From the IMG/VR virus record IMGVR_UViG_3300004369_000011, positions 1 to 64,000 of that record: a stretch of 64,000 nt of DNA; one strand, given 5' to 3'. Under the pieces are notes generated by a model. That model was not told the origin of the DNA. It made no database searches and saw nothing but the letters and a program-made list of their open reading frames with translations. The DNA is from a virus. The translations under genes and the position numbers were made by a program. Position 1 is the first letter of the stretch; every line of letters begins with the position of its first letter. Positions 1 through 64,000 of the stretch are shown in pieces.

Positions 1-2
1 AA

Positions 3-95
3 AATGGGCTTGAAGACCTACAGAAGTGCCAGTGGTATTTGAATAAACTACTGGAAAAGCTTATTTCAGCTAAACTAGAAAAAACTTTTTTCTAA
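3..95 (+). CDS. C-terminal end of a DUF3310-like protein (partial)
   Basis: An open frame enters from the left edge and stops with TAA at 93-95. The visible residues include EDLQKCQWYLNKLLEKL, close to the EDLKKAxWYLxxLI ending of DUF3310 phage proteins, a small family often near nucleotide-metabolism genes. Only about 30 residues are visible, so the start and the rest of the domain lie outside the window. Its stop overlaps the next start as TAATG, which suggests translational coupling. The family call rests on this short signature. Confidence 0.5.
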   Translation, partial: NGLEDLQKCQWYLNKLLEKLISAKLEKTFF

Positions 96-379
96 TGGAT
101 ATTCGCGCTTTTGGTTCTTATTACGGCCAGACGGCTCAGCTTCCTTACGCCAGTGGATTTGGGTACGTGCCTAGCGCAGGTCTTAAACGATTTCCAGCCT
201 GCCGCGCTATTTTTATCGAAAGCACGTCTAATAACTCTAAAGGTTATCTAACAGTTGAGATGGCGGATGCTCCCGGTCAGCACGTTACAGTTTTTAACCT
301 AGAAGGAAATCAGTTACTTCCGATTTCTTGTACGGCAGTGTTAAGCGGAACTGCTTCAGGTGTTTTTGTTCTTTACTAG
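95..379 (+). CDS. Hypothetical protein, 94 aa, possibly a small virion protein
   Basis: No family recognised. The ATG overlaps the upstream stop (TAATG), so it is probably cotranslated with the preceding gene. The protein has no obvious membrane segment and looks beta-rich (stretches such as GYLTVEMADAPGQHVTVFNLEG), ending in GTASGVFVLY. That pattern suggests a small beta-sandwich such as a neck, decoration or fibre-associated protein. This is inferred only from composition and position ahead of the portal region. Confidence 0.6.
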   Translation: MDIRAFGSYYGQTAQLPYASGFGYVPSAGLKRFPACRAIFIESTSNNSKGYLTVEMADAPGQHVTVFNLEGNQLLPISCTAVLSGTASGVFVLY

Positions 380-381
380 AC

Positions 382-603
382 ATGGCGGAAGTTGCGAAAA
401 AACGAGATCCCGAAAAGTGGGCTCGTGCGAAAGCTAAGGCACGTAAGAAAATGGGCGGGCACAGTGCGCGGGCAATGCAACTTGCAGTGAAGTATTACAA
501 GGACGCTGGGGGAACTTACGAAGGAAAAAAATCTTCTACAAACCGACTCAAGCGTTGGGGTAAGGAAGATTGGCAGACGCGTGAAGAGTACGAAAAGAAA
601 TAA
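382..603 (+). CDS. DUF5872-like protein, N-terminal half
   Basis: A 73-residue very basic protein with the signature SARAMQLAVKYYKDAGGTY followed by GKKSSTNRLKRWGKEDWQT. This matches the first half of the single-chain bacterial and phage proteins I know as DUF5872. I chose the ATG at 382, directly after the upstream stop, over an earlier in-frame start at 328 that would overlap the previous gene. The matching second half of the family is encoded by the next gene, two bases downstream in another frame. Function is unknown; the charge suggests nucleic-acid binding. Confidence 0.75.
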   Translation: MAEVAKKRDPEKWARAKAKARKKMGGHSARAMQLAVKYYKDAGGTYEGKKSSTNRLKRWGKEDWQTREEYEKK

Positions 604-605
604 CC

Positions 606-824
606 ATGGCTGACGTAGCTCGTGAAAAAGGCCGCACCGAGAGATACCTACCTCGTTCTGCGTGGGCGTCATTGACCCCAGAACAACGTCGTGCAACAGA
701 CGAAAAGAAAAAACGTGCTACAGCGGGTAACAAACCCGTAAATACACAAGTTTCTAATACAGAAGTGGCTAAGAGAGCACGACGTAAAGCGTCGCAACAC
801 ATTAAAAATCGTTCTTCTACTTAA
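606..824 (+). CDS. DUF5872-like protein, C-terminal half
   Basis: A 72-residue basic protein containing RYLPRSAWASLTPEQRRATD, then KKKRATAG and a tail of Asn, Thr and basic residues. This corresponds to the second half of DUF5872-type proteins (RYLPxxAWxxLSxxExxxT). It starts two bases after the stop of the gene carrying the first half, in a different reading frame, so the two look like a split or naturally two-subunit version of one family. Function unknown. Confidence 0.7.
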   Translation: MADVAREKGRTERYLPRSAWASLTPEQRRATDEKKKRATAGNKPVNTQVSNTEVAKRARRKASQHIKNRSST

Positions 825-894
825 TTTTCGGTGTTTCGTGTCTTTTTAGAAAGTACGATGAACGAAGTAGAATACCTTTAATCTCACAGGCGCA

Positions 895-1188
895 ATGAAC
901 CCCTACCTTAACGCTGCCCGTGACTTCTCCCTAGCGTTTAGGGCGCAAGTTCAAGCTTCTGATGCCCAGTCGCAGGCCACGGAGATGGCCGAACAGGATC
1001 AAGGATATGACGCGGACACTAGATCTTCCTTGCCTTATGGTGCTCCTCAGCCTCAGCAGGCGGGAGGTGTTGATGAGAGCTTAAATGGATTTGATGCAGA
1101 TGAGGATATGCGAGTAGATTACATGAAAAACGAAATGCTGCAAAAGGCTCAACAAAAAGCAGCTCAACGTGGTGTGCAACCCGTTTAG
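895..1188 (+). CDS. Hypothetical protein, 97 aa
   Basis: No family recognised. It is acidic and rich in Gln, Ala and Asp, with a probably disordered middle and a helical C-terminus (KNEMLQKAQQKAAQRG). A TAGAAT hexamer lies 22 bases ahead of the ATG. The small, disordered, Q/A-rich style resembles minor virion or assembly proteins, but nothing in the sequence proves this. Confidence 0.6.
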   Translation: MNPYLNAARDFSLAFRAQVQASDAQSQATEMAEQDQGYDADTRSSLPYGAPQPQQAGGVDESLNGFDADEDMRVDYMKNEMLQKAQQKAAQRGVQPV

Positions 1189-1219
1189 AGTTAGTATGGT
1201 GACAGCTTGATTCACCGCA

Positions 1220-2035
1220 GTGCTTTTAGACTGTTTTCCCTATTTCAACGAGAAAGAAATTTTAGAGCTGCGGATCGCCACGCTTTACGATCACGTAGAT
1301 GGTTTTTTAATTACTGACGCAAACCGGACGCATCGAGGAGAGGAGAAACCTTTTACAGCTTTAGATACACTTAAAGAACTTGGAATTAGTGACGAGAAAA
1401 TTCAAGTTCTTCACGTAGAGCTGCCCTCTTACGAAGAAGCTCCAGACCCGTGGATTCGAGAGCGCGGGCAACGAGACGCGTTAGGGGTTGGACTTCATAT
1501 GCTGCCTGACGATATCGTTTTTATCAGTTCTGACTGCGACGAAATAGTTAATCCAGCAAAACTTTCAGAGCTAATTGATTTAGTTGCAGAGCACAGCAAT
1601 TCTGTAATTAAATTAAGTATGTCCATGCACTACGGACGAGCTGATCGTCAACTCATAACGCCAGAAGGGCAATTACACAATTGGAGAAACGCAGTTGTTT
1701 CCACCGTGGGACACTTAAAAGAATTTGGAACGCTTTCCAGTATGAGAGCTAGCCAGGACAATATCTACTTTGGGGATCTAGACGCCGGGTGGCACTTTAG
1801 TTGGATGGGGGACGCAAATAGGAGACTTAAAAAACTTAAATCTTATGCACACTGGGAGACAGATCGACCTGATGTAGCAAAAACCTGCGAAAGATTTAAT
1901 GCTGACCTTGGATCTGCTGATATGTTGGGCCGCGAAGACCATTTAATTACGGATTATCCTACCGATGCTCTTCCTACAGCCCTGTGGAAGTTAGACCGCG
2001 TTAAATCTTTTTTGCTTCCTGAAGATGTTAATTGA
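1220..2035 (+). CDS. Glycosyltransferase, GT17-like (first of a tandem pair)
   Basis: A 271-residue protein starting at GTG. The N-terminus DCFPYFNEKEILELRI, the acidic SDCDE motif at residues 104-108 and the WHFSWMG stretch near residue 190 match the glycosyltransferase family 17 pattern (PF04724; eukaryotic members transfer beta-1,4-GlcNAc to mannose). The SDCDE cluster is the likely nucleotide-sugar/metal site. It overlaps by 11 bases a paralogue with the same motifs at the same positions. In a phage it could glycosylate virion proteins or alter host surface sugars; substrate and target cannot be read from sequence. Confidence 0.85.
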   Translation: MLLDCFPYFNEKEILELRIATLYDHVDGFLITDANRTHRGEEKPFTALDTLKELGISDEKIQVLHVELPSYEEAPDPWIRERGQRDALGVGLHMLPDDIVFISSDCDEIVNPAKLSELIDLVAEHSNSVIKLSMSMHYGRADRQLITPEGQLHNWRNAVVSTVGHLKEFGTLSSMRASQDNIYFGDLDAGWHFSWMGDANRRLKKLKSYAHWETDRPDVAKTCERFNADLGSADMLGREDHLITDYPTDALPTALWKLDRVKSFLLPEDVN

Positions 2036-2837
2036 TTGCTTTCCCTATTTTAATGAAAAGGAGTTACTAGAGCTTCGCATTAACGTGCTTAAAGACTATG
2101 TAGATGGTTTTATTATCGTTGATGCTGATAGAACTCACCGGGGAGAGCCAAAAGAGTTCACTTGCCAATCAACGATTAATCAACTTGGGTTGCCCAAAGA
2201 TCTAATAGAGGTCTTGCACGTAACTCTCCCTTCCGCAGAAGAAGTAGCAGATCCTTGGTTTCGAGAGAGAAGTCAGCGAGATGCTTTAACTGTCGCCCTT
2301 AATTTATTTTCTGAAGACACAGTTTTTATCTGTTCGGACTGCGATGAAATTCCTAACCCTAAAAAGCTCTTAGAAGCACAGGATTATTTAAAGAAACATA
2401 GTGATCGAATACTAGGTCTAAACATGTCTATGCACTACGGACGAGCTGATATGCAGCTCTGTTCTCCTACGGGGGAAATATTCAAATGGCCTTGTGCTAC
2501 CGTTTGCACAGTAAAAACACTTAAAAAATATGGTTCTGTTACTGGTATACGTTCTCAACCAAATCGAAAATTTTTAAACGGTTTGGACGGAGGGTGGCAT
2601 TTCAGCTGGATGGGGGATGTAGGTGCCCGTAAACTCAAGTTGAGATCAATTGCAGAATACTACTTATGGGATACAGAGGAAGTACGTAAGCGCTGTGCGG
2701 AGTTTGTACCCGTAGAGGGAACTGTGGACATGCTCGGACGTCAAGATCATGTTTTAACTTCTTTTCCCCTTGAGAATTTGCCTCCCGAAACGGTTAAAAT
2801 AGAACGAGTACGCCAGTTCCTTTTACCTGATGGCTAA
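2025..2837 (+). CDS. Glycosyltransferase, GT17-like (second of a tandem pair)
   Basis: A 270-residue paralogue of the preceding gene, also opening with DCFPYFNEK and carrying SDCDE at residues 104-108 and WHFSWMGD near residue 196. By eye roughly half of positions are identical to the first copy, so the pair arose by an older tandem duplication. The ATG at 2025 overlaps the end of copy one, indicating coupled translation. Same family reasoning as the first copy: a probable retaining or inverting nucleotide-sugar transferase of unknown acceptor. Confidence 0.85.
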   Translation: MLIDCFPYFNEKELLELRINVLKDYVDGFIIVDADRTHRGEPKEFTCQSTINQLGLPKDLIEVLHVTLPSAEEVADPWFRERSQRDALTVALNLFSEDTVFICSDCDEIPNPKKLLEAQDYLKKHSDRILGLNMSMHYGRADMQLCSPTGEIFKWPCATVCTVKTLKKYGSVTGIRSQPNRKFLNGLDGGWHFSWMGDVGARKLKLRSIAEYYLWDTEEVRKRCAEFVPVEGTVDMLGRQDHVLTSFPLENLPPETVKIERVRQFLLPDG

Positions 2838-2985
2838 CAAAATGCCTCCCGAGCTTCTTGAGAAATTTCAAAAGGGGCGTAAAGAAGATTCTTCTTCTGA
2901 TGGCGACAAAACCAAAATGGACGCACGTAAGCGTGCTCGCGCCAAAGCCCGCAAAGCGAAAGCTGCCCGTGGCAACCAAGGTTAA
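2830..2985 (+). CDS. Small basic protein, 51 aa
   Basis: The ATG at 2830 overlaps the last codons of the glycosyltransferase gene. The protein begins MANKMPPELLEKFQ and ends in a strongly basic helix of Arg, Lys and Ala (RKRARAKARKAKAARG). It sits immediately before the portal gene. Small basic proteins of this type are common in cyanophage head operons. It may bind DNA or act in head assembly, but no family was recognised. Confidence 0.65.
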   Translation: MANKMPPELLEKFQKGRKEDSSSDGDKTKMDARKRARAKARKAKAARGNQG

Positions 2986-3003
2986 TAACCCTCTGTGAAT
3001 TGA

Positions 3004-5229
3004 ATGCCTAGTTCACTCGACATCCGCAATCGCTTCACTGAAATCCTAGAGGCGTCTCGCACTCAGGATCGTTCGAAGCAAGCTGCAACAATGGTGGTGT
3101 TAAGCCATCTGCAGCAGATGACCCTTCTTATGATCAAGAAGGGTCTGACTTTTTTCTGCGACCAAGACACTTACAAAAGCCGAACTAGGTTTTTAACGGA
3201 TGTCATTGCTCTTAATAAGCTAGACATTCGTTTTCCTGCAATTATTCGAAATTTTTTAATCGATGGTTGCGGACTGTTTTATTTTCGACCTGATCCCAAA
3301 CTTAAGTATCAAATTTATTTCTTTAACAAGGACCAGTATCGGGTTTATCACGATATCAATGGCGAAGTTGAAGAAGTCATTATTATTTATAGCTATAAAG
3401 TTAAAAATAAAAATCTAGGGCTTCCTAGTAACGCTTACGGGCAGAACAAGCGTTATGTACGCTTAGCCATTACGGCAGAAGAAATAAGTGAAGTTGAAGC
3501 TGACAGTGAGCTTAGTTTTGAATTAGAGCCAGGAGCAATTTTAGCGCCTCAAAAAACACGACCTAACACACTTGGGTTTGTGCCTGCTGTTGAGGTACTG
3601 AATAAGCCGAGTGCTAGTGGAACAGAAGGAGAAGGAGAGTTCGACCCTTTTATGGAGCAGATCGTCATGCACGATATGCTTCTACAGAATATGTCTAAGA
3701 ACATCGAGTTCTTTGGTAACCCGACACTTATTAGTTCTCGTCCTAGGAGTGATCTTGTCGAAGCCTCTGACGCTCAGAGTTCTTTTCGACCAACTATCTC
3801 CAGTCAAAGTGGTTTTGGGGGTAGAGACTCACCTTCAACTCGGGTTAGTGAGCCTTTTGGGGCTTCGATGGGCGGTGGTCTCCGCGTTCCTCGAATCATT
3901 GCGAACGTTGAGCCTTCTGATCGAGTTGGCTACATGACGCCAGACCCCATTAGTGGGGACATGAATCGGTACGCTCTAATTGTTCGAGAGGAAATCCGAA
4001 CGGCTCTTGGCGGCGTTGATGAAATTTCAATCTCAGCTGGGGCCACGGCAACTGAGATTAAAGGCTTAATGGGTCGTGCTCAAGCCACGGCTCTTCGTAA
4101 GAACAAAAGTTTCTTGACTTATGGATTCTGTCGTCTACTGGAGATGATGGTCTACCACCAGGAAATAATTTTCCGGGAGTCTTTCATCGCTGCTGCAGGA
4201 CTGAAGGAACCTACTCCCCCTAAGGAGCAAACTGAAGAAAGTCTGGAGAAGTATCAGAGGTTGCTTGCTCGTTTTAACGACAAAGTAAACGAAACGATGC
4301 GTTCTTCGCTTACTGAAAATAAAGTACCCCGTGGGGTTATTGGGCTACCTGAAGACGGAGACCGTTCTGTTACATATCGTTTTCAGGGTGACGTTTATGA
4401 AGATACCGCCTATGATGTTAATCAGAAGTCCATCGTTGTACGAAATCTTCAGGAGTTGGGTGTCGATAGTATCGAAGCCCTCAAGTTTCTTTTCCCTGAA
4501 AAGAACGATTCCGAACGGGCTGAAATGCTGAAAGGCTTTCCATTCCGTATGGTCCAGCAAACTCAAGCAGCAATGCAACAGTTTCTGGTATTATTAACTC
4601 AGATGTTGCAGTCTCCGCACCCTCTTGCGCCTGATCAGCCTCTTGCGGCTGACCCTAGACTGAATATCACTCCGCTCCTTTACAGGACCTTCGACCACCT
4701 CGCGGAAGAATTAACTTACTCGGGTAGCTATGAGCCAGCAGATCCAAGCTTCGATCCCGAGCCCGGTCTCCCCGGCGGTAGCCCCGGCGGTACCTTCAGA
4801 CCAGGGCTCAACCGTTTACCCCCAGTGGGTGGCGCAAACCTCTACCCCGGCGGTAGCTTCGGTAACTACAGCCCAACCGCCGTCGCAGGTACAACAGGGT
4901 TCGGCCCCTTCTATCAATCACCAGTACAACCCGTCAACGTCTCCATACTCCCCAACGAACCCATGGGAGGCGGCAATGGGTTCGCTGGAGCGGGTGCTGC
5001 AGCAGATTCCTTCTCAGTACCCCAGCCAGGCTCAACCGTCTCTTTACCAGACGGCGCAGCCGGATATTCCAGCCGCCAATCAGCCTTCACAGGTCCAGCC
5101 TTGGGCCTACCAAGCACCCCAGGCAGCCCCGACCTACGCTACCAACGTCTCACCGACCCAGACTTCCTCTCCGGTTTCTACGGACAACAGCAGCCACGCT
5201 CTAACCGGAGTAAGCGCAGAGGTCGTTAG
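3004..5229 (+). CDS. Portal protein
   Basis: A 741-residue protein directly upstream of scaffold and capsid genes, the usual position for a portal, and of the right size for the large portals of short-tailed phages. The portal is the dodecameric DNA entry channel at one capsid vertex. Residues 1-560 look like a normal mixed fold, including ISAGATATEIKGLMGRAQAT, a conserved-looking portal-type segment. The last ~165 residues are Gly/Pro-rich, low complexity and end in a basic SNRSKRRGR. That tail is encoded in the same DNA as the first half of the scaffold gene, in another frame. No terminase gene is visible upstream. Confidence 0.82.
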   Translation: MPSSLDIRNRFTEILEASRTQDRSKQAATMVVLSHLQQMTLLMIKKGLTFFCDQDTYKSRTRFLTDVIALNKLDIRFPAIIRNFLIDGCGLFYFRPDPKLKYQIYFFNKDQYRVYHDINGEVEEVIIIYSYKVKNKNLGLPSNAYGQNKRYVRLAITAEEISEVEADSELSFELEPGAILAPQKTRPNTLGFVPAVEVLNKPSASGTEGEGEFDPFMEQIVMHDMLLQNMSKNIEFFGNPTLISSRPRSDLVEASDAQSSFRPTISSQSGFGGRDSPSTRVSEPFGASMGGGLRVPRIIANVEPSDRVGYMTPDPISGDMNRYALIVREEIRTALGGVDEISISAGATATEIKGLMGRAQATALRKNKSFLTYGFCRLLEMMVYHQEIIFRESFIAAAGLKEPTPPKEQTEESLEKYQRLLARFNDKVNETMRSSLTENKVPRGVIGLPEDGDRSVTYRFQGDVYEDTAYDVNQKSIVVRNLQELGVDSIEALKFLFPEKNDSERAEMLKGFPFRMVQQTQAAMQQFLVLLTQMLQSPHPLAPDQPLAADPRLNITPLLYRTFDHLAEELTYSGSYEPADPSFDPEPGLPGGSPGGTFRPGLNRLPPVGGANLYPGGSFGNYSPTAVAGTTGFGPFYQSPVQPVNVSILPNEPMGGGNGFAGAGAAADSFSVPQPGSTVSLPDGAAGYSSRQSAFTGPALGLPSTPGSPDLRYQRLTDPDFLSGFYGQQQPRSNRSKRRGR

Positions 5230-5656
5230 GCATTTTGGTATTGAGGCCCCCGGCATCCTCAATCAGTACTCCTGTGCTCTGGAGGACATGCTGATCTCCC
5301 AGGCTCATCGTATGGATGGCCTGAACGCTCGGTCTTCTGCCATGGAGACTATTTTGACTGACCCTGATCACCTAGCCAATTACACCGACCGTTTCTTCAC
5401 GGAGGTCTACCCCGTGGATATCGACGGTACTCAGGCTATGGAAGCAAGGCAGCCTGTTCAGCAGTATCAGCCCAGCTATGACATGCCCGCACCTCCGGCT
5501 AACGTCGGCGGTTCTTCCCAGGGCGGTAACACTCAGCACGCTTGGCAGGCGTTCTCTGAAGTGATGAACCGTTCTCCTGAGAACGCATGGCGCTACCTGA
5601 GCCAGATGCCCTCTGACGCATTGCGCAGCAAACTTCTGTTTATGGAAGGCGCTTGA
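4730..5656 (+). CDS. Capsid scaffold-like protein
   Basis: A 308-residue protein with a Pro/Gln/Ser-rich, probably disordered N-terminal half and a helical C-terminal half (SPENAWRYLSQMPSDALRS near the end). It lies between portal and major capsid, where short-tailed phages encode their scaffold. Scaffolds guide procapsid assembly and then leave the head. The first 500 bases overlap the portal gene out of frame. If that overlap is not translated in both frames, a later start is possible (ATG codons for Met84 or beyond). A strong intrinsic terminator follows at 5683-5706. Confidence 0.7.
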   Translation: MSQQIQASIPSPVSPAVAPAVPSDQGSTVYPQWVAQTSTPAVASVTTAQPPSQVQQGSAPSINHQYNPSTSPYSPTNPWEAAMGSLERVLQQIPSQYPSQAQPSLYQTAQPDIPAANQPSQVQPWAYQAPQAAPTYATNVSPTQTSSPVSTDNSSHALTGVSAEVVRHFGIEAPGILNQYSCALEDMLISQAHRMDGLNARSSAMETILTDPDHLANYTDRFFTEVYPVDIDGTQAMEARQPVQQYQPSYDMPAPPANVGGSSQGGNTQHAWQAFSEVMNRSPENAWRYLSQMPSDALRSKLLFMEGA

Positions 5657-5682
5657 TTTAAATCAGCGTACATATTAAAACG

Positions 5683-5706
5683 CCCCCTCTAGTAGGGGGT
5701 TTTTTG
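5683..5706 (+). terminator. Rho-independent terminator after the scaffold gene
   Basis: A perfect 6-bp stem CCCCCT/AGGGGG with loop CTAGT is followed by six T residues. It lies 26 bases after the scaffold stop and ends the portal-scaffold transcript on the plus strand. Confidence 0.9.
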
Positions 5707-5739
5707 TTTGCTAGACTTGAAAAAATAGCAACGTTACCG

Positions 5740-5871
5740 ATGCGTGCTTTAGGTGATGTAAGGCGTAAGGCTCCTTTAGAGCCCACAAAGGCGGAGACTC
5801 CTCAGCCTGTTCAAGAGACTCCCGTCGAGGAATCAGACGAATCCTTTGAAGAATCCGTCGAGATTCTCTGA
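5740..5871 (+). CDS. Possible small acidic protein, 43 aa
   Basis: An ATG-initiated frame starting MRALGDVRRKAPLEP and ending in an acidic tail (EESDESFEESVEIL). It overlaps the end of the minus-strand gene at 5811-6203 by about 60 bases, so one of the two may be shorter than drawn. The charge pattern (basic start, acidic end) looks biological, but there is no clear ribosome-binding site and no recognised family. Confidence 0.35.
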   Translation: MRALGDVRRKAPLEPTKAETPQPVQETPVEESDESFEESVEIL

Positions 5872-6203
5872 ATGTTCTCCAAAGTTACTTTTTCAAAGTG
5901 ACTTTCTATTTTCTTTTCGACAAACTTTTCGCCTGTCGTTAAGATGCGTACTCCGGCGTAACCACAGATAAATGAAACCGCAAGGGCTTCTTTTTCTGTC
6001 AGCTTAAATCGTTCTGCTACTGCCGGACTGACAAATTTGGCTAGTAGGTAACCCGCTACTAGAGCTTTGATTAGATAGGGCACCAGTTTTTTTATCCCGC
6101 GTGGGTGCATTATCGCGTCTGTTACGGATCCAGAAAAAGCCGCTAAGGCTATCTCAGGGTCGTTACAGACTACTGAGAGGATACGAGTTCCAAAGGAGGT
6201 CAT
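5811..6203 (-). CDS. Small membrane protein, possible holin
   Basis: A 130-residue protein with two likely membrane helices: about residues 40-60 (VPYLIKALVAGYLLAKFV) and 72-90 (EALAVSFICGYAGVRILT). A charged, Ser/Asp-rich cytoplasmic-type tail follows. Size and topology would fit a holin or other phage membrane protein. It stands alone on the minus strand between scaffold and capsid genes and is preceded by a plausible AGGGG ribosome-binding site. No lysin neighbours it, so the holin call is tentative. Confidence 0.6.
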   Translation of the reverse strand: MTSFGTRILSVVCNDPEIALAAFSGSVTDAIMHPRGIKKLVPYLIKALVAGYLLAKFVSPAVAERFKLTEKEALAVSFICGYAGVRILTTGEKFVEKKIESHFEKVTLENIQRISTDSSKDSSDSSTGVS

Positions 6204-6276
6204 ATCCCCTAATTTATCTACTTGTAGTTTAAAGGATGTTCGTTGCCTTTAGGATGGATGTAAAAGGAGGGTAAAA

Positions 6277-7053
6277 ATGACGTACGGCGTATTTACAAAC
6301 TGGCGTTATGACAAAAATCTTTATCACTCCATTCAATCAGGTCCTCAGCGTACTGGAGACAATTTAAATCTTAGAGATACTTACTTAGCTGTTTCTAGTG
6401 GTTATGTCATGCCTGGCGGAGGCCAGCAGACGTTTCAAGGGGTTAATGACGAAGGTGCAGATTTTGGAGTTATTCGTCTAGGTCCTCCTAATTTAAGTGG
6501 GTATCTAACTACAGACTGGCGTCAAGTTCCTCCTGCTGTATCTGGTTATTGGAATAATTACGAAAGTACAAATCCCACGGCGTCTGGCCTTCTTACTTCC
6601 TACCAAGGTTATCGTCGGCAAGGTCTTTACCACGTTGCTAATGCAACGGTACAAACGGCCTTTGGTCCGGAACCCGGTTTAAAAGATATCGGACCCTATA
6701 CCTGGTTCGGCGCCGCTGTTCCAGATAATCAAAACTACGATCCTTTTCAAACGCCCAGCTCGAACACAGCTGAGCAAGGAAGTACGGGAGGTCCTAATTC
6801 CTACCCACGGGCTCGTTTTCCGACATTGACTAATCCGACAAACGATGCGTCCGGGTCACGCGCACCTTGGGAGTACCACCAGCCCGTCTATTGCCAGACT
6901 TTTTCTGAAGCTGTTCGATCTGATCAACCTGGCCAGATGAGCACTGTTATCCGTAGTATGTACCGGGGTCGGTCAAGTAGGTACGTACCAAATTATGGTG
7001 CGGTGTATGGTGTGCTGGGTGAAGGTGTCCGAGGGATGATTCGTCGCATTTAA
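6277..7053 (+). CDS. Probable virion structural protein, 258 aa
   Basis: No family recognised. It has a strong ribosome-binding site (AAGGAGGG, 6-8 bases before ATG), which suggests high expression, and lies just ahead of the major capsid gene. The sequence is rich in Gly, Pro, Tyr and Asn, lacks membrane segments and ends in a basic GVRGMIRRI. A head-associated or connector protein is the simplest reading. Confidence 0.7.
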   Translation: MTYGVFTNWRYDKNLYHSIQSGPQRTGDNLNLRDTYLAVSSGYVMPGGGQQTFQGVNDEGADFGVIRLGPPNLSGYLTTDWRQVPPAVSGYWNNYESTNPTASGLLTSYQGYRRQGLYHVANATVQTAFGPEPGLKDIGPYTWFGAAVPDNQNYDPFQTPSSNTAEQGSTGGPNSYPRARFPTLTNPTNDASGSRAPWEYHQPVYCQTFSEAVRSDQPGQMSTVIRSMYRGRSSRYVPNYGAVYGVLGEGVRGMIRRI

Positions 7054-7132
7054 CGCTATAAATGCGACACACGTAGGTTTCTATACCGTATGAGCGATTA
7101 CAATTTACTTGTAGTTTCTACGGAACTTATCG

Positions 7133-8248
7133 ATGTTTATCGATAATGATTTTCCGAAGATTCTGGGCGCGGAACTTTACCGTCCGCATCCTGCATACAT
7201 CGTAGAGATGGCTGCAGAACCCGTGGTTGTTCACGATTTTTCGAAACAACCCGGTCAGACGGTACAACTCGACCGCTACCGTTTCTTCGGTAACCCTGGT
7301 TCAAAAGAGTCTCGGGAGCGTACGGCAGAGCAGACCATCGGTACTGCTAACAGCCGTAACATCGTTAAGGACAAAGTGCAGGTTACTCTTCGTGAGTACA
7401 CCGGTCCTGCTGACCCTAGCGATCCTACCCAACCCAGCACTTTCAAGATTGCTCGGGAAACTCTGATTACTGCCCAGCGTTTGCTGCTGGACACCGGTAA
7501 TCTGACAACCTTCCACCAATCGATCGGTAGCCTCACCCTTCTTGACGATTATCGTCGTTGGCGTGATCGGGTGTTCATCAACGAACTCCTTAAGGCTGTT
7601 TCCAAAGGTCAGTCCACGGATACCCAAGGCGGTTACTACTTCCCTGGTAACCTCGCCACTGGCGCTCTGACCTACACCAACGCCGAACAAGCTAAGTTCG
7701 ACGTTAAGGATGACCTCCTCCGCGTGGTCAAATCTCTGCGTAAGCGCAACACTCCGACCTACCAGGACGGTTTCTATCGCTGCGTTTGCGATCCTACTTT
7801 CCTGATGCACCTGCGTCAGAACAGCGACTTCCGTGAGGTGGCTCGTTACCCCGGTAACGGTCAGATCAACCCTCTCATGTCCGCGATGCAGCCTAACGCT
7901 GCACTGTACATGGGTCAGGGCTTCGGCCAAGCTACTTTTGTGGCTGGCGAACCGATCATGCCGACCGGTTTCGTGTTTGAGGGTGTGCGCTTCTTCGAGT
8001 CGACTAACATGCCGACTCAGACTCAGAGCGCTACTGTTGCCTCTGTCTCCACAGATTACAATGCCGCTATCGGCATGTTCTTTGGTCCTCAGGCTGTTGG
8101 AGTGGGCATCGGCGGCAACAATGCCCAAGTGCTCCTCAACAACAATGATGACTTCAGCCGTTTCATTATGATGATTTGGAGCCTGTACGCAGGTTTCGAA
8201 CTTCTGAACGCTGATTTCATCACAGTTGCCTACTCTTTCGACGCTTGA
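7133..8248 (+). CDS. Major capsid protein (N4-gp56-like, HK97 fold)
   Basis: A 371-residue protein in the capsid position after portal and scaffold. It opens with an N-arm (MFIDNDFPKILGAELYRPHP). Its order of elements, such as VQLDRYRFFGNPGSKE and a C-terminal ADFITVAYSFDA, fits the N4-gp56 major capsid family, which has the HK97 fold. Third codon positions are visibly C-rich compared with flanking genes, as expected for a very highly expressed gene. No strong ribosome-binding site is seen before the ATG. A long antisense frame across this gene is a compositional artefact. Confidence 0.85.
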   Translation: MFIDNDFPKILGAELYRPHPAYIVEMAAEPVVVHDFSKQPGQTVQLDRYRFFGNPGSKESRERTAEQTIGTANSRNIVKDKVQVTLREYTGPADPSDPTQPSTFKIARETLITAQRLLLDTGNLTTFHQSIGSLTLLDDYRRWRDRVFINELLKAVSKGQSTDTQGGYYFPGNLATGALTYTNAEQAKFDVKDDLLRVVKSLRKRNTPTYQDGFYRCVCDPTFLMHLRQNSDFREVARYPGNGQINPLMSAMQPNAALYMGQGFGQATFVAGEPIMPTGFVFEGVRFFESTNMPTQTQSATVASVSTDYNAAIGMFFGPQAVGVGIGGNNAQVLLNNNDDFSRFIMMIWSLYAGFELLNADFITVAYSFDA

Positions 8249-8262
8249 AGAGGTAACCAACA

Positions 8263-9141
8263 ATGACGATCAACTCTAACCAGTTACAAGTTGCCAAGAT
8301 TTATCCTGGTAACTACACCAACGTTCTTCGTTACTGGCACGAAGAAAAGACCGTTCAGTATGACAATGCGAACGGTGTTCCAACCACTCTTACCGGACAG
8401 CCTGTCGGCGGTCCTGTCGGTGTGGTGTTCCGTCCCGGCTGGATTGCTCAGCAGGCTATTGGTTATGTTGACCTGAGCTACCAAGCTCTGGGCACCAACA
8501 ACCAATTGGAGTACTACACCCAGCCTTATGGCTCGGGTCAGAATAGTGCTACTCAGCCTTTCCTGAACGCTAACGTCATCATTCCTTCACCTGATTTCCA
8601 CAAGGATATTCGGGCTGACATCACTGATGGCATCAAAGCTCCCGCTGGCGCTTTTGTTTACCGCGCTTCTCTCCGTCTTGACGGTGGTGATGTGGTCAGC
8701 AGCGGCGTGGCCGGCGGATCTGCTACTCCTCAACTGACTCTGGTTCCCGCTGTGGGTGCTGGTCTTCGTAACACAACCACGGTTGTTTCCGGTCAGTTCG
8801 GTGTGTCCTTGACAGGCGCTACTAGTCGAATTGCTAATGGTTCTACCGCTTCGGTAAACATTATCGATTCCAGTTCACTGTCTGCTCTGGGTGCTGAGAC
8901 TCAGTGGAAACTGTTCGCTACCTCCGATCTTGGCGGTGCGGCAGCTTCCGGTCTGGCGCAAGGTTCCGGCGTGTACGATCCTCGTGCCGGTGCGAACCGT
9001 TTGGCAGGTAAGAATAAGGCTCTCGCAATTTGCGAAGTTTGCTGGATTCTTCCTGACAAAGCTCCTGAGCGTTCCGATCTTGCCCTCCAACCCGGCGGCT
9101 TGATCGAGTCCAATGCCTTCACCTCAACTGTTCCTACCTGA
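8263..9141 (+). CDS. Abundant structural protein, 292 aa (decoration or tail)
   Basis: It begins 14 bases after the capsid stop with GAGG as ribosome-binding site. It shares the capsid gene's C-rich codon use, so it is probably made in large amounts. It contains VAGGSATPQLTLVPAVGAG and is rich in Gly, Ala and Ser without membrane segments. A head-decoration or major tail-tube role fits, but no family was recognised. A terminator with a UUCG tetraloop follows immediately and closes the capsid transcription unit. Confidence 0.7.
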   Translation: MTINSNQLQVAKIYPGNYTNVLRYWHEEKTVQYDNANGVPTTLTGQPVGGPVGVVFRPGWIAQQAIGYVDLSYQALGTNNQLEYYTQPYGSGQNSATQPFLNANVIIPSPDFHKDIRADITDGIKAPAGAFVYRASLRLDGGDVVSSGVAGGSATPQLTLVPAVGAGLRNTTTVVSGQFGVSLTGATSRIANGSTASVNIIDSSSLSALGAETQWKLFATSDLGGAAASGLAQGSGVYDPRAGANRLAGKNKALAICEVCWILPDKAPERSDLALQPGGLIESNAFTSTVPT

Positions 9142-9160
9142 TTTTTTCAGGAATTAACGA

Positions 9161-9189
9161 CCCCTTGCTTCGGTAAGGGGTTTTTTTTG
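9161..9189 (+). terminator. Rho-independent terminator with UUCG loop
   Basis: CCCCTTGC-TTCG-GTAAGGGG forms an 8-bp stem (one G-T pair) closed by the very stable C(UUCG)G tetraloop, followed by about eight T residues. It ends the capsid/decoration transcript. Confidence 0.92.
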
Positions 9190-9278
9190 TCTTGAAATAA
9201 AAATTTTGGCTTAATTTATGCAGCCTATTTTAATAATCAGAGGCATAGTTTAGAAGAAAAGTACGCTTCCTACTTTTT

Positions 9279-9542
9279 ATGTCAGATCGTGCACTGTCAG
9301 ATTTAAAACTTGCGCGTAAAGAATGCGCTCGGTGTGGGGCTACCTGGCTGAATGGCTGTCACCACTGGGCCACAGGTTGCGTGGGTAATGAGTTGGATCT
9401 TGCTTCTCTCGTTTGCAACGAAGTAAATGACCCAGAGTGTATAAATCCGAAGAAAGGAAGTACCGGAGGGGACACTTGGGCAAAACGTAGCGCTTTTATA
9501 GAAGAAGCGTTACACAAAGTTAAAGCTCAGTTCGAAGTGTAA
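9279..9542 (+). CDS. Small zinc-binding-type protein, 87 aa
   Basis: It contains CARCGATWLNGCHHWATGC and later CN and CINP, giving a dense set of Cys and His residues that could bind one or two zinc ions. The sequence ends in a helical, charged stretch. The style is that of small conserved cyanophage proteins of unknown function. A DNA-binding or structural zinc knuckle is possible. It lies alone between the capsid terminator and a convergent minus-strand gene. Confidence 0.65.
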   Translation: MSDRALSDLKLARKECARCGATWLNGCHHWATGCVGNELDLASLVCNEVNDPECINPKKGSTGGDTWAKRSAFIEEALHKVKAQFEV

Positions 9543-9552
9543 GCTTTTAAAA

Positions 9553-9996
9553 TTAAAAATTAAGTCCGCCCTCCGTTCCGTAGCGAGCGTAAGCCCCCGC
9601 GTGGGGCTCGGCAACGGCTTGACACTTTCTTAAAGCGGCTTGCATCTGCCCTTTGTAAAATTCAGTTGCTTTACCTTGCCCCGCTCTTCCAGCTAAATCG
9701 CGTAAATGTCTTTCTACATTCAACGCGGGAGCGCATCCCTGAATATCTCTGAGTTGTTGAGGGCCTACAGGGCCGCTAAATTCTGTAACTAAATCAATTA
9801 TTTGAGGAATAGCGTCTAATCCGCCTGTGGCTGCCGTGGCAGCTAGTCCTCCTCCACCCACGATTACAGCATTTTTTACGCGTTGCTCCAAACTAGGTTC
9901 TTTTGGATTAAAAAGCTCTGCTCCTACAGCAAAAGCGTCGCCTACGAGGGGCAAACCTCGACCAATTTGCCCTGCAATACGTCTTATGGGGGGCAT
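9553..9996 (-). CDS. Hypothetical protein, 147 aa
   Basis: No family recognised. The N-terminal third is hydrophobic and Gly/Ala-rich (VIVGGGGLAATAATGG around residues 45-60), perhaps a membrane-active segment. The C-terminal half is helical with two Cys. It is convergent with the zinc-protein gene and divergent from the HhH gene. Similar Gly/Ala hydrophobic patches occur in internal virion proteins that contact the host membrane, but this is a weak analogy. Confidence 0.6.
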   Translation of the reverse strand: MPPIRRIAGQIGRGLPLVGDAFAVGAELFNPKEPSLEQRVKNAVIVGGGGLAATAATGGLDAIPQIIDLVTEFSGPVGPQQLRDIQGCAPALNVERHLRDLAGRAGQGKATEFYKGQMQAALRKCQAVAEPHAGAYARYGTEGGLNF

Positions 9997-10073
9997 TATT
10001 TTTTGTTTCAGCTTTGTTGGCTCTATTCTACGGGTTTTTGGTCTAAAGTACTGTTCACATACTGTTCTTACGT

Positions 10074-10508
10074 ATGCCTGCGACTATCTACAAACCTAGC
10101 GGCGTAAAAGTCGAGGTCATCTCCACTCACGATGATGGTGAGTACTTTATGGTTCGGTCAAACACCACTGGGAAGGTGTTTTTTGCCCATAAGGACCAGC
10201 TTGATGCCAATGCAGAGGATAAAAGTGGCGAGTTTGGCGAAAAACCCGTGTCAAATCGCCGAAATCGGCGACAAGTTGCTGTGGTTAAGCCCCAAGTGCC
10301 TCTTGATAACCGTTTAAATTTAAATAATCTGACTGCGGAGGGCTTGACCCAAAGTCTTCCGGGTATCGGACTCAAAACAGCTCAAGAAATTGTTGATCTC
10401 AGGCAGTCACTGCCGGGTGAACGGTTTACAAAACTAGATCAGCTCAAATCAATTAAAAAAATTGAGTGGGACGAGGTGTTTGCGACTGGATCTGTGTATG
10501 TGGAATGA
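10074..10508 (+). CDS. Helix-hairpin-helix DNA-binding protein
   Basis: A 144-residue protein. The C-terminal half has NLNNLTAEGLTQSLPGIGLK followed by TAQEIVDLRQSLPGERFTKLD. This is a classic ComEA-type helix-hairpin-helix pair (LPGIGxxxAxxIxxxR) that binds DNA backbone without sequence specificity. The N-terminal half resembles a small beta-barrel (VEVISTHDDGEYFMVRS). Location among virion genes suggests a DNA-contacting virion or packaging accessory protein; the exact role is unknown. Confidence 0.75.
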   Translation: MPATIYKPSGVKVEVISTHDDGEYFMVRSNTTGKVFFAHKDQLDANAEDKSGEFGEKPVSNRRNRRQVAVVKPQVPLDNRLNLNNLTAEGLTQSLPGIGLKTAQEIVDLRQSLPGERFTKLDQLKSIKKIEWDEVFATGSVYVE

Positions 10509-10585
10509 ATTTAGAACTTCTGTATTAGTTCTCTAGAACTTTGAAGATTCGCGTAGAATAACTCTACGGACCGGTTAAAAGTGTC

Positions 10586-11206
10586 ATGTCCCAGTTGTCT
10601 ACACAAGAACTGGAGCAAATCCAGAGCTATCTAGCGCAACAGGGTGTCGTATTTCAACCTACGACAACAGACGCTACTAAGAGAGAGGTAATATACGCTG
10701 CAGTTAATCAGATAACCAGGAACCCTGCACAGGTTTTTGGTTATAAATTAGATGATTATAACTTTAGTCGTGTTGCATATCACTTGGGTTACAACATAGC
10801 AACTGTGCCCGCTGGGGACTACGCTAGGTTACTAGAAGCTTGTAGTAGCGTTCCGAGTGAGTTTTATTACGATAAAATTGTTCAACAAACAGAGCGTTGT
10901 GAAGATGCAGAGCGTCTTACAGAGCTTGCCACGGGTAGGGCTACCAGTCGTCAAGAAACCATTCTTGGGGACGTGTCACGTTCTATTAATATTCAAGACA
11001 AACGAGAAACAGCTCGCATTTGGCGAGAGAACTATCTGTACGAGTGTGATCGATTAGCACATATGCTTTATGTGCCTAATTATCGCGACCCCGTGGCCGC
11101 TCGGTACCGCTTTGAGAGATCTGGAGGTGAGTTCATACAAGCAATTCCTGGTCCGCCTGATGTATCACGATCCGATCGACTGTATTTCTATGCGAATTGG
11201 CGCTAA
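10586..11206 (+). CDS. Hypothetical protein, 206 aa
   Basis: No family recognised. Mostly helical and soluble, with no membrane segment; it begins MSQLSTQELEQIQSYLAQQG. A TAGAAT hexamer 26 bases upstream may be part of a promoter. It is followed closely by a large Ala/Gln-rich virion-type gene. A connector or tail-completion protein would fit the position. Confidence 0.65.
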   Translation: MSQLSTQELEQIQSYLAQQGVVFQPTTTDATKREVIYAAVNQITRNPAQVFGYKLDDYNFSRVAYHLGYNIATVPAGDYARLLEACSSVPSEFYYDKIVQQTERCEDAERLTELATGRATSRQETILGDVSRSINIQDKRETARIWRENYLYECDRLAHMLYVPNYRDPVAARYRFERSGGEFIQAIPGPPDVSRSDRLYFYANWR

Positions 11207-11237
11207 ACTCGGTGTAGGAAAATAGTTATTTACAGCC

Positions 11238-12836
11238 GTGTCGCCTAAAGCTGATCTCTTACGCGGAATTCTGGGTGCTGTTGAGCAGGGCGGTGACGTC
11301 TTAATGAATGTGCTGAGGGGTCTTCCTCGGCAAGACGCACAAGCTGTACGTCAAGTTTTGCAACAAGCTACCCCTAGCTCAGCTTCTGCCCGTCAGCTTT
11401 CCCTACCTCTTCGTGAGTCTGCTGGTTCTCGTACCCTGGCTCCTACCGCCACGCGGAGCGGTCGAGTAACTCCTGCAGATACTTCCGTAGGCGGGCGGAT
11501 GTATAACCCCAGTTCGGCTGCTAGTCCGCGCAATATGGAAACTGTTCGTCTTTCGCAGCAACCTCGCGCAGTTGATACTTTTAATCCCCTTACTCCCACT
11601 CCGCGTGGGCAGATGTCAATCGACGCGGCTCCCGTTCCCGCTTTTGGTGAAGGATTTAAATTCGGCCCTGCCCCTACAAACGCAGTTGTGCCTCTGAGTC
11701 CTCGCGCTGTGGAATTGGCTCAGGCCGATCCCGGTACTTTTAATTCGATTCGACAAATTGCCACTGACGCTGAGAATTACTATGGCATTCGTCAAGGAGG
11801 CCTGGTAAATGCTCTAGTCGAACCCGGCGGTACAGATGTTTTGCGCTATTTAGATGCGGGTGATGATCTGGCCTCTGCTGTGAGCAAAGCAAGAGGAGGT
11901 GCTCTTGCACCTACGGGTTCGGCAGATCTTATGACCCCTGGCGTAGATGTTAATGATTTAGGGTCTGTTGCTGGGCAAAGGCAGGCTATGCGAAATAGTG
12001 CTGCTGGAGTTCAAATGGGTGATTTAAGTCGAATGCTTGACCCTAAGATGCTGGCTCTTATGGGGGGCAGCGCTGCTGCAGGTCTTGCTTTAGGAAATAT
12101 AGGGAATATTGCTTCTTCCTTTAACGAAGGAGGCGGTGCTCCCGGCGCAGGCGAAACTCCTCTTCCTCAAGAGTTTCCTCAAGCTCCCGTTTTATTTCGA
12201 GACAATAGTGGGACCCCCCTAGGTGAGGAGTCCTCAGCTTACGAACCTCCTGCATACACTCGTTCTACTGGAGATCCAACGCAACCGGCTCCAGTAGTTA
12301 CCCGTGGCGATGAGCGCTCCAGTGCGCGTCGTCAAGCTCTTGCTCAGTATGCCCCCACGGAAGCTGCGATGGACAGGGCCTTAGAACCAAAAGACCCCAG
12401 TCAATATCGCAGTATTGAAGATTACTACAAAGCTAGGCAGGCTTACTCAAGCGCTCCCACTAAGCGTCAAGAGTTGGTTCAAGCCGCTCGGCAAATGGAA
12501 CAAGAGCAAGCAATGCAAGACAATTTGGCTTCCTGGGCAGATGCAAATCCCCAGCTCATGTATGAGTTACAACGGCGGCAAATGATTAATCCCGCTGCTA
12601 ACCAGCAAAGCGGGGATTCTGTAACCACAAGCCGCGTGGTCTCTCCTATGGGCTCGGACAACACAGCTAACGCCGTGGGTAATTCAATCGCTGCAGGAGA
12701 AACTGCAACTCAACCTAGTCAAGGTGCGTTTGAAATGATGGATGCTACTCGGCCTATGGAGCAACCTGAGTTACAACGCGTACAAGATTTTATCTCTCGT
12801 ATGGCACCACGCAGTCGTGCTTACGGCGGTTATTGA
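11238..12836 (+). CDS. Probable internal virion protein, 532 aa
   Basis: GTG start after a short gap. The sequence is low in complexity, rich in Ala, Pro, Gln and Ser. It has one Gly/Ala-rich hydrophobic stretch around residues 270-290 (LMGGSAAAGLALGNIGNIAS) that could cross or insert in a membrane. In short-tailed phages, large disordered proteins with such a segment are ejected with the DNA. The call rests on composition and location only. Confidence 0.6.
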   Translation: MSPKADLLRGILGAVEQGGDVLMNVLRGLPRQDAQAVRQVLQQATPSSASARQLSLPLRESAGSRTLAPTATRSGRVTPADTSVGGRMYNPSSAASPRNMETVRLSQQPRAVDTFNPLTPTPRGQMSIDAAPVPAFGEGFKFGPAPTNAVVPLSPRAVELAQADPGTFNSIRQIATDAENYYGIRQGGLVNALVEPGGTDVLRYLDAGDDLASAVSKARGGALAPTGSADLMTPGVDVNDLGSVAGQRQAMRNSAAGVQMGDLSRMLDPKMLALMGGSAAAGLALGNIGNIASSFNEGGGAPGAGETPLPQEFPQAPVLFRDNSGTPLGEESSAYEPPAYTRSTGDPTQPAPVVTRGDERSSARRQALAQYAPTEAAMDRALEPKDPSQYRSIEDYYKARQAYSSAPTKRQELVQAARQMEQEQAMQDNLASWADANPQLMYELQRRQMINPAANQQSGDSVTTSRVVSPMGSDNTANAVGNSIAAGETATQPSQGAFEMMDATRPMEQPELQRVQDFISRMAPRSRAYGGY

Positions 12837-12864
12837 TAGTAAACTAGTTTATCGGAACAAACGT

Positions 12865-13389
12865 ATGTCTTACAGCGGTTTTCCTACGGGATTTTCTTTA
12901 GAGTCCGTCATTGGAAACATTGATCCCTATGTCTCTTCGCTGGACCCCAAGGGAGCAATGGGTGTAGGGGAGTTTGCTCCTATGGACGACGGGTTCTTTA
13001 GTGGACCCTATTCCACTGCTTATGATCCGGAAGGAGGTAGGGGCAACTCATTTATTCGAGACCTCGGAAATTTTGCCGAGGAAATAACTCCAATTTTAGG
13101 AGGAACCGACGATATCATTAGGGCCATTAAAGGGATGCCCCGACGGGCAAACCGTTTTGCCGGTGAAGGCTTAGGAGGCTATTTTGATCGTCAACGTGGA
13201 ATGAGGGAGATAGCCCAAGAAGCTTTTAGGCCTTCACGCCCTGTTCAATCAGAAGCAGAAAATATTTCACAAGATTTGCAAATTGCTCTTCCGGAAAGAA
13301 TGGCTGAAATTTTTCGTAGAGGTCTGGGTTTAGGCACAGAGACGAAACAAGGGCCTACTCGCTTACCGGTGATTCCCTTCCGCGATTGA
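12865..13389 (+). CDS. Hypothetical virion-region protein, 174 aa
   Basis: I place the start at the ATG at 12865, not the earlier frame opening at 12742, because the upstream part overlaps the previous gene and does not look coding. The protein begins MSYSGFPTGFSLESVIG, is Gly/Pro-rich in the first half and helical with Arg near the end. Small, unrecognised, and in series with the structural genes. Confidence 0.6.
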   Translation: MSYSGFPTGFSLESVIGNIDPYVSSLDPKGAMGVGEFAPMDDGFFSGPYSTAYDPEGGRGNSFIRDLGNFAEEITPILGGTDDIIRAIKGMPRRANRFAGEGLGGYFDRQRGMREIAQEAFRPSRPVQSEAENISQDLQIALPERMAEIFRRGLGLGTETKQGPTRLPVIPFRD

Positions 13390-13483
13390 AGCTCAGGAGC
13401 CAGTAATTTCCCGCGTGGTTTGCAGTAGAATTTCTTTAATTCCCTAGCAGGCTAAAACCGAAAGGTTATAAAGCCAAGACGTA

Positions 13484-14038
13484 GTGGCGAGCACTTCGAC
13501 CAACAAGTCCCCCCTCATGGTGGACCGCCCTTTTCTTCGGGGCGCACGACTTACTAGCGCCACTTCTATTGTTGATTCGTCCAATCCTAGTTTTGGTGAT
13601 TTAGTTCAATTAGTTCGTGTAGGGGATATTCCTTCGGAAGATGGGGCTTTAGTCGAAGATCTTTTTGTTGTTTCCAACGAAGGTTACCCAAATAATAGTG
13701 GAGTCCGCTCGGCTGCTTTTGGAGTTTACGTTTATGCTCCTAATCAAGCAGCTCCTTCTACGTCGGCTTCCTTGATGATTGGGAAGTTCGAGGTTGGTTT
13801 ATCCGGAGATACGGAAGGTCTCATTCAACGTGTTGAGCTGCCTGCGATGGTTGCTCCCACCCCCCAAACAGGTGATACCAACCTTGTTCGTCCTATTGAA
13901 ATTGGTAAAGCAGAAGGTCTTTATTTAGAAAAAGGCTACATTCTCTGCGTTGGCTACTTAGGTAACGGACCTGCTTCTGTTTCTGGTGGTTTAAGCCCCT
14001 CGGGTATTACGATCGCGGCTCAAGGTGGTTTTTATTAA
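13484..14038 (+). CDS. Probable structural protein, 184 aa
   Basis: GTG start. Beta-rich sequence with repeated V/L-x-V patterns and small residues (LVQLVRVGDIPSEDGALVED), no membrane segment, ending IAAQGGFY. A TAGAAT hexamer lies 52 bases upstream. The next gene follows after 3 bases and is probably cotranslated. It could be a tail or fibre-adaptor protein; no family recognised. Confidence 0.65.
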   Translation: MASTSTNKSPLMVDRPFLRGARLTSATSIVDSSNPSFGDLVQLVRVGDIPSEDGALVEDLFVVSNEGYPNNSGVRSAAFGVYVYAPNQAAPSTSASLMIGKFEVGLSGDTEGLIQRVELPAMVAPTPQTGDTNLVRPIEIGKAEGLYLEKGYILCVGYLGNGPASVSGGLSPSGITIAAQGGFY

Positions 14039-14041
14039 TCC

Positions 14042-15589
14042 GTGGCTAAAAAACGAGGCGCAGATAACTTTTCGCCTAATGGTCCAAGACCACTTGGTCC
14101 TTTTAAACCTATTTCAAAACTTGTTGGATCTGATAAAAAATCTCAATTTTTACGTCCGTTACCTTTTAACCGTAAATTTAGACCAGTAACCAGTACAAAA
14201 GACTATAGCAACAGTGTCGTAAGTGAGTACAACTATGCTTCTCTCTGGTCACGTTGGCGCCGTGGCTATGAACTTAGCATGTACGCACAAAACGCATACG
14301 GTGGTTTAGTCTACTCTTCTTTTAAATATTATGCCTCTGGTACGGCTGGTGTAGGTGGTTTTATTCCTGGTTTATTTTTTGCTTACCCATCACAGCGTAG
14401 TGATATGCGAATGCACATGGTGGGTATTCGTCCACGGGATACATTTAACTTTTTGGATTTTGGTATTTCAGTTCAATCTGTTACTCAATACGATTCAACT
14501 ACGTTTGCAGTTGTTTTAAGCCAGCGGTTTGGCGCTCCTATTTCATTTTTTACTGGAGAAATACTGTCCAATAGATTTAACGCTGACGGTACGGATAAAT
14601 TGGTTGGGTACAACAACTACACCGTTACAGCCGTGGGTTTTAACGGGGTAATCACAACTCCTAGCATTAATCCAGATTTTAATACCTTATTTTTGTCAGT
14701 TACTGACGATAAGAGTTGGTTTGTAGATAACTCAGGTGATTTAGTTATACCGGCTACAGGGCCTCCTTTAGCGGGGGAGTTTTTAACAACAGAAGTTAGA
14801 ATTCAGTGTTCTTGTCAAGATTTTTTAAGTCGAGAAAGTTTTAATTTTTATAATCTTTCTCTAAAACAAAAGTATCCCTATACAAATATATTAAACATTG
14901 ATCCTGGTTTTTTTGACGCCGGTTCTACCGCTTCTGAACGAATTAGTCCTTCAATGGACTATCCGGGTTACGCTAGAACTTTTGGTTTTGTTTACTTAAA
15001 TAAAGTTTATACAATTCCTCCTAAGGCCGACCTACTAGCTAATTACTCTGATCCCTCTTTATTTTATTTCCAACCTAGATGGTGTAAGCATATATACGCT
15101 GCCTATTGGGATATGCAACGTAGATTTGATTTATTTAGCGTAACTAATTTTCGCTTGTATCAGCCCAATGATGAGCCGATGGACGAATATTATCGCGAAA
15201 AATTTGAAGTTGAGCTAGAAAAACAAACTACTTTCTTAAAACGAGAGGAAGATCTTGTTTGGTGGTTACGGTACAGTCCTTCTCTTGGCGGACTACCAAA
15301 GCATCTTATGTATTCTGATAAGTACAATATGATTGCTAAAACACTAAATTTTGGTCAATTAGATGACATAACTGAGCTTCAAGATACAAATTTTGAACTT
15401 TTTACTATAGATCAGTTTAATCCTTTGTCTCCTGGTAGTTTTCCGAGAGAAATTTATGACGGGGGGAGTTACGCTAATGGAGTACGTATTTCTAGTTCAT
15501 CGAACGTTTTGGATGGTGGCCAGTATAGTAATGGTGTTCCTTTACCGCCAAGCGGTCCCCCTACTTTTATAAACGGAGGCACTTATTAG
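14042..15589 (+). CDS. Large tail/structural protein, 515 aa
   Basis: GTG start three bases after the preceding stop. It is rich in Phe, Tyr and Ser (aromatic and beta-heavy). The middle has paired Cys (CSCQD), and the C-terminus holds repeated GGSYANGV / GGQYSNGV / NGGTY segments. The short Gly-Asn-Tyr repeats at the end look like fibre or adhesin tips. Its third codon positions are more A/T-rich than those of the capsid gene. Probably a tail nozzle, knob or adaptor protein. Confidence 0.65.
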   Translation: MAKKRGADNFSPNGPRPLGPFKPISKLVGSDKKSQFLRPLPFNRKFRPVTSTKDYSNSVVSEYNYASLWSRWRRGYELSMYAQNAYGGLVYSSFKYYASGTAGVGGFIPGLFFAYPSQRSDMRMHMVGIRPRDTFNFLDFGISVQSVTQYDSTTFAVVLSQRFGAPISFFTGEILSNRFNADGTDKLVGYNNYTVTAVGFNGVITTPSINPDFNTLFLSVTDDKSWFVDNSGDLVIPATGPPLAGEFLTTEVRIQCSCQDFLSRESFNFYNLSLKQKYPYTNILNIDPGFFDAGSTASERISPSMDYPGYARTFGFVYLNKVYTIPPKADLLANYSDPSLFYFQPRWCKHIYAAYWDMQRRFDLFSVTNFRLYQPNDEPMDEYYREKFEVELEKQTTFLKREEDLVWWLRYSPSLGGLPKHLMYSDKYNMIAKTLNFGQLDDITELQDTNFELFTIDQFNPLSPGSFPREIYDGGSYANGVRISSSSNVLDGGQYSNGVPLPPSGPPTFINGGTY

Positions 15590-15590
15590 T

Positions 15591-16169
15591 ATGACATCAA
15601 TTCCGGTAACTTCTCTTTTATTGAGATCTGGTAATGCTTCAGATAGACCTAGTGGCAATAGTTTCGTTAACGGAGAGCTTGCTATTAATTTTGGCGCCGC
15701 CGATCCAGGACTTTATTTTGAAGATTCTGCTGGAGGCGTAATCAAAGTCGGCCCTTCCACTTATGGAGTGAACCCTCCCAATGCAACTCCCGTAGGTTTA
15801 GCAGGTAATTCACCAGGCGAAATCTGGACGGACTCCACTACCTCTGCCTATTATCTAAAAGTCTGGAACGGCACAGCGTGGCAGAAGATTGGTGCCGCTT
15901 TTGCTGACAATGCTCTGCAAGCCAGCGTAACAATAGCCTCTGGTGCTTTATTTGCTAACTCAGCTCTAGTTGCTTCAGGTGCTTTATTTGCTAACTCAGC
16001 TCTAGTTGCTTCAGGTGTCTTAACTGCTACCGGAGTAGCTTGTGCTGATATTTATACAGGAACTTTAACCGGTACTGCACCTAGTGGATCTCTTCGGTAT
16101 AAAACCGATGACACTAGCAGCCCTAGCGGTCTTTATGTTGCTTTTGCCGGAGGCTGGGCGCTAACTTAA
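15591..16169 (+). CDS. Fibre-type structural protein, 192 aa
   Basis: It begins MTSIPVTSLLLRSGNASDRP and includes GELAINFGAADPGLYFED, an arrangement seen in cyanophage fibre or tail proteins that start with a short beta module. The middle holds ASGALFANSALV repeated twice exactly, and the end has SLRYKTDDTSSPSGLYVA. The exact repeat comes from a 36-bp tandem duplication. The ASG-containing repeat resembles the units of the two giant fibres downstream. Confidence 0.7.
   Translation: MTSIPVTSLLLRSGNASDRPSGNSFVNGELAINFGAADPGLYFEDSAGGVIKVGPSTYGVNPPNATPVGLAGNSPGEIWTDSTTSAYYLKVWNGTAWQKIGAAFADNALQASVTIASGALFANSALVASGALFANSALVASGVLTATGVACADIYTGTLTGTAPSGSLRYKTDDTSSPSGLYVAFAGGWALT
15945..16016 (+). 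repeat. Perfect 36-bp tandem duplication inside a fibre gene
   Basis: Two identical adjacent 36-bp copies (15945-15980 and 15981-16016), each coding for ALFANSALVASG. Perfect identity suggests recent slippage or unequal recombination and a way to vary fibre length. Confidence 0.9.
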
Positions 16170-16714
16170 ATAGCGCTCCCTTTGCGCAGAGTGGCCTTAA
16201 GCATCCAAGCGGATTTGAAGTAGTGCCCAAGTATTGTGGCTACTTCGTTTTCGACATCTGGTGCTCCAATTTCTCGCGCCATATTCACAACTTCTTTACC
16301 CATAAGCCCCGCAGTCTCAAGATTTTTTGTGTAGGTAGTCAGGCCTTCGGTGGCGTCATAAGATTTGACATGTTTAAATTCTTTACACATCCCCAGTAAA
16401 CCTTTTTGACACATCGGGAGCAGGAAGTCCATGCTCCTAACAAGTTCACTTAATACATCGAAATCAGCAATGTGCTGTTCGTACTGTTTTCCGAGGAATT
16501 TATGGACAGACAGAAATAGAGGTGTTTCTAGATTTAGGTGGAGTAGATGTGCTTGCGTATTTAAGTGGTAGGTAAAAGACGCGTAACTGACGAGTTTGTA
16601 AACGAGGTTTTCGACAGTCGCTTCTTTTACCATTACAACCTCCTCTGTAATTACTTCTTCCCTCGGAGCTTCGGCTGCTGCTTGGAAGATTTGCTGCAAA
16701 GTAGAGGAGGTCAT
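16166..16714 (-). CDS. Dps-like ferritin
   Basis: A 182-residue helical protein. Residues His59, His71, Asp86 and Glu90 reproduce exactly the spacing of E. coli Dps ferroxidase residues His51, His63, Asp78 and Glu82. The text around them (HLNLETPLFLSVH, DVLSE) matches helices A and B of the Dps fold, and the end (YFKSAWMLKATL) matches the last Dps helix. The residue at the Dps Asp67 position is Gly75. Dps proteins form 12-mers that oxidise iron with peroxide and can coat DNA. It is the second gene of a two-gene minus-strand cassette with an HTH protein, set inside the plus-strand virion block. It could protect the phage genome or host from oxidative damage. Confidence 0.75.
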   Translation of the reverse strand: MTSSTLQQIFQAAAEAPREEVITEEVVMVKEATVENLVYKLVSYASFTYHLNTQAHLLHLNLETPLFLSVHKFLGKQYEQHIADFDVLSELVRSMDFLLPMCQKGLLGMCKEFKHVKSYDATEGLTTYTKNLETAGLMGKEVVNMAREIGAPDVENEVATILGHYFKSAWMLKATLRKGSAI

Positions 16715-16723
16715 CTAACCGTA

Positions 16724-16978
16724 CTAGTAACCGCAGACTGCGGGAGTCTCTTCCAGTTTAGTCTCTTCCTCATCTCCTTTCAAATAATTTTGAAGAGACT
16801 CTTGGTTGATGCGGTATAAAGATTTAGCTCCGTTTGGTTGCAGATTGACAAAAGTTGCTTTCGGCCATCCGCCAAGTTGATTCGATTCGGTTAGGGCGAT
16901 CCGCTTGCGCACAAAGCCTGCAGAACAGTTCAGCAGCTCAGCGGTCTGAGCAATGGTAAGAAGCTTCGCGGGTTCCAT
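16724..16978 (-). CDS. Excisionase/MerR-type HTH protein
   Basis: 84 residues from the ATG at 16978 (an earlier in-frame ATG at 17002 is possible). LLTIAQTAELLNCSAGFVRK is a typical winged helix-turn-helix of the excisionase/HTH_17 type, followed by a wing and an acidic tail. It ends 9 bases before the Dps-like gene, so the two form one operon and this protein may regulate it. It diverges from the gene at 17111, with a promoter region between. Confidence 0.75.
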   Translation of the reverse strand: MEPAKLLTIAQTAELLNCSAGFVRKRIALTESNQLGGWPKATFVNLQPNGAKSLYRINQESLQNYLKGDEEETKLEETPAVCGY

Positions 16979-17110
16979 GAAATACAGGTGTTGAATAAAC
17001 ACAACGTAAGAAGATTAGCAGGGATTTGCGTTAAATGACTGCGTGAGTTTTTCTTACGGCGTTTCTTTAGGTTTGGGTTTAGTATCATAAGACAAGAGTC
17101 AAGGCACCCC

Positions 17111-17362
17111 GTGGCGAAAATTCGTATCGCTGGTGAGGTTTTTTCAGGGTATAACAAACCTCGGCCAGACTCTGATGGGGGTAAAAAATCTGCTGTTGCT
17201 GCTAAAGAGGGAGATACTGTGCGTTTAGTGCGCTTTGGAGACCCCAACATGACCATTAAAAAACATATTCCTGAGCGTCGCGCAAATTTTCGAGCTAGGC
17301 ATAATTGTGACAACCCCGGTAGCAAGCTCAAAGCTCGTTATTGGAGTTGTAAGGCCTGGTAG
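17111..17362 (+). CDS. Conserved-type small basic phage protein, 83 aa
   Basis: GTG start lying inside a CCCGTGG heptamer. The C-terminal half, RRANFRARHNCDNPGSKLK followed by ARYWSCKAW, is a motif I recall from many tailed phages near head genes, where the function is unknown. Two Cys in the motif could bind a metal. Strong positive charge suggests contact with DNA or an acidic partner. Confidence 0.75.
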   Translation: MAKIRIAGEVFSGYNKPRPDSDGGKKSAVAAKEGDTVRLVRFGDPNMTIKKHIPERRANFRARHNCDNPGSKLKARYWSCKAW

Positions 17363-17403
17363 GACGACTAGACTCCCTCTACTAGAATTAAAAGAGCAGA
17401 TCT

Positions 17404-17643
17404 ATGGACGTGTCCTCTCACCAGGGAAACCTAAATATCGGTTTGACTCTGGAAGATGAGTTTACGCTTACTCGTATACGTAATGCGGCTACGGAGCTTT
17501 CAGGCAAAGCGAGGGATCAGTATCTGTGGGCCAGAATCTATCGCTTTGTATGCCGTGAAAGAGCGTATAAGGCAGTAGCAGACGAACTGGGAGTGATTAT
17601 TGACACTAATATAAATATATTCGACCAAGAGCAAGCGGAGTAG
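17404..17643 (+). CDS. Hypothetical protein with weak NblA-like pattern, 79 aa
   Basis: Two predicted helices: LTLEDEFTLTRIRNAATELS and a second with VCRERAYKAVADELG. The opening LTLExEF and the position of a basic residue near the end of helix two recall the helix-loop-helix of NblA. The spacing is looser than in the gene at 44537, so I do not call it NblA. It lies directly ahead of the transglycosylase gene (2-base gap). TAGAAT occurs just before the ATG, but too close to act as a -10 box for it. Confidence 0.55.
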   Translation: MDVSSHQGNLNIGLTLEDEFTLTRIRNAATELSGKARDQYLWARIYRFVCRERAYKAVADELGVIIDTNINIFDQEQAE

Positions 17644-17645
17644 AC

Positions 17646-18518
17646 ATGAGTAAAGCTATAACTCCCGCAGAGAGGCAGTGGCTTAATTTAATTTCGTACG
17701 CTGAGGGCACTTGGAACCCCAAGTCAGGACCCCAGTACAACATGATGTTTACAGGGAAGCGATTTAACGATCTCAGGCGTCACCCCGATATTGTTAATAA
17801 AAGTCCTGGTTACGCTAGTAGTGCCGCAGGAGCCTATCAATTTGTAACACCCACTTGGCGTGGGGTCAGTCAGCGAGAAGGATTAAAAGATTTTGGCCCA
17901 AGATCTCAAGATTTAGGGGCTCTTCATCTTATTCGTCAACGCGGAGTGGATCCAGCTCGCGATCCGATTACACCTCAAACAGTTGCCAAGTTGGCTCCCG
18001 AATGGGCTTCATTACCTACACTTCAAGGTCGTAGTTTCCACGGACAACCTGTTAAATCTTACGGAACTTTAATCAATTTTCTTAAACAGCAAGGAGGTTT
18101 TGTCCCTCAGAATGTGGCGCCTGCTGCTCCTCAACTCCCTTCCTCAACCGGTTCAAATCAAAATCAATCTTCTACGGGATCCAGTGAGGAGGAGCGCTTA
18201 ATTGCAGAAAGTCTTAGTCGTTCTTTGTTAGACAGCACGCTTAAATCTTTAGTTAACCCTCAAGGAGCGGCGGTCCTCTCTCGGTTAGCTCCTCCTCCGT
18301 TACCCTCTGCTTCTGAAGAAGAACAAACTACAGCAGATGAAGGAGATACCGAAAGTTTGTTACTTGCACTAAGTGAGCGTTTGGGAGCCATAGAGGATGA
18401 AGTTTTGGAAACTTCTAGGCCAAACCCAGCATCAGAGGCGCTTAAAACGCAAGAACGTATGCAACAGCTTATGCGGTCTGCTCAGCAAGCGTTTCAACCA
18501 GGAGTATCCGTTATTTAA
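17646..18518 (+). CDS. Lambda-type lytic transglycosylase (GH104-like), virion-associated
   Basis: 290 residues. The N-terminal ~150 match the lambda endolysin fold. ISYAEGTWNP carries the likely catalytic Glu near residue 20, then SSAAGAYQFVTPTWRGV and LGALHLIRQRGVD follow in order, and LAPEWASLPT near residue 118. The enzyme cleaves the MurNAc-GlcNAc bond of peptidoglycan. The C-terminal 140 residues are a low-complexity Ser/Gln/Glu-rich extension absent from lambda R. That extension and the place among virion genes suggest a tail- or capsid-borne enzyme that opens the wall at infection, separate from the lysis enzyme at 36046. Confidence 0.8.
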   Translation: MSKAITPAERQWLNLISYAEGTWNPKSGPQYNMMFTGKRFNDLRRHPDIVNKSPGYASSAAGAYQFVTPTWRGVSQREGLKDFGPRSQDLGALHLIRQRGVDPARDPITPQTVAKLAPEWASLPTLQGRSFHGQPVKSYGTLINFLKQQGGFVPQNVAPAAPQLPSSTGSNQNQSSTGSSEEERLIAESLSRSLLDSTLKSLVNPQGAAVLSRLAPPPLPSASEEEQTTADEGDTESLLLALSERLGAIEDEVLETSRPNPASEALKTQERMQQLMRSAQQAFQPGVSVI

Positions 18519-18549
18519 CCGTATAATGTAGAAAAGAGGGCGTTTTACC

Positions 18550-19176
18550 GTGGCCAACTCATTCTTTGGTGATCTTGCCGGAGCATTACCTAAGATAGGG
18601 GGTGCGGTACGCGCTGGCCGAGATATTTTTGACACTGTTGAAGGTAATTCCAAGGGCTTGGCTTTTGATGATCAATATGTCAAAAAAACTACAGAGGAAT
18701 TAGATAGACGAGCAGCGGACACGTTGCAGCAGATTCGCGATGTATTTGCAGAAGTCAGCGGCTTAACGGGTATTGGCACGGCTGACGCTGTTCAAAGTTA
18801 TATGAATCGATTTAAAGATTATTTTGAGCCTACTATTGCTAAATACAGCGAAAATGTATACGGTTTTCAACCAGATGTAACTAAGTCTTATGCGACTGCT
18901 GCTGGGCGTATTGACGATATGACAAAGCAATATAGTTTGCTAAATCGCCCAGGGTATATGGAGATGGCCCGGAACCCAGACACAGTTAAAGTTGACCCCT
19001 CGGCAATTACTAGCATTGCGACAGATTATTACACATCGCCACAGGCGGCTAAAAATTACGATTACAGCGGCCCCCAGACACAAGCTCTGATCCGTGGGCG
19101 GACAGGAGCTATCGATGAAATTGCAAGTGCGTACGCTAATCCTAATGTCAAAGCTTTAATGAACTACAACTACTGA
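18550..19176 (+). CDS. Probable structural protein, 208 aa
   Basis: GTG start 13 bases after a TATAAT-like sequence (18532-18537). Helical with Tyr- and Asp-rich segments; no membrane helix or known family. The start overlaps a CCGTGG element. It overlaps the next gene by one base (TGATG). Probably an internal virion or tail protein by context. Confidence 0.6.
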   Translation: MANSFFGDLAGALPKIGGAVRAGRDIFDTVEGNSKGLAFDDQYVKKTTEELDRRAADTLQQIRDVFAEVSGLTGIGTADAVQSYMNRFKDYFEPTIAKYSENVYGFQPDVTKSYATAAGRIDDMTKQYSLLNRPGYMEMARNPDTVKVDPSAITSIATDYYTSPQAAKNYDYSGPQTQALIRGRTGAIDEIASAYANPNVKALMNYNY

Positions 19177-19478
19177 TGAGTAAGCTCGGACGTTCCAATG
19201 TCGATAGACGTATTGGCCGTCAACTTGGAAAACGTCTGCGTCATGTAGAAAAAGAGCCCCGTCAGTTTCGACTAGCGGGAGCTTTGTTTAACACTGGGCC
19301 TGCAGAGGTAGCCCAGAAACGAGCACGCCAAGCAAAAAGAAAAGCACAACAAATTAATCCTGTTGGTTTAGGTTTTGCTTCGCGTGATACTTACGGACCA
19401 GACGATAATTGGGATGTTGTTAAATCACTCAATAGTATATCCTACCAAGATTACTATACAGCTCAGCAAACTTACTAA
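19176..19478 (+). CDS. Small basic protein, 100 aa
   Basis: Very basic in the first two thirds (RRIGRQLGKRLRHVEKEPRQ; KRARQAKRKAQQ), then an acidic-aromatic tail (YGPDDNWDVV, YQDYYTAQQTY). Its end overlaps the convergent methylase-like gene by 50 bases. It closes the plus-strand structural run. Likely DNA- or capsid-associated; family not recognised. Confidence 0.6.
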   Translation: MSKLGRSNVDRRIGRQLGKRLRHVEKEPRQFRLAGALFNTGPAEVAQKRARQAKRKAQQINPVGLGFASRDTYGPDDNWDVVKSLNSISYQDYYTAQQTY

Positions 19479-20007
19479 CTTGTTTTTCTTGCTCTGTGAG
19501 TGATGGTAAATACAAAATAAATCCAAAAACTTTTGCGTGTTTTAAAGGAGTTAATTCGGGTTCGTCTATTAGTAATTTTGGACGTTCTTTTAAGATACAC
19601 ATAGGAAAATCCAATCCAAGTTTTTGCGTAACAATTAATGCAACCTCTGAAGAGGTTAAAAAAATAATTGCTTGATCAAATTCTTTTCTTAGCCATTTGT
19701 GGTAGGCCAATTCAAGCCAAACACGTTGACTAGATTTACGAAATTGCCTGATTTTAGTAAACAACCTTGTATCTTTAGGTTGTTCACTTTTTAAACTAAA
19801 ATCTCTAGGTGGGTACAAATAAATGTTTTTAGCTTTCCATGTCTGAGTTAAGCCATTATTTTGCCAAGTAAAGTACCTAGTTGCTTGAACTACTTGGTTA
19901 GCGTGCTCGCTTGAGGCCGGATCTAGATCAATTTCTCCACCAAAAAATGCAGCTGTCGTGGCTACAACTTCAGGGGGAGATACAAAGTCTCTAGAAGATA
20001 AGACCAT
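19429..20007 (-). CDS. Dam-type N6-adenine methyltransferase-like protein, motif altered
   Basis: 192 residues from the ATG at 20007, which overlaps the upstream gene. VSPPEVVATTAAFFG, IDLDPASS and YFTWQNNGLTQTW match in order the N-terminal half of phage Dam-like enzymes (PF05869). The catalytic (N/D)PPY motif is expected next but reads YPPRDF here. The family normally methylates adenine in DNA, and loss of the leading Asn/Asp and of Tyr suggests a weak or dead enzyme, or a new binding role. The gene is last in a minus-strand run of regulators at 19.4-22.3 kb. Confidence 0.6.
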   Translation of the reverse strand: MVLSSRDFVSPPEVVATTAAFFGGEIDLDPASSEHANQVVQATRYFTWQNNGLTQTWKAKNIYLYPPRDFSLKSEQPKDTRLFTKIRQFRKSSQRVWLELAYHKWLRKEFDQAIIFLTSSEVALIVTQKLGLDFPMCILKERPKLLIDEPELTPLKHAKVFGFILYLPSLTEQEKQVSKFAELYSNLGRIYY

Positions 20008-20410
20008 TAGCCATTTCGTCGATACGCTGATTAACCTCTTTCGGATCCAAAATGTGCACAGCAATACCCGTCGACTGAACCATCGCTACAAGCGCTAAAT
20101 CTGATTTACTTTCTTTTTCGACAAGTTTAATAATTTTTTGAAGGCTGTCGGCTAGTTCTGTATTCAATTGTTCTTGAGCAATAGAAATATCATCTTCTAT
20201 GTCAGAAACTGTAACGTAACGGCTTTTTTCAGGTTCTTCAGGATTAAACGCAAGAATTCCTTTGCCTTTTATTTTTTTGTTTTCAAAGTACAAACGAGTA
20301 ATGTCAGACAAAATAGTTCGCAAAACACCCGCAGCCATTCGATTTTCAATTTCGCTGCCTTTAAACAGCTGTTTAGCTAGTGCAGCCGTTTTTTTACTGA
20401 AATTAAACAT
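19991..20410 (-). CDS. Hypothetical protein, 139 aa
   Basis: No family recognised. Helical, acidic and lysine-rich, beginning MFNFSKKTAALAKQLFKG. It overlaps both neighbours by 8-17 bases, so it is part of one minus-strand operon with the HTH protein upstream and the methylase-like protein downstream. Confidence 0.6.
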   Translation of the reverse strand: MFNFSKKTAALAKQLFKGSEIENRMAAGVLRTILSDITRLYFENKKIKGKGILAFNPEEPEKSRYVTVSDIEDDISIAQEQLNTELADSLQKIIKLVEKESKSDLALVAMVQSTGIAVHILDPKEVNQRIDEMANGLIF

Positions 20411-20720
20411 TTTTAAAGTTCTCCCAAGCGGAGTTTAAGATTGCGTAAGGGTCGTACAAGAATTTAGAGCTGTTTCGCTCATTTGGATCAAGCCTACAGA
20501 AGTGTTTACCTTCGATAATGCCGTAATCCCCGCCTGAAGCAAGTCCTTGGTGTATAAGCTTGTCCAACGCTACGGTGGGCACAGATAAACGTTGACAGAT
20601 AACCCGTTTAGTAACAAACGCCGTGGTCCGGTTTTGACTTTTGTTGGCGATGAGTTGAAGAGAAACATCAATGCTCTCTAAAACGTTTTTAATGTCTTTA
20701 AGTTCTTTTTGAGGGTCCAT
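20403..20720 (-). CDS. Probable HTH DNA-binding protein, 105 aa
   Basis: The N-terminal 30 residues look like a coiled coil (KELKDIKNVLESIDVSLQLI). The segment RVICQRLSVPTVALDKLIHQ is a plausible helix-turn-helix, followed by a beta wing with a His-Cys pair (GKHFCRLDP). It is first in the 19.4-20.7 kb minus-strand operon. Upstream lie a GGGG-AG-CCCC hairpin and a 12-bp palindrome (20749-20760) that could be its operator. Confidence 0.6.
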   Translation of the reverse strand: MDPQKELKDIKNVLESIDVSLQLIANKSQNRTTAFVTKRVICQRLSVPTVALDKLIHQGLASGGDYGIIEGKHFCRLDPNERNSSKFLYDPYAILNSAWENFKNV

Positions 20721-20748
20721 CGAAAAATAAGGGGCTCCCCATTGACCA

Positions 20749-20760
20749 CCTGGTACCAGG
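20749..20760. repeat. 12-bp perfect palindrome, possible operator
   Basis: CCTGGTACCAGG reads identically on both strands. It lies 29 bases upstream of the minus-strand HTH gene, in a 130-base gap with no gene, which is a natural place for a repressor site. The role is inferred. Confidence 0.5.
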
Positions 20761-20849
20761 CAGGCTGGGCGATTTACAGCGGACCAGAAAGCGCGAAAAT
20801 GGATCCCGCACCCCTAGTGCCAGCGAGGCGCTTCTTACACGCTGACGTT

Positions 20850-21278
20850 TTACTTTAGAAGACGAGAGGCGTGGTGCTCGAAGTCGTCTGAATCCTCTAT
20901 CAACAGCTCGATTAGCTTACAGAGTTTCTGGTCTGTGTCAACCTGTTCTGGTGTGTTCTTAATTAGCCAGTATTTATAGGCATTTAGAAGGTAGAAGTGA
21001 GTCTGTTTAGCTCGTAGAGCCTGTACTTTCCATTTTTCGTAGTCAAAACTCGATTGGTGACGGCTGTTACCCGTATGTAGCTCTAATTCTCTAATTTCTA
21101 CTTGAAGTTCAATATCTTTAATGGTGTACTCCAGAGCAGACACCTTGGCCCGACACTCCTGACTAGACGTAGGAGGTTCGTTGTCGTTGTAAATCCAAGG
21201 GGGTAGGTTCTCGATTACATACTCAGCGTCCCAGAGGCAAGGCTTTGCCGCTGAATTTTTATCACTCGTATAAGTCAT
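20850..21278 (-). CDS. Hypothetical protein, 142 aa
   Basis: I place the start at the ATG at 21278, which overlaps the end of the winged-helix gene; an upstream start at 21347 would lengthen the overlap. Mostly helical, Glu/Lys/Tyr-rich, with no recognised domain. Third gene of the minus-strand regulator run 20.8-22.3 kb. Confidence 0.6.
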   Translation of the reverse strand: MTYTSDKNSAAKPCLWDAEYVIENLPPWIYNDNEPPTSSQECRAKVSALEYTIKDIELQVEIRELELHTGNSRHQSSFDYEKWKVQALRAKQTHFYLLNAYKYWLIKNTPEQVDTDQKLCKLIELLIEDSDDFEHHASRLLK

Positions 21279-21684
21279 TAAGAATGTCTTTAACAAATTT
21301 GTTGTGGTGACCATTGACGGCGTACAGAACGTGCGCCTCAAATTCAACTCGGTTAACTAAATCGAGTTTTTGTAGCCGCTTAAGCTGAGATCTCGTGGTA
21401 GTTACAGACTGCCCAAGGGCTTCTGAAATCTGAGTGATCTCGGCGGGCTGCATAGACTGTAGCTCATAGATCAAGTACCTGAGCTTTTGGATTTTGAGAT
21501 TTCGCTTCTTATTAGTTGTACGGACCTCAGTGATAGTTTTAAAGAGTGCTGATCTAGCAAGAGCTGCTGAATCGCTTTTGATGGCACTCCTTTGTCCGTT
21601 AGCCGGAGAATAAGTTGTCGAGACGCCTCGGAAACTTTTTGAGCCGGGCTTTTGGAGACCCACAGGTGGTAGGGATTTATGCAC
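21262..21684 (-). CDS. Winged-helix transcription regulator-like protein (start uncertain)
   Basis: The C-terminal 75 residues hold KLRYLIYELQS, PAEITQISEALGQSVTTTRS and LKRLQKLDLVNRVEFEAHV. This is the helix-turn-helix plus wing of ArsR/MarR-type regulators. The frame from 21684 overlaps the upstream zinc/HTH gene by over 200 bases. The part before about 21500 does not look like a folded domain, so the true start is probably internal, perhaps at a non-ATG codon. A small phage repressor or activator is the likely role. Confidence 0.6.
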   Translation of the reverse strand: MHKSLPPVGLQKPGSKSFRGVSTTYSPANGQRSAIKSDSAALARSALFKTITEVRTTNKKRNLKIQKLRYLIYELQSMQPAEITQISEALGQSVTTTRSQLKRLQKLDLVNRVEFEAHVLYAVNGHHNKFVKDILNDLYE

Positions 21685-22340
21685 GACCTATCTAAGCACT
21701 TCACCAGAACACAATTTCCAGATCCAACAGGTTTTCTCCAAAATTGCTCGTAAACAAACCTGCGAGTACGCATGTTTTTATCTTCTTCACTCATCCTGCA
21801 AAACCCGTGATCCGCAGGAAGATACAAGTGTTGCTCTGTATCGATACAGTTGCGATAACGCGCAAGCCAAGCTGCTAGGCGCCCTGACTTCCCTCTTGCA
21901 CTCTTGTCCTCCTCCTGGCAAATCTCGCAAGCCTGCAGTCCTACGGGGAGTCGGATCCTCCTCAGGTCCTCTGCGGCGACCAATAGGGGTGCAGAGCGCC
22001 CACAGCGGCAAACCCAGCTAGACGCCTCTGAGTGGTGAACGACGGCCCAATGACCTCTGATTTCTTGGTCCAGAACGACCCCCGTGGGTTCCGTAGGGAT
22101 TTTCGGTTCGAGTAGCCCCAAGTGAATCAGGGACCTTCGGGGGTCAAATCGAGGCGGAAACAAGGATTTTAGTCGTCTTGGAGCTGAGTCTAGCGCACAG
22201 AACGCACAGAATGGGTAGCTTCCCCAACTTTGCTTAGGAATCTTTCTTTTTTTCAATAACGAGACTGACAACCGATTTTCGCTGTAGTCCCCCCTCTTTA
22301 AATAAATTCCGTATCGCAGCGCAAAAATGTTTTTTGGCAT
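21471..22340 (-). CDS. Zinc-ribbon / HNH-like / HTH protein, 289 aa
   Basis: Three parts are visible. CRCG and CEIC around residues 105-135 form a zinc ribbon. VKCLDRSCINPYHL near residue 215 is an HNH-like zinc-finger turn (CxxxxCxNPxHL). A C-terminal helix-turn-helix (LRLTDKGVPSKAIQQLLLDQ) follows. The same HNH-like plus HTH layout occurs in the gene at 46265. With only part of an HNH active site, it may be a DNA-binding regulator or a homing-type nuclease. It heads a minus-strand regulator run. Confidence 0.6.
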   Translation of the reverse strand: MPKNIFALRYGIYLKRGDYSENRLSVSLLKKRKIPKQSWGSYPFCAFCALDSAPRRLKSLFPPRFDPRRSLIHLGLLEPKIPTEPTGVVLDQEIRGHWAVVHHSEASSWVCRCGRSAPLLVAAEDLRRIRLPVGLQACEICQEEDKSARGKSGRLAAWLARYRNCIDTEQHLYLPADHGFCRMSEEDKNMRTRRFVYEQFWRKPVGSGNCVLVKCLDRSCINPYHLWVSKSPAQKVSEASRQLILRLTDKGVPSKAIQQLLLDQHSLKLSLRSVQLIRSEISKSKSSGT

Positions 22341-22508
22341 ACGTATATTAGATATAATTTTCTACAAACTTAAATAACCACCTACAGCGAAATTCCCGTG
22401 CCAAATAGCATTTCAAGGCACTTTTTTTAAGACGCAGCGCATCAGAAACCGTGGCGATTGCAGTGTGCGTAATCTCTTGTTAAACTCCTAGCAACCGTAC
22501 GGAGTTTT

Positions 22509-22679
22509 ATGTCTACTACAGACGACCAGTTCGTAGAAGAGATTTCCTGGGAAGTATTAAGACAGCTAGCTACGCAACTTAATGTGCCTGCTTGGCAGTT
22601 GGCTGAGGACAGTGCTTTTCATATTCGCAATGGTGACCTTGCGCTTAAAGATAAAAAACGACGGGCTGCTATTCATTAA
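22509..22679 (+). CDS. Small hypothetical protein, 56 aa
   Basis: ATG at 22509, begins MSTTDDQFVEEISWEVLRQL and ends KDKKRRAAIH. Two helices with a loop (LNVPAWQLAEDSAFHIRNGD) give it the look of a small helix-turn-helix or adaptor protein. It stands alone between the minus-strand regulators and the fibre genes, with 168 and 73 bases of non-coding DNA on either side. Confidence 0.6.
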   Translation: MSTTDDQFVEEISWEVLRQLATQLNVPAWQLAEDSAFHIRNGDLALKDKKRRAAIH

Positions 22680-22752
22680 CTCTTGACGAAACTTTAATTT
22701 TTTGGGTTCAGTCAGTTAAACTGGGTCTTACGGGAGGGTGCGTGTAACCTAA

Positions 22753-24150
22753 ATGGAGCTTAATTCGCCACCTTGCCTTACGCACGGTTCACTCCCTCGG
22801 GCTTTACACAGTGACAATTTCGAAGGAATTGTTACCGTCATTGAACACATTATCGAAACGGTAAGCGGCGTGGGAACACTCAGCTATTCACGGTGCCCTT
22901 ACGGGTATCCATATAATTTTGAAGGTGTTGTTCGAGCACTAGAAGATTTAAATGTCAGTATTAGTGGCATAGATCTTGGGTTTCCTGACCCCATTGGCAG
23001 CGGTATTGTCGGCGGATCTGGGATTTACGTCGAGTTCAGTGGTGGTTACGGCATTATTGAGAGCCAAATTACTCAGGTTTTGCCTGGTTCTGGCGTAACT
23101 CCTGTTTATAGTGGGGCAAGCACTGTTTTTGATGTAAATCTTCTTGGTTTTGCAGGTGTTGATGTTGTTTATAGTGGCACGTATATTCAAGTGTCGGGTA
23201 CTAAAGATCAAGCTGTAGCCGTTGTAAGTGGTTTAGTTGGAGGAGAAGGTATAACCATTATTGCCAGTGGAGACACTGCTGTTGTTTCTACCGATTTAAT
23301 TGGACAAGGATCTGTAAATTTTTTATACGACGGCATGGGTGTCGGCGTTATTTCTGGACAAGCTCAACAACTTTTAGTCGCAGGGTCGGGCAGTAGTGTC
23401 CGCTCTAGTGGTGACTATCAAATTATTGACATTGGGGTTCTTGGAGGCGGGTTAACAGACGTCGTTTACTCGGGTTCTTTTGTAACAATTGACGGCGGGT
23501 CTGCTTTAGTTGCAGGGTCTGGTACCAGTGTTCGCACAAGCGGTGATTATCAAATAGTAGATATTGGTATTCAAGCCGGATCTAATATGACCGTTATTTA
23601 TTCAGGGCAATTTGTTGGTTTAGCTAGTTCGGCTAGTGCTGGTTCCGCTGTAGTTACCGTGTCCGGTGATCCTGGATTTAACTACATTGGCGGTTCGCTT
23701 TGGTTTGATACCGATCAAGGGCGTCTATTTATATATGCCTCTGGCAACGGTGTGGACGAGCCCGATTGGTATGTAGCTAATGCCGAGTCGTTCGCAATTA
23801 AGAGTGAAGTGCCCCCGTCTGGAACCGGCGGCTTTAATGCCCCTCCTTTAGATGGAACGCTTTGGTTTAACACTCTTATGGGTTCATTGTTTATATATGA
23901 TTTAACTACAAGTGGTTGGTATGAATCAGCTGCGTCCAGAACTCCAGTATATGGAGATGCAGCTCCAGTTACAGCAGTAGATGGTACTCTATGGACAGAT
24001 TCTACAAATAACATTATTCGTGTATGGGATGGCAACCTGTGGGCGGACGTCACTGCTAGCGGCAGTCCTTTTGTACCACCCCCCACACCTTCTGGTTTGG
24101 ATGCTGAAGGTGCAGAAGAAGTTATTGGCTTAATCATGAGTCTCAGCTAA
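22753..24150 (+). CDS. Tail fibre / tail structural protein, 465 aa
   Basis: The N-terminal part contains YPYNFEGVVRALEDLNVSIS, a fibre-attachment-like segment. The middle 250 residues are Gly/Ser/Val-rich and built from near-repeats such as AGSGSSVRSSGDYQIIDIGV and AGSGTSVRTSGDYQIVDIGI, typical of a beta-stacked fibre shaft. The C-terminal part has repeated LWFDTDQGRLFIY-like beta modules. It ends in EEVIGLIMSLS, a tail shared with the two giant fibres downstream. It starts the fibre gene cluster. Confidence 0.75.
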   Translation: MELNSPPCLTHGSLPRALHSDNFEGIVTVIEHIIETVSGVGTLSYSRCPYGYPYNFEGVVRALEDLNVSISGIDLGFPDPIGSGIVGGSGIYVEFSGGYGIIESQITQVLPGSGVTPVYSGASTVFDVNLLGFAGVDVVYSGTYIQVSGTKDQAVAVVSGLVGGEGITIIASGDTAVVSTDLIGQGSVNFLYDGMGVGVISGQAQQLLVAGSGSSVRSSGDYQIIDIGVLGGGLTDVVYSGSFVTIDGGSALVAGSGTSVRTSGDYQIVDIGIQAGSNMTVIYSGQFVGLASSASAGSAVVTVSGDPGFNYIGGSLWFDTDQGRLFIYASGNGVDEPDWYVANAESFAIKSEVPPSGTGGFNAPPLDGTLWFNTLMGSLFIYDLTTSGWYESAASRTPVYGDAAPVTAVDGTLWTDSTNNIIRVWDGNLWADVTASGSPFVPPPTPSGLDAEGAEEVIGLIMSLS

Positions 24151-24177
24151 TCTTTTAGGGCACTTCATCAGACTCCC

Positions 24178-24297
24178 ATGGCCAAACCAAAAAATGTTCA
24201 GCAAATTGAGCTAAAGTGTAAAAAAACAAACCAAGGGGACGGGCGTCACAGTAAACCGTCTCACGGGCGTAAATTGTCTAGAGGGCAGGGACGCTAA
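24178..24297 (+). CDS. Small basic protein, 39 aa
   Basis: ATG at 24178, 27 bases after the fibre stop. Starts MAKPKNVQQIELKC, then GRHSKPSHGRKLSRGQGR. The Arg/Lys/Gly/His-rich tail suggests nucleic-acid or virion-surface binding. It is too short for a family call, but the coding frame fills the gap neatly between two fibre-cluster genes. Confidence 0.6.
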   Translation: MAKPKNVQQIELKCKKTNQGDGRHSKPSHGRKLSRGQGR

Positions 24298-24324
24298 ACT
24301 TAGTAATTAAACTACGGAGTAGTC

Positions 24325-24717
24325 GTGCTTTTATCTTTTATTGCCGAAGAGGCTCTTGTTCAGGGTGAACCTGTAACAATTAGCACAACTGTTTCTGGTC
24401 AAATAATTTCCTTAAACTCGACCACTCCTCGTGGAGCCACAGCTATCGGCGTTTCTTTGGATACGCTCTCAAGTGGGGCTCTCTGTCGGGTAGCTCCCGA
24501 TGGGACAGCTCCTATATATTCTTCTTTAGTTCCTGGAACTACATACTTCGCCAGTACTAGCGGAAACTACTTAGTTGACTATCCACAATTTGTTACTGAG
24601 TTTAATCAACTTGGTTTTTCTAATATTTATCTAACGCAAATAGGAATTTCTCTTACCCCTTCAATTTTAAAAATTTCAACTGCAGAACCTAAACTAGTGG
24701 TTAGTGGTTTCCTCTGA
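24325..24717 (+). CDS. Fibre-cluster beta protein, 130 aa
   Basis: GTG start. Beta-rich protein with EEALVQGEPVTISTTVSGQI near the start and VPGTTYFASTSGNYLVD in the middle. It is paralogous in layout to the next gene (same lengths between GAxxIGVS and PGxxYYxS-type segments). Such proteins resemble small decoration or fibre-adaptor proteins. Function inferred from location. Confidence 0.65.
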   Translation: MLLSFIAEEALVQGEPVTISTTVSGQIISLNSTTPRGATAIGVSLDTLSSGALCRVAPDGTAPIYSSLVPGTTYFASTSGNYLVDYPQFVTEFNQLGFSNIYLTQIGISLTPSILKISTAEPKLVVSGFL

Positions 24718-24753
24718 TAACGTGTAGAATAAAAATATTACAAGGCTACACCC

Positions 24754-25269
24754 GTGGCGAGTAAGTCGATTTTTAATCGAAATTACACCAGCTATCAAGC
24801 TGACGGCACTATAGTCTATCTTGCTAATGGTCGTGGGGTAGTTACTAATCCAACTCCAGAAGTAACATTAACTGCAGGCGCTAATCTTATAGGAGGAGAG
24901 TGTCTATATGCTAGCGGCGCTTTTGTTGTGCCTACCGCAGCATTAAGTGGTCTTGATACTTCTCATTTTTCCGCCATAGGTTTTGCAACTGAGGCTGCAA
25001 TTAACAATAATCCTGTTGTAGTTAATTTAGATGGTGTAATTACTTTAAATTCTGCAAATATTTCCGCCGAATCTGCGTTAATTCCTGGTGAGTATTATTA
25101 TGTTTCAAAATTTCAAGGTCAAATTACTAGATTCACAACGACTTCTGGCTCAGTTACTGGTTCAGGTTCCGATGCTTACGCAGCAGCTGTTACCGTGGGT
25201 GTTGCTTTAACTTCAAATCTCTTAAGTATTGAAATTGCAACTCCAGTTCTTCTTTATAATGGAGGCTAG
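24754..25269 (+). CDS. Fibre-cluster beta protein, 171 aa
   Basis: GTG start, again inside a CCCGTGG heptamer and 23 bases after a TAGAAT hexamer. LTAGANLIGGECLYASGAFV and LIPGEYYYVSKFQGQI correspond to segments of the preceding gene, so the two are paralogues. Likely beta-sandwich; probably a fibre-base or decoration protein. It is followed by a ribosome-binding site and the first giant fibre. Confidence 0.65.
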   Translation: MASKSIFNRNYTSYQADGTIVYLANGRGVVTNPTPEVTLTAGANLIGGECLYASGAFVVPTAALSGLDTSHFSAIGFATEAAINNNPVVVNLDGVITLNSANISAESALIPGEYYYVSKFQGQITRFTTTSGSVTGSGSDAYAAAVTVGVALTSNLLSIEIATPVLLYNGG

Positions 25270-25280
25270 AGGTAAAAATT

Positions 25281-26792
25281 ATGGTTATTCGGAGACCGAT
25301 AGTCTTAGTCAGTGGTGCACTTGCTGAGCTTCCATTTGGCGACAGCATTATTACCACGGCTTCAGGAGGAACCCTTGTTGCCGGAAGTGGTCTTGCCGGT
25401 GGCGGCAATACTGATTCAACTATTCGTTTAGATGTAGCTTTAGCCGCGCAACCCAGCGGTTTAATTTTTGTCGGCTCTAATTTAAGTGTAGACGGAGCGG
25501 CAGCTCGAAAAGCTCAAGAGGCACTCGCCTCAGGTAATGATGCTTTATTAGATGCTTCTTTTGCTCTTGCGTCAGGTAATGCCGGTCTTCTAGAGGCTAG
25601 TAAAGCTTTAGCATCGGGTAATGCAGCATTAGTTGATTCTGTCACAGCTCAAGCTTCTGGTAATGCGGCTTTATTTATTGCAAGTAGTGCTTTAGCTTCG
25701 GGCGTTAATGCACAAGAAATTGGAGTTAGTGCGCTAGCTTCAGGTAATGCGGCTATTTTTGACGCTTTCGTAGCGCTTGCTTCTGGTAACGCTGCTTTAT
25801 CTTTATCTTCAACAGCTTTAGCTTCTGGTAATGCCGGATTAACTAACTCTGTTGTTGCTCTTGCTTCGGGTAATGCTGCTCTTGCCCTGTCTAGTACCGC
25901 ACTTGCATCCGGAAACGCTTCTTTAACTGTTGCTGACATTGCTTTATCTTCTGGGAATGCAAGTTTAGTAGTAGCTGTTTCAGCTTTAGCGTCAGGAAAC
26001 GCAGGGCTGGCAAACTCAGCTGTTGCTCTTGCTTCGGGTAACGCTTCGTTATCGGTTTCAGTCTCCGCATTAGCTTCTGGGAATGCAGCTCTTAATGTCT
26101 CAACCACAGCACTTGCTTCCGGTAATGCTGCCTTAACAGATGCAGAGGTAGCATTAGCCTCAGGTAACGCCGCTATTGTTTTATCTAATACTGCGTTAGC
26201 CTCTGGCCAGATAGCTCTTGATATAGCTAACACAGCCTTAGCTTCTGGTCTAGCAGCCGATAATAAAGCTAACACTGCTTTAGCTTCAGGTAATGCTGGA
26301 ATTATCATAGCTTTAGCTGCACTTGCCTCCGGTAACGCATCTCTTAGTACGGCTGCTCAAGCACTTGCTTCCGGTAACGCTGCCTTAATAGGTGCAGAAG
26401 TAGCATTAGCCTCGGGTAATGCGGGCATTTTTCTCGCTGTCGATGCACTTGCCTCCGGAAATAGTGCTTTAACACTCGGAGCAGTAGCACTTGCTTCTGG
26501 TAACGCAGGTTTAAATCTCGCATCAGCTGCTCTTGCCTCCGGTAACTCAGCTTTAGTTTTAGCTAATACTGCTTTATCGTCTGGAAATGCCGCTCTTAGT
26601 GTCGGCAATGTAGCTCTTGCCTCGGGCAACGCTTCTTTACTTGTTTCAACCAGTGCTCTAGCCTCTGGTAATGCCGCATTGTTCGTGGCTCCTCAAGCTC
26701 AAGCATCTGGAAACGCCGCCTTAGCGCTTTACTTTGCTAATCCTGGTTTATCTGAAGGGGATGCGATTGGTTTAATAATCGCTTTATCTTGA
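25281..26792 (+). CDS. Giant repeat tail fibre 1, 503 aa
   Basis: The N-terminal ~75 residues (LVAGSGLAGGGNTDSTIRLD, QPSGLIFVGSNLSVDG) form a short beta attachment module. Then come about 29 units (my count) of a 14-residue repeat ALASGNAALxxAxx. A 14-residue period equals two heptads, so a trimeric coiled-coil or related fibrous shaft is likely. It ends in SEGDAIGLIIALS, shared with neighbouring fibres. Ribosome-binding site GAGG lies 8 bases before the ATG. This is probably a host-recognition fibre. Confidence 0.85.
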   Translation: MVIRRPIVLVSGALAELPFGDSIITTASGGTLVAGSGLAGGGNTDSTIRLDVALAAQPSGLIFVGSNLSVDGAAARKAQEALASGNDALLDASFALASGNAGLLEASKALASGNAALVDSVTAQASGNAALFIASSALASGVNAQEIGVSALASGNAAIFDAFVALASGNAALSLSSTALASGNAGLTNSVVALASGNAALALSSTALASGNASLTVADIALSSGNASLVVAVSALASGNAGLANSAVALASGNASLSVSVSALASGNAALNVSTTALASGNAALTDAEVALASGNAAIVLSNTALASGQIALDIANTALASGLAADNKANTALASGNAGIIIALAALASGNASLSTAAQALASGNAALIGAEVALASGNAGIFLAVDALASGNSALTLGAVALASGNAGLNLASAALASGNSALVLANTALSSGNAALSVGNVALASGNASLLVSTSALASGNAALFVAPQAQASGNAALALYFANPGLSEGDAIGLIIALS

Positions 26793-28220
26793 TATGACTT
26801 CTAGACGCGGCCTTATCTATTCCGGCGGTTTTATTAGTGAAGCGTCGGATCAAGATGTTATACCTATTGTCGGTGATTTAATTGCCGGTAGTGGACTTGG
26901 AAATCGATTATTTTCGCTTGGGCAAAATGATTTTGTTCAAATACTTGTCTCAGCACAATCTTCAGGATTAATTTATACACCTGAGGGTACTTTAAGTCTA
27001 GACGGATCCGATATAAATCTTTCTGAACGAGCATTTGCTTCGGGTAATGCGGCTATTGTTTTGGCTGATACCTCTGTGGCTTCCGGAGACGCCGCAAATT
27101 TTTTAAGTAAGGAAGCACTAGCTTCAGGTAATGCCGCTCTTGTAACAGCTTTTGATGCTTTTAATACTTCTCAAACGGCTGTAGCGTTAACTTTTATAGC
27201 ACAAGCTTCAGGAAACGCTGCTCTTCTTTCAACTCAAGAGGCTTTAAGTTCTGGAAATTTAGCATTGAATGACACCTTTGCTGCGGTGTCTTCTGGAAAT
27301 TTTGCTGTACAAGCTGCGAACACTGCGGCCCTGTCGGGGTCTCAAGCAGTATTTATTGCAGATTCTGCTCAAACTTCCGGAAATGCGGCTTTATTTGATT
27401 TAACCGCTGCTATTGCATCTGGAGCTTTTGCAGTTTTTGTTTCAAATACAGCTGTTTCAAGTGGAGTCGAAGCAGTTCTTATTGCCTCATCCGCTTCTGC
27501 CTCCGGTGTCGAAGCAATTTTAGCTTCACAACAATCTTTACAAGCAGCTAATGCTGCTTTAATTCAAGCAAATGTTGCATTTGCTTCTGGTAATTTAGCG
27601 GTGGAAGCTTCCGCTTTTGCCGTTGCTTCGGGCAACGCAGCTTTAAACGCTTCTTTTACAGCACAAGCCTCCGGCAACGCGGCGGTAACCAATTCAGTGC
27701 TTGCGGTAGATAAATCTACAGACGCTACGGGAAAAGCCGTATTTGTGCATATTGTTAGTGATGATGCAGTTGAGACAAGTCAAAAAGCACTAGCTTCTGG
27801 TGCTGCTGTACCGCCAATTTCTACAGCGGCAATCGCGTCTGGTCAAGCTTCTTATGCTTTTTCCTCTGCAGCACAAGCTTCCGGAAACGCAGCTTTGCTA
27901 GTTATACCTAATGCGCAAGCATCTGGTAATGTTTCTATTTTTAATTCGTTACAAGCTTTATCTTCGGGTAATGCCTCTTTATCTGCTGTTTTTACTGCTC
28001 AACTATCGGGTAATGCAGCTTTATCTCTAGCTTCTACTGCATTTAGTTCTGGTAATTTTTCTATCGGAGCTTCCTTAACAGCGTTAGCTTCTGGTAACGA
28101 GGCAGTACTTTATTCTAGTACTGCTCAATTAAATTCCAATCAAGCTATTTCTTCTGGTTTGTACGTTACTTTATCCGGTAATGAGGCGTTGAGCGACAGC
28201 GTGGAGGCCTTAGCTTCTGG
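25520..28220 (+). repeat. 42-bp imperfect tandem repeats coding for the fibre shafts
   Basis: Over 50 imperfect 42-bp units in two genes encode the ALASGNAAL shaft. Units differ at synonymous and a few variable positions, so they are protein-level repeats and not a CRISPR array. They give ample homology for length change by recombination. Confidence 0.9.
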
Positions 28221-28302
28221 GAACGCAGCTTTAGAGTTAATTGCGGGCAACCCTCCTATTAACGCAGATAGCATACTAGGTTTAGTATTTGCGATAAGTT
28301 GA
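26794..28302 (+). CDS. Giant repeat tail fibre 2, 502 aa
   Basis: Starts one base after fibre 1 stops. The N-terminal module (GDLIAGSGLGNRLFSLGQND, QSSGLIYTPEGTLSLDG) corresponds to that of fibre 1. The shaft uses the same 14-residue unit but is more degenerate (SSGN, ASGV, LSGN variants). It ends NADSILGLVFAIS. The pair arose by duplication and has diverged, offering two versions of a receptor-binding shaft or a heteromeric fibre. Confidence 0.85.
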   Translation: MTSRRGLIYSGGFISEASDQDVIPIVGDLIAGSGLGNRLFSLGQNDFVQILVSAQSSGLIYTPEGTLSLDGSDINLSERAFASGNAAIVLADTSVASGDAANFLSKEALASGNAALVTAFDAFNTSQTAVALTFIAQASGNAALLSTQEALSSGNLALNDTFAAVSSGNFAVQAANTAALSGSQAVFIADSAQTSGNAALFDLTAAIASGAFAVFVSNTAVSSGVEAVLIASSASASGVEAILASQQSLQAANAALIQANVAFASGNLAVEASAFAVASGNAALNASFTAQASGNAAVTNSVLAVDKSTDATGKAVFVHIVSDDAVETSQKALASGAAVPPISTAAIASGQASYAFSSAAQASGNAALLVIPNAQASGNVSIFNSLQALSSGNASLSAVFTAQLSGNAALSLASTAFSSGNFSIGASLTALASGNEAVLYSSTAQLNSNQAISSGLYVTLSGNEALSDSVEALASGNAALELIAGNPPINADSILGLVFAIS

Positions 28303-28398
28303 CCCGAATGGTTGAGCTTTATAACGGCACACGGAGAGACCTGACGCAAGCGTGGTTGAGGAGACTATGGCAAGCTTTTTTAACGTCGCTACGGCTAA

Positions 28399-28497
28399 TG
28401 TCGATACTGGCCCAGTTACGCTGCTCTTGCTTTAATTATTAATAACCCACCCGTGGACCAAGGTTCGTTTATTGGTCTGATTATGGCTCTGAGTTAA
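28399..28497 (+). pseudogene. Remnant of a third repeat fibre (C-terminal end only)
   Basis: The frame opens after a stop at 28396-28398 and reads YAALALIINNPPVDQGSFIG followed by LIMALS and TAA. This aligns with the last 25 residues of fibre 1 (AALALYFANP...IGLIIALS) and fibre 2. There is no matching N-terminus: the 100 bases upstream are in shifted frames. A GTG at 28453 could start a 14-residue peptide, but the simplest reading is a decayed fibre gene. Confidence 0.65.
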
Positions 28498-28600
28498 AAG
28501 CCAGTCGTTTGTCTGTTTATTTTTTTTCGGCGCCCTTACTGAGCTATTTGTGGCATGCCTATAGTAGTATCAGTTGTTGGTTTATCTTAACTTAATTCTT

Positions 28601-29272
28601 ATGCACCCTGACATCACTAATACTCTTAATTATTGCCCAGAAGCATCTTTATCCTCGTTTATTAAGGAGTATGATGGTTACTTTACTGATGACTTAGTTT
28701 CTCGGATACTGTCGGAGTACACCTACGACGACCCTTGTTATTGTGACTCTGGCATCAATCAAAATGGTTCTCACGATATTACGACAAATCAGAGTATAAG
28801 GTCCTCTCGTACGTTGCTAATTTCCGCACCAGAGGTAAAAGCAAAAAACCCTTCTGTGCGAGAGAGTATCGATGCTGAAATCTATAGTATTTTAAATAAT
28901 GTTATTACTGAATATGTTAGTGACGTGATGCCTTTGGCCCGAGTTAGTGCCGACTCAGGCTATGAGCTGACCTCTTACGCAAAAGGCTCTTTTTTCAGAG
29001 AACATATCGATACGTTCTATCCTTCAGAATCTGCTCATTTATCTAGTATGGATATGGTTCTTGCAAGAGCCGCAGCTAGTAGGCAACTTTCTATTTCTAT
29101 CCAATTAAACGAAGAATATGAGGGAGGTGAGTTAACTTTTTACGATAAAAAACACACAGTTACGAAGAAAAAAGGATTAATAACTGTTTTTCCGTCGAAC
29201 AACTTGTTTCCTCATCAAGTAACCCCCGTGGAAGCAGGTATTCGTTATTCAATTGTCACTTGGTTCTCCTGA
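28601..29272 (+). CDS. 2-oxoglutarate/Fe(II) oxygenase, prolyl-4-hydroxylase type
   Basis: I prefer the ATG at 28601 over a TTG at 28574. The core shows SYAKGSFFREHIDTFYP (the HxD of the facial triad), LNEEYEGGELTFYD and FPHQVTPVEAGIRYSIVTWF (distal His and the 2-oxoglutarate-binding Arg). That order is the P4H-like double-stranded beta helix. The enzyme would hydroxylate a substrate using O2 and 2-oxoglutarate. It lies right after the fibres; targets may be fibre residues, host proteins or glycans, which sequence cannot decide. Confidence 0.85.
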   Translation: MHPDITNTLNYCPEASLSSFIKEYDGYFTDDLVSRILSEYTYDDPCYCDSGINQNGSHDITTNQSIRSSRTLLISAPEVKAKNPSVRESIDAEIYSILNNVITEYVSDVMPLARVSADSGYELTSYAKGSFFREHIDTFYPSESAHLSSMDMVLARAAASRQLSISIQLNEEYEGGELTFYDKKHTVTKKKGLITVFPSNNLFPHQVTPVEAGIRYSIVTWFS

Positions 29273-29340
29273 TTTTTTCTACCCTTTCAGTAACGAGATC
29301 GGTTCTGCTAAGATTACTGTATTCATCGGTTGCGGGTCTT

Positions 29341-29661
29341 ATGGCCACGTTTTACAATCGTGTCGTCAGAAACGTGGACACGGCCAAAATTGTAGCATTT
29401 CAGTCTTCTTCGGATAGTACCATCATCCTGAGCATGCTGTGTGCTAATACTGATGGAGCTAACAACGCTGACATCACGATTCAGCAGGATGACGCTAGCA
29501 ATACTGTCGAAGCATATGTCGCCTTTACACTCCCTGTCCCCGCTGACGCAAACGTTGATGCGATCAGTAATAAAATGATTCTGCCAAGCGGCAAAAAAAT
29601 TGCTGTTTCTGCCAGCTCCAGTGGCAAGCTTGATGTGATTGTTAGCTATGTAGAGGTCTAA
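29341..29661 (+). CDS. Small structural-type protein, 106 aa
   Basis: The start is ATG at 29341; the earlier frame opening at 29260 overlaps the oxygenase. Begins MATFYNRVVRNVDTAKIVAF. A predicted all-beta protein (TIILSMLCANTDGANNADIT) of a type often next to cyanophage tail genes. It has C-rich codon use, so may be well expressed. Possibly a tail or fibre-base protein. Confidence 0.65.
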   Translation: MATFYNRVVRNVDTAKIVAFQSSSDSTIILSMLCANTDGANNADITIQQDDASNTVEAYVAFTLPVPADANVDAISNKMILPSGKKIAVSASSSGKLDVIVSYVEV

Positions 29662-29663
29662 TT

Positions 29664-30410
29664 ATGGGTCAGTCGAACTGGAGCGCTTCTTTATTTTATA
29701 AAGAGGACGCAGACCCCTTTTTCCTCCCTTACCGTTTCAAACTTCCAGATGGAAGTTCTAGATACGCTTCAGATTGTTCACTCGAAGATATACATCTAGC
29801 AGGTTTTAAGGGGCCTGCGCCTCAGCCTCCTATTCCTTCTGAAGATACGTTAGAGGCCTCGTGGGACTCTAACTCAGAGTCATGGATTTTTACCCCTAAA
29901 CAGAATATCTCAGCCGTGTTAGAGAGTAAGTTGTGTCTCGCTGATATTAAACAACGTCTAAAATATTGTATGCCAGATGGACCTTTAGACGGTCCTGAAG
30001 AGTATAAAGAGGCTGTTTATAAATATAGAGGGCATCTCTTTACGCTACTTCATGAGTGTGAAGAACATGGTCATCTATTAACTTACGGTGATTTAGCTTT
30101 CGAACCACCGGATGTTTCTATCGCTACTTGGGATAACGTAAAACAGAGGCAGATAAATTATTTTGAAACGGAAAAACATAACCTTCGTTCCATTTACGAA
30201 TCTCAGGGGGCTATCCCTTCTCCATCTAATGTTTTAGTGTCAGGTTTTTGGGAAGTTAATTCAGTCCCAGATGATTGGGTGCTGGGTTTTGGACCTATAG
30301 CAGCGTATACTCTTCAGAATAATATTATTCCACCCAGTGGGTATGAGATAGCCACGGTTCATATCGAGCCTTCGGGTTATTACTACATAGTCCCGGCAGA
30401 TTCTCCTTAA
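29664..30410 (+). CDS. Hypothetical tail-region protein, 248 aa
   Basis: No family recognised. The N-terminal 60 residues (FFLPYRFKLPDGSSRYASDC) resemble the start of phage tail or tail-assembly proteins. The middle is charged and helical (YKEAVYKYRGHLFTLLHECE). The C-terminus is beta-rich. It sits between a small structural gene and the collar-domain genes. Confidence 0.6.
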   Translation: MGQSNWSASLFYKEDADPFFLPYRFKLPDGSSRYASDCSLEDIHLAGFKGPAPQPPIPSEDTLEASWDSNSESWIFTPKQNISAVLESKLCLADIKQRLKYCMPDGPLDGPEEYKEAVYKYRGHLFTLLHECEEHGHLLTYGDLAFEPPDVSIATWDNVKQRQINYFETEKHNLRSIYESQGAIPSPSNVLVSGFWEVNSVPDDWVLGFGPIAAYTLQNNIIPPSGYEIATVHIEPSGYYYIVPADSP

Positions 30411-30475
30411 TTCGATTATTATCTAGGTAGTCCTTGCTCCGCTTTCTTTTTTCTTTACCCACCCGCTGCTGATCG

Positions 30476-31513
30476 ATGCCTAATAATAAAAAGATTGGAA
30501 ATCAGACAGGTAGTGTTCCCCTACCTACTTCTCAGTCTGCTGGAGGTAGCTTCGTCTCTAATGAAGTTGCACGTTTCGTTGCTTTGAATCAGTGGCCTAA
30601 ACCTTCGACTGGTTTAGTTACCTCGGCTGGTGATTATATTTTTGCACTATCCTCAGGTACTGTTACAGAGGCTAGTGGTGCCTATGGTTTCCTCGTTGCA
30701 TACGGTAACGAAGTATCCCGAACGCTTTATCCGAGTCTTTTTGACCGAATTGGTACTAATTACGGCGACGGTAACGGCACCACTACTTTTAACTTACCCG
30801 AGGTCTGGGGAGACTATGGGTACCTGAAAGGAGCCTCTACTCCCTCCGGTGTTACTCAATCTGGTTGTCTACCTTTTCATACTCATTCTATTAGTTGTAA
30901 AGTTACATATTCCACTCCTATATGGTTTGTTCCTCAGACAACCCCCAATCAGTCACGAACAATTTATACATCTTATGATGGTCAACGATCAAATGAAGGT
31001 GCTCACAAGGAGGTTGTCCCTCTTATTACTACTGCTGAAACCGTAGGGGTACCCGTTGGGTGTGCCATTCAGTTTTTCTTGCCTAGCACTGTTGCATCGC
31101 TAGCTGCTGTATTACCGGATTCTGTTCTTATTGCCAGTGGACAGGCAATTAGTCGTAATGGATATGATCTACTGTTTGAAAGATTAGGAACCACCTACGG
31201 TTCGGGCGACGGCTCCACAACATTTAATATTCCTGACCTTAGAGGGGTCTTCCTAAGGGCACCGTCTGCTGATAAGGCTGTGCAACCTTTACCGCATATT
31301 ACTGGTTCAGGGTATGCGCTTTCCGCAACTATTAAACACGCCCATGCTTTTAGCGCTTACACAAACGACGTCGCTCAAGGTTCTGCCGGAGGCCCTGCTG
31401 GTGACGGTGAAATGACACCGCCTGCCTCGGGTCCCTCTAGTATCGGTGGATCCGAGTCCCGAGGACGCAATTTCCTCTGCTTAAATTGTATTGTTACTTC
31501 AGGTACTATTTAA
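30476..31513 (+). CDS. Tail fibre with two phage collar domains
   Basis: 345 residues. LYPSLFDRIGTNYGDGNGTT followed by TFNLPEVWGDY is one phage tail collar module. YDLLFERLGTTYGSGDGSTT followed by TFNIPDLRGVFLRA is a second. The collar domain caps short tail fibres or baseplate spikes (PF07484). Two copies in one chain suggest internal duplication. It is followed after two bases by another collar-like gene. Confidence 0.88.
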   Translation: MPNNKKIGNQTGSVPLPTSQSAGGSFVSNEVARFVALNQWPKPSTGLVTSAGDYIFALSSGTVTEASGAYGFLVAYGNEVSRTLYPSLFDRIGTNYGDGNGTTTFNLPEVWGDYGYLKGASTPSGVTQSGCLPFHTHSISCKVTYSTPIWFVPQTTPNQSRTIYTSYDGQRSNEGAHKEVVPLITTAETVGVPVGCAIQFFLPSTVASLAAVLPDSVLIASGQAISRNGYDLLFERLGTTYGSGDGSTTFNIPDLRGVFLRAPSADKAVQPLPHITGSGYALSATIKHAHAFSAYTNDVAQGSAGGPAGDGEMTPPASGPSSIGGSESRGRNFLCLNCIVTSGTI

Positions 31514-31515
31514 TC

Positions 31516-32034
31516 ATGCTCGGTCAAGTCGTTTACTCCAGCTACTATCGCGGACTGTCGTACATCGACGGTACCAATAAACAGTTTGTTTATTTAAACG
31601 GTCAAGTAATTGACCGTGCCACATTCCCCGTGTTAGATCCGTTCTTCGCTGCAGGAACTTACGGAAGCACCCTTTCGGATATCGTCCTTCCTGATCTTAC
31701 TCATGTCTATTGGCGAGGTATCGATTTAGGGAGGGGGGCTGATGTAGATAAAGCATCTAGAATAACTACTTCCGGTACAGACCCAACGGGAGATAACTTA
31801 GGTGCTTACCAAGATGCTGCCATGCTCCAGCATACTCATGCTAATGGTACGTGCCCTGATTACGGTAGTTTTATAAACGGAAGTAATTTTAGTAACGTTC
31901 GATTAACCGGCGGCACACGTGACACATCTAGTACTCCAGTTATTCAGGGGAGTGGTGTTTTTGCCTCTGGGACAGTCACAACAAGTTTTGATCTCGCTTC
32001 TGTTACTTATTTTCCTTACTTAGGGGTCGATTAA
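31516..32034 (+). CDS. Collar-domain tail protein, 172 aa
   Basis: ATG at 31516, after the collar gene's stop. FVYLNGQVIDRATFPVLDPF, AAGTYGSTLSDIVLPDLTHV and YWRGIDLGRG follow the tail collar pattern with a shortened N-terminus. Probably a partner or tip of the preceding fibre. Confidence 0.75.
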   Translation: MLGQVVYSSYYRGLSYIDGTNKQFVYLNGQVIDRATFPVLDPFFAAGTYGSTLSDIVLPDLTHVYWRGIDLGRGADVDKASRITTSGTDPTGDNLGAYQDAAMLQHTHANGTCPDYGSFINGSNFSNVRLTGGTRDTSSTPVIQGSGVFASGTVTTSFDLASVTYFPYLGVD

Positions 32035-32044
32035 CTTAGTTGTA

Positions 32045-32629
32045 TTAGTAGAAGTTAAAAGAGATTGAGATACGCTCTTTTTCGTCCGTTGCCGGCGGCA
32101 TTACGTAATGGAGTAAATGTCCTGGGAAGAAATATAATGAGTTAGCTTTTGGTATAGCTTCTACTGATGGGGGCTCTTGATACCTAAGAGGGCTTGCTGT
32201 ATCTGGGCGAATTACTGTAAGTGGGCCTGGGTCTTCTGGTACTTGAGCATAGTAAATGGCGATATATTTAGTTGCACCGTGGGCATGAGGCACATTAAAT
32301 TGATTTTTTTCGTTTATGTTTACCCACCATTCGTAGGTACCGTTTAGTGGTGTCGATATACCTACAGCTCCGGGTACGATGTTTTTACATATTTCGTTTA
32401 CTGTGCTGACTAATTTTTTTAGTTCTGGTAAATCTGTTTTTGTAATTAACTTACTTTGCCAGCCTCCGATGTTGCTTAATTTTCTACCTTCGGGATCTTC
32501 TTCTCTTAATGAGAGGCATTCTCGACTAATTGTTTCGCTATCGACTGTAGGCTCGCACAGCAGAATAAATTGAGGGAATATGAAATCTACCAGGAGACTA
32601 TCGGGACGTATAAGTTTTTGGTTTTCCAT
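32045..32629 (-). CDS. 2OG-Fe(II) oxygenase-like protein (PF13759 type), 194 aa
   Basis: The C-terminal 110 residues contain WWVNINEKNQFNVPHAHGAT, YYAQVPEDPGPLTV, and FFPGHLLHYVMPP followed by RISISFNFY. These match the His motifs and final Arg/Asn strand of the putative 2OG-Fe(II) oxygenase family PF13759 found in many marine phages. It is on the minus strand and diverges from another oxygenase gene 57 bases away. Probable hydroxylase of unknown substrate. Confidence 0.8.
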   Translation of the reverse strand: MENQKLIRPDSLLVDFIFPQFILLCEPTVDSETISRECLSLREEDPEGRKLSNIGGWQSKLITKTDLPELKKLVSTVNEICKNIVPGAVGISTPLNGTYEWWVNINEKNQFNVPHAHGATKYIAIYYAQVPEDPGPLTVIRPDTASPLRYQEPPSVEAIPKANSLYFFPGHLLHYVMPPATDEKERISISFNFY

Positions 32630-32686
32630 AAAACGAACGGTCGCAGTAGCAGTATAATACTACAGCTCTTTATCTCTTTACCTTAG

Positions 32687-33226
32687 GTGGCTGAACGGAT
32701 CTTTCGTATTCGAAATGTTTTTAGCCAAGGTCAAATACAGAAAACTTTAGACCTTTTAGATGACTACAGGGAGAATCCCTTTAAACCAGGGTGGAAATTT
32801 ACTACAGTTAGCTTCCCGGACTCCTCTAATGTTTTCTGGAACTTAGATCTTAAGCGAGATACGTTCTTTACTGAGGAATTATTTACCACCATTAAAGAAA
32901 CCATAGAAACAGAGTTTAATGAACTCGTTGAGTTGTATGATGTATATGCAAATGGACATACTGCTGGTTCGCGAGGTGATATGCATCGAGACGGTCCTGA
33001 TAATTTCAGAACTTTTTTAATATACTGTAATCGAGAGTGGAATATTGAACATTGCGGAGGCACAGTATTTTTTGATGAGTATAAGAACGACTACATAACA
33101 CATCAATTTATTCCTTTTGACTGTATTTATTTTCACGCAAACGTTGAACATTTTTCACAAACAGTTTCACATAGCTTTAGAGGTTTACGTACCAGTATCG
33201 CCTTCAAACTTAAACTTGCTACCTAG
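32687..33226 (+). CDS. 2OG-Fe(II) oxygenase-like protein, 179 aa
   Basis: GTG start. GDMHRDGPDNFRTFLIYCNR supplies the HxD pair and FHANVEHFSQTVSHSFRGLR the distal His and Arg. The order and spacing fit a prolyl-hydroxylase-like fold. A TATAAT-like sequence occurs at about 32653-32658. It overlaps the convergent minus-strand JmjC-like gene by four bases. Confidence 0.75.
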   Translation: MAERIFRIRNVFSQGQIQKTLDLLDDYRENPFKPGWKFTTVSFPDSSNVFWNLDLKRDTFFTEELFTTIKETIETEFNELVELYDVYANGHTAGSRGDMHRDGPDNFRTFLIYCNREWNIEHCGGTVFFDEYKNDYITHQFIPFDCIYFHANVEHFSQTVSHSFRGLRTSIAFKLKLAT

Positions 33227-33867
33227 ATAGATATCCAAGTTCTGTCTTGCTTACAACTAGGATCATTGGTCTGTACCATCGGAAAACTAACAGAAAATCT
33301 TTTGGTTTGCGAAATAGCTAAATGAGGGTAGTATTTAGGTATTGTTATAGTATCTCCTGGACTGAGCACTTCATCTATTAAAACTTTTTCGTTTATTTTT
33401 AAATTACCTTGTTTATTTACATCTCTATTTTCTAACTTAGGCCAGACTTTAAACCGTGTCTTTCCTTCACACTGAACTATATAGTTGTCAGCATTATCCC
33501 AATGAATTCCAAAAGGATGTGCAGTCTCTGGGTTTAAACAGATGTATATGTGTGCGTCTGCCTGGCATTGATAAATTTCTTCCAGTTGTTTTGCTTTCTC
33601 GTTTAATTTTTTTGTAAATCTTGACGCATCTCGAAGATAGCAAACGTAATTCTCTAGCATTTTTTTTGATAAACTCGGCGGCCATGTATTAATGTCCGTT
33701 GTCCAACAATCATGAGGCCACTCTACCTCTGCGCTACCTAATACGACAAAACGCCCCGTGGTTATAAGTGGCCTCGTGTTAAAAATTACGCTTAATTCCT
33801 CTCTTGTAAGTAGATTTTTACAGTCTCCTCTTTTCAGGACTGGCCCTTCGATCTGCTTTGTTCCCAT
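33223..33867 (-). CDS. JmjC/cupin-like 2OG-Fe(II) oxygenase, 214 aa
   Basis: HPFGIHWDNADNYIVQCEGK gives HxD. RFKVWP, LSPGDTITIPKYYPHLA (distal His) and KRFSVSFPMV follow in the order of cupin_8/JmjC oxygenases. These hydroxylate protein side chains in bacteria and eukaryotes. Substrate unknown. It lies among four other oxygenase-like genes in the fibre/tail region. Confidence 0.75.
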   Translation of the reverse strand: MGTKQIEGPVLKRGDCKNLLTREELSVIFNTRPLITTGRFVVLGSAEVEWPHDCWTTDINTWPPSLSKKMLENYVCYLRDASRFTKKLNEKAKQLEEIYQCQADAHIYICLNPETAHPFGIHWDNADNYIVQCEGKTRFKVWPKLENRDVNKQGNLKINEKVLIDEVLSPGDTITIPKYYPHLAISQTKRFSVSFPMVQTNDPSCKQDRTWISI

Positions 33868-33902
33868 CGTGGTAGTATAGCATCACTAAGTTTATTACAT
33901 TC

Positions 33903-34496
33903 ATGGAGTCAGCTCTTGTTAAATCTTTAGGTAATACTTACAAGGTCTTACCTGAGTTTATTTCAGCAGAGACTGTAGAAAAAATTAAGACAAGTTTTTT
34001 CGATAGTTTGGCGGCTGGTGATAGTAGTTTTGGTGTTATTTCCCCAGAAGACGATTCCTGCGTTCGAAACGCTGTAGGTATTTATATGCATAGTATGTCT
34101 GCTATAACGTTGTGCGATAAATTAAGCACTGTAAGTGAGATTACTGGTAGAGATTGTTTACCTTCTTATTGCTATACGCGTTTAACAAAAACAGGAGGCA
34201 CCTTAAACAGCCACAGAGATAGGCCTTCTTGCGAAATGACCGTTAGTGTTCACATTAGTGGTGATGAACCTTGGTATTTATCCGTAGAAAATATTGAAGG
34301 TAATATGGACGATATCTTATTAAACCCAGGGGATGCAGTCATTATGGATGGCTGCAATCATGAGCACATAAGGTTAGGTGAGTATAAAGGGACGGAGTAT
34401 CTGCAAATGTGTCTTCACTATATATTCGTCGACGGTGAGTTTAAACAGTGGGTTTTTGATAGCCCTGCCTTGTTCGGGATGTGTAATCGAATTTAA
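33903..34496 (+). CDS. 2OG-Fe(II) oxygenase-like protein, 197 aa
   Basis: TGGTLNSHRDRPSCEMTVSV holds the HxD motif. LLNPGDAVIMDGCNHEHIRL holds the distal His, and YLQMCLHYIFVDG ends the core. This arrangement (CYTRL..G..L..H.DRP.CE) is found in cyanophage-type 2OG oxygenases. It starts 35 bases from the divergent JmjC-like gene, and a TATAGC-like -10 box at about 33882 lies between them. Confidence 0.72.
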   Translation: MESALVKSLGNTYKVLPEFISAETVEKIKTSFFDSLAAGDSSFGVISPEDDSCVRNAVGIYMHSMSAITLCDKLSTVSEITGRDCLPSYCYTRLTKTGGTLNSHRDRPSCEMTVSVHISGDEPWYLSVENIEGNMDDILLNPGDAVIMDGCNHEHIRLGEYKGTEYLQMCLHYIFVDGEFKQWVFDSPALFGMCNRI

Positions 34497-34549
34497 TTGA
34501 GACAGGTTGTTTATTTGAGTTAAACTTGTTTAAAGTTGCACACTTTTAG

Positions 34550-34990
34550 GTGGGCGATTCACTTGAACAGGACTTAGTTTTTTCTCTTAGTTGCCTTCAA
34601 AGACGGTCCGCCCGTAAGCGATTTCGAAAAGATATTCTTGATGCATGGGATAATCAGTGTGCTTACTGTGGAGACGGACGAGCCCACACATTGGATCACA
34701 TAATCCCTAGAGCTAAAGGAGGTACAACCAAACGCGGTAATCTTTTAGCTTGTTGCCCTACCTGCAATCTGCACAAATCAGATAGCGAATGGATGACATG
34801 GTACAGATTACAAATTTTTTGGTGCGCAGAGAAGGAAGACGCTATATGGAATTGGTTAGCTTATAACCATGAATACAGTATTGCGGCACGTGAGTACGAA
34901 AAAGCCTGCCAGGGTCCTCTTAGACTCCCAGCAGACTTAGAAATCATCGTTACTAGTGACTTAGACGAAGAAGTGGTTTTAACTGGCTAG
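34550..34990 (+). CDS. HNH endonuclease
   Basis: 146 residues from a GTG. CAYC at 37-40, LDHIIP with the His-rich turn at 48-53, Asn64 and CPTC at 69-72 give a complete four-Cys HNH domain. It would cut DNA with a metal ion. The N-terminal RRSARKRFRKDIL helix likely contacts DNA. It could be a homing nuclease or take part in packaging. No terminase is adjacent in this window, so the packaging role is not supported. Confidence 0.88.
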   Translation: MGDSLEQDLVFSLSCLQRRSARKRFRKDILDAWDNQCAYCGDGRAHTLDHIIPRAKGGTTKRGNLLACCPTCNLHKSDSEWMTWYRLQIFWCAEKEDAIWNWLAYNHEYSIAAREYEKACQGPLRLPADLEIIVTSDLDEEVVLTG

Positions 34991-35170
34991 TTATTTTTTA
35001 GCAAGTTTGGTCACTAAACCCGCAAGCACTTCGAGTACTCGATAAAATTTGCCGTACAACTCGTTGTCGCGAGGAGTAGGAGTGGCGTTAATAATCGCCA
35101 GAGCTAGAAGATGAAGAGCGCCCCCGATAGCGACAATTTCAGTCCAGTGCGTGGCCAAGAAAGTGAGCAT
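34991..35170 (-). CDS. Small membrane protein, probable holin
   Basis: 59 residues from the ATG at 35170 (an earlier ATG at 35200 is possible). One clear membrane helix (EIVAIGGALHLLALAIINAT), then a short basic helix ending LVTKLAKK. Size, topology and location 0.9 kb from the lysin gene at 36046 fit a small holin, which would open the membrane at lysis. It is on the opposite strand to the lysin, which is unusual for a lysis pair. Confidence 0.6.
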   Translation of the reverse strand: MLTFLATHWTEIVAIGGALHLLALAIINATPTPRDNELYGKFYRVLEVLAGLVTKLAKK

Positions 35171-35251
35171 AATTTTTCCGCGTATACACGAATTATACAA
35201 GCACTTACTAAGACAAAACCTTAATACAAACTATGAACAAAACTAATGAAA

Positions 35252-35596
35252 TTAAGAATCTTGTTCTGAAGCTTCTGTAGGTGAATAAAAAGGAGCTGTT
35301 AATCTGATTTCCCCACCGAGTAAACTCTGAGCGATTGAGTCATCAGGAGGTAACTCACTGTACAAGGGCTCAATATAATCTTTTTCTTCTTCGTCCCACA
35401 GCTTATGCAACTCCTGTACTTGTTTATCTACTTCGATCATCTCACGCTCGGCTCTGTAAGCACACCAGTCTTCGAAACAGTTTTTTAAAATTTGTTTTAT
35501 CCACGGATTAGTTTTAAAGAACGCAGAGAACTCCTGTAAGAATAAAATTACTTCGTATATCAAGGCGTTTACTACGATGTATTTTTGTTTCTCCAC
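35252..35596 (-). CDS. Hypothetical protein, 114 aa
   Basis: The first 45 residues are hydrophobic and aromatic (IVVNALIYEVILFLQEFSAF). The rest is acidic and helical. It could be membrane-associated and lies between the candidate holin and the lysin block, so a spanin-like or lysis accessory role is conceivable. No family recognised. Confidence 0.5.
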   Translation of the reverse strand: MEKQKYIVVNALIYEVILFLQEFSAFFKTNPWIKQILKNCFEDWCAYRAEREMIEVDKQVQELHKLWDEEEKDYIEPLYSELPPDDSIAQSLLGGEIRLTAPFYSPTEASEQDS

Positions 35597-35642
35597 GGGT
35601 CAGCTAGAATTTGTATAAACAGGCTATCGCGCCCTCGTTGTT

Positions 35643-36041
35643 ATGGCTGAAGTTACTTTCAACCGGGAAGCCGGAGCAGCTCCTGCAGGCATTACCCGTT
35701 TTCGCCAGTTTCGCACCAGCGACGGTTCGAACGTAACCGTTAACAGCTTCCGTACCTTTGCAGGGGACGGACTCTATTCTCTTGCGGACGTGTATGAGAT
35801 TACTTTTGGTACTACTGGCACGGCTTCTTTTTCCCTAGGAGCAGGGGCTTTCGCCGTCCGTGGTTACCGCGTGTATGACTCAACCGGTGTTTTAAAGGGG
35901 TCTGTTGAAAGCCCCAAAACTTCTCGTCGTACCACAGCAGATTTAAGTTACAGCGTAACTTCTGGCGATACCGCTACGGTTTATGTCGATCGGTCTGATC
36001 GCAGTCCTACCGAGTATCGTTTGACTGTATCGGCTGCTTGA
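35643..36041 (+). CDS. Small beta-rich structural-type protein, 132 aa
   Basis: All-beta sequence with TASFSLGAGAFAVRGYRVYD and a regular alternation of Thr/Ser/Val. No membrane segment. C-rich codon use, so possibly abundant. A TAGAAT hexamer lies at 35604-35609. It stops five bases before the lysin. A head- or tail-decoration protein is the simplest guess. Confidence 0.65.
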   Translation: MAEVTFNREAGAAPAGITRFRQFRTSDGSNVTVNSFRTFAGDGLYSLADVYEITFGTTGTASFSLGAGAFAVRGYRVYDSTGVLKGSVESPKTSRRTTADLSYSVTSGDTATVYVDRSDRSPTEYRLTVSAA

Positions 36042-36045
36042 CCTT

Positions 36046-37287
36046 ATGCGGTTATCTGAAGCTGGGCTGTCCCTCATTAAAGAGTTTGAGGGGCTACAGC
36101 TTACTGCATATAAGTGTGCCGCTTCCGTGTGGACTATTGGCTACGGACACACTGGTCCCGACGTAGAGGAGGGCCAGCAGATCACTGAACAACAGGCTGA
36201 TCAACTGTTACTCCAAGACTGTGAGTCAAGCCAGCAGTGTGTTAGTTCATTTGTACATGTTCCTTTAAATCAGTATGAGTATGACGCTTTAGTTTCTTTT
36301 GTATTTAATGTGGGCCCCACGGCCTTTATCAACTCAACACTTTGCAAATTACTACTTTCTGGAACGGAGCGTTCTATTGTCGCTTCTGAGTTTTCTAGAT
36401 GGGTCAAAGCCGGAACTAAAATTCTTCCTGGCCTAGTACGTCGACGAACAGCAGAAAAAGAGTTATTTTTACGCAAAATCAAACACCCGAAATTGACTCA
36501 CTCCCTTCTGGCTAAGCAAGATACCTGGCTTAAACGTAAGCCTGTCGATGCGGCAAAACTTGCGGCGGAAGAAAAACTTTTTGTACCCAAAGGCTCCGCG
36601 TGGGAGTGGGCCGAGATTCGGCGTTATCCCAGTGAAGCCCATCAACAGATTTTTTTAACGGCTCAACCGGATACCGAATGGTGGTTTTTTCCAGACCACT
36701 GGAAAGTTATAAATGATGCACCCCCCGCACCGGCTCCGTCCGCGCCTGCAATTTCTGCAGAGATTAAGTTAAAGGTTCCTTATTATTCGCAAAGGGATAA
36801 TGCGCGAGATCCGATGCGCACTTGTTTTTCGTCCTCTTGTGCCATGCTTCTGGCAGCTTTGAAGCCGGGCAGCATCTCTGGGGATGATGCCTATATAAAC
36901 ACGGTGTATCGCCACGGAGATACAACGCAGGCTTGGGTGCAACTCAGGGCCCTAGCAGATTACGGAGTGAAAGCAGAGTTTCTTCAAAACGGTAACTGGA
37001 CGTCTATCGAAACTCAATTAACCAATGGAATTCCTGTTCCTATTGGTATTCTTCATCATGGGCCAGTCAGTCGTCCTCATGGATTTGGACATTGGATTGT
37101 TGTTATAGGCATTACAGCTGACAAGCAGCGTTTTATTGTGCACGATCCGTTTGGCGATTTAGATTTGGTTAATGGAGGATATCTTTCTACTAATGGAAAT
37201 AGCAGACTGTATTCCAAGAAGAATCTCGCCGCCCGGTGGTTAGTCGAAGGTAAGGCCAGCGGCTGGTTTGTTCGGGCAGTTAAATAG
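36046..37287 (+). CDS. Fusion endolysin: GH24 lysozyme plus C39-like cysteine peptidase
   Basis: 413 residues. Residues 1-140 are a T4/P22-type muramidase: LIKEFEGLQLTAY with catalytic Glu15, VWTIGYGHTGPD, ITEQQADQLL and SFVFNVGPTAF. After a Pro-rich linker (~225-240), residues 245-413 form a C39-like peptidase: TCFSSSCAML (nucleophile near residue 260), GFGHWIVVIG (His near 349) and IVHDPFG (Asp near 366). One arm cuts glycan, the other peptide bonds, so a single enzyme can dissolve peptidoglycan from both sides. Probably the main lysis enzyme; it is coupled to the next gene (TAGTG). Confidence 0.88.
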   Translation: MRLSEAGLSLIKEFEGLQLTAYKCAASVWTIGYGHTGPDVEEGQQITEQQADQLLLQDCESSQQCVSSFVHVPLNQYEYDALVSFVFNVGPTAFINSTLCKLLLSGTERSIVASEFSRWVKAGTKILPGLVRRRTAEKELFLRKIKHPKLTHSLLAKQDTWLKRKPVDAAKLAAEEKLFVPKGSAWEWAEIRRYPSEAHQQIFLTAQPDTEWWFFPDHWKVINDAPPAPAPSAPAISAEIKLKVPYYSQRDNARDPMRTCFSSSCAMLLAALKPGSISGDDAYINTVYRHGDTTQAWVQLRALADYGVKAEFLQNGNWTSIETQLTNGIPVPIGILHHGPVSRPHGFGHWIVVIGITADKQRFIVHDPFGDLDLVNGGYLSTNGNSRLYSKKNLAARWLVEGKASGWFVRAVK

Positions 37288-37454
37288 TGGACTGGCTCAA
37301 CGTTGCAAAATGCGCGGACAAAAGGGCATCTGCCATCACTTTCTCTTTTGATGGCGAAAGCAGCCCTCTAGGTGAGCTAGAAACCCGCGAGATGGCTAAA
37401 GCCCAGGCGTATAGACAAGTGTTCCTGCGTTATTTTTATGAAACTAAAGATTGA
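37287..37454 (+). CDS. Small hypothetical protein, 55 aa
   Basis: GTG start overlapping the lysin stop by one base (TAGTG), a coupling arrangement used elsewhere in this genome. Sequence includes VDWLNVAKCADKRASAITFS and a helical end (REMAKAQAYRQVFLRYF). Too short for a family call. It could be a lysin regulator or an unrelated accessory gene. Confidence 0.6.
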   Translation: MDWLNVAKCADKRASAITFSFDGESSPLGELETREMAKAQAYRQVFLRYFYETKD

Positions 37455-37498
37455 CGAGGGCCTCTTTGAGCTAAAGTCAAACTTCCCAAAACTTTTTT

Positions 37499-37720
37499 AT
37501 GGGCACGCACTACGAGAGTCTTTTGCAAAATTGGGATGCCTCTGAGGAGCAGAAGCGCTCTGATTTTTTAGAATATCTGTATGAGTTTTATGAGGTCACA
37601 GATGGGTTGTATACGGGCCTTTGGTCTGCTTTTTGCGTGGATATTGGCTTTGTTACAAGAGATTTGATTTTAGAGGGCAACCTTAAATGTACCCTCGCTG
37701 ACGACGTTGAGGTAAAATAA
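37499..37720 (+). CDS. Hypothetical protein, 73 aa
   Basis: No family recognised. Acidic and aromatic (FLEYLYEFYEVTDGLYTGLW), mostly helical. It lies between the lysin operon and a small HNH-like gene. Confidence 0.6.
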   Translation: MGTHYESLLQNWDASEEQKRSDFLEYLYEFYEVTDGLYTGLWSAFCVDIGFVTRDLILEGNLKCTLADDVEVK

Positions 37721-37739
37721 ATTTAGCTGCCTTGGTTTT

Positions 37740-37973
37740 TTGGCGAGAGATTACGCTAAAGAATATAGAGAGCACGGGGGTACCGAAAAGCAAAAAAAAC
37801 GGCGGGCGGCCCGTAATAAAGCTCGTCGGCATATGGAGCGAGCTGGCCGTGTGCATAAAGGGGATGGTAGGGAAGTAGACCACAAGGATTACAATCCAGA
37901 AAATAACTCACCTGGAAATCTCCGCGTGGTCGACAAAACGACAAATCGCGAAAAGCAACCTAAACGGAGCTAA
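37740..37973 (+). CDS. Minimal HNH-type nuclease-like protein, 77 aa
   Basis: TTG start. The first half is basic (KQKKRRAARNKARRHMERAG). The second half, GREVDHKDYNPENNSPGNLR followed by VVDKTTNREK, carries the D-H...N...N pattern of the beta-beta-alpha metal HNH fold without the Cys pairs. The family occurs widely in T4-like cyanophages. Nuclease activity is possible but unproven for such a short form. Confidence 0.75.
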   Translation: MARDYAKEYREHGGTEKQKKRRAARNKARRHMERAGRVHKGDGREVDHKDYNPENNSPGNLRVVDKTTNREKQPKRS

Positions 37974-37982
37974 AGTAGAAGC

Positions 37983-38510
37983 ATGGAAAAGAGTAACCTC
38001 CTGCAGCGCCCTGGCGGCCTCGGCCCCATGAATGCCATGCAGCCTCTCGGCGGCACAGGGATTCAAAGCCCTGCTGCATATGCCGTTACCCCGGAGATGA
38101 TTGCTGTCCGTAGGGCGGCGGGGATAGACAATATCAATCGAGTGATGGCTCAATACTCTCGTGACAGGGGCGAGACTGTTCGGGCTGCTGTCGGCCCCAC
38201 AAACTATCAAGAAGGGAATATCATGCCTTCTATGCAGGCTACGGGGCCTGCTGGATACCAGCATCGTGATCCTCTGGTGCTGCCTGATAGACCAGCGGAT
38301 ATGACTAAAGCGGATTATTTAGTCAAAGAACAAAACAGCATGAACCCTGATCTGCGAGCCAAAATGCAGATCTTAACTACGTTACCCCAACAAAATTTTT
38401 ACAACGTGCAAGACGTTTCGACGTCGCTGATGACTCAGGATTACAGAACCCCCGCAAGTCTGCCCATGCAAAGGCTTGCTGGCGAGAGGATGCGCAACCG
38501 TGGTAAATAA
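37983..38510 (+). CDS. Hypothetical protein, 175 aa
   Basis: No family recognised. Gly/Pro/Met-rich, with a helical middle (AVRRAAGIDNINRVMAQYSR). It has the feel of a virion-associated or packaging-accessory protein but lies outside the main structural run. It overlaps the next small gene by 11 bases. Confidence 0.6.
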   Translation: MEKSNLLQRPGGLGPMNAMQPLGGTGIQSPAAYAVTPEMIAVRRAAGIDNINRVMAQYSRDRGETVRAAVGPTNYQEGNIMPSMQATGPAGYQHRDPLVLPDRPADMTKADYLVKEQNSMNPDLRAKMQILTTLPQQNFYNVQDVSTSLMTQDYRTPASLPMQRLAGERMRNRGK

Positions 38511-38637
38511 CGATTTCCCGATTCGTTTAGCAGGTATGCGCCTAGGGCTCACGCCTCCGGACGTCACCAAGTTTGCTACAAACCCCCGCGAGGTGACAGC
38601 TCGCCTTCGGTATCAACAAACTTTCCCAAAAAGCTAG
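38500..38637 (+). CDS. Small hypothetical protein, 45 aa
   Basis: GTG start inside the end of the preceding gene. Reads VVNNDFPIRLAGMRLGLTPP then a basic tail (TARLRYQQTFPKS). The frame fills the interval before thyX, and its Pro/Arg content differs from random frames. Function unknown. Confidence 0.5.
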   Translation: MVNNDFPIRLAGMRLGLTPPDVTKFATNPREVTARLRYQQTFPKS

Positions 38638-38666
38638 TAATCTAAGGCGTTCAAGTTCTTGGATTC

Positions 38667-39362
38667 ATGCTGCATTCCGCGACTCTTGACTGGATTACTC
38701 CCAATGCGGAGCAGGTAATCGCTCGTCATGCACGGGTTTCAACCAAGGATCCTGATCGCTCTGAGTACACTCAACTTTTAAGCTACTGCATAAAGCACGG
38801 CCATTGGAGTGTCTTCGAGCAAGCTGCAGCTAGTTTTGAGATTACTACGACGCGAGCAATATCCCCGCAGATTTTACGGCACAGGTCTTGTGCCTTTCAA
38901 GAGTTAAGTCAACGATATACAAATCCAAGTGAGACCCTGACCCTGGGTGGACGCCCTCCTCACGAGTTTAGTCTTCGCTGGCAAGCGGACAAAAATCGTC
39001 AGAGTAGTGCGGAGGAAGTGGACGCCGCTACGCAGGCTTTATTCCGCTCCCGCATTCTGCTTTTGCACCAAGATGTTCAAACTCTTTACACCGACATGTT
39101 AGATGCGGGGATCGCTCGCGAATGTGCTCGAAATATCTTGCCTGAGTACACCCCTACTCGCCTGCATATGCAAGGAACGCTGCGAAGTTTTTTAACGTAC
39201 GTCGGTTTGCGCGGGCAAGAGGAGACTCAGCTAGAGCATCGTTTAATTGCGCAGTCAATCGGCAAACTCTTAGCCGAGCAACTCCCCGTGGTCATCAAAG
39301 CAATTCAAGCAGCAGACGACGCTGGGTTAGGAGGCTGGGCGTTTTTAAATAAACCCTGTTAG
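38667..39362 (+). CDS. thyX: Flavin-dependent thymidylate synthase ThyX
   Basis: 231 residues. RHRSCAFQELSQRY at 71-84 is the ThyX signature (RHRxxSxxExSxRY) that binds dUMP and FAD, with Ala in place of the first Ser. The enzyme makes dTMP from dUMP using methylene-tetrahydrofolate, NADPH and FAD, supplying thymidine for phage replication. Length is normal. It is the last plus-strand gene before the convergent replication block, and a bidirectional hairpin follows. Confidence 0.95.
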   Translation: MLHSATLDWITPNAEQVIARHARVSTKDPDRSEYTQLLSYCIKHGHWSVFEQAAASFEITTTRAISPQILRHRSCAFQELSQRYTNPSETLTLGGRPPHEFSLRWQADKNRQSSAEEVDAATQALFRSRILLLHQDVQTLYTDMLDAGIARECARNILPEYTPTRLHMQGTLRSFLTYVGLRGQEETQLEHRLIAQSIGKLLAEQLPVVIKAIQAADDAGLGGWAFLNKPC

Positions 39363-39377
39363 GATAAAAAGTCGGCG

Positions 39378-39397
39378 GCGGGCCTAATTAAGCCCGC
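39378..39397. terminator. Bidirectional hairpin between convergent gene blocks
   Basis: GCGGGC-CTAATTAA-GCCCGC, a perfect 6-bp stem, lies between thyX (plus, ends 39362) and the minus-strand gene ending at 39405. On the minus strand a T-rich run follows after the adjoining CGCCGAC. Likely terminator for both directions, without a strong T-run on the plus side. Confidence 0.65.
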
Positions 39398-39404
39398 TTG
39401 CTAC

Positions 39405-39977
39405 TCAAATTCCCGGCTGAGGCCTCCAAGGATCCTGTTCCTGTGTTCGGGATTTTGCGGCAAGAGCAGAAGCTGCTTGCTGAGCTTGCATAAACTGCAT
39501 CGCACGTTTGTACTGCTCTACTTCGGCTTCCAACTTCTGGGTTTGAGCTTGAGCCCAGTCCGAAGCATTTTTTGTTAGGCCATCCAAAACATTGTCAGGA
39601 TGGGGAAAGTTAAAAAACACTCCAATTCCCTGGTCAGTTGGAACCTTTTGTCCGTTGCTGTTTTCAGCTAACGTTGAAAGAAAGTTATGGGATTTTTCCA
39701 AAGATATATTTGAAAAGAAAGCTAGTTGTACAGGATCAATTAAGCCTTGATTTTTTTCATACAGAGTCGCAAAGCAACTAGTCACACGGGTTGCTTGCTC
39801 ACGTTTGATTTCGTCGTCGCTTCGTCGTCTTTCAACGACAGAGGCACCTCCGAGAATGCCACCTGAGAATGCCAAGGCAGCCCCGACGTATTGAGGGGCC
39901 GTAAATGCCGTGGCAATCCCAGCGATTCCGCCAAGGATCAGAGCTACGGGAATCGTCTTAATTTTTTGCAGGATCAT
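39405..39977 (-). CDS. Membrane protein with coiled-coil tail, 190 aa
   Basis: ATG at 39977, overlapping the primase stop; an earlier frame opening at 40058 lies inside that gene. Residues ~10-50 form one or two membrane helices (TIPVALILGGIAGIATAFTA). A soluble domain with FNFPHPDNVLDGLTKNASDW and a Gln/Ala-rich helical tail follow. It may anchor replication or virion parts to membranes. No family recognised. Confidence 0.6.
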   Translation of the reverse strand: MILQKIKTIPVALILGGIAGIATAFTAPQYVGAALAFSGGILGGASVVERRRSDDEIKREQATRVTSCFATLYEKNQGLIDPVQLAFFSNISLEKSHNFLSTLAENSNGQKVPTDQGIGVFFNFPHPDNVLDGLTKNASDWAQAQTQKLEAEVEQYKRAMQFMQAQQAASALAAKSRTQEQDPWRPQPGI

Positions 39978-42813
39978 GTTTCTGAAATGCAGTTTCCCAA
40001 AGAAGGGGGTCAGGGTTTTGTGCGAATTCAACTGGGCTTGGAAGCCGATCAGGACCATAGGAAGCCCGATCGGATGTTAGATCATAGGCCTTTAGTCGTA
40101 AACCAATGACAGCCGGTAATCCGTTCTTAAACGTCAGGCCACAGCTAGAGAGCTTAAGGATGTTAACCAAAGCTTCCCGCGTTCTTTCTACAAACCGAGG
40201 TTTAGCCGCAGCTTTGTAGCCACAGGCCTTACAGAAGTTAACGTAGCTTGCGTACAGCTCTGAGTAAGAGTCTTTGACATACAGCCCTCGCTCTGCCTCG
40301 TCTGTTGAAGGCTTAGAAGCACCCCTACCAATGACCGTGGCCGAATTAGGGGAGTACAGGCAGCACTCTCCTAACCAAGATACAAACTGATTGTTGAACA
40401 TCAATGCCTCGATGTTCGTCTTCGCAATGGAAGGGACGTGCTTAACCGGGTTAGCCAAGATGTCACGCATTTTATCGTGGCTTAGGCTAAGAGCCCATGT
40501 CACAATGCCACTCATTTCCGGGACAAAGGAACCAGCTAAGCGGTCCTCGTGGACGCTGAGGAGTTCTCGCCGCTCGCTTGGGGGCACTACCTTGTCCATC
40601 ACAATAGTGAGTCGCCGACGCTCCAAACCGCTACTGGAGTCGTTTGAGGAGATGTGCTCATTACTTGCAATGCAAACTAAGCACTCTGGTTTAAAGCTGA
40701 TAATTTCTTTACCGTATTTACGTTCCGCACGTAGAGTGTCTGATGCTGATGTAAGTTTTTTAAGTACGTCCATTCGTTTGTTGTAGTTTGATTCGTCTGT
40801 CAGTAGCAACAAACGCTTTCCAATAAGGTTATAAGTCTCGAATTTATTTGTTTCGATGATTTCCAAACTCGATGTGTGGGAACCGCTAAAACCAGCTAAG
40901 GCAATCATCAACTGCTGCATTGTTGATTTACCCGTTCCTCCTGGGCCTACAAGGTGTAGGAACCTTTCACCCGCCGTATAGCCGGTCAGCAGCGCTCGAC
41001 AAAAAGATTGAATCAACAGAGCCTGACCCGTATCTAGGGCTTGAGTTACCCATTTAAGAAACTCAGGGCATTTCGCTTCGGGGTCGTAATCGTAAGCAAG
41101 TTTGCTACGAAGATACAAATCTTTTTGCTGCCCCGCTTGAAAGTGAAAAGTTTCGCTATCTAATACACCGTTTTGAAAAGGAATGTACTTACGTCCCTTA
41201 GACCATATGCTGCGACGTCCACCATCGACGGATCTCAACAACTTGGCTTTAAGAATTTGAAAGACACTGCTTACCGTGGCAGAGTTGTATTTGGACATAA
41301 CTCCAGCGGTAACAAAGCTGTCTAGCGCACGAATAATGCGCCGCTTGATATGTTGCTCATCTTGCGCATACCAGACACCCAAATCATTGTCATAAGTATA
41401 AAATTGGTCTAGGTTGCTGTCGTAAATAAAATCATCACCCTGATTTGTGACAATGATGTCAGCTACATCGTTCTCAGAAAACTGACGATTATTAGTGCCG
41501 TTTGCGGTTTGTAGGTTAATAAGCTGTGTAGGGCTTTGCGGCGTATTCATAGTGCTTTGAGGTGACGGTGTAGATGAAGATGTAGATGTAGATGTAGATG
41601 TAGATGTTGTTGGGGACTGCACGACAGGACCTAAATTAAAGTCCTCAGCAGTCAGAATTGAATTAGAAGGAACTGCCCTGGTCTGTTTAAGAACTTCCCT
41701 GATTGCCTCGGGGACTTTCTGTTCGTATAAGCCGCGATCTTGAGATCGGACTTTTTTCCAAGCAGCAGCGGCGCCTAAGTCGGAGGCTAGGGACACGGCG
41801 GGCAAGAGGTCCGCTGCCCCGTGAATTGAGTTTAAAATCCGATTGAATTTGCCATCTATATCGTGAGGGTAGTCGTAGATAGCATAGAACGCATCCTGTG
41901 CCACCGTCAAGGGGGACACGCATACAGTTACATTGTTTACCCCCAGCCAATTCGCCCAACCTATAAGCTCTTTAAAGACGGCAGCCATTGTGGAGGAACG
42001 GTCCTCCACTGGCTCCCCATTCAAAACTGAGCGGACGGTTTGCGAAACCAAACTTTTTAGTTCCAGTCCCTCCGCACTGACTGGAGTGTTCTGCAGAATG
42101 TCCTCTGGATCCCCACCCGTGCCTTGGTTGTCCGATGGGAGTGAAGAATATGCACTGTAAGCTTCGTCTATCTTCTGTGACGGAATAAATTTATCTGTCT
42201 GTAAGAGAATTGCCTCTGGTGTGCGAGCCCCGTAAAAGAGGTTGGGGCATTGCGTGGCCCTAATATCAAATCCCGGAATTTGTTTACAGATTTCCCGTGT
42301 GAACCATTGGTAAAAACCCGCGTCAATAATCGGTTTTTCTAAACCAAAAACTAAACGAAATCGAGGCCAACCTTCTGCAGTTGAAGGGGAGTCGTAGGCG
42401 AAAGTAAGGTATTTCTTACACAGGTCTAGTTCGAGAGCTTGTTCAAAAGTTAGTTCCTGTTTTTGAATTTTATCTCCCGCCGCATCTTTACCGTCAGCTT
42501 GGTTGTCGATGTCGACAATAATCATGCCGGCTTGAATTAAACCCGTGTTGTTTCTTTGACGCTTTCCTTCAATTAAATGCCACGCGCACAATCCGGTGCT
42601 GCGACCTATCTCTTGGGCTAAGTCACTAATAGATATACATACTGGTTTCCAGTTCTCATTAAACGCGGTGAAGTTACCCCCCGTGGGTATCTTGCCCGTG
42701 TTCTTGTCTAAATGAGAGGCAACCTTCTTGTTTATAGAGCAAATGTAATTCATAGACTGTCGCAGAGTGTCCTCCAGTATGCCCCGGATCGTCCAGGACG
42801 CCAAGGGGAGCAA
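39958..42813 (-). CDS. Primase-helicase (AEP-like primase, D5 and SF3 helicase)
   Basis: 951 residues. The N-terminal part contains IIVDIDNQADG near residue 98, FRLVFGLEKP and CPNLFYGART, in the manner of the primase-polymerase part of P4/D5-type proteins. The middle has a Ser/Thr/Pro spacer. The C-terminal half has a D5_N-like region (FIYDSNLDQFYTYDNDLGVW), Walker A GPGGTGKST near residue 625, Walker B RLLLLTDES and motif C CLVCIASNE of SF3 helicases. It primes DNA synthesis and unwinds the fork as a hexamer. Start could also be the Met at 42753. Confidence 0.88.
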   Translation of the reverse strand: MLPLASWTIRGILEDTLRQSMNYICSINKKVASHLDKNTGKIPTGGNFTAFNENWKPVCISISDLAQEIGRSTGLCAWHLIEGKRQRNNTGLIQAGMIIVDIDNQADGKDAAGDKIQKQELTFEQALELDLCKKYLTFAYDSPSTAEGWPRFRLVFGLEKPIIDAGFYQWFTREICKQIPGFDIRATQCPNLFYGARTPEAILLQTDKFIPSQKIDEAYSAYSSLPSDNQGTGGDPEDILQNTPVSAEGLELKSLVSQTVRSVLNGEPVEDRSSTMAAVFKELIGWANWLGVNNVTVCVSPLTVAQDAFYAIYDYPHDIDGKFNRILNSIHGAADLLPAVSLASDLGAAAAWKKVRSQDRGLYEQKVPEAIREVLKQTRAVPSNSILTAEDFNLGPVVQSPTTSTSTSTSTSSSTPSPQSTMNTPQSPTQLINLQTANGTNNRQFSENDVADIIVTNQGDDFIYDSNLDQFYTYDNDLGVWYAQDEQHIKRRIIRALDSFVTAGVMSKYNSATVSSVFQILKAKLLRSVDGGRRSIWSKGRKYIPFQNGVLDSETFHFQAGQQKDLYLRSKLAYDYDPEAKCPEFLKWVTQALDTGQALLIQSFCRALLTGYTAGERFLHLVGPGGTGKSTMQQLMIALAGFSGSHTSSLEIIETNKFETYNLIGKRLLLLTDESNYNKRMDVLKKLTSASDTLRAERKYGKEIISFKPECLVCIASNEHISSNDSSSGLERRRLTIVMDKVVPPSERRELLSVHEDRLAGSFVPEMSGIVTWALSLSHDKMRDILANPVKHVPSIAKTNIEALMFNNQFVSWLGECCLYSPNSATVIGRGASKPSTDEAERGLYVKDSYSELYASYVNFCKACGYKAAAKPRFVERTREALVNILKLSSCGLTFKNGLPAVIGLRLKAYDLTSDRASYGPDRLPSPVEFAQNPDPLLWETAFQKHDPAKN
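41569..41606 (-). repeat. GATGTA microsatellite in the primase-helicase linker
   Basis: About five or six near-perfect copies of GATGTA on the plus strand encode the TSTSTSTSTSSST linker of the primase-helicase on the minus strand. The hexanucleotide keeps the frame whatever the copy number, so slippage would only change linker length. Confidence 0.8.
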
Positions 42814-42858
42814 GTATTAAATTCCAGCTTATCCCCTCTTTAGCCGGGCAACCCCATT

Positions 42859-43650
42859 CTAGTTTCCACTCGGTGCTGCGCTTTGTTGGGCGTAGTACTG
42901 TTTGACAACCTCAAACCAAGCGGCTTGATCCTTTTCGACTTCCGTTTCCCCGAACGTAAAAATTTGGGTGTTAAATTCTTTTATTGCGGTTGTGACGATA
43001 ATTTGCGTCTTTGTGATTTTAAGACCTAGGCACGCCTCAGCCGCTGCTTTGTAGGCGGCAAGTTGCAGTTTTGTTTTTTTAGTTTTAAAGACCCCTGAGA
43101 TCAAAGCCTTTCGCGTTCGTTCGTCTATAGGTTGATCTTTTTTAGGAAACCTAGCGGCGTAAGGACCATTACTTGTTTTAAAGTCCGCCAGGATAATTTC
43201 CGCGTTTTGATTCATGTATATAAGATCGCAACAACCTGCGTACCCATGCCCCGTGGTTGCGTCGTAGTAATGTATGCGGCCCACGCCGTCGTCACCTACG
43301 TACTTCGACCAGCGCGGCTGGTTAAAAGGTTTTTCTGACCATAGAACTCGGCCTCCCTCAAGAAGTTCGTCTAAGAGTTCCGGAACACCTTGCCAGAAAG
43401 GATCATATCGCTCGGGGGGAACGACACGCAGACCGCGCAGGTAATTTTCCACACTGTTGTGAATCCATGTCCCCCTCGTGGCTGCTTCGTCAGCTACACC
43501 AGGATTTAATTGATTCCACTTCGAAAGCTTTATCTGCGTTTCTTGTGATTGAGTGGCAGTTAGAATCGAGGTTACAGAGGGAAGTGGTTTAGGTACCCCA
43601 TCACATATGTAGTGCCGTAGGCCATTAACTGTTACGCGTGTGTCGGACAC
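42859..43650 (-). CDS. PD-(D/E)XK exonuclease, RecB/Cas4-like
   Basis: 263 residues. GTWIHNSVENYL carries the motif-I His, YAGCCDLIYM the Asp, ILADFKTSNG the (D/E)xK pair, and KLQLAAYKAA the QxxxY motif. That set defines the RecB-like/PDDEXK_1 nucleases. In phages such enzymes process DNA ends in recombination or degrade host DNA. It lies in the replication operon just upstream of the primase-helicase. No Cys cluster is seen, so it lacks the Fe-S site of true Cas4. Confidence 0.85.
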   Translation of the reverse strand: MSDTRVTVNGLRHYICDGVPKPLPSVTSILTATQSQETQIKLSKWNQLNPGVADEAATRGTWIHNSVENYLRGLRVVPPERYDPFWQGVPELLDELLEGGRVLWSEKPFNQPRWSKYVGDDGVGRIHYYDATTGHGYAGCCDLIYMNQNAEIILADFKTSNGPYAARFPKKDQPIDERTRKALISGVFKTKKTKLQLAAYKAAAEACLGLKITKTQIIVTTAIKEFNTQIFTFGETEVEKDQAAWFEVVKQYYAQQSAAPSGN

Positions 43651-43675
43651 TGATTTGTGTCAATTTGAGCTTATT

Positions 43676-44008
43676 CTAAAACGAATTTACCAGTGCGTTT
43701 GGACCTGATGAAGTATCATCATCGTCATCCTCCTCATGTGGGTCATCGTCAATAAAGAATTCTTGCTGCTGATACTGATAATTTCGATTTCGCTGTTCCA
43801 ACTCATTTAATAGGTACAGTCCAGCCGAAAAAGATTCTCCTACAATTTCCGCGCAAGTTTCAGCATCCCGCGCATTCCCGTGGTGGTCAATGCACTCAGT
43901 TAAAAGTTGTTGGCTAATCAACAAAGCAGATAGTTTGTCAAGCTTCGCGTTCTGCAACGCTTGCTGCTCAATTAAAAGGTCCAGTAGGGACTCTAACCGC
44001 CGTTTCAT
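43676..44008 (-). CDS. Hypothetical protein, 110 aa, acidic tail
   Basis: ATG at 44008 overlaps the upstream stop as ATGA. Helical first half (RRLESLLDLLIEQQALQNAK) and a strongly acidic stretch (DDDPHEEDDDDDTSSG) near the end. Such tails mimic nucleic acids or bind basic proteins. No family recognised; in operon with the methylase-like and exonuclease genes. Confidence 0.6.
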   Translation of the reverse strand: MKRRLESLLDLLIEQQALQNAKLDKLSALLISQQLLTECIDHHGNARDAETCAEIVGESFSAGLYLLNELEQRNRNYQYQQQEFFIDDDPHEEDDDDDTSSGPNALVNSF

Positions 44009-44538
44009 GGGCAGATACTTTTCGGACGTTGCCACCCTACTTCAAAATCAATTTCTGTCTTGATGTTTGCGTCGCCACCTTTTTGGAAAACAAACCACGC
44101 AGACGTCACAGAGTCCTTTAATTGCTTCCCATCCGCACGAAATGAGGGACGAGGACTCAAAATAATTAGGTTTGTTAAAGCACTCGTTTTTAAGAACGAT
44201 TCGCGTTTCCGCGTGGGCTCTAGGAATGTAAGGCGATCTAAAATGCAAACTCCCTTGCGGGCGACTGTAAGCCCATAGTCTGTAATCCAATTTGTATTTT
44301 CTTTTAATCCCTGCGTGATAGCCACCACCCAATCTACGTCGCTCATATACTGCAGCCACCATTCGGGGTCTTGTACGGCGGCTTCTATGGAGTTGTCGCG
44401 AATATCAGATAGCCCACAACGCTTTAATTCTTCTGCCAGTCCGCCCGTAAAATCCGTTGGAAGAAGGACCGAGCCCGTACATAATTGCCGCTGGGCAATA
44501 GGATTAAATATAAAGTTAGGGACTTGGTAGAAGGACAT
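44005..44538 (-). CDS. Methyltransferase-like protein without a catalytic motif
   Basis: 177 residues. The C-terminal part (LDRLTFLEPTRKRESFL, IILSPRPSFRADGK, TSAWFVFQKG) matches the second half of phage DNA methyltransferases that have (N/D)PPY as motif IV. Here the expected motif is replaced by DWVVAITQG, and the N-terminal AdoMet loop reads LPTDFTGGLAEE. It is likely inactive as a methylase but may still bind DNA or AdoMet. It abuts the plus-strand NblA-like gene, with starts two bases apart. Confidence 0.5.
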   Translation of the reverse strand: MSFYQVPNFIFNPIAQRQLCTGSVLLPTDFTGGLAEELKRCGLSDIRDNSIEAAVQDPEWWLQYMSDVDWVVAITQGLKENTNWITDYGLTVARKGVCILDRLTFLEPTRKRESFLKTSALTNLIILSPRPSFRADGKQLKDSVTSAWFVFQKGGDANIKTEIDFEVGWQRPKSICP

Positions 44539-44779
44539 GGACGGCGTTAAGAGTTTGGAGCGCTTACGGAGCTGGATGAGTCTAGAGCAAGAGTTTCTTC
44601 ATAAACAATTCCTAGCTCAAGCTAACAAGCTTGATCGAAAAGAACTCATAGAGATTTTAGAGATTGTTCATGCAAACTATCTTGTACGAGGTAGTTTATT
44701 TTTACGTCTTTCCAAATGGTGTCAACGCCAGGGTTACCCGTTGCCGGATGCGGATGAAATTACAAATCCAAACAAATAA
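44537..44779 (+). CDS. NblA-like protein, phycobilisome degradation adaptor candidate
   Basis: 80 residues with LMSLEQEF-type entry to a helix (MSLEQEFLHKQFLAQANKL), a short turn (DRKE) and a second helix (LIEILEIVHANYLVRGSLFL) ending RLSKWC. NblA proteins (about 60 aa) have the same layout: SLEQxFxxxxFxxQ, a Leu-rich helix with YxVR, then L.K. NblA brings phycobilisomes to a Clp protease, and an nblA gene is known in the Microcystis phage Ma-LMM01. Ten to twenty residues at each end extend the usual length. It is the only plus-strand gene in this part of the replication block and has an opposed terminator after it. The call is by pattern and needs a profile search. Confidence 0.55.
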   Translation: MDGVKSLERLRSWMSLEQEFLHKQFLAQANKLDRKELIEILEIVHANYLVRGSLFLRLSKWCQRQGYPLPDADEITNPNK

Positions 44780-44799
44780 AAAAGGCGCCGTAGCGCCTT
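44777..44799 (-). terminator. Minus-strand rho-independent terminator
   Basis: On the minus strand AAGGCGC-TACG-GCGCCTT (7-bp perfect stem) is followed by a run of T residues. It ends the transcript of the gene at 44825-45649 and separates it from the convergent NblA-like gene. Confidence 0.9.
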
Positions 44800-44824
44800 C
44801 GTGTCCTCTGCTTGTAAGTATAGG

Positions 44825-45649
44825 TTAAAAGTCCAAACCTGCAGCTTTCAGAGCTTCTTTCTGCTCGTCAGTCAGGTCTTTCTTTTCACCTTTCTTAGAT
44901 GAGGGCGGCTCAACTTCCTCAGCAGGCTTCCCAGCAATCGCGGCTGACGGCGGGAGAGAAGCAAAACCCCCTCCCTGAGTCTCCAGACGCTTCGGATAGG
45001 TTTCGGCAAAGTCCGCTTTAAGCTTCGCGTGGTCTTGCCCAAGAGGTAGCTCGACCAGATTGCTAGAGGGGATAGTGCTACGTAGAGCAGAAGATACCAA
45101 ATCTCCTCCATCGTTTTCCAACCAGGTAGCGATGTCTTGAATGAGCTTGGTTTCTTCTGAGCCATTTACAGGACGATCCTTAAATTCCAGGGCATTGAAA
45201 TTAATTTTCGCACCATCCGCTCCGGTAATGGGATCCCGTTCATTGAAGCTTTTCGTTACAAACTTCGTGCTTGTAATGATTTCTCCAACATTGATACGGT
45301 TGTTGTAAAGCGTTTGGAAGTACGAAATAAAATTCTTCTGACTTGATTTGCCAGAAATAATGCAGGTAGATACACAGCGAGGAGGCAGCAAACGGTGGCT
45401 AGGACTAACACCGATAAAAGCAACCCGAATAAACTCTTCATGGGAGCGCATTCCGAGGTTCCCGAAAAACGGGGTGAATCCCAACAGAACAAATTCGATT
45501 GGTATCCCGTTATCGTTCGCGTCCGTGATCGCCGAGTCTGGATCAGTGTCGGACTTCCACCGACGTGCCTGAAGATCAATTCGTAAGCAGTGTGGGGGGA
45601 CTTGACAAAGAATTTCATCAACCGAAAATTTACCAGCAATGAAAACCAT
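44825..45649 (-). CDS. Replication-region protein, possibly ssDNA-binding, 274 aa
   Basis: Not firmly recognised. A beta-rich first half (IEFVLLGFTPFFGNLGMRSH, FIRVAFIGVSPSHRL, CVSTCIISGKSS) is followed by a Lys/Glu-rich linker and a short end KEALKAAGLDF. The layout (beta domain, flexible linker, final acidic-aromatic residues) resembles ssDNA-binding proteins. It sits directly downstream of an SSB-like gene. The role in replication is inferred. Confidence 0.55.
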   Translation of the reverse strand: MVFIAGKFSVDEILCQVPPHCLRIDLQARRWKSDTDPDSAITDANDNGIPIEFVLLGFTPFFGNLGMRSHEEFIRVAFIGVSPSHRLLPPRCVSTCIISGKSSQKNFISYFQTLYNNRINVGEIITSTKFVTKSFNERDPITGADGAKINFNALEFKDRPVNGSEETKLIQDIATWLENDGGDLVSSALRSTIPSSNLVELPLGQDHAKLKADFAETYPKRLETQGGGFASLPPSAAIAGKPAEEVEPPSSKKGEKKDLTDEQKEALKAAGLDF

Positions 45650-45663
45650 AAGTAGGAACCAGA

Positions 45664-46308
45664 TTAAAGGGAGAAGTCAACAGAACCAATAGCGGCGGCA
45701 GATACCCGGCCTTTATCAAGGTCGGCTGCTTTTTTAGGAGTGGGTTTAGAAGATTTAGGGAGATAAAGGACTTTATCAAGATTGTAATTAAGGTAGGACT
45801 TGTCCTCCTTCTCGCTGGTGCTAACTTTGCCTACTGCAATAGTCGGCGTACCTGGAGCTAAGTCGGCTAATTGCTTAGACAACTCAGCCCACGCTGTGAG
45901 CTTAAACCAGTTGGTTTCGCTTCCTTCGCTTTGCCAAGCGAGAGATCGGTTTGTAACCGTCGTGTCTGAAAGCTCAACTTCTTCAGCTTTCGGCCCAAGG
46001 CCACCCGTGGCAATAAAGAGGTTTACGGCTAGAAGATCGTCAAAGTTTTCATTGGTTACAACAAGCATGGGCTGCATCTGCAGCATCCCGTCCGGCGTAG
46101 GACGTGTTGGTCCAATTGCCAGAATGGTTTGCGCGTCAGTCAAACCCTGGAGAAGTTTTCCTACATAGTGGTCTTTACCTTGGATTAGTTGAACCTTAGT
46201 TGGTACGCGTTTTTCGCTTGAAGGAAGGGATTCCCCAAGTACGTTTACAGTTCCCTCGATCACCTCAGCTTCTGCTGTGACTCTCAGGCCTAGAACGAAG
46301 ACATTCAT
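45664..46308 (-). CDS. SSB-like OB-fold protein
   Basis: 214 residues. The second half, VTNRSLAWQSEGSETNWFKL followed by TAWAELSKQLADLAPGTPTI and VGKVSTSEKEDKSYLNYNLD, reads like an OB-fold single-stranded DNA-binding domain (N.sLA..r....TnWf...aW..lA..l..G..v.V.G). The first 100 residues may be another OB-like domain. The end (AAIGSVDFSL) is not the acidic DDDIPF tip of bacterial SSB. It would coat ssDNA during phage replication. Confidence 0.7.
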   Translation of the reverse strand: MNVFVLGLRVTAEAEVIEGTVNVLGESLPSSEKRVPTKVQLIQGKDHYVGKLLQGLTDAQTILAIGPTRPTPDGMLQMQPMLVVTNENFDDLLAVNLFIATGGLGPKAEEVELSDTTVTNRSLAWQSEGSETNWFKLTAWAELSKQLADLAPGTPTIAVGKVSTSEKEDKSYLNYNLDKVLYLPKSSKPTPKKAADLDKGRVSAAAIGSVDFSL

Positions 46309-46837
46309 TGGATAAGTTTCTGTAAATGGTTGAGCGGTGGACGTTCAGAACCTCGGCAATCTGCGAAACGCTGATGCCTTGGCTTCGGTAGGCTACTACC
46401 AATTTGATGTCCCCGCCAGTCAGTTTAGAGGCTTGCTTAGCCTTGTATGCGTTGTGATACGGATTAACACATTTTAAACACGTGCAAGACATCTTGACAA
46501 AGTTATCGCGGTTCATATCCATGTAGTCCAAAATTAAAGGACGTATGTAATAGCGACGTCCAAGCGTATATATAACAGGGTTATTATTTACATAGCTTCC
46601 TTGCCATGGATAGCATTCTGTGTGTTGGAAATCACTAAAAGCTAATTTAGTAAATAGCTGACCAAGTGGTGAGTCCTGTTGTTTTTCATAAGTAAGTTCA
46701 AACTTGTCTATTTGTAGACTTCGAGCGATATCTAGAGCTTGCGCTTGCGCGTGGGCAGCATCGTTAGCCCGCACAGCCAACTTTAACTTTTTTTCTTTTC
46801 GCTCCAAGTTAAGTTTATAGTGTTCGATAGTGGGCAC
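46265..46837 (-). CDS. HNH-like zinc finger plus HTH protein, 190 aa
   Basis: SCTCLKCVNPYHN near residue 125 is an HNH-type zinc turn (CxCxxCxNPxH). It is followed by GGDIKLVVAYRSQGISVSQI and AEVLNVHRSTIYRNL, a resolvase/Hin-type helix-turn-helix. The N-terminus is a basic helix. The same two-part layout occurs at 21471-22340, so this genome has two such regulators or nuclease-like proteins. Its 3' end overlaps the SSB-like gene by 44 bases. Confidence 0.65.
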   Translation of the reverse strand: MPTIEHYKLNLERKEKKLKLAVRANDAAHAQAQALDIARSLQIDKFELTYEKQQDSPLGQLFTKLAFSDFQHTECYPWQGSYVNNNPVIYTLGRRYYIRPLILDYMDMNRDNFVKMSCTCLKCVNPYHNAYKAKQASKLTGGDIKLVVAYRSQGISVSQIAEVLNVHRSTIYRNLSNECLRSRPESHSRS

Positions 46838-46886
46838 TGTTTTAGGCTATCTGTTCTCAATATACACGCTCTTACTTTTTTGCATG

Positions 46887-46911
46887 AAAAAGGGCCCTGT
46901 CAGCGGGCCCT
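46887..46911 (-). terminator. Minus-strand terminator after the repeat protein
   Basis: On the minus strand AGGGCCC-GCTGACA-GGGCCCT forms a 7-bp stem followed by TTTTC. It lies about 18 bases after the stop of the gene ending at 46929. Confidence 0.88.
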
Positions 46912-46928
46912 GCTTTGTTAGTTAAAAA

Positions 46929-47900
46929 TCAGCGCTTAAACAGTTCGTCATAAAGACCACCGCCACCGGGGACGTTCGTCCCTCGTAGTAAGTTTTTGTT
47001 TGATTGTAAGTAGTTGCGAATAGACTCATCTGACTGTCCCTTAGCCCGTGCAGCCTCTAAATCTTTGTGACCAAAGAACTCGGGGCTGTCTCCGTACGTT
47101 GTAGAAATCTGACTGCTTTGCGAGGCGGCGGCAGGGGAAGAGGATCGTGCGCCGCTAACCACATCATAAACACCGCCCCCACCAGGGACGTTGGTCCCTC
47201 GGAGCATGGCGATATTTTGGTCAAGAAATTTTTTAACGTCCGTGTCGGCTACACCTTTCTGACGAGCTGCGTCTAGGTCCGCTTGACCAAAGAAGTCAGG
47301 GCTTTCCCCGTAAGCAGAAGAAATTTTTGACATCTGCTGTTGCTGCCGAAGCGCGTCGCCTGAGAAACCCGTTGTTGGGACACTCCCCTTCATTAGTTGA
47401 TCGAATAGGCCACCTTTACCCGGTATGTTTTCCCCCCGGAGTAAACCAACGTTTTTATCAACAAACTCTCTGATCTCTGTGGGCGAGTAACCGGCTTCTA
47501 GATTTCGGAAGTAGTCTTCATGTCCGAAGAATTCTGGGCTCTGTCCAAAGGAGGAGGATATACCGGGTCGGGTATCCTTGGGTGGCTGTGGCTGCTGCAA
47601 GGGTCCGATATTAATGTCACCTATACTCCCCCCTGTGGCAACAACGTTACCTCTTCCTTCTAGACCCCCGTAGGTCTTTGTTGCCGTGGGTGTGCGAGGA
47701 GCTTTAAAGCTCAAAGCACCTCCCCTGCCTTTTTCCGTTGTTTGTACCTGTGTCAAAGGAAGCCCTTGAAACTGGTCACCAACAATATCTTCTGCACTTT
47801 CTGCTCGTAAGTCAAACAGCTCTTCTAAATTTTCAAGCGTAAGTCCAAAGCGCTCTCCTGCTTTAGCTACGGGAGTACCTTTGTAACGAGAAGAAGTCAT
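46929..47900 (-). CDS. Protein with three 56-residue repeats, 323 aa
   Basis: Residues 114-169, 193-248 and 265-320 are copies of one unit: YGxSPxFFGHxDLxAARxKG, a helix ending IRxFLxxN, then LLRGTNVPGGGGLYDEL. The first 110 residues are unrelated, low complexity and Gly-rich. Repeat 1 is the most divergent. The unit may bind a ligand or make a capsid or pilot-protein contact; I do not know a function. Spacing of about 76 residues and strong conservation suggest a folded helix-turn-loop module used in triplicate. Confidence 0.7.
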   Translation of the reverse strand: MTSSRYKGTPVAKAGERFGLTLENLEELFDLRAESAEDIVGDQFQGLPLTQVQTTEKGRGGALSFKAPRTPTATKTYGGLEGRGNVVATGGSIGDINIGPLQQPQPPKDTRPGISSSFGQSPEFFGHEDYFRNLEAGYSPTEIREFVDKNVGLLRGENIPGKGGLFDQLMKGSVPTTGFSGDALRQQQQMSKISSAYGESPDFFGQADLDAARQKGVADTDVKKFLDQNIAMLRGTNVPGGGGVYDVVSGARSSSPAAASQSSQISTTYGDSPEFFGHKDLEAARAKGQSDESIRNYLQSNKNLLRGTNVPGGGGLYDELFKR

Positions 47901-47934
47901 CGGAATAGGTGTGCCTTAATTAGAGTATAAAGCA

Positions 47935-48201
47935 TCAGCGAGCCTTGTACCCACTTGGTTTAGCACCAGCAAATAGCCTTGGGGCTTGTGTTTCGTGTTT
48001 TTGAAGTGGTTTAAAGCCCCCAAAAGGAGCCACTGCCCCTGCTTCTCCTACGGAAGAAAATTCTTGTTCTTTTGTTGTATTTCCAATTCTCTTCGTAAAG
48101 TCTTTAAATTCAGGAAAGTAATCGACGAGGATAGATCGATCCGGACTGTCGTCCATTGGACCGGGGCGATTAAAAACGTCTCCCGCAAAGCGCCGCGTCA
48201 T
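47935..48201 (-). CDS. Hypothetical protein, 88 aa
   Basis: No family recognised. Pro/Gly/Phe-rich and probably extended (MTRRFAGDVFNRPGPMDDSP at the start, LFAGAKPSGYKAR at the end). It is between the repeat protein and the 182-aa gene in one minus-strand run. The style resembles small virion or accessory proteins. Confidence 0.6.
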   Translation of the reverse strand: MTRRFAGDVFNRPGPMDDSPDRSILVDYFPEFKDFTKRIGNTTKEQEFSSVGEAGAVAPFGGFKPLQKHETQAPRLFAGAKPSGYKAR

Positions 48202-48217
48202 CTTCCGTAGGTTTTTT

Positions 48218-48766
48218 TTAGTATAACGTTTCCTTTGTTTCTACAAACTGGCGCATCAGGTTAAATCCTGGACCAATTACTCCTCTCAAGGTGCGCATTG
48301 TAGTCTTAGCCTCCTCGTGGCACTTAAAAAGCTTTGCCTTGTCCTTAGAAGGAGAATACTTTACTAGTTGTTTTTTTTCGTAATTCAAGCAGTCAGAAAC
48401 GTATTCGTTTCCGTGCAGGATCAGCCAAACCTCTTTAAAGCGTAGAAGAGGCATGGCTTCGACTTCTGCCAGCGTGTATAGCCGATCTTGCCACGTTACC
48501 GTGTTTTTGCTTTTCTTGCTACTTTTTTGTACATTTGGTGAACTCTTCTGAATTGAAACACCTAAATCCTTACGCAGTTTTCGAGCCGCGTTTGCCGCTT
48601 GCAAAGCGTTGGGAAAGGTCTCCGTGGTTATATGGAAGCAAATCTGTGTTTGCACGCACCCTACGTAACCTTTATCTGTTTTCGCGGTGAAGATATCTTT
48701 GGTGTTTGTTGCGGGGATGTCTAGGATTTCCATTTGTGCTCCAAGCTGACTGGCACTATAGCGCAA
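48218..48766 (-). CDS. Hypothetical protein, 182 aa, AP2-like segment
   Basis: The start may also be the Met at 48733. The first 75 residues (YVGCVQTQICFHITTETFPN, then ALQAANAARKLRKDLG) have the three strands plus helix of an AP2-like DNA-binding domain as seen in phage HNH proteins. The rest is basic and helical. It lies directly downstream of DNA polymerase with a 6-base gap. A DNA-binding role is possible. Confidence 0.55.
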   Translation of the reverse strand: MRYSASQLGAQMEILDIPATNTKDIFTAKTDKGYVGCVQTQICFHITTETFPNALQAANAARKLRKDLGVSIQKSSPNVQKSSKKSKNTVTWQDRLYTLAEVEAMPLLRFKEVWLILHGNEYVSDCLNYEKKQLVKYSPSKDKAKLFKCHEEAKTTMRTLRGVIGPGFNLMRQFVETKETLY

Positions 48767-48772
48767 GTGTTT

Positions 48773-50668
48773 TTATTTTTCCGCCCAAGTGTTTCCTATC
48801 GACGCGTCTGCTTTAGCGGGCACTGTTTTTAAAATTGTCTCAGCAGCTTCTTTCATACAGTCTTCTAAGATTTTTTTATAGTGGTTTTCTTTACCTACCT
48901 GTACTTCCAAAACAATTTCATCGTGCACACAAGCGATTAAATGCGCCTCGGCACCTAAATGTTCCCCTAGTTTTGCAATGGAGAGTTTTAAGATATCCGC
49001 CCCCGCTCCTTGAATTAAAGTATTAGCGCAAGCCATCATCTGAGCGTCATCATATGACAGGAGCCGGCGACGTCCCATAGGAGTGCGTACATAGCACCAA
49101 CCTTCTTCAACCATCGCCGCTCTTTCTCTGTGCCACTGACGCAAGCGTGGATACGCGCTGTGAAACGCTGTGTGTGCAATTTTTGCCTCAGAGAGCGTAA
49201 TAACCTTCCCGCTCTGAGCTGCGTAGGTTTTGTACTTACGAAATCCCATTCCGTACAGCAATGCAAAGTTAAGTGTTTTACCATCTTGTCTCTGAGAGTA
49301 AGTAACTTGATCGACTGGAACTTTGTAAATTAAGCTTGCCGTGACGTTATGTAGATCCTCTCCGTCTTGAAACGCTTTAATCATCTGAGGAATGCCTATT
49401 AGTTCAGCCCCAAGTCTCAGTTCTATTTGAGAAAAGTCACAAATTACAAATTTAAAACCCTGTGTGGGTATAAAGCACCCCCTAAATTCAGAGTTTCTAG
49501 GCACCTGCTGAATGTTCACCCCGAACACAGTTTTTTTTACTTTAGCTGTAGTTCTTTTCGCACCTGAAGACGTAAACCTTCCGCTATTCGCGCCGTATTG
49601 ATTGTAGCCACTATGTATCCTATGTGACACAGGGTTTATATTGTCTATGAGTTTATTAACGTGCTCTAGTTTAGTTTCTATCTTGACTCGCTTCCGATAC
49701 AAATTAAGAAGAAAATCCTCGCTATCAAATTCCGCCAACGCAACCTGATTCAATGTTGGCTTGCCTGTTACGTTGTCACGAGGTACAGCAATGCCCAGAA
49801 CAGCGAAGTAGTTAAGGCACTGCGCGTTTGAGCCGGGATTAAATTCTTTCTTAGGTTTTTTTCCGATGGCTATCGCACCCTCTGTTGTCTTTAACAATTT
49901 CATCTCAATAGGTAATAAGTTATCTAATGTTTCGCAAAATAATTTTGTAGTCGCGTTTAATTCAAGTTCAATAGTTTGTTTTAAATTTTTTAGCTTAGCT
50001 ATATCAACGCCAAATCCTCTGTGGCACATTAAAGCCACAGGGCGTATACACTGAGACTCTAAGGTGTATATCTCTAGTAGATTCTCTTCAGCTAACTCAG
50101 CTAACTGCGACGCCGCCACGCGGGGGAGAATGTCTACGTCTTTTGCGGCGTAAGCAATCTGTTCCTCCGTTAGCTTAGCCTGAGACCAGTCCGTCAGTCT
50201 TTGTTCTTTATCTATTTCTTCTTCAAGCCGCCGTTCTACAACAGCTTTTAAACTACAACTTACATCTGCAAAATAAGGCTTCTTTGCTTGAGGGGATATT
50301 CTTTTTTCCTTGAACCCGGCGCGTAAGCATTTTTCGGCCACGTAAGTGTCAAAAAGCTTGTTTTTAAAATCAATTCCAAGTTTAAGGTTGAACTGAAGAT
50401 CAAAGTTTAAATTATGCCCTACCAGCATTTCGCGAGTTTCAATATAGGTTTTTAACTCTTGTAGATCTGTTAATTTAAATAAATCAAAAACATAAACTAT
50501 CCGATCGGCTTGTTCTTCCTTTGTGTCACAGAGCTGAAGCAGACGCGGACGAGCAATGCGAGCGTCCAACCCCGTGGTCTCGTAGTCCAAACAAACTTTC
50601 TTACAGCTTTCTAAGTCTTGTAGCGCTTCCTGGGCTTGCTGTTGCGTTGTGATGTATTTAATTTGCAT
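48773..50668 (-). CDS. polA: Family A DNA polymerase with 3'-5' exonuclease
   Basis: 631 residues. Exonuclease motifs: LDYETTGLD (Asp28, Glu30), GHNLNFDLQ and YAAKDVDIL. Polymerase motif A CDFSQIELR near residue 410, motif B RQDGKTLNFALLYGMG near 459-475 and motif C CVHDEIVLE near 581. There is no 5'-nuclease domain, as in T7-like enzymes. The residue at the E. coli Phe762 position (motif B) is Phe. It replicates the phage genome together with the SF3 primase-helicase. A minus-strand terminator at 50686-50713 lies just upstream of its start. Confidence 0.95.
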   Translation of the reverse strand: MQIKYITTQQQAQEALQDLESCKKVCLDYETTGLDARIARPRLLQLCDTKEEQADRIVYVFDLFKLTDLQELKTYIETREMLVGHNLNFDLQFNLKLGIDFKNKLFDTYVAEKCLRAGFKEKRISPQAKKPYFADVSCSLKAVVERRLEEEIDKEQRLTDWSQAKLTEEQIAYAAKDVDILPRVAASQLAELAEENLLEIYTLESQCIRPVALMCHRGFGVDIAKLKNLKQTIELELNATTKLFCETLDNLLPIEMKLLKTTEGAIAIGKKPKKEFNPGSNAQCLNYFAVLGIAVPRDNVTGKPTLNQVALAEFDSEDFLLNLYRKRVKIETKLEHVNKLIDNINPVSHRIHSGYNQYGANSGRFTSSGAKRTTAKVKKTVFGVNIQQVPRNSEFRGCFIPTQGFKFVICDFSQIELRLGAELIGIPQMIKAFQDGEDLHNVTASLIYKVPVDQVTYSQRQDGKTLNFALLYGMGFRKYKTYAAQSGKVITLSEAKIAHTAFHSAYPRLRQWHRERAAMVEEGWCYVRTPMGRRRLLSYDDAQMMACANTLIQGAGADILKLSIAKLGEHLGAEAHLIACVHDEIVLEVQVGKENHYKKILEDCMKEAAETILKTVPAKADASIGNTWAEK

Positions 50669-50685
50669 GTAATGATTTTAGAAGA

Positions 50686-50713
50686 CAAAAAAAGAGGCGT
50701 CCCGTAGGACGCC
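50686..50713 (-). terminator. Minus-strand terminator ahead of the polymerase gene
   Basis: On the minus strand GGCGTC-CTACGG-GACGCC is a perfect 6-bp stem followed by TCTTTTTTTG. It follows the stop of the gene ending at 50726, so the polymerase may need its own promoter, or read-through sets its level. Confidence 0.9.
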
Positions 50714-50725
50714 CCTAGTGTAACG

Positions 50726-51505
50726 TCAAGCTCCGCGCTTGTTCCAATAGCCAATAATGTAGTCTTCCATATCGTCCCACATGCGGCACACCTGCATCCC
50801 TGTCTCGGTCAGGGTCACGTGGTACACCTTCCGACGGAGGAACTGAGAGTGAGGAATTAGTTCCTTGTCCTCGGGTCCAAATGCGATATGCTCCTCCATT
50901 ACTGCAAGCCCAGAGCTGACGAGGAAGGAGAGCCCGTCACGAAGGGAGGTGTACATGGGCGAGCCGTGGTAGCAGTCAGAACGAGCTACGCCTGAGGCCG
51001 CGCTGCAGGGCTCCATAAAGCCATCGATTTTTCGGCGGAATCCTCGGAAACAATCGTACTTGTTATCGAGACGAGCATCGTCTAGCATGTTAACTACCGC
51101 AACCGCAGTTTCTTTAAGAGTTACCTTATCGCCTGTTGCGCACATAAATAAGAGTGCGGCAGCTCCTGCGGTTTTTAGATTCTGGTTAGTAAGGACTATC
51201 TTGAATGTTTCATCCGCTGTAAGTTGGTTAACTGGTTGCTCCCCAATCCTCGAATGACCAGTTTTGGTGTAAGCCCGGCGCGGCTTGGCAGGCCTATAGA
51301 TGGCCAGTTTGGCGGCCAAGGTTGCTAATTGCGGATTACGCTGTTCGACGCTGAGATTAAACAGTTTTTTAGCGTCGAACAATTTGTGATCGAAATGCTT
51401 AGTGATGTCTACCGAAATTGTAGGATTCTTTTCCGAAACGGAAAACAAAGCAGAAACTTCGTTTTTTTCAAGGGGGAGGTCCCCAAGGGTGAATTCGAGA
51501 TTCAT
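50726..51505 (-). CDS. Hypothetical protein, 259 aa
   Basis: No family recognised. The N-terminal ~75 residues and C-terminal ~100 residues look folded. The end is helix-rich with an HTH-like VYHVTLTETGMQVCRMWDDM stretch, reminiscent of the wing and last helix of MarR-type regulators (compare LSLTETGKALYEKV in the gene at 57129). Five Cys in the middle to end. C-rich codon use suggests good expression. A regulator is possible, unproven. Confidence 0.55.
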   Translation of the reverse strand: MNLEFTLGDLPLEKNEVSALFSVSEKNPTISVDITKHFDHKLFDAKKLFNLSVEQRNPQLATLAAKLAIYRPAKPRRAYTKTGHSRIGEQPVNQLTADETFKIVLTNQNLKTAGAAALLFMCATGDKVTLKETAVAVVNMLDDARLDNKYDCFRGFRRKIDGFMEPCSAASGVARSDCYHGSPMYTSLRDGLSFLVSSGLAVMEEHIAFGPEDKELIPHSQFLRRKVYHVTLTETGMQVCRMWDDMEDYIIGYWNKRGA

Positions 51506-51600
51506 GTCAGTTTGGCTGATAAAGACATGTAGACCTTACTAAGAATGCACTCATATTGGAAGGGGGACCTGGGATTTCTTTAGGTTTGTAAGGATTATTG

Positions 51601-51831
51601 TTAGGGTACAGCTTTCCATTTCAATACGCCGTTCACTACTCCGTAACAAACTTGTAGTGAGTTAGATGCATTATTGTATCGAACTGCGCCGATAAACGCT
51701 TGCTCCATTAGTTTGTCCGCTTGTTCATCTGTTAGGTCTATAGGATCATTCCATTGTGTTACATAAGATCTTGTTATTTTGTTTACATCTTCACTGTCCT
51801 GTTGTTGTCTGAGTAAAGTTTTCTTTTCCAT
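51601..51831 (-). CDS. Hypothetical protein, 76 aa
   Basis: No family recognised. Begins MEKKTLLRQQQDSEDVNKIT and ends CYGVVNGVLKWKAVP. It lies 5 bases after the VWA gene and may belong to the AAA-VWA operon. Confidence 0.55.
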   Translation of the reverse strand: MEKKTLLRQQQDSEDVNKITRSYVTQWNDPIDLTDEQADKLMEQAFIGAVRYNNASNSLQVCYGVVNGVLKWKAVP

Positions 51832-51836
51832 AAAAG

Positions 51837-53384
51837 CTACAACAATATTTTCTGAAAAACTGTAGAGGATTCGGGATCGTTTTGGGGGTCCACTACGTAC
51901 ACTTCATCGCTAAATTGTTGGAGTACATCAGCCTCCATTCCTATACAGAAAGCGTAAAAATTAATACTTTGCTCTTCTTTAAAGTTATTAAGACGTCGTA
52001 CAAAGGCATCAGGTACATTTGCTTGTCCGTCAGTAATTAATAGTATGTCTGCTTTTGGATCTATGTGAGCCTTTGTCATAGCATGCTCTAATACCGCAGT
52101 GAACGAAGTTCCTCCGGCAGTTCGCCACGTAAGAATAAAATCCAGTAGTTCTTTGTTATTTTTACGGTTGCTATCAAGCACCAAGCTGTTACAAATTCTG
52201 GCGTCAAATAAATGAATTTGAATTTCTCGCTTTTGCTTAAGACACTCGTCTGCGACAACAAAAGCTATTGCTTTCGACCATAATTCAGATTCTCCAGTCA
52301 TTGAGCCAGAAATGTCGATGTACATTACTACGGGTCCTCTATCAACGTCTTTAGATTTTGCTTCATAATCTTTAGTCAACAAAGTTTTTTGTGAATACTT
52401 AAGAGCAAACAGGGCACGTCCTTCCTGCGTGGCCGCCAACGCAATTTCAATAGGGAATGCTTTAGTTACTTCGTCAGAAAACTTAGCGCCAACTATATCG
52501 CTATAGTTCGTTTGAGTTTTTTTAGCTCGTCTTCTGTCATTCCAAGCTTTACGTAAGCCACCTAAACGAGAGGCTAGTTTCTGCAGTTTTTTATTATGAC
52601 TTAGTTTTTTAGCTAAAGCTTGTTTTTCTTGCAAATCTCCGCTGTGATGCCCCTGGCCTGTTTCTGTTCCAGCAAGAGCTGACATAGCATTTTCCAGTTC
52701 GTCAGCTTCTTTCTTAGCCCGCTCAACCGCCTCCGCTACCTTAGGTTGTAGTTTATTTCTGGCTTCGTTCAAGACTTGTTCCACGGCTTGACTCAATTGC
52801 TTTCCTTGCTGCCTTAGTTCGGTAGCCTCAAGGTCTTTTCCTTGTTTTTTAGCTTGAATGAAAGCGTCACGTAACTCGTTTAACTTCTCAGCACTATGCG
52901 CCAAAAGCTCTGCGGGCAGTTGACCCAATTCAATTTGCTCTTCTATAATTTCACTTAATTCGTTTAATAAACAAACGGCATTGTTGCCGCTATTAAATTG
53001 ATTGCCTATACAGTGGGTTGCAAGAGTCGGCCACGCGGGAGAATTACAGAGATCATTTAACAGGCCAATCCAAAAAGCAGATTCAGGTTTATATCCAGAA
53101 GGAAACGGGGGATCAAATCCTTCTTGTTTATTACGAAAATATTCTTCAGCCTCCGTCAAGGAGACTAGAGGAGTTACGTTGCCGCCCTGATAAAGACATT
53201 CAAAAATTTCTTTACCAAATCGAGATAGTTGTCGAATATCATATCGATCAATTAAGTAGTTGACCGTAGGTTTGGTGTCTCGTACAAAGTCTTCCCACAA
53301 ATAGTCTGCTAGCGCGGAGACCGCAACTACTATGGGCGCTGCATCAAGCAGGCGAATGTATTCGTGCAGGGTTTTGTTGTTCAT
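51837..53384 (-). CDS. VWA-domain protein, ViaA/CoxE-like
   Basis: 515 residues from the Met at 53384, five bases after the AAA gene (an upstream in-frame Met at 53408 overlaps it). The N-terminal ~340 residues are helical and charged. The C-terminal third is a von Willebrand A domain with the metal site DISGSM near residue 355, then TAGGTSF and LLITDGQANVPD. Such proteins pair with MoxR-type AAA ATPases (RavA with ViaA in E. coli) and help assemble or activate metal-containing complexes. Here the pair is joined by a DUF3150 gene. Confidence 0.88.
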   Translation of the reverse strand: MNNKTLHEYIRLLDAAPIVVAVSALADYLWEDFVRDTKPTVNYLIDRYDIRQLSRFGKEIFECLYQGGNVTPLVSLTEAEEYFRNKQEGFDPPFPSGYKPESAFWIGLLNDLCNSPAWPTLATHCIGNQFNSGNNAVCLLNELSEIIEEQIELGQLPAELLAHSAEKLNELRDAFIQAKKQGKDLEATELRQQGKQLSQAVEQVLNEARNKLQPKVAEAVERAKKEADELENAMSALAGTETGQGHHSGDLQEKQALAKKLSHNKKLQKLASRLGGLRKAWNDRRRAKKTQTNYSDIVGAKFSDEVTKAFPIEIALAATQEGRALFALKYSQKTLLTKDYEAKSKDVDRGPVVMYIDISGSMTGESELWSKAIAFVVADECLKQKREIQIHLFDARICNSLVLDSNRKNNKELLDFILTWRTAGGTSFTAVLEHAMTKAHIDPKADILLITDGQANVPDAFVRRLNNFKEEQSINFYAFCIGMEADVLQQFSDEVYVVDPQNDPESSTVFQKILL

Positions 53385-53388
53385 GGAT

Positions 53389-54573
53389 TTACTTAGTGAA
53401 CTCTCCAATGGTTTTAGCGATTCGTTGTGAATTGATATTTAACTCTTGGCACAATTTTGTAGCATCTTGTCGCGCTTTCAGAGTTACACGATAGTGTTCT
53501 CCCTCAAGAACTCCGTTTGCTTTTGCTTCTAGCACTTGTAAATCGTGATGAATCTTACGTAACTTACTAACCACGTGGTTTAAATCTTCTAGATTCTTGG
53601 CTTCTTTTGATTGAATCGCATGAAACTCACTGAGGACACCGGCTTGAGCCCGTTTAATGTCCTTTAACAACCTTTCAGCTGTAGGGATTACTTGATCCAA
53701 TACCTCCCGAATTACAGATACATCGTCAGGAGTCTGATAAACAATATGAATCAGGGAGTCGTGAAGATGTTCTGGATAAAGTTTATCGTCGCCCTGAACA
53801 AGAGCCCAGCCCCGCATGAACTTAAGAATCTGTACACGCCGTCGATCACTGATTGTTATGCCCCGCGTGACTAGCATCTCAAACACCTGAGCAAACGAGT
53901 CAAGAAACTCATCACTTGGAGCAATGAGAGCAGCCTCTTCTTGTAACTTGCCTAAATCGGCATAACTTAGATCTGATTCAACAGCAGGTCGCTGTTCGAT
54001 ACCCAGAGCCCATGTGTCTAGAAGTCTTTTTGAAATAGGAGCTTTGAGAAGATCTACTGTCGGTCTAAACAGAAAGCGATCGCAAAAAGCTTGGAGAGCT
54101 TCTTCTTGGGGAAAGCTGTTAGTCGCCGCAACGATAGATTGAATAGGTGTTGTCAACACCTCTTTGCCGTTATTAAACGTACGTTCGTTTAGGATCGTAA
54201 GCAGAGAATTTAGTACAGCGGAGGAGCCGCGAAAAAGCTCATCTAGGAAAGCTATGTTGGCAGTAGGAAGATAACCCTGTACATCCCGACTGTATTCGTC
54301 TTTAAGTAACTTACTTACAGCGACAGGACCGAACAACTCTGATGGATCTGTGGTGGGCGAAAGCAAATAACCGAAGAAGCTAGAACCTGTAAATCCGTTG
54401 GAAACGGCGCGAACTAATTCAGATTTACCTGTGCCGGGTAGACCAAACAAGAACGCATTTTGCTTGGTAATAACTGCAGCCAGTAAGCCGTCGATGACGG
54501 GTGCTCGCTCTAAGAAAGCATTGTTAAGTGAGCCTCTAAATTTTTGAAGAGAGGTAAAAAGTGTGTCGTTCAT
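53389..54573 (-). CDS. MoxR/RavA-type AAA+ ATPase
   Basis: 394 residues. Walker A GLPGTGKSE at 44-52, Walker B IAFLDELFRG with Asp111 and Glu112, then SSAVLNSLLTILNERTFNNG and sensor I IVAATNSFP. The FLDExF...LNxLLxxxNERxFxNG sequence is the MoxR-family signature, as in RavA. A C-terminal helical extension (residues 290-390) may contact the VWA partner. It acts as a hexameric motor, probably with the downstream VWA protein, to remodel a host or phage complex. Confidence 0.9.
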   Translation of the reverse strand: MNDTLFTSLQKFRGSLNNAFLERAPVIDGLLAAVITKQNAFLFGLPGTGKSELVRAVSNGFTGSSFFGYLLSPTTDPSELFGPVAVSKLLKDEYSRDVQGYLPTANIAFLDELFRGSSAVLNSLLTILNERTFNNGKEVLTTPIQSIVAATNSFPQEEALQAFCDRFLFRPTVDLLKAPISKRLLDTWALGIEQRPAVESDLSYADLGKLQEEAALIAPSDEFLDSFAQVFEMLVTRGITISDRRRVQILKFMRGWALVQGDDKLYPEHLHDSLIHIVYQTPDDVSVIREVLDQVIPTAERLLKDIKRAQAGVLSEFHAIQSKEAKNLEDLNHVVSKLRKIHHDLQVLEAKANGVLEGEHYRVTLKARQDATKLCQELNINSQRIAKTIGEFTK

Positions 54574-54613
54574 TAGATAAAAAGTAATAATTTGATAAAG
54601 CGTTTAAAGGAAA

Positions 54614-54678
54614 AGGCGTGTCTTCGTGTCTGGTAGGGGCCAGTCAACGAGTGACTCCTCTGTAGTAGCTCCACGCCT
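54614..54678 (-). ncRNA. 65-nt structured intergenic RNA, terminator or processed leader
   Basis: On the minus strand AGGCGTG pairs with CACGCCT at the two ends (7 bp). Inside, AGTCA-CTCGT-TGACT (5 bp) and TGG-CCCCTA-CCA can form. The 3' stem is followed by TTTTCCTTT. It lies between the DUF3150 gene and the AAA gene. The T-rich end suggests an intrinsic terminator or attenuator; at 65 nt with no T-loop it is not a tRNA. Confidence 0.5.
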
Positions 54679-54711
54679 GTAATTGCTAAGCGACTAGGTA
54701 AGTAAAATGAA

Positions 54712-55911
54712 TCAGAAGTCACAGTCTTCATGCTTTTCAGCAATCATGATTTTGGTTTCTGCGATGGTTTCCTCCAAAGGAACGTTAGAGGCTCGGACAA
54801 GCTCCACGCGTTGGTTGTAGAGTTTTTGTAGATGTCTCGAACGTTGATTGTACACATCAGTTTCTGTGACAATTTGAGCTTCCAACTCCTCTAACTGTTT
54901 TTCGGTAGAGGCAGATTGAATTTGGGACACAAGATCTTTATAAGTACCAGACAACGCAAGCGACTTTTGGAGAGTTGCAAGCCCTTCTGTTGAATCCCGA
55001 CCCGCCACAATAGTTTCCAATTCCGTTCGAATCTCAAGTTTTACATCGTTATACAACTGAAACGCTTGATCCTTGTCCTTAATCAAGGGAGAGTTCATCT
55101 GCTTACCAACCTCTACTAACCTCTCGGCCAGCGTGGTTAGGTTTTCAAATCCAGGACAGTGCTTACTTATGAGCTGTAGCTGAGCTGCAGTTAGCTGCCA
55201 CGAGCCTCGGCGTTTCGAAGTCCCTGTCTGTCGCTCGCCAATTTTACTTGAGATGCGTACATCCAAGTCATCCATCAGCTCTGCTGCTTTTTCCAAAGCT
55301 CGATCTGCTGCACTGTGTTGAGCAGCCTCCAATACTTCCGCTGTGTTAAGGCTCGCCGCCCTTGCGATCCTGTCATCTAACAGGTGGTCTTGTGCGCTTG
55401 TCGATACCTCCAAGTTGATTGGATTCGGACCTATTACAAAAACTTCAATTGGAGATTCAAATTGTTCTTTGGTCGGAAACAAGCGGAGATACGCTTCCCG
55501 AGCCATTTTTAGTTCTAGTTCGTCCTTGAAGAGGGGTTCAAGAAAGCCAGCAACAGTAGTGTTCCAACGCTCAAACTCTGCGGTCCAAAGACCTTTAAGT
55601 TCTTTATTAAATACCTTAGCTTCGCGGCGAATTGAAGCGATCTTCTCCATCGCTACATCAAAGTAATCAGCGTGAAGAAAGTGAACGTCTCCCCTATGGA
55701 TGGTGCACTCGTCATAAAGTTTGCGCTGTTCGGAACGAAGACAATTCAAATATTCTTTAAGCTTGCCTGAGAGGTTTGGACGGATGGATACTGCCTGCTG
55801 ATTCTCAAGCGTGTCAATAACAGCTTGAGGTAGCTTCAGATCATCAAACTTAATCTGTGTGCTCTGACGCACGTTAGCACTAACGGAGCAGTGGAGAAGA
55901 AACACGTTCAT
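54712..55911 (-). CDS. DUF3150-like protein
   Basis: 399 residues, largely helical and charged. FDDLKLPQAVIDTLENQQAV near the start and YLNCLRSEQRKLYDECTIHR fit the pattern I know for DUF3150, a family that repeatedly accompanies CobS/MoxR-type AAA and VWA genes in phages and proteobacteria. C-rich codon use suggests high expression. It is the first gene of the AAA-VWA set and is preceded by a coiled-coil-ended gene. Function unknown; likely part of the same chaperone complex. Confidence 0.7.
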   Translation of the reverse strand: MNVFLLHCSVSANVRQSTQIKFDDLKLPQAVIDTLENQQAVSIRPNLSGKLKEYLNCLRSEQRKLYDECTIHRGDVHFLHADYFDVAMEKIASIRREAKVFNKELKGLWTAEFERWNTTVAGFLEPLFKDELELKMAREAYLRLFPTKEQFESPIEVFVIGPNPINLEVSTSAQDHLLDDRIARAASLNTAEVLEAAQHSAADRALEKAAELMDDLDVRISSKIGERQTGTSKRRGSWQLTAAQLQLISKHCPGFENLTTLAERLVEVGKQMNSPLIKDKDQAFQLYNDVKLEIRTELETIVAGRDSTEGLATLQKSLALSGTYKDLVSQIQSASTEKQLEELEAQIVTETDVYNQRSRHLQKLYNQRVELVRASNVPLEETIAETKIMIAEKHEDCDF

Positions 55912-55913
55912 GA

Positions 55914-56339
55914 TTACTTAAGGCGAGAGAAAGCAGTGGTGATTTTGTCAGTGAGCAAGTCGATAGCTCCCATTACTGAAAGCTGTTCAACTAGTTTCTT
56001 CCGCTCGATGCGGGCAACCTTTAGGTCACGTTCGAGTTTTTCGATACGAGCGTTTACCTTGTCGAGTTTTGCGTGCCCCGTGGGAGCCTTCGTCACGCGC
56101 ACGATGATGTTCGTTCCGAATTCAGGGAACTTGAACAAGGAATCGGGACCTTGAAAGGTCTCTAGTGAAAGACCAGAAGCGTCAGCTTGCTCTAGGTCGT
56201 TTGTGAGGTTGGAACGAGCCGCCTCGTAGGGAGTCCCAAAAGATTCATTTAGAGCCGTTAGGGCTTGATCGCACTCGTCGAACAGTTCAGCGGTCCTCCG
56301 ACCTCGTTCAACTAAATGAGAGATGGTTGGTTTAGGCAT
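55914..56339 (-). CDS. Hypothetical protein with coiled coil, 141 aa
   Basis: ATG at 56339 (MPKPTISHLVERGRR). The last 50 residues (LDKVNARIEKLERDLKVARI and ERKKLVEQL) form a coiled coil. It ends two bases before the DUF3150 gene and shares its C-rich codon use, so it is probably the first subunit of the AAA-VWA-DUF3150 operon. A consensus-like promoter lies upstream at 56393-56421. Confidence 0.65.
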   Translation of the reverse strand: MPKPTISHLVERGRRTAELFDECDQALTALNESFGTPYEAARSNLTNDLEQADASGLSLETFQGPDSLFKFPEFGTNIIVRVTKAPTGHAKLDKVNARIEKLERDLKVARIERKKLVEQLSVMGAIDLLTDKITTAFSRLK

Positions 56340-56392
56340 GATGTGCAAAAGATGGGGACGCACCACGTTAAGGGCCGGTGCCGCCCAGGAGA

Positions 56393-56421
56393 AAGATAGC
56401 TCACGCAGAGCACGGTGTCAA
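56393..56421 (-). promoter_or_regulatory. Sigma70-type promoter for the AAA-VWA-DUF3150 operon
   Basis: On the minus strand TTGACA (56421-56416), 17 bases, then TATCTT (56398-56393). The -35 box is perfect and the spacing ideal. It lies about 55 bases upstream of the first gene of the operon. A 6-bp hairpin (CTACTA/TAGTAG, about 56430-56447) just upstream may be an operator. Confidence 0.7.
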
Positions 56422-56587
56422 TCCTTTGCTCTACTATACTTTAGTAGACATCTAAAGGATAGCTTGCTCAGGAAAGTTAAAGTAATAAACTTTTTCTGTA
56501 ATGTAAGTTTGGCAACTAAATTTCGCATGTTTAATACTATTTAACTTTATGTATTACTTTATACGTCTTTACAGACGACGCAGTAAG

Positions 56588-57103
56588 CTACAGTCCCTTA
56601 GATTCCTGAACTGTTTTATCTGAGTTATAGCGCCCACAATCTCTATAAGAAACGTCAGGCTTAGAAGCTGTACGCATAAAAATAATTTGACCAATTCGCA
56701 TCCCAGGCCACATAGGGATCGCATGATACTGGCGAGCGTTCTTTATCTCCAATGTCAGCACACTAGAATTAAAACCAGGATCAATCCAGCCAGCCATCAA
56801 ATGTTCAAAACCTGCACGCGCAAGACTACTCTTTAAAGCAAATTGGCCACACACGTCGTCCGGCATATTAAACATTTCAAATGTCTCTGTAAGAACAAAC
56901 TGATTGGGTTTAAGTAAAAACGGAGTTGTTTTACTGCACGAAGTTAGAGTTATAGGAGATAACTTATCGGTATCTTCTACCTCTACGAGCATGTTGTGAC
57001 CTAAACGCACGTCTAAGCTTGCTGGATTGAGTAGATAGTCCTCAAATGGAGTGACCATGCCTTTCCTACAGAGGCGTTCGATCTCGTGGTCACTTAGGAT
57101 CAC
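56588..57103 (-). CDS. dcd: dCTP deaminase (or dCTP deaminase/dUTPase)
   Basis: 171 residues. LLNPASLDVRLG, then ALKSSLARAGFEHLMAGWID and PGFNSSVLTLEI are the Dcd/dUTPase signature with the conserved Ser, Arg and Glu119 of the active site. GRYNSDKTVQESKG is the C-terminal nucleotide-closing segment. The enzyme turns dCTP into dUTP, which feeds dTMP synthesis by the phage's ThyX after dUTP hydrolysis. Slightly shorter than the E. coli form (193 aa). Confidence 0.92.
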   Translation of the reverse strand: MILSDHEIERLCRKGMVTPFEDYLLNPASLDVRLGHNMLVEVEDTDKLSPITLTSCSKTTPFLLKPNQFVLTETFEMFNMPDDVCGQFALKSSLARAGFEHLMAGWIDPGFNSSVLTLEIKNARQYHAIPMWPGMRIGQIIFMRTASKPDVSYRDCGRYNSDKTVQESKGL

Positions 57104-57128
57104 ATCAAAAATTAAAAACTGCCCAAGC

Positions 57129-57452
57129 TTAACACTTAAGGCCTAGTGTCACCTTCTCATAAAGAGCTTTTCCTGTTTCCGTAAGGCTTAGATGGATCAG
57201 AGTGCGGTTGAGAGAAAGACGCTCTCTGTAAATTAATCCCATTCCGTTGGTGTTCTTTTGCGTCTTACCTCCTAACAGACAACAATTACGGGACACTGCA
57301 GAGGTTGAGATGTTTATAAATTTAGTAATGTCAGCTTGTAAAACACCCTCTGGATCGTGCTCTCCAATGATTAGAAAGATTGTCAGAGTTGTGCATGAGA
57401 CTTCGCGGTCATTAAACAGCGTAAAAGGAAGAAGACGTGCTGATAAACGCAT
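57129..57452 (-). CDS. MarR-like winged-helix regulator, 107 aa
   Basis: LTIFLIIGEHDPEGVLQADI, then TKFINISTSAVSRNCCLLGG (helix-turn-helix) and HLSLTETGKALYEKV (wing and last helix) reproduce the MarR layout. A small phage transcription regulator, probably of early genes. It lies 25 bases from the dcd start. The SxTETGxxLYxKV end recurs in the gene at 50726. Confidence 0.72.
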   Translation of the reverse strand: MRLSARLLPFTLFNDREVSCTTLTIFLIIGEHDPEGVLQADITKFINISTSAVSRNCCLLGGKTQKNTNGMGLIYRERLSLNRTLIHLSLTETGKALYEKVTLGLKC

Positions 57453-57460
57453 AGAGCTAA

Positions 57461-57685
57461 CTAACGCGCCAGGGAATAAAGGGGAAGACAGTAACTTGCG
57501 GCACCCACCACGGTCTGCAAAGTAACCACACGTCGGTTGTTTACCCCCCTACATTCTTCTATTTGTTCGCGGTTAGCTTGATCTTGAGCCTGAAACGCGG
57601 CACAAAAACCGAGGCCCACACCTAATATCAGAGGCAAGGCAGCTTTTGCGTACGTTTTTACGTTACGAATAAAGTAGGACACCAT
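57461..57685 (-). CDS. Small membrane protein, 74 aa
   Basis: One membrane helix (AALPLILGVGLGFCAAFQAQ) followed by a soluble tail with two Cys. The ATG overlaps the upstream stop (TAATG), so it is translationally coupled. Possibly a small inner-membrane or lysis-inhibition protein. No family recognised. Confidence 0.6.
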   Translation of the reverse strand: MVSYFIRNVKTYAKAALPLILGVGLGFCAAFQAQDQANREQIEECRGVNNRRVVTLQTVVGAASYCLPLYSLAR

Positions 57686-57975
57686 TAGGGAAGATTAGAA
57701 AAGGAGTAAGAAACCATACGATTCTTCTGCTCATATTTAATTAGATCTAAAAGTTTTAGAGCTTCCCGACCTGCACTACTCCCTGAGCCGTGCTTTCCTA
57801 TAACGTAGCTAGCAAGGTCTTCAAGAGCGCTTATATGCTTTAGTTCCCAACCATCCTCATTACTAGTGTTTTCATACAAACTTAGTTGATGAAGCTTTAA
57901 AGCAACAATAAGCGCTTCACTAGGAATCAAATCAAGAAGAGTAATCATGTCAGTTGAAAGAGAAAAAAGAAACAT
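57685..57975 (-). CDS. Hypothetical protein, 96 aa
   Basis: No family recognised. Leu-rich and helical (PSEALIVALKLHQLSLYENT). The true start may be the Met at 57948. It ends with TAATG coupling to the membrane protein. Confidence 0.55.
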   Translation of the reverse strand: MFLFSLSTDMITLLDLIPSEALIVALKLHQLSLYENTSNEDGWELKHISALEDLASYVIGKHGSGSSAGREALKLLDLIKYEQKNRMVSYSFSNLP

Positions 57976-57982
57976 GGTTGGT

Positions 57983-58162
57983 TTAAATAAGGTCTAAACA
58001 GAGTTCTTGATACGCCTCTTCAATCTCAGCGTGGGTAGCAGGGAGGGCCACACGATCTCTAAGGCAACAGGCAGTTCTCTCAATTTTGAGTAAGTCATCC
58101 TCAAGGACGTTTCTATCCCACAGAAAAGAGATGAAGTCGTCGGCAGTTTCGTAGGTTTTCAT
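57983..58162 (-). CDS. Small hypothetical protein, 59 aa
   Basis: ATG at 58162. Acidic and helical (MKTYETADDFISFLWDRNVL, then ATHAEIEEAYQEL). It fits exactly between two neighbours of the same strand. It is the type of small early protein that often targets a host factor, but no function is known. Confidence 0.6.
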   Translation of the reverse strand: MKTYETADDFISFLWDRNVLEDDLLKIERTACCLRDRVALPATHAEIEEAYQELCLDLI

Positions 58163-58164
58163 GT

Positions 58165-58659
58165 TTAGTTACTGAGAATGTGTACAAGGTGAGAACAGTT
58201 GTGATTCAGGTTGTAGCGCTTCGTGGCAATAGCTTGGAGCTTGCTGTATAGAAGCTGGAGTGACTGACTTAGTTGAAGCATCTCCAAAGAATCACTTCCG
58301 AGAGCTACATCTGATTTAAGTCGAACGTCATCAAAGAGTTCAGCCAGTTGTTCGTTGCTCAGTGCTCCAAGAGTAAAAATTAGAGCCTCACAATAGAGAA
58401 CAGAAAGGGGTTGGTTGGGGTCTCCTGTCACGAGAGGAGCTTCGTATAGAGCGGGCATGGGGGTAAAGGATGCTTTGGGTGAGTCAGGGGTACTAGGTGA
58501 GTCGGCGTCCTGCGAAGCAGGGGTTGGTTTAATACTGTGCAAGTGGTCTAGGATCGCACCTAAGCGGTAGCGAGTGTCTGCATCAGGTTTAGATACTTCA
58601 TAGGCTCGATATGTACGTCTATAAAGAGCCTTCCATTCGTCAAGTTTCATTGAAGACAT
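58165..58659 (-). CDS. Hypothetical protein, 164 aa
   Basis: No family recognised. A helical N-terminal part (DEWKALYRRTYRAYEVSKPD), a Pro/Ser-rich spacer and a Leu-rich C-terminal helix. The start could be the Met at 58650. It overlaps the upstream gene by 11-20 bases. Confidence 0.6.
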   Translation of the reverse strand: MSSMKLDEWKALYRRTYRAYEVSKPDADTRYRLGAILDHLHSIKPTPASQDADSPSTPDSPKASFTPMPALYEAPLVTGDPNQPLSVLYCEALIFTLGALSNEQLAELFDDVRLKSDVALGSDSLEMLQLSQSLQLLYSKLQAIATKRYNLNHNCSHLVHILSN

Positions 58660-58942
58660 CTGTCAATTTAAGAATCTCCATGGGCAGGGCAGACCGGGGA
58701 ACACGCTTACTGTTTAGATAAAAAGTAGCTTTACAGTGATCGCTTGTTCGTCCGGACCGGGTTACCTTAACTGTTACTGGGTGCCCCATAATGGTTTCAG
58801 TACAACTTGAAACGATTGGAGACATAGAGGCAGCTCGGTTAAGTTTCTGCCAAGCAGCCCTAGCTTGACCCGACATTATGTCGAGCGTGGCCTTTATGTT
58901 GTCTAAGACAGTAAGGCTTAGTTTTATCTGGACTCCGTACAT
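58640..58942 (-). CDS. Hypothetical protein, 100 aa
   Basis: No family recognised. Mixed helix-strand (IKLSLTVLDNIKATLDIMSG; VTVKVTRSGRTSDHCKATFY). The start overlaps the stop of the next upstream gene by one base. Part of the early operon. Confidence 0.6.
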   Translation of the reverse strand: MYGVQIKLSLTVLDNIKATLDIMSGQARAAWQKLNRAASMSPIVSSCTETIMGHPVTVKVTRSGRTSDHCKATFYLNSKRVPRSALPMEILKLTDVFNET

Positions 58943-59292
58943 TAGGTACCTCGGGCAAAAGAATGACGGCTGCCCAGTTCAATCTCCCACGGTTCTGTAT
59001 TTTCTGCTACCCCATACCATTTGTTACTCGATTGGTACACACCGCCCCTACATAGTGTAAATAGAATTACGTTAAGCCTAGATTTTGTAGTTGAAGTTTG
59101 CCAACCGCAGTCACAAACTTCTACTTCGTCGGGGGTGATTGTCGCAATCGTGTGACCGTGAAGCCTGACGTTTATACGATCGATCGTATGCTTTTTGGAG
59201 GGGAAGTACACACACTGCACCTCAGTGTTAGCAAGTTTCCAATCTTTTCGCTGCTCGATTGCTTCGAGCATTAAGCGTTCGATTTTGCGCAT
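58942..59292 (-). CDS. Conserved-type cyanophage protein, 116 aa
   Basis: IATITPDEVEVCDCGWQTST, then TKSRLNVILF and GGVYQSSNKWYGVAENTEPW. I recall this layout (HGxxIAxI..CGWxTxTTKSRLN..L) from many marine cyanophage genomes, always unannotated. Two Cys-Cys/His groupings could bind zinc. It lies in the early block; function unknown. Confidence 0.65.
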   Translation of the reverse strand: MRKIERLMLEAIEQRKDWKLANTEVQCVYFPSKKHTIDRINVRLHGHTIATITPDEVEVCDCGWQTSTTKSRLNVILFTLCRGGVYQSSNKWYGVAENTEPWEIELGSRHSFARGT

Positions 59293-59371
59293 TGGTTTTA
59301 GGGTTAAGTAAATTGGCGCCCCGCGAAGCGGGTGATTGTAGAATACAACTCAGTTGTTCATAGGTTTAGTG

Positions 59372-59575
59372 ATGCGTGTCGCCGGGGAAGTTTTTACATC
59401 AGAGGAGAATGAGCCTGCGATTGCATCTTCCTACGAAGACCGGAATCGTGAGCGTGGGGACGCCAAGATTCTGTACAAGTTCATTATGGGAGGAGGGTTA
59501 GGTGACCCTAAACAACATGGGGACACACTGAAGCGGTTACTAGATCAGATCAGTGGGGTTAATTTAGGCGTGTGA
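59372..59575 (+). CDS. Small hypothetical protein, 67 aa
   Basis: Plus-strand gene inside the leftward early block, from ATG at 59372. Begins MRVAGEVFTSEENEPAIASS and ends LLDQISGVNLGV. TAGAAT at 59339-59344 is 28 bases upstream and may be its -10 box. It is the only rightward gene between 44.8 and 63.2 kb. Confidence 0.55.
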   Translation: MRVAGEVFTSEENEPAIASSYEDRNRERGDAKILYKFIMGGGLGDPKQHGDTLKRLLDQISGVNLGV

Positions 59576-59581
59576 GTTGGG

Positions 59582-59866
59582 TTAGTCTTCCGGCCATTCG
59601 TAACCCTCAGGAACTTCCCAAAGGTCCCCATCCCCATCTTGATGTAAACGCCAACGCACACCATTAGATTTTATGACTGCGTTGTTGAGAATACTTATCC
59701 ACGCTTCCCAGTACCATTCATGATCTGAGCCTATCTGGCAGATCTGCACATCGCTGTAGTCAACTCCTACATCTTTAGCCCACTGTTCGTCAGCATCGTT
59801 GCAATAGAGTTGGGGAATGTAAACGCCGGGGAAGTTCGAACGTAGAACTAAGTTAGGCTCGTGCAT
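59582..59866 (-). CDS. Conserved-type small cyanophage protein, 94 aa
   Basis: ATG at 59866 overlapping the upstream stop (TAATG), not the earlier frame opening. Contains QIGSDHEWYWEAWISILNNA and LHQDGDGDLWEVPEGYEWPE. Trp/Asp-rich text of this kind is common in cyanophage early proteins. Function unknown. Confidence 0.65.
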   Translation of the reverse strand: MHEPNLVLRSNFPGVYIPQLYCNDADEQWAKDVGVDYSDVQICQIGSDHEWYWEAWISILNNAVIKSNGVRWRLHQDGDGDLWEVPEGYEWPED

Positions 59867-60087
59867 TAGAACATACCTCGTGAGTCGATGTGATCTTGAA
59901 TTAAAGCATCGGAGGGTTCCCACCCGTCTATATATTGCAGAGCAGGAATAACATTCTCCTCCAGTTGTTCGATGATGTCGAAAGGCAGAAGATCAGTGTC
60001 GATTAGATACTTGAAGCGGGCTAAAGATTCTTTAGCCAGGGTGTAACAATTCATCTTTTTAATATCAGTCGGAGCGGAGAAGTTCAT
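59866..60087 (-). CDS. Hypothetical protein, 73 aa
   Basis: No family recognised. Acidic and helical (RFKYLIDTDLLPFDIIEQLE). ATGA overlap with the upstream gene and TAATG with the downstream one: a clear translational cascade. Confidence 0.65.
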   Translation of the reverse strand: MNFSAPTDIKKMNCYTLAKESLARFKYLIDTDLLPFDIIEQLEENVIPALQYIDGWEPSDALIQDHIDSRGMF

Positions 60088-60272
60088 CGGGAAATAACTT
60101 TGTCTTGGGTGTCTTCAACTTGAGAAGTAACAACAACACGTTGACACAGTGAGTTATATGCTGCAGGACATTCGCGCATCAAGATTTTGCGAAGATCGTG
60201 CTGCATGTGATGATTAACAACTGCAAGTAGTTGATCTTTGTGAAACTCTGAAAAGTAAGGGCTGTAGCTCAT
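60084..60272 (-). CDS. Hypothetical protein, 62 aa
   Basis: ATG at 60272 forms an ATGA overlap with the upstream stop, so I prefer it to the earlier Met. His-rich helix (FHKDQLLAVVNHHMQHDLRK). Small early protein. Confidence 0.65.
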   Translation of the reverse strand: MSYSPYFSEFHKDQLLAVVNHHMQHDLRKILMRECPAAYNSLCQRVVVTSQVEDTQDKVISR

Positions 60273-60469
60273 GGGTTTGTTATGCAAGTGGCAGGGGAGA
60301 TGTTGACTGTTGAAATGTTGCCCTCAATAGAAATGAGAGCAGCATCAAGTTCACTGATAACTTTCTTGTTGTCTGCGTAGATAACTGGATAGTTATTTAG
60401 TAGGCGAATCAACTCGGAACGATAGTCAATTAGTGCAGTCCGGAGCGTGGTGGTTTGCAGCGTGATCAT
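60269..60469 (-). CDS. Hypothetical protein, 66 aa
   Basis: No family recognised. Begins MITLQTTTLRTALIDYRSEL. ATGA overlaps on both sides. Part of the early cascade of tiny genes. Confidence 0.65.
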   Translation of the reverse strand: MITLQTTTLRTALIDYRSELIRLLNNYPVIYADNKKVISELDAALISIEGNISTVNISPATCITNP

Positions 60470-60618
60470 GTGAGTTCAATTAGGTTCTGTTTTTCGAGCA
60501 AGATTAGGTGATCAAGTACATCGCCAAGGGTAGATCGAACGTACTCATCTTTCAGTGCAGCTTGATCGTAAGCATCGTATACAGTTGAGTACAATTTGTT
60601 GAACTGTTGTTTGTTCAT
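60466..60618 (-). CDS. Small hypothetical protein, 50 aa
   Basis: ATG at 60618; ATGA overlaps with both neighbours. Begins MNKQQFNKLYSTVYDAYDQA and ends LEKQNLIELT. Helical. The exact overlaps on both sides support it as a real gene despite its size. Confidence 0.7.
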   Translation of the reverse strand: MNKQQFNKLYSTVYDAYDQAALKDEYVRSTLGDVLDHLILLEKQNLIELT

Positions 60619-60782
60619 GATTCCCTCCATGCTTTGCAGCAACGTGAGCTTACATAATAATCAGCAGAGTAGTCAGCGTAGCGATACTCTCGCACTACAC
60701 AAGATGCCTCTTGGTAAGAATCAAACTCGTCCATAGTTTCAAGGTAGTTGTGATTAATTGATCTGCGTTGGATGTAGTACAT
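60615..60782 (-). CDS. Small conserved-type cyanophage protein, 55 aa
   Basis: ATG at 60782. Begins MYYIQRRSINHNYLETMDEF and ends YYVSSRCCKAWRES. The ending YYVSSRxCKxW is a pattern I recall from small early proteins of marine cyanophages. ATGA overlap with the next gene. Function unknown. Confidence 0.7.
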   Translation of the reverse strand: MYYIQRRSINHNYLETMDEFDSYQEASCVVREYRYADYSADYYVSSRCCKAWRES

Positions 60783-60784
60783 AA

Positions 60785-60985
60785 TTAGAAGGTGATTGTT
60801 TGTGTAGTGTCAGAGAAAGTCTTGGTGCGTAGGTACTCAAGCGTAGTTAGATCATTCTTTGCCCAATCACCCCCAGGATGATTTGGAGTTTCATTAAGTA
60901 GTTGTAAAAGATCCTGTTCATATGCACGAATCATGCGGCGCATGAAGTCACGTTCTGCATTGTAGTTAGTGTTGTAGATGGCCAT
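60785..60985 (-). CDS. Hypothetical protein, 66 aa
   Basis: ATG at 60985 (the frame is open further upstream but not convincingly coding). Begins MAIYNTNYNAERDFMRRMIR; helical, with WAKNDLTTLEYLRTKT at the end. Two bases separate it from the next gene. Confidence 0.6.
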   Translation of the reverse strand: MAIYNTNYNAERDFMRRMIRAYEQDLLQLLNETPNHPGGDWAKNDLTTLEYLRTKTFSDTTQTITF

Positions 60986-61072
60986 GATGTTGTTGTGATT
61001 GTGTGATTGATGCCACGCGAAGCGTGATGTCTTGAGACAACTTAAACAGGTCTGGTGTTGCCTCAAGCTAAC

Positions 61073-61390
61073 TTAAACAAGCCAGAAGTTATCTAGCTTG
61101 AACTCATTAACAAACGATTTAGCAATCGCTTCCGCCGCAACTAAACGCTCAGGCTTCGCAAATAGCGAGTTCCACGATGTAGTTAGTGACCCATACTCTC
61201 GCTGATAATCTTTAGCCGCTGGGGTGCACAAATACCGTTCTATGTAACCGATTGCTCGGTCAAGATCGAACGTATTGTTAAGCCAGAACTTAGATAAAGT
61301 CTTGCCCACACTGTTGTAGTGTGCACTAGAGAAGTTAACTGCATACTCTTCTAGTTCGCGTGCAGCTTCAGTGTCGATTGTGTAAGTCAT
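61073..61390 (-). CDS. Hypothetical protein, 105 aa
   Basis: ATG at 61390 after the stop of the 58-aa gene; a longer frame from 61450 overlaps that gene. Contains IDTEAARELEEYAVNFSSAH and DRAIGYIERYLCTPAAKDYQ. Helical, Tyr-rich, no known domain. Confidence 0.62.
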   Translation of the reverse strand: MTYTIDTEAARELEEYAVNFSSAHYNSVGKTLSKFWLNNTFDLDRAIGYIERYLCTPAAKDYQREYGSLTTSWNSLFAKPERLVAAEAIAKSFVNEFKLDNFWLV

Positions 61391-61406
61391 AGTTGGGTGA
61401 TAAGAA

Positions 61407-61583
61407 TTAGAGTGCGGAGTGATAAACAATTTTCGCGTTCTCCCTTGCACTGGCGGGCATCTTTGTGATCTTCATTGCGAAGTCGATTGCCGCAGTTTCA
61501 TTAAGTGCAGCAACAATAACGTCACCGATTCTATAACCGGGGAAGCGAACATCGTAGCGCTCCATGATGTCGAAGTTAGCCAT
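61407..61583 (-). CDS. Small hypothetical protein, 58 aa
   Basis: ATG at 61583. Begins MANFDIMERYDVRFPGYRIG and ends ENAKIVYHSAL. It is preceded by CACCTC on the minus strand, and the short gap to the next gene fits the operon. Similar short proteins occur in cyanophage early regions. Confidence 0.62.
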   Translation of the reverse strand: MANFDIMERYDVRFPGYRIGDVIVAALNETAAIDFAMKITKMPASARENAKIVYHSAL

Positions 61584-61617
61584 AGTTAAGAGGTGATTGT
61601 TAGTTAAACGATGATAA

Positions 61618-61932
61618 TTAGGAGTAGTAGCGGCCCATAATAACGTCGTTGTCTTCAGTGAACTTCATAAGAATCCCACTGAAGAATGAGTCGCCGTGGT
61701 AACCCTCCCAGCCTGGGAATGAATCACCCTCGTTGCGCATGAAGTCACCCAGGCAGTAGTAATAACCTTTATAGTTTACGAATTGGGTATCTTCAAACTC
61801 AGTTTCAGTTAGGTAGTCAAACTGTTTGCGGAGTTTGATAGTTTCAGCGTCGCCGATGTACAACTCAGCGCATAACCCTGAGAATGTTTCTCTAGGCTGA
61901 TTGTTTGTGATGATGGTTAGAGCAGCAGTCAT
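61618..61932 (-). CDS. Conserved-type cyanophage early protein, 104 aa
   Basis: FDYLTETEFEDTQFVNYKGY, YYCLGDFMRNEGD, then FPGWEGYHGDSFFSGILMKF and MGRYYS. The layout F-x-WxGYxxDSFFSGIxxxxxxDxxxxxGRYxS is widespread in cyanophages of several types, of unknown function. It is the first gene of the leftward early operon and has a long structured leader. Confidence 0.72.
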   Translation of the reverse strand: MTAALTIITNNQPRETFSGLCAELYIGDAETIKLRKQFDYLTETEFEDTQFVNYKGYYYCLGDFMRNEGDSFPGWEGYHGDSFFSGILMKFTEDNDVIMGRYYS

Positions 61933-61962
61933 GATGATTCACCTGTATGCAATGTGATGTAG

Positions 61963-61980
61963 TGAGGGAAGAATCCCTCA
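61963..61980 (-). promoter_or_regulatory. Leader hairpin ahead of the first early gene
   Basis: TGAGGGA-AGAA-TCCCTCA is a perfect 7-bp stem with a 4-nt loop, 31 bases upstream of the start at 61932. It is probably a leader RNA structure controlling translation or mRNA stability. Confidence 0.65.
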
Positions 61981-62013
61981 GTTTGATGTAGTATCAAAGA
62001 GAGAGAATCTGTT

Positions 62014-62041
62014 AGGTTGGTGATCATAAATGATCTAACCT
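62014..62041 (-). promoter_or_regulatory. Interrupted leader hairpin
   Basis: AGGTT pairs with AACCT and GATCA with TGATC across a TAAA loop, with a small internal loop (1 against 3 bases). It lies between the other leader hairpins of the leftward operon. Confidence 0.5.
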
Positions 62042-62135
62042 TAATCTAGATCAACTGTACATCTTGATGATGTAGAGGCTATCAGGAACCTACCCCAAGT
62101 TAGTTAGGGAAAGTCGGCCTAAACTTAAAGTAACG

Positions 62136-62205
62136 TACAAAGCGCACTAAATACATGCAAAGCATATACTTAATGCGCCAAGTGCGTCAGTTCTTTGTAT
62201 TTAGT
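62136..62205 (-). ncRNA. Structured leader RNA with 17-bp hairpin and alternative pairing
   Basis: Arms 62142-62158 and 62162-62178 pair around a 3-nt loop. On the minus strand all 17 pairs form, three as G-U. On the plus strand those three are A-C mismatches, so the RNA must be the minus-strand transcript. Bases 62196-62205 are an exact complement of 62146-62155 and can instead pair with one hairpin arm. TACAAA/TTTGTA (62136-62141 with 62194-62199) could close an outer stem. The layout resembles an attenuator or switch in the early leader. Confidence 0.6.
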
Positions 62206-62268
62206 TCCACGTTGGCGATGCGTGGTAGAAGTTAACGCCGTTAAAAGTGATGACAGGAAGTCTATGGG

Positions 62269-62313
62269 CTCTGTCCAGAGTACCTGCACTAGACACAGTG
62301 ACTCTGGACAGAG
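62269..62313. repeat. 13-bp perfect inverted repeat with inner stem
   Basis: CTCTGTCCAGAGT (62269-62281) and ACTCTGGACAGAG (62301-62313) are exact reverse complements around 19 bases. These contain a further CACT/AGTG stem. It could be a protein-binding site, cruciform or hairpin. Confidence 0.75.
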
Positions 62314-62425
62314 GAAAGGAATCGATACGGCGCACACTTAACGAGTCGGGTTGCAACTCTATTGTGCTCGGGGGATCACTCGCGCCCCTAGTTCCATTTT
62401 CTGGCCATATCTGTTATGCAGAATA

Positions 62426-62476
62426 AGTTAACTGTGCCTTAGGCTTTCCGTACAAACTATCTCAGTACAGTTAACT
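62426..62476. repeat. 10-bp perfect inverted repeat
   Basis: AGTTAACTGT (62426-62435) and ACAGTTAACT (62467-62476), each containing the palindrome GTTAAC. A third GTTAAC lies at 62231-62236. A dimeric DNA-binding protein site is plausible. Confidence 0.65.
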
Positions 62477-62632
62477 ATTCAGTTTTCAAGGTGCGATCGG
62501 TTGCCCGATGCCTCAGATCCTACAGCATGAAGCGCAGCTTGTCGGGATGGTTGTTTCTGAATCGAAACATTGCGTAACGTTGGCGGGATCCTGACCATTG
62601 GTCTAGGGATCACAGGCCTTGCCACGCGTCAC

Positions 62633-62681
62633 CCGATTGGCTGGGCTGGGCTGATCGGATTGTCGAGGTGCTGCCAATCGG
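62633..62681. repeat. 9-bp perfect inverted repeat
   Basis: CCGATTGGC (62633-62641) and GCCAATCGG (62673-62681), 31 bases apart, with CTGGGCTGGGCTGATCGG between them. Confidence 0.6.
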
Positions 62682-62791
62682 TCTCCCGTTCGGCTTGAGC
62701 ACAGTATGGGCACACCAGGGGCCCTAGGTCAAGCCCTGAAACATTAAGAAAGTCTGAAGCCTAGGTGCGCTGGGTGAGGGGAGAGGAACCG

Positions 62792-62805
62792 CACGCGCTC
62801 GCGTG
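62792..62805. repeat. CACGCG-CT-CGCGTG hairpin next to an AT tract
   Basis: A perfect 6-bp stem with a 2-base loop is directly followed by TATATATACATACTAAAATTG. A GC-rich hairpin beside an easily melted AT tract is typical of origin or promoter architecture. Confidence 0.55.
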
Positions 62806-62891
62806 TATATATACATACTAAAATTGAAACCTGCCTGCCAGGTCTGACCGACTCAGCACCAGGAGAGGGGATGATAGGAAGCCTCCCCCGC

Positions 62892-62924
62892 CTATGTATA
62901 ACTAACCCTGCTCGCTATGTATAA
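62892..62924 (+). promoter_or_regulatory. Direct repeat CTATGTATAA, possible tandem -10 boxes
   Basis: CTATGTATAA occurs at 62892-62901 and again at 62915-62924, 23 bases apart. Each has a TATAA core on the plus strand. They may be tandem rightward promoters or binding sites; no clear -35 is seen. Confidence 0.4.
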
Positions 62925-63003
62925 AGAACTGGACGCAATCTGCCCGCAATGTGCCCTTTTTTTTAATATACAGCCTTGTTTGACGACGGGGCCGAGAACC
63001 CCC

Positions 63004-63062
63004 TGAGTATCAGGCAGGTAAATTGGGTATAAAAGGTCCCCCCGTCAATAAATTGATACTCA
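63004..63062. repeat. 9-bp perfect inverted repeat flanking GGGTATAAAAGG
   Basis: TGAGTATCA (63004-63012) and TGATACTCA (63054-63062) flank a TATAAAA box. The arrangement suggests an operator around a promoter for the rightward genes. Confidence 0.55.
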
Positions 63063-63225
63063 AAACCGGTAAGGCTTGTTAAAAAAAATTTTGGCCGCCC
63101 GTTTTTTAAGGTAAAAAGCTGTTCAGGTCGATAATTTTGTTTAATTTGAGATAAGGGTGGGGTAATGCAGGGTACTGGCCCCTATACTCTGACGTGTAGA
63201 CTCTTTTTGAGCTTAGAGAGGTTCC

Positions 63226-63438
63226 ATGACTGACCATGCACTTGTTGATAAGTTAAAAACTGCGGGGGTGTGTTGTGCTGAGTGCGGGGACAGGTACGGA
63301 ACCCCCCGTGGAAAGTATTCGTCTTGGTGGATGGGTGTTTGCAATGTGTGCGATGCAGAGGCACCCGTCACCGAGGTACGTAATTTTCGCTATTTGCATC
63401 GTGGGCTTGTTGAACTTGTTGAAAATGCCAAGATCTAG
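63226..63438 (+). CDS. Small zinc-ribbon protein, 70 aa
   Basis: CCAECGDRYG and GVCNVCDAEA give a CxxC...CxxC zinc ribbon around residues 17-42, followed by a helical end. Similar single-ribbon proteins occur early in phage genomes and may act in transcription or packaging. It is the first rightward gene after the control region. Confidence 0.72.
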   Translation: MTDHALVDKLKTAGVCCAECGDRYGTPRGKYSSWWMGVCNVCDAEAPVTEVRNFRYLHRGLVELVENAKI

Positions 63439-63470
63439 ATAGTAAACTAGGTATACAAACTGGTTTAGTT

Positions 63471-63842
63471 ATGAATCACAGCGGCAACCTGCGGAATCCT
63501 CTGTATCGTCCTGGGGTAGATGAGTCTCGGTATGAGACGATGCCCTTCGCTCCATCTGCAGCTCCGCCTGCTTACGAAACAATGCCCTACTATCCCGATT
63601 CTCAGGAAGATGAACGAGCTAATTTGGGCGCATTGTTCTTAGAGCAGTTTTTAAGCGGAAACCCCGAGGCTGTTGAAACTGCAGGACCTAGCTTTGATCT
63701 GCTTCCCGACATTGACTCCTCCGTAATGGATAGGTATCTTGAGGAGTACCGTCAGAGCCCTGGCTATACGCCGCCAAAGTTAAATATGGACGAGATTCGT
63801 AGAAATATTCGACGTGCGCGTGCACTGGTCCGAGGCGTTTAG
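63471..63842 (+). CDS. Hypothetical protein, 123 aa
   Basis: No family recognised. Pro/Tyr-rich start with a repeated YETMPFAPSAAPPAYETMPY, an acidic middle and a basic end (DEIRRNIRRARALVRG). Gene order (just before the right edge) suggests a head or packaging operon starts here. Confidence 0.6.
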   Translation: MNHSGNLRNPLYRPGVDESRYETMPFAPSAAPPAYETMPYYPDSQEDERANLGALFLEQFLSGNPEAVETAGPSFDLLPDIDSSVMDRYLEEYRQSPGYTPPKLNMDEIRRNIRRARALVRGV

Positions 63843-63933
63843 TTTAAGAATTACAAATTAACATTGTTAACCGTTTTGAGGGTACATCATGGTGCCTTTT
63901 ATGTTTAAGATGAGTTAGCGTTCCCTAACAGTA

Positions 63934-64000
63934 ATGAGCTTAACCACCTCTGTGCCCTCGCGTTTACTTTCTTCCGAGGAGTGGGATGAGCTTAACGCTC
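63934..64000 (+). CDS. Start of a gene cut by the right edge
   Basis: ATG at 63934 opens a frame reading MSLTTSVPSRLLSSEEWDEL that runs past the window. Acidic Trp-containing starts like this occur in some phage terminase-region proteins. The missing terminase could lie just beyond, but the visible 22 residues do not prove it. Confidence 0.45.
   Translation, partial: MSLTTSVPSRLLSSEEWDELNA

Follow-up and report, generated by a model that had tools for sequence, protein, structure and literature searches.

The analysed window covers bases 1-64000 of a linear virus record of 72,080 bp. Its left part contains a ~22-kb gene run, mostly on the minus strand, which includes genes for a D5-type primase, PolA, MoxR, and VWA proteins, and the structural genes are on the plus strand. 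A stretch of 1.3 kb (61933-63225), with the leftward replication module on one side and the rightward structural module on the other, was initially annotated as gene-free, and the question arises which function such a region serves. The absence of genes was borne out: no family-supported open reading frame exists between the first leftward gene (61618-61932, minus strand, 104 aa, phrog_1845, function unknown) and a plus-strand open reading frame at 63226-63438, and the longest frames inside the region are not conserved, because they differ between relatives. We consider it rather probable that the region is the early-control region of an S-EIV1-like cyanophage, with an antitermination leader that carries a boxA of the nut/rrn type.

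The portal-like protein is 48% identical to its counterpart in the Synechococcus phage S-EIV1 (KJ410740), an isolate that infects Synechococcus, and no other phage record matches. Because of this match, the window phage very probably infects cyanobacteria. A comparison of the DNA of the window with known phages, near and distant, revealed no similarity, and no relatives were obtained when the first gene, the second gene, or the rightward 1030-aa protein served as the query. The MoxR gene, in contrast to these queries, yielded 21 loci, six of which (L005, L007, L008, L012, L014, and L022) have a homologous, alignable intergenic region. This gene is kept in relatives and forms a pair with the gene of a VWA-domain protein (51837-54573, minus strand; the MoxR protein is an ATPase). 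Patterns derived from the conserved core described below led to 17 and 79 loci; each was inspected, pattern matches without the remainder of the core were thrown out, and 32 non-redundant cores were kept. With the exception of S-EIV1 the relatives are metagenomic contigs, with near-duplicates among them. The alignments were made with MAFFT and are not structure-fitted, and chance expectations were derived from shuffles.

Alignment of 30 loci and a profile search delimit a conserved core of ~120 bp (62939-63059), which comprises CGCAAT boxes, a T8/AT tract, a GC block, GAGAA, GGTAAA, and a palindromic -10-like site. Boxes of the form CGC(A/T)ATGT(A/G)TAA or CGCAAT are found on the plus strand at 62890-62950 (starts at 62890, 62913, 62934, and 62945) and include the repeated CTATGTATAA box that had been noticed before, with copies at 62892 and 62915. 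Family-wide, the longer form has 31 sense copies versus 4.4 in shuffles, and also 19 antisense copies. An invariant T8 tract (62957-62964, plus strand, from the alignment) is followed by an AT run, and the GC-rich block indeed adjoins this tract (62957-62999); the initial annotation had described a GC hairpin beside an AT tract. GGTAAA and the -10-like site CGTCAATAAATTGATA (63017-63058, plus strand) correspond to the family pattern TGTCA-n-TATA-n-TGACA; in the aligned cores the -10-like TATA is often flanked by TGTCA and TGACA, and this segment is a putative rightward promoter/operator. No good leftward sigma-70 promoter was predicted in the core. The rightward half of the core was also considered as a repeated phage promoter, and this candidate was rejected, as it matches a single place in the window and, weakly, the S-EIV1 core. 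In several relatives (L059, L048, and L072) the rightward -10-like site is followed on its right by an A-run and then a GC hairpin (e.g., AAAAAAAAATCGCCCGCGTGGGGCGA).

The gene order of leader, core, and rightward genes holds family-wide. To the left of the core the relatives contain small minus-strand genes, usually beyond a gene-free stretch, which extends over roughly 0.6-1.5 kb from the core to the first minus-strand gene in most of them. To the right there are rightward genes, often one of 2-3 kb, and sometimes a small minus-strand frame comes first. The intergenic region of S-EIV1 (44032-45020) has the same core, with leftward early genes and rightward genes on its sides. A sequence-only profile detected one full copy of the core per record in 18 of 18 records, including S-EIV1 (44429-44541, E 6e-12), and an extra partial match in one of the 18. 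We read the core as a divergent control site.

The core could also, or instead, be a replication origin, at which an initiator would bind the CGCAAT/CGCTATGTATAA boxes and melt the T8/AT tract. One full copy per genome, the invariant tract adjoining the boxes, and the neighboring replication-side operon would agree with such a function; divergent transcription would help it, and it would be compatible with an antitermination leader. However, the cumulative GC skew, which was run as a check, does not turn at the core in the window or in S-EIV1, the helical phasing, which should be regular for the boxes of an iteron-type origin, is weak and not convincing, no initiator gene was recognised, and an origin would not account for the RNA structure that extends over 0.9 kb. 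An origin at this site is doubtful.

The initial annotation described a high density of inverted repeats, and its perfect repeats of 13, 10, and 9 bp were found again. With loops of at most 60 nt the region contains perfect repeats of 13 bp (62269-62281/62301-62313), 10 bp (62426-62435/62467-62476 and 62146-62155/62196-62205), 9 bp (63004-63012/63054-63062 and 62633-62641/62673-62681), and 8 bp (63079-63086/63102-63109). Their density is unusually high. The region has 11 stems of at least 7 bp, compared to a mean of 5.0 in 49 other 1293-bp windows, none of which is as high, and of 3.2 in shuffles of the region; for stems of at least 9 bp the values are five versus 0.6, with one window as high, and 0.1. 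For every minimum stem length from 7 to 10 bp, with loops of at most 60 nt, no more than one of the 49 windows reaches the count of the region. The alignment revealed that pairing is kept by paired changes, the arms covarying across about 30 relatives. An Rfam scan of the window gave no family at the gathering score and a single chance match in the region (E 3.1), and a tRNA scan gave nothing. The stems had been recognized correctly, but the annotation had missed that those conserved among the relatives mainly form in the RNA of the minus, early-gene strand, and it had also missed a boxA, a bistable element, and a terminator in front of polA.

The ~0.9 kb between the core and the first leftward gene would be transcribed as the 5' leader of the early operon that runs leftward (61933-62966, minus strand). 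With the leaders read 5' to 3' along the minus strand, shared sequence in the same orientation was found for 304 pairs, compared to 35 pairs in the opposite orientation. Conservation occurs in blocks with variable stretches between them, one block shared with relatives being module M1 (62647-62736). Module M2 (62332-62492, minus strand) comprises a boxA, a stem (62467-62476/62426-62435) that covaries among relatives, an inner hairpin, and a 3' domain, and it is 86% identical over 162 nt to its counterpart in L080. Its third helix has to be discounted, because the 3' halves of L034, L036, L038, and L040 may be non-homologous there. Module M3 (62267-62313, minus strand), which has a 13-bp outer stem, an inner stem, and a conserved loop, is present in 22 leaders; the hairpin is strong (energy z -4.3), and its inner pairs are too invariant for a covariation analysis. 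A coding test of the conserved M2 block revealed no shared frame, and no frame runs through the leader blocks. S-EIV1 and its closest kin contain the core but neither boxA nor the bistable hairpin described below, and in S-EIV1 M2 and M3 were also not detected. Before early genes of S-EIV1 the motif CCCGCTTTGACGGATCAG is repeated (L041:43460-43790), which is possibly a leader element of its own.

In 28 leaders the boxA motif GAACCTWGACAA, when up to one mismatch is allowed, has 34 matches in sense and none in antisense orientation, compared to a mean of 0.14 in shuffles, and two copies ~150-170 nt apart are common among the members. The first copy of the window (62660-62671, minus strand, GCACCTCGACAA) lies within the inverted repeat 62633/62681. 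The second copy with its flank (62475-62494, minus strand, GCACCTTGAAAACTGAATAG) agrees in 18 of 20 positions with the rRNA sequence GAACCTTGAAAACTGCATAG of cyanobacteria; elsewhere in the 64 kb the best agreement is 14 positions, and none of 300 shuffled leaders has more than 14. The boxA of the cyanobacterial 16S-23S spacer is GAACCTTGAAAA (PMC8461337). Its 20-base version recurs across cyanobacterial genomes, with a few records from other phyla, and in two loci tested it is located on the sense strand between a tRNA and the 23S rRNA. Counted within the window only, boxA-like sites are no more frequent than expected (17 versus 11.6 with two mismatches), and therefore the claim rests on the relatives and on the position. 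A boxA of the host type is present on the transcribed strand of the leaders, as is characteristic of nut and rrn sites, and the copies are situated between the core, with its presumed upstream promoter, and the early genes, a position that would suit an antitermination site.

Directly upstream of the first start codon is module M4 (61926-62036, minus strand), which consists of a GATCAT-ATGATC hairpin and a bistable hairpin of three strands (strand 1, 61998-62009; strand 2, 61971-61980; strand 3, 61963-61970). In 29 loci 97.8% of the cells of the alignment can pair, compared to 77.4% after shuffling and at most 51% when the strands are slid, and 93 cells have double changes versus 27.7 in the control. 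Nine of 16 pairs contain double changes, and inner pairs show up to six pair types. Read as minus-strand RNA, helix 2 has 44 G-U cells versus three A-C cells, and therefore it is the RNA of the minus, early strand that folds. The middle strand (GAGGGAUUC in the window) pairs with either the upstream or the downstream strand, and the two pairings are mutually exclusive. Where it varies, for example to GAGAACC (L034), GAUGGA (L067), or GAGGGGC (L032), the partners change along with it. For both stems, 1:2 and 2:3, the own partners were better than partners swapped between genomes (0 of 500 swaps each), and in the predicted folds of the window one stem is present in the minimum-energy structure, whereas the alternative one is present in the centroid. 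Both mutually exclusive stems are maintained. M4 is not a plain terminator, because no U-run follows the hairpin. Further M4-like bistable hairpins, several of them with quite different stem sequences, are found upstream of later early genes (L032:6424-10548, minus strand; L048:1112-1279; L043:4389-4595; L080:6238-6380; L108:9153-9304), and this recurrence points to a role in the expression of the next gene.

The leader, which is conserved, folded, and non-coding over ~0.9 kb and carries a host-like boxA, might also be a free-standing large non-coding RNA that acts in trans, for example as a NusB/S10 sponge that lowers host rRNA synthesis. We regard this as unlikely, because no strong minus-strand terminator was found between the leader and the first gene, M4 directly precedes the first start codon and in some relatives is found again in front of further early genes, and conservation is a mosaic of blocks. 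Less likely still is a divergent promoter/operator alone, with the inverted repeats as protein-binding DNA palindromes; the -10-like and palindromic sites of the core would suit this explanation, but the G-U pairs of the minus strand are A-C mismatches on the other strand, the loops between the arms are long, and boxA is strand-specific. From the earlier proposal of a combined early-promoter region and origin or packaging site, early control is retained, with conservation at the point of divergence, while a packaging site (pac/cos) is extremely improbable in spite of the single copy per genome, because the conserved length is mostly RNA structure and the core of S-EIV1 (44.4 kb) is about 9.6 kb away from the large terminase gene (54.1 kb).

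The window contains an intrinsic terminator (50693-50716, minus strand, AGGGGCGTCCTACGGGACGCCTCT-TTTTTTG) 26 nt before polA, the gene of a family A DNA polymerase (48773-50668, minus strand). Besides the window, 10 of 18 loci aligned at polA, some of which are near-duplicates, have a strong hairpin with U-tract 13-49 nt before this gene, and the terminators of the relatives often differ in sequence. Five loci without a strong U-tract were inspected; four of them still have a GC hairpin at this position, and L019 has none. Intrinsic terminators are present downstream within the operon, as is typical of antitermination sites. A terminator so close to polA means that transcription into polA must mostly pass through it, and this read-through would be the purpose of the antitermination leader. 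Cyanobacteria are generally thought to lack Rho, and in hosts without Rho the targets of antitermination would need to be intrinsic terminators. Promoter-like sites also exist inside the early operon, in lower number than in shuffles. Two more terminator-like hairpins were observed in gaps of the leftward operon (46891-46911 and 44781-44800, minus strand).

We propose that the single-copy core fires transcription in both directions, and that the leftward transcript would begin with the structured leader of ~0.9 kb. The two stem-adjacent boxA copies would load the host NusB/S10 machinery onto the host RNA polymerase, with or without the help of a phage protein; a scan of early genes revealed none that encodes an N-like or Nus-like protein. 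The polymerase could then pass the intrinsic terminators of the ~22-kb early operon, in particular the one directly before polA. The hairpin between the leader and the first gene might switch between its two exclusive stems and thereby tune expression or processing of the first gene. That the leader has borrowed the rRNA boxA of the host against intrinsic terminators and that M4 is, in addition, a new class of bistable hairpin acting as an RNA switch is a joint claim that we make only tentatively.

Several known systems resemble this arrangement. The lambdoid nut sites (boxA, boxB, and N protein) share the boxA next to a stem, the position in an early-operon leader, and the intrinsic terminators downstream. 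In contrast to these sites, the leader has a boxA of the cyanobacterial rRNA type, often in two copies ~150-170 nt apart, the stem after boxA is larger than the small boxB, and the ~0.9-kb leader has extra modules. We do not assign the leader to the lambdoid nut class, because the scan of early genes gave no N-like protein and the leader modules are absent from S-EIV1. The boxA of bacterial rrn operons, represented by the cyanobacterial 16S-23S spacer, shares 18 of 20 bases with the window and has the same sense relative to transcription, whereas the phage copies are in an early leader outside an rRNA operon, alongside phage-specific stems. The put sites of HK022 are similar in that a folded phage leader RNA is the candidate antiterminator without an obvious protein partner; put, however, is not known to rely on boxA and is much shorter.

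No cyanophage antitermination leader of this type was found in the literature searched. If the proposal is true, the combination of polA terminator and boxA leader offers a testable rule for the timing of replication genes in S-EIV1-like phages, and a handle on the role of boxA in cyanobacteria. It would also add RNA modules that are not in Rfam, including one in which two mutually exclusive stems are both maintained. Other phages may commonly have boxA-like leaders. The 20-mer GAACCTTGAMAANTGMATAG was observed in 41 stretches of viral contigs without a detected core (L233-L273), where hairpins often follow it; in one of them (L245) a second boxA copy lies at a distance of 159 nt from the first, and in another (L247) a tRNA-like sequence comes after boxA.
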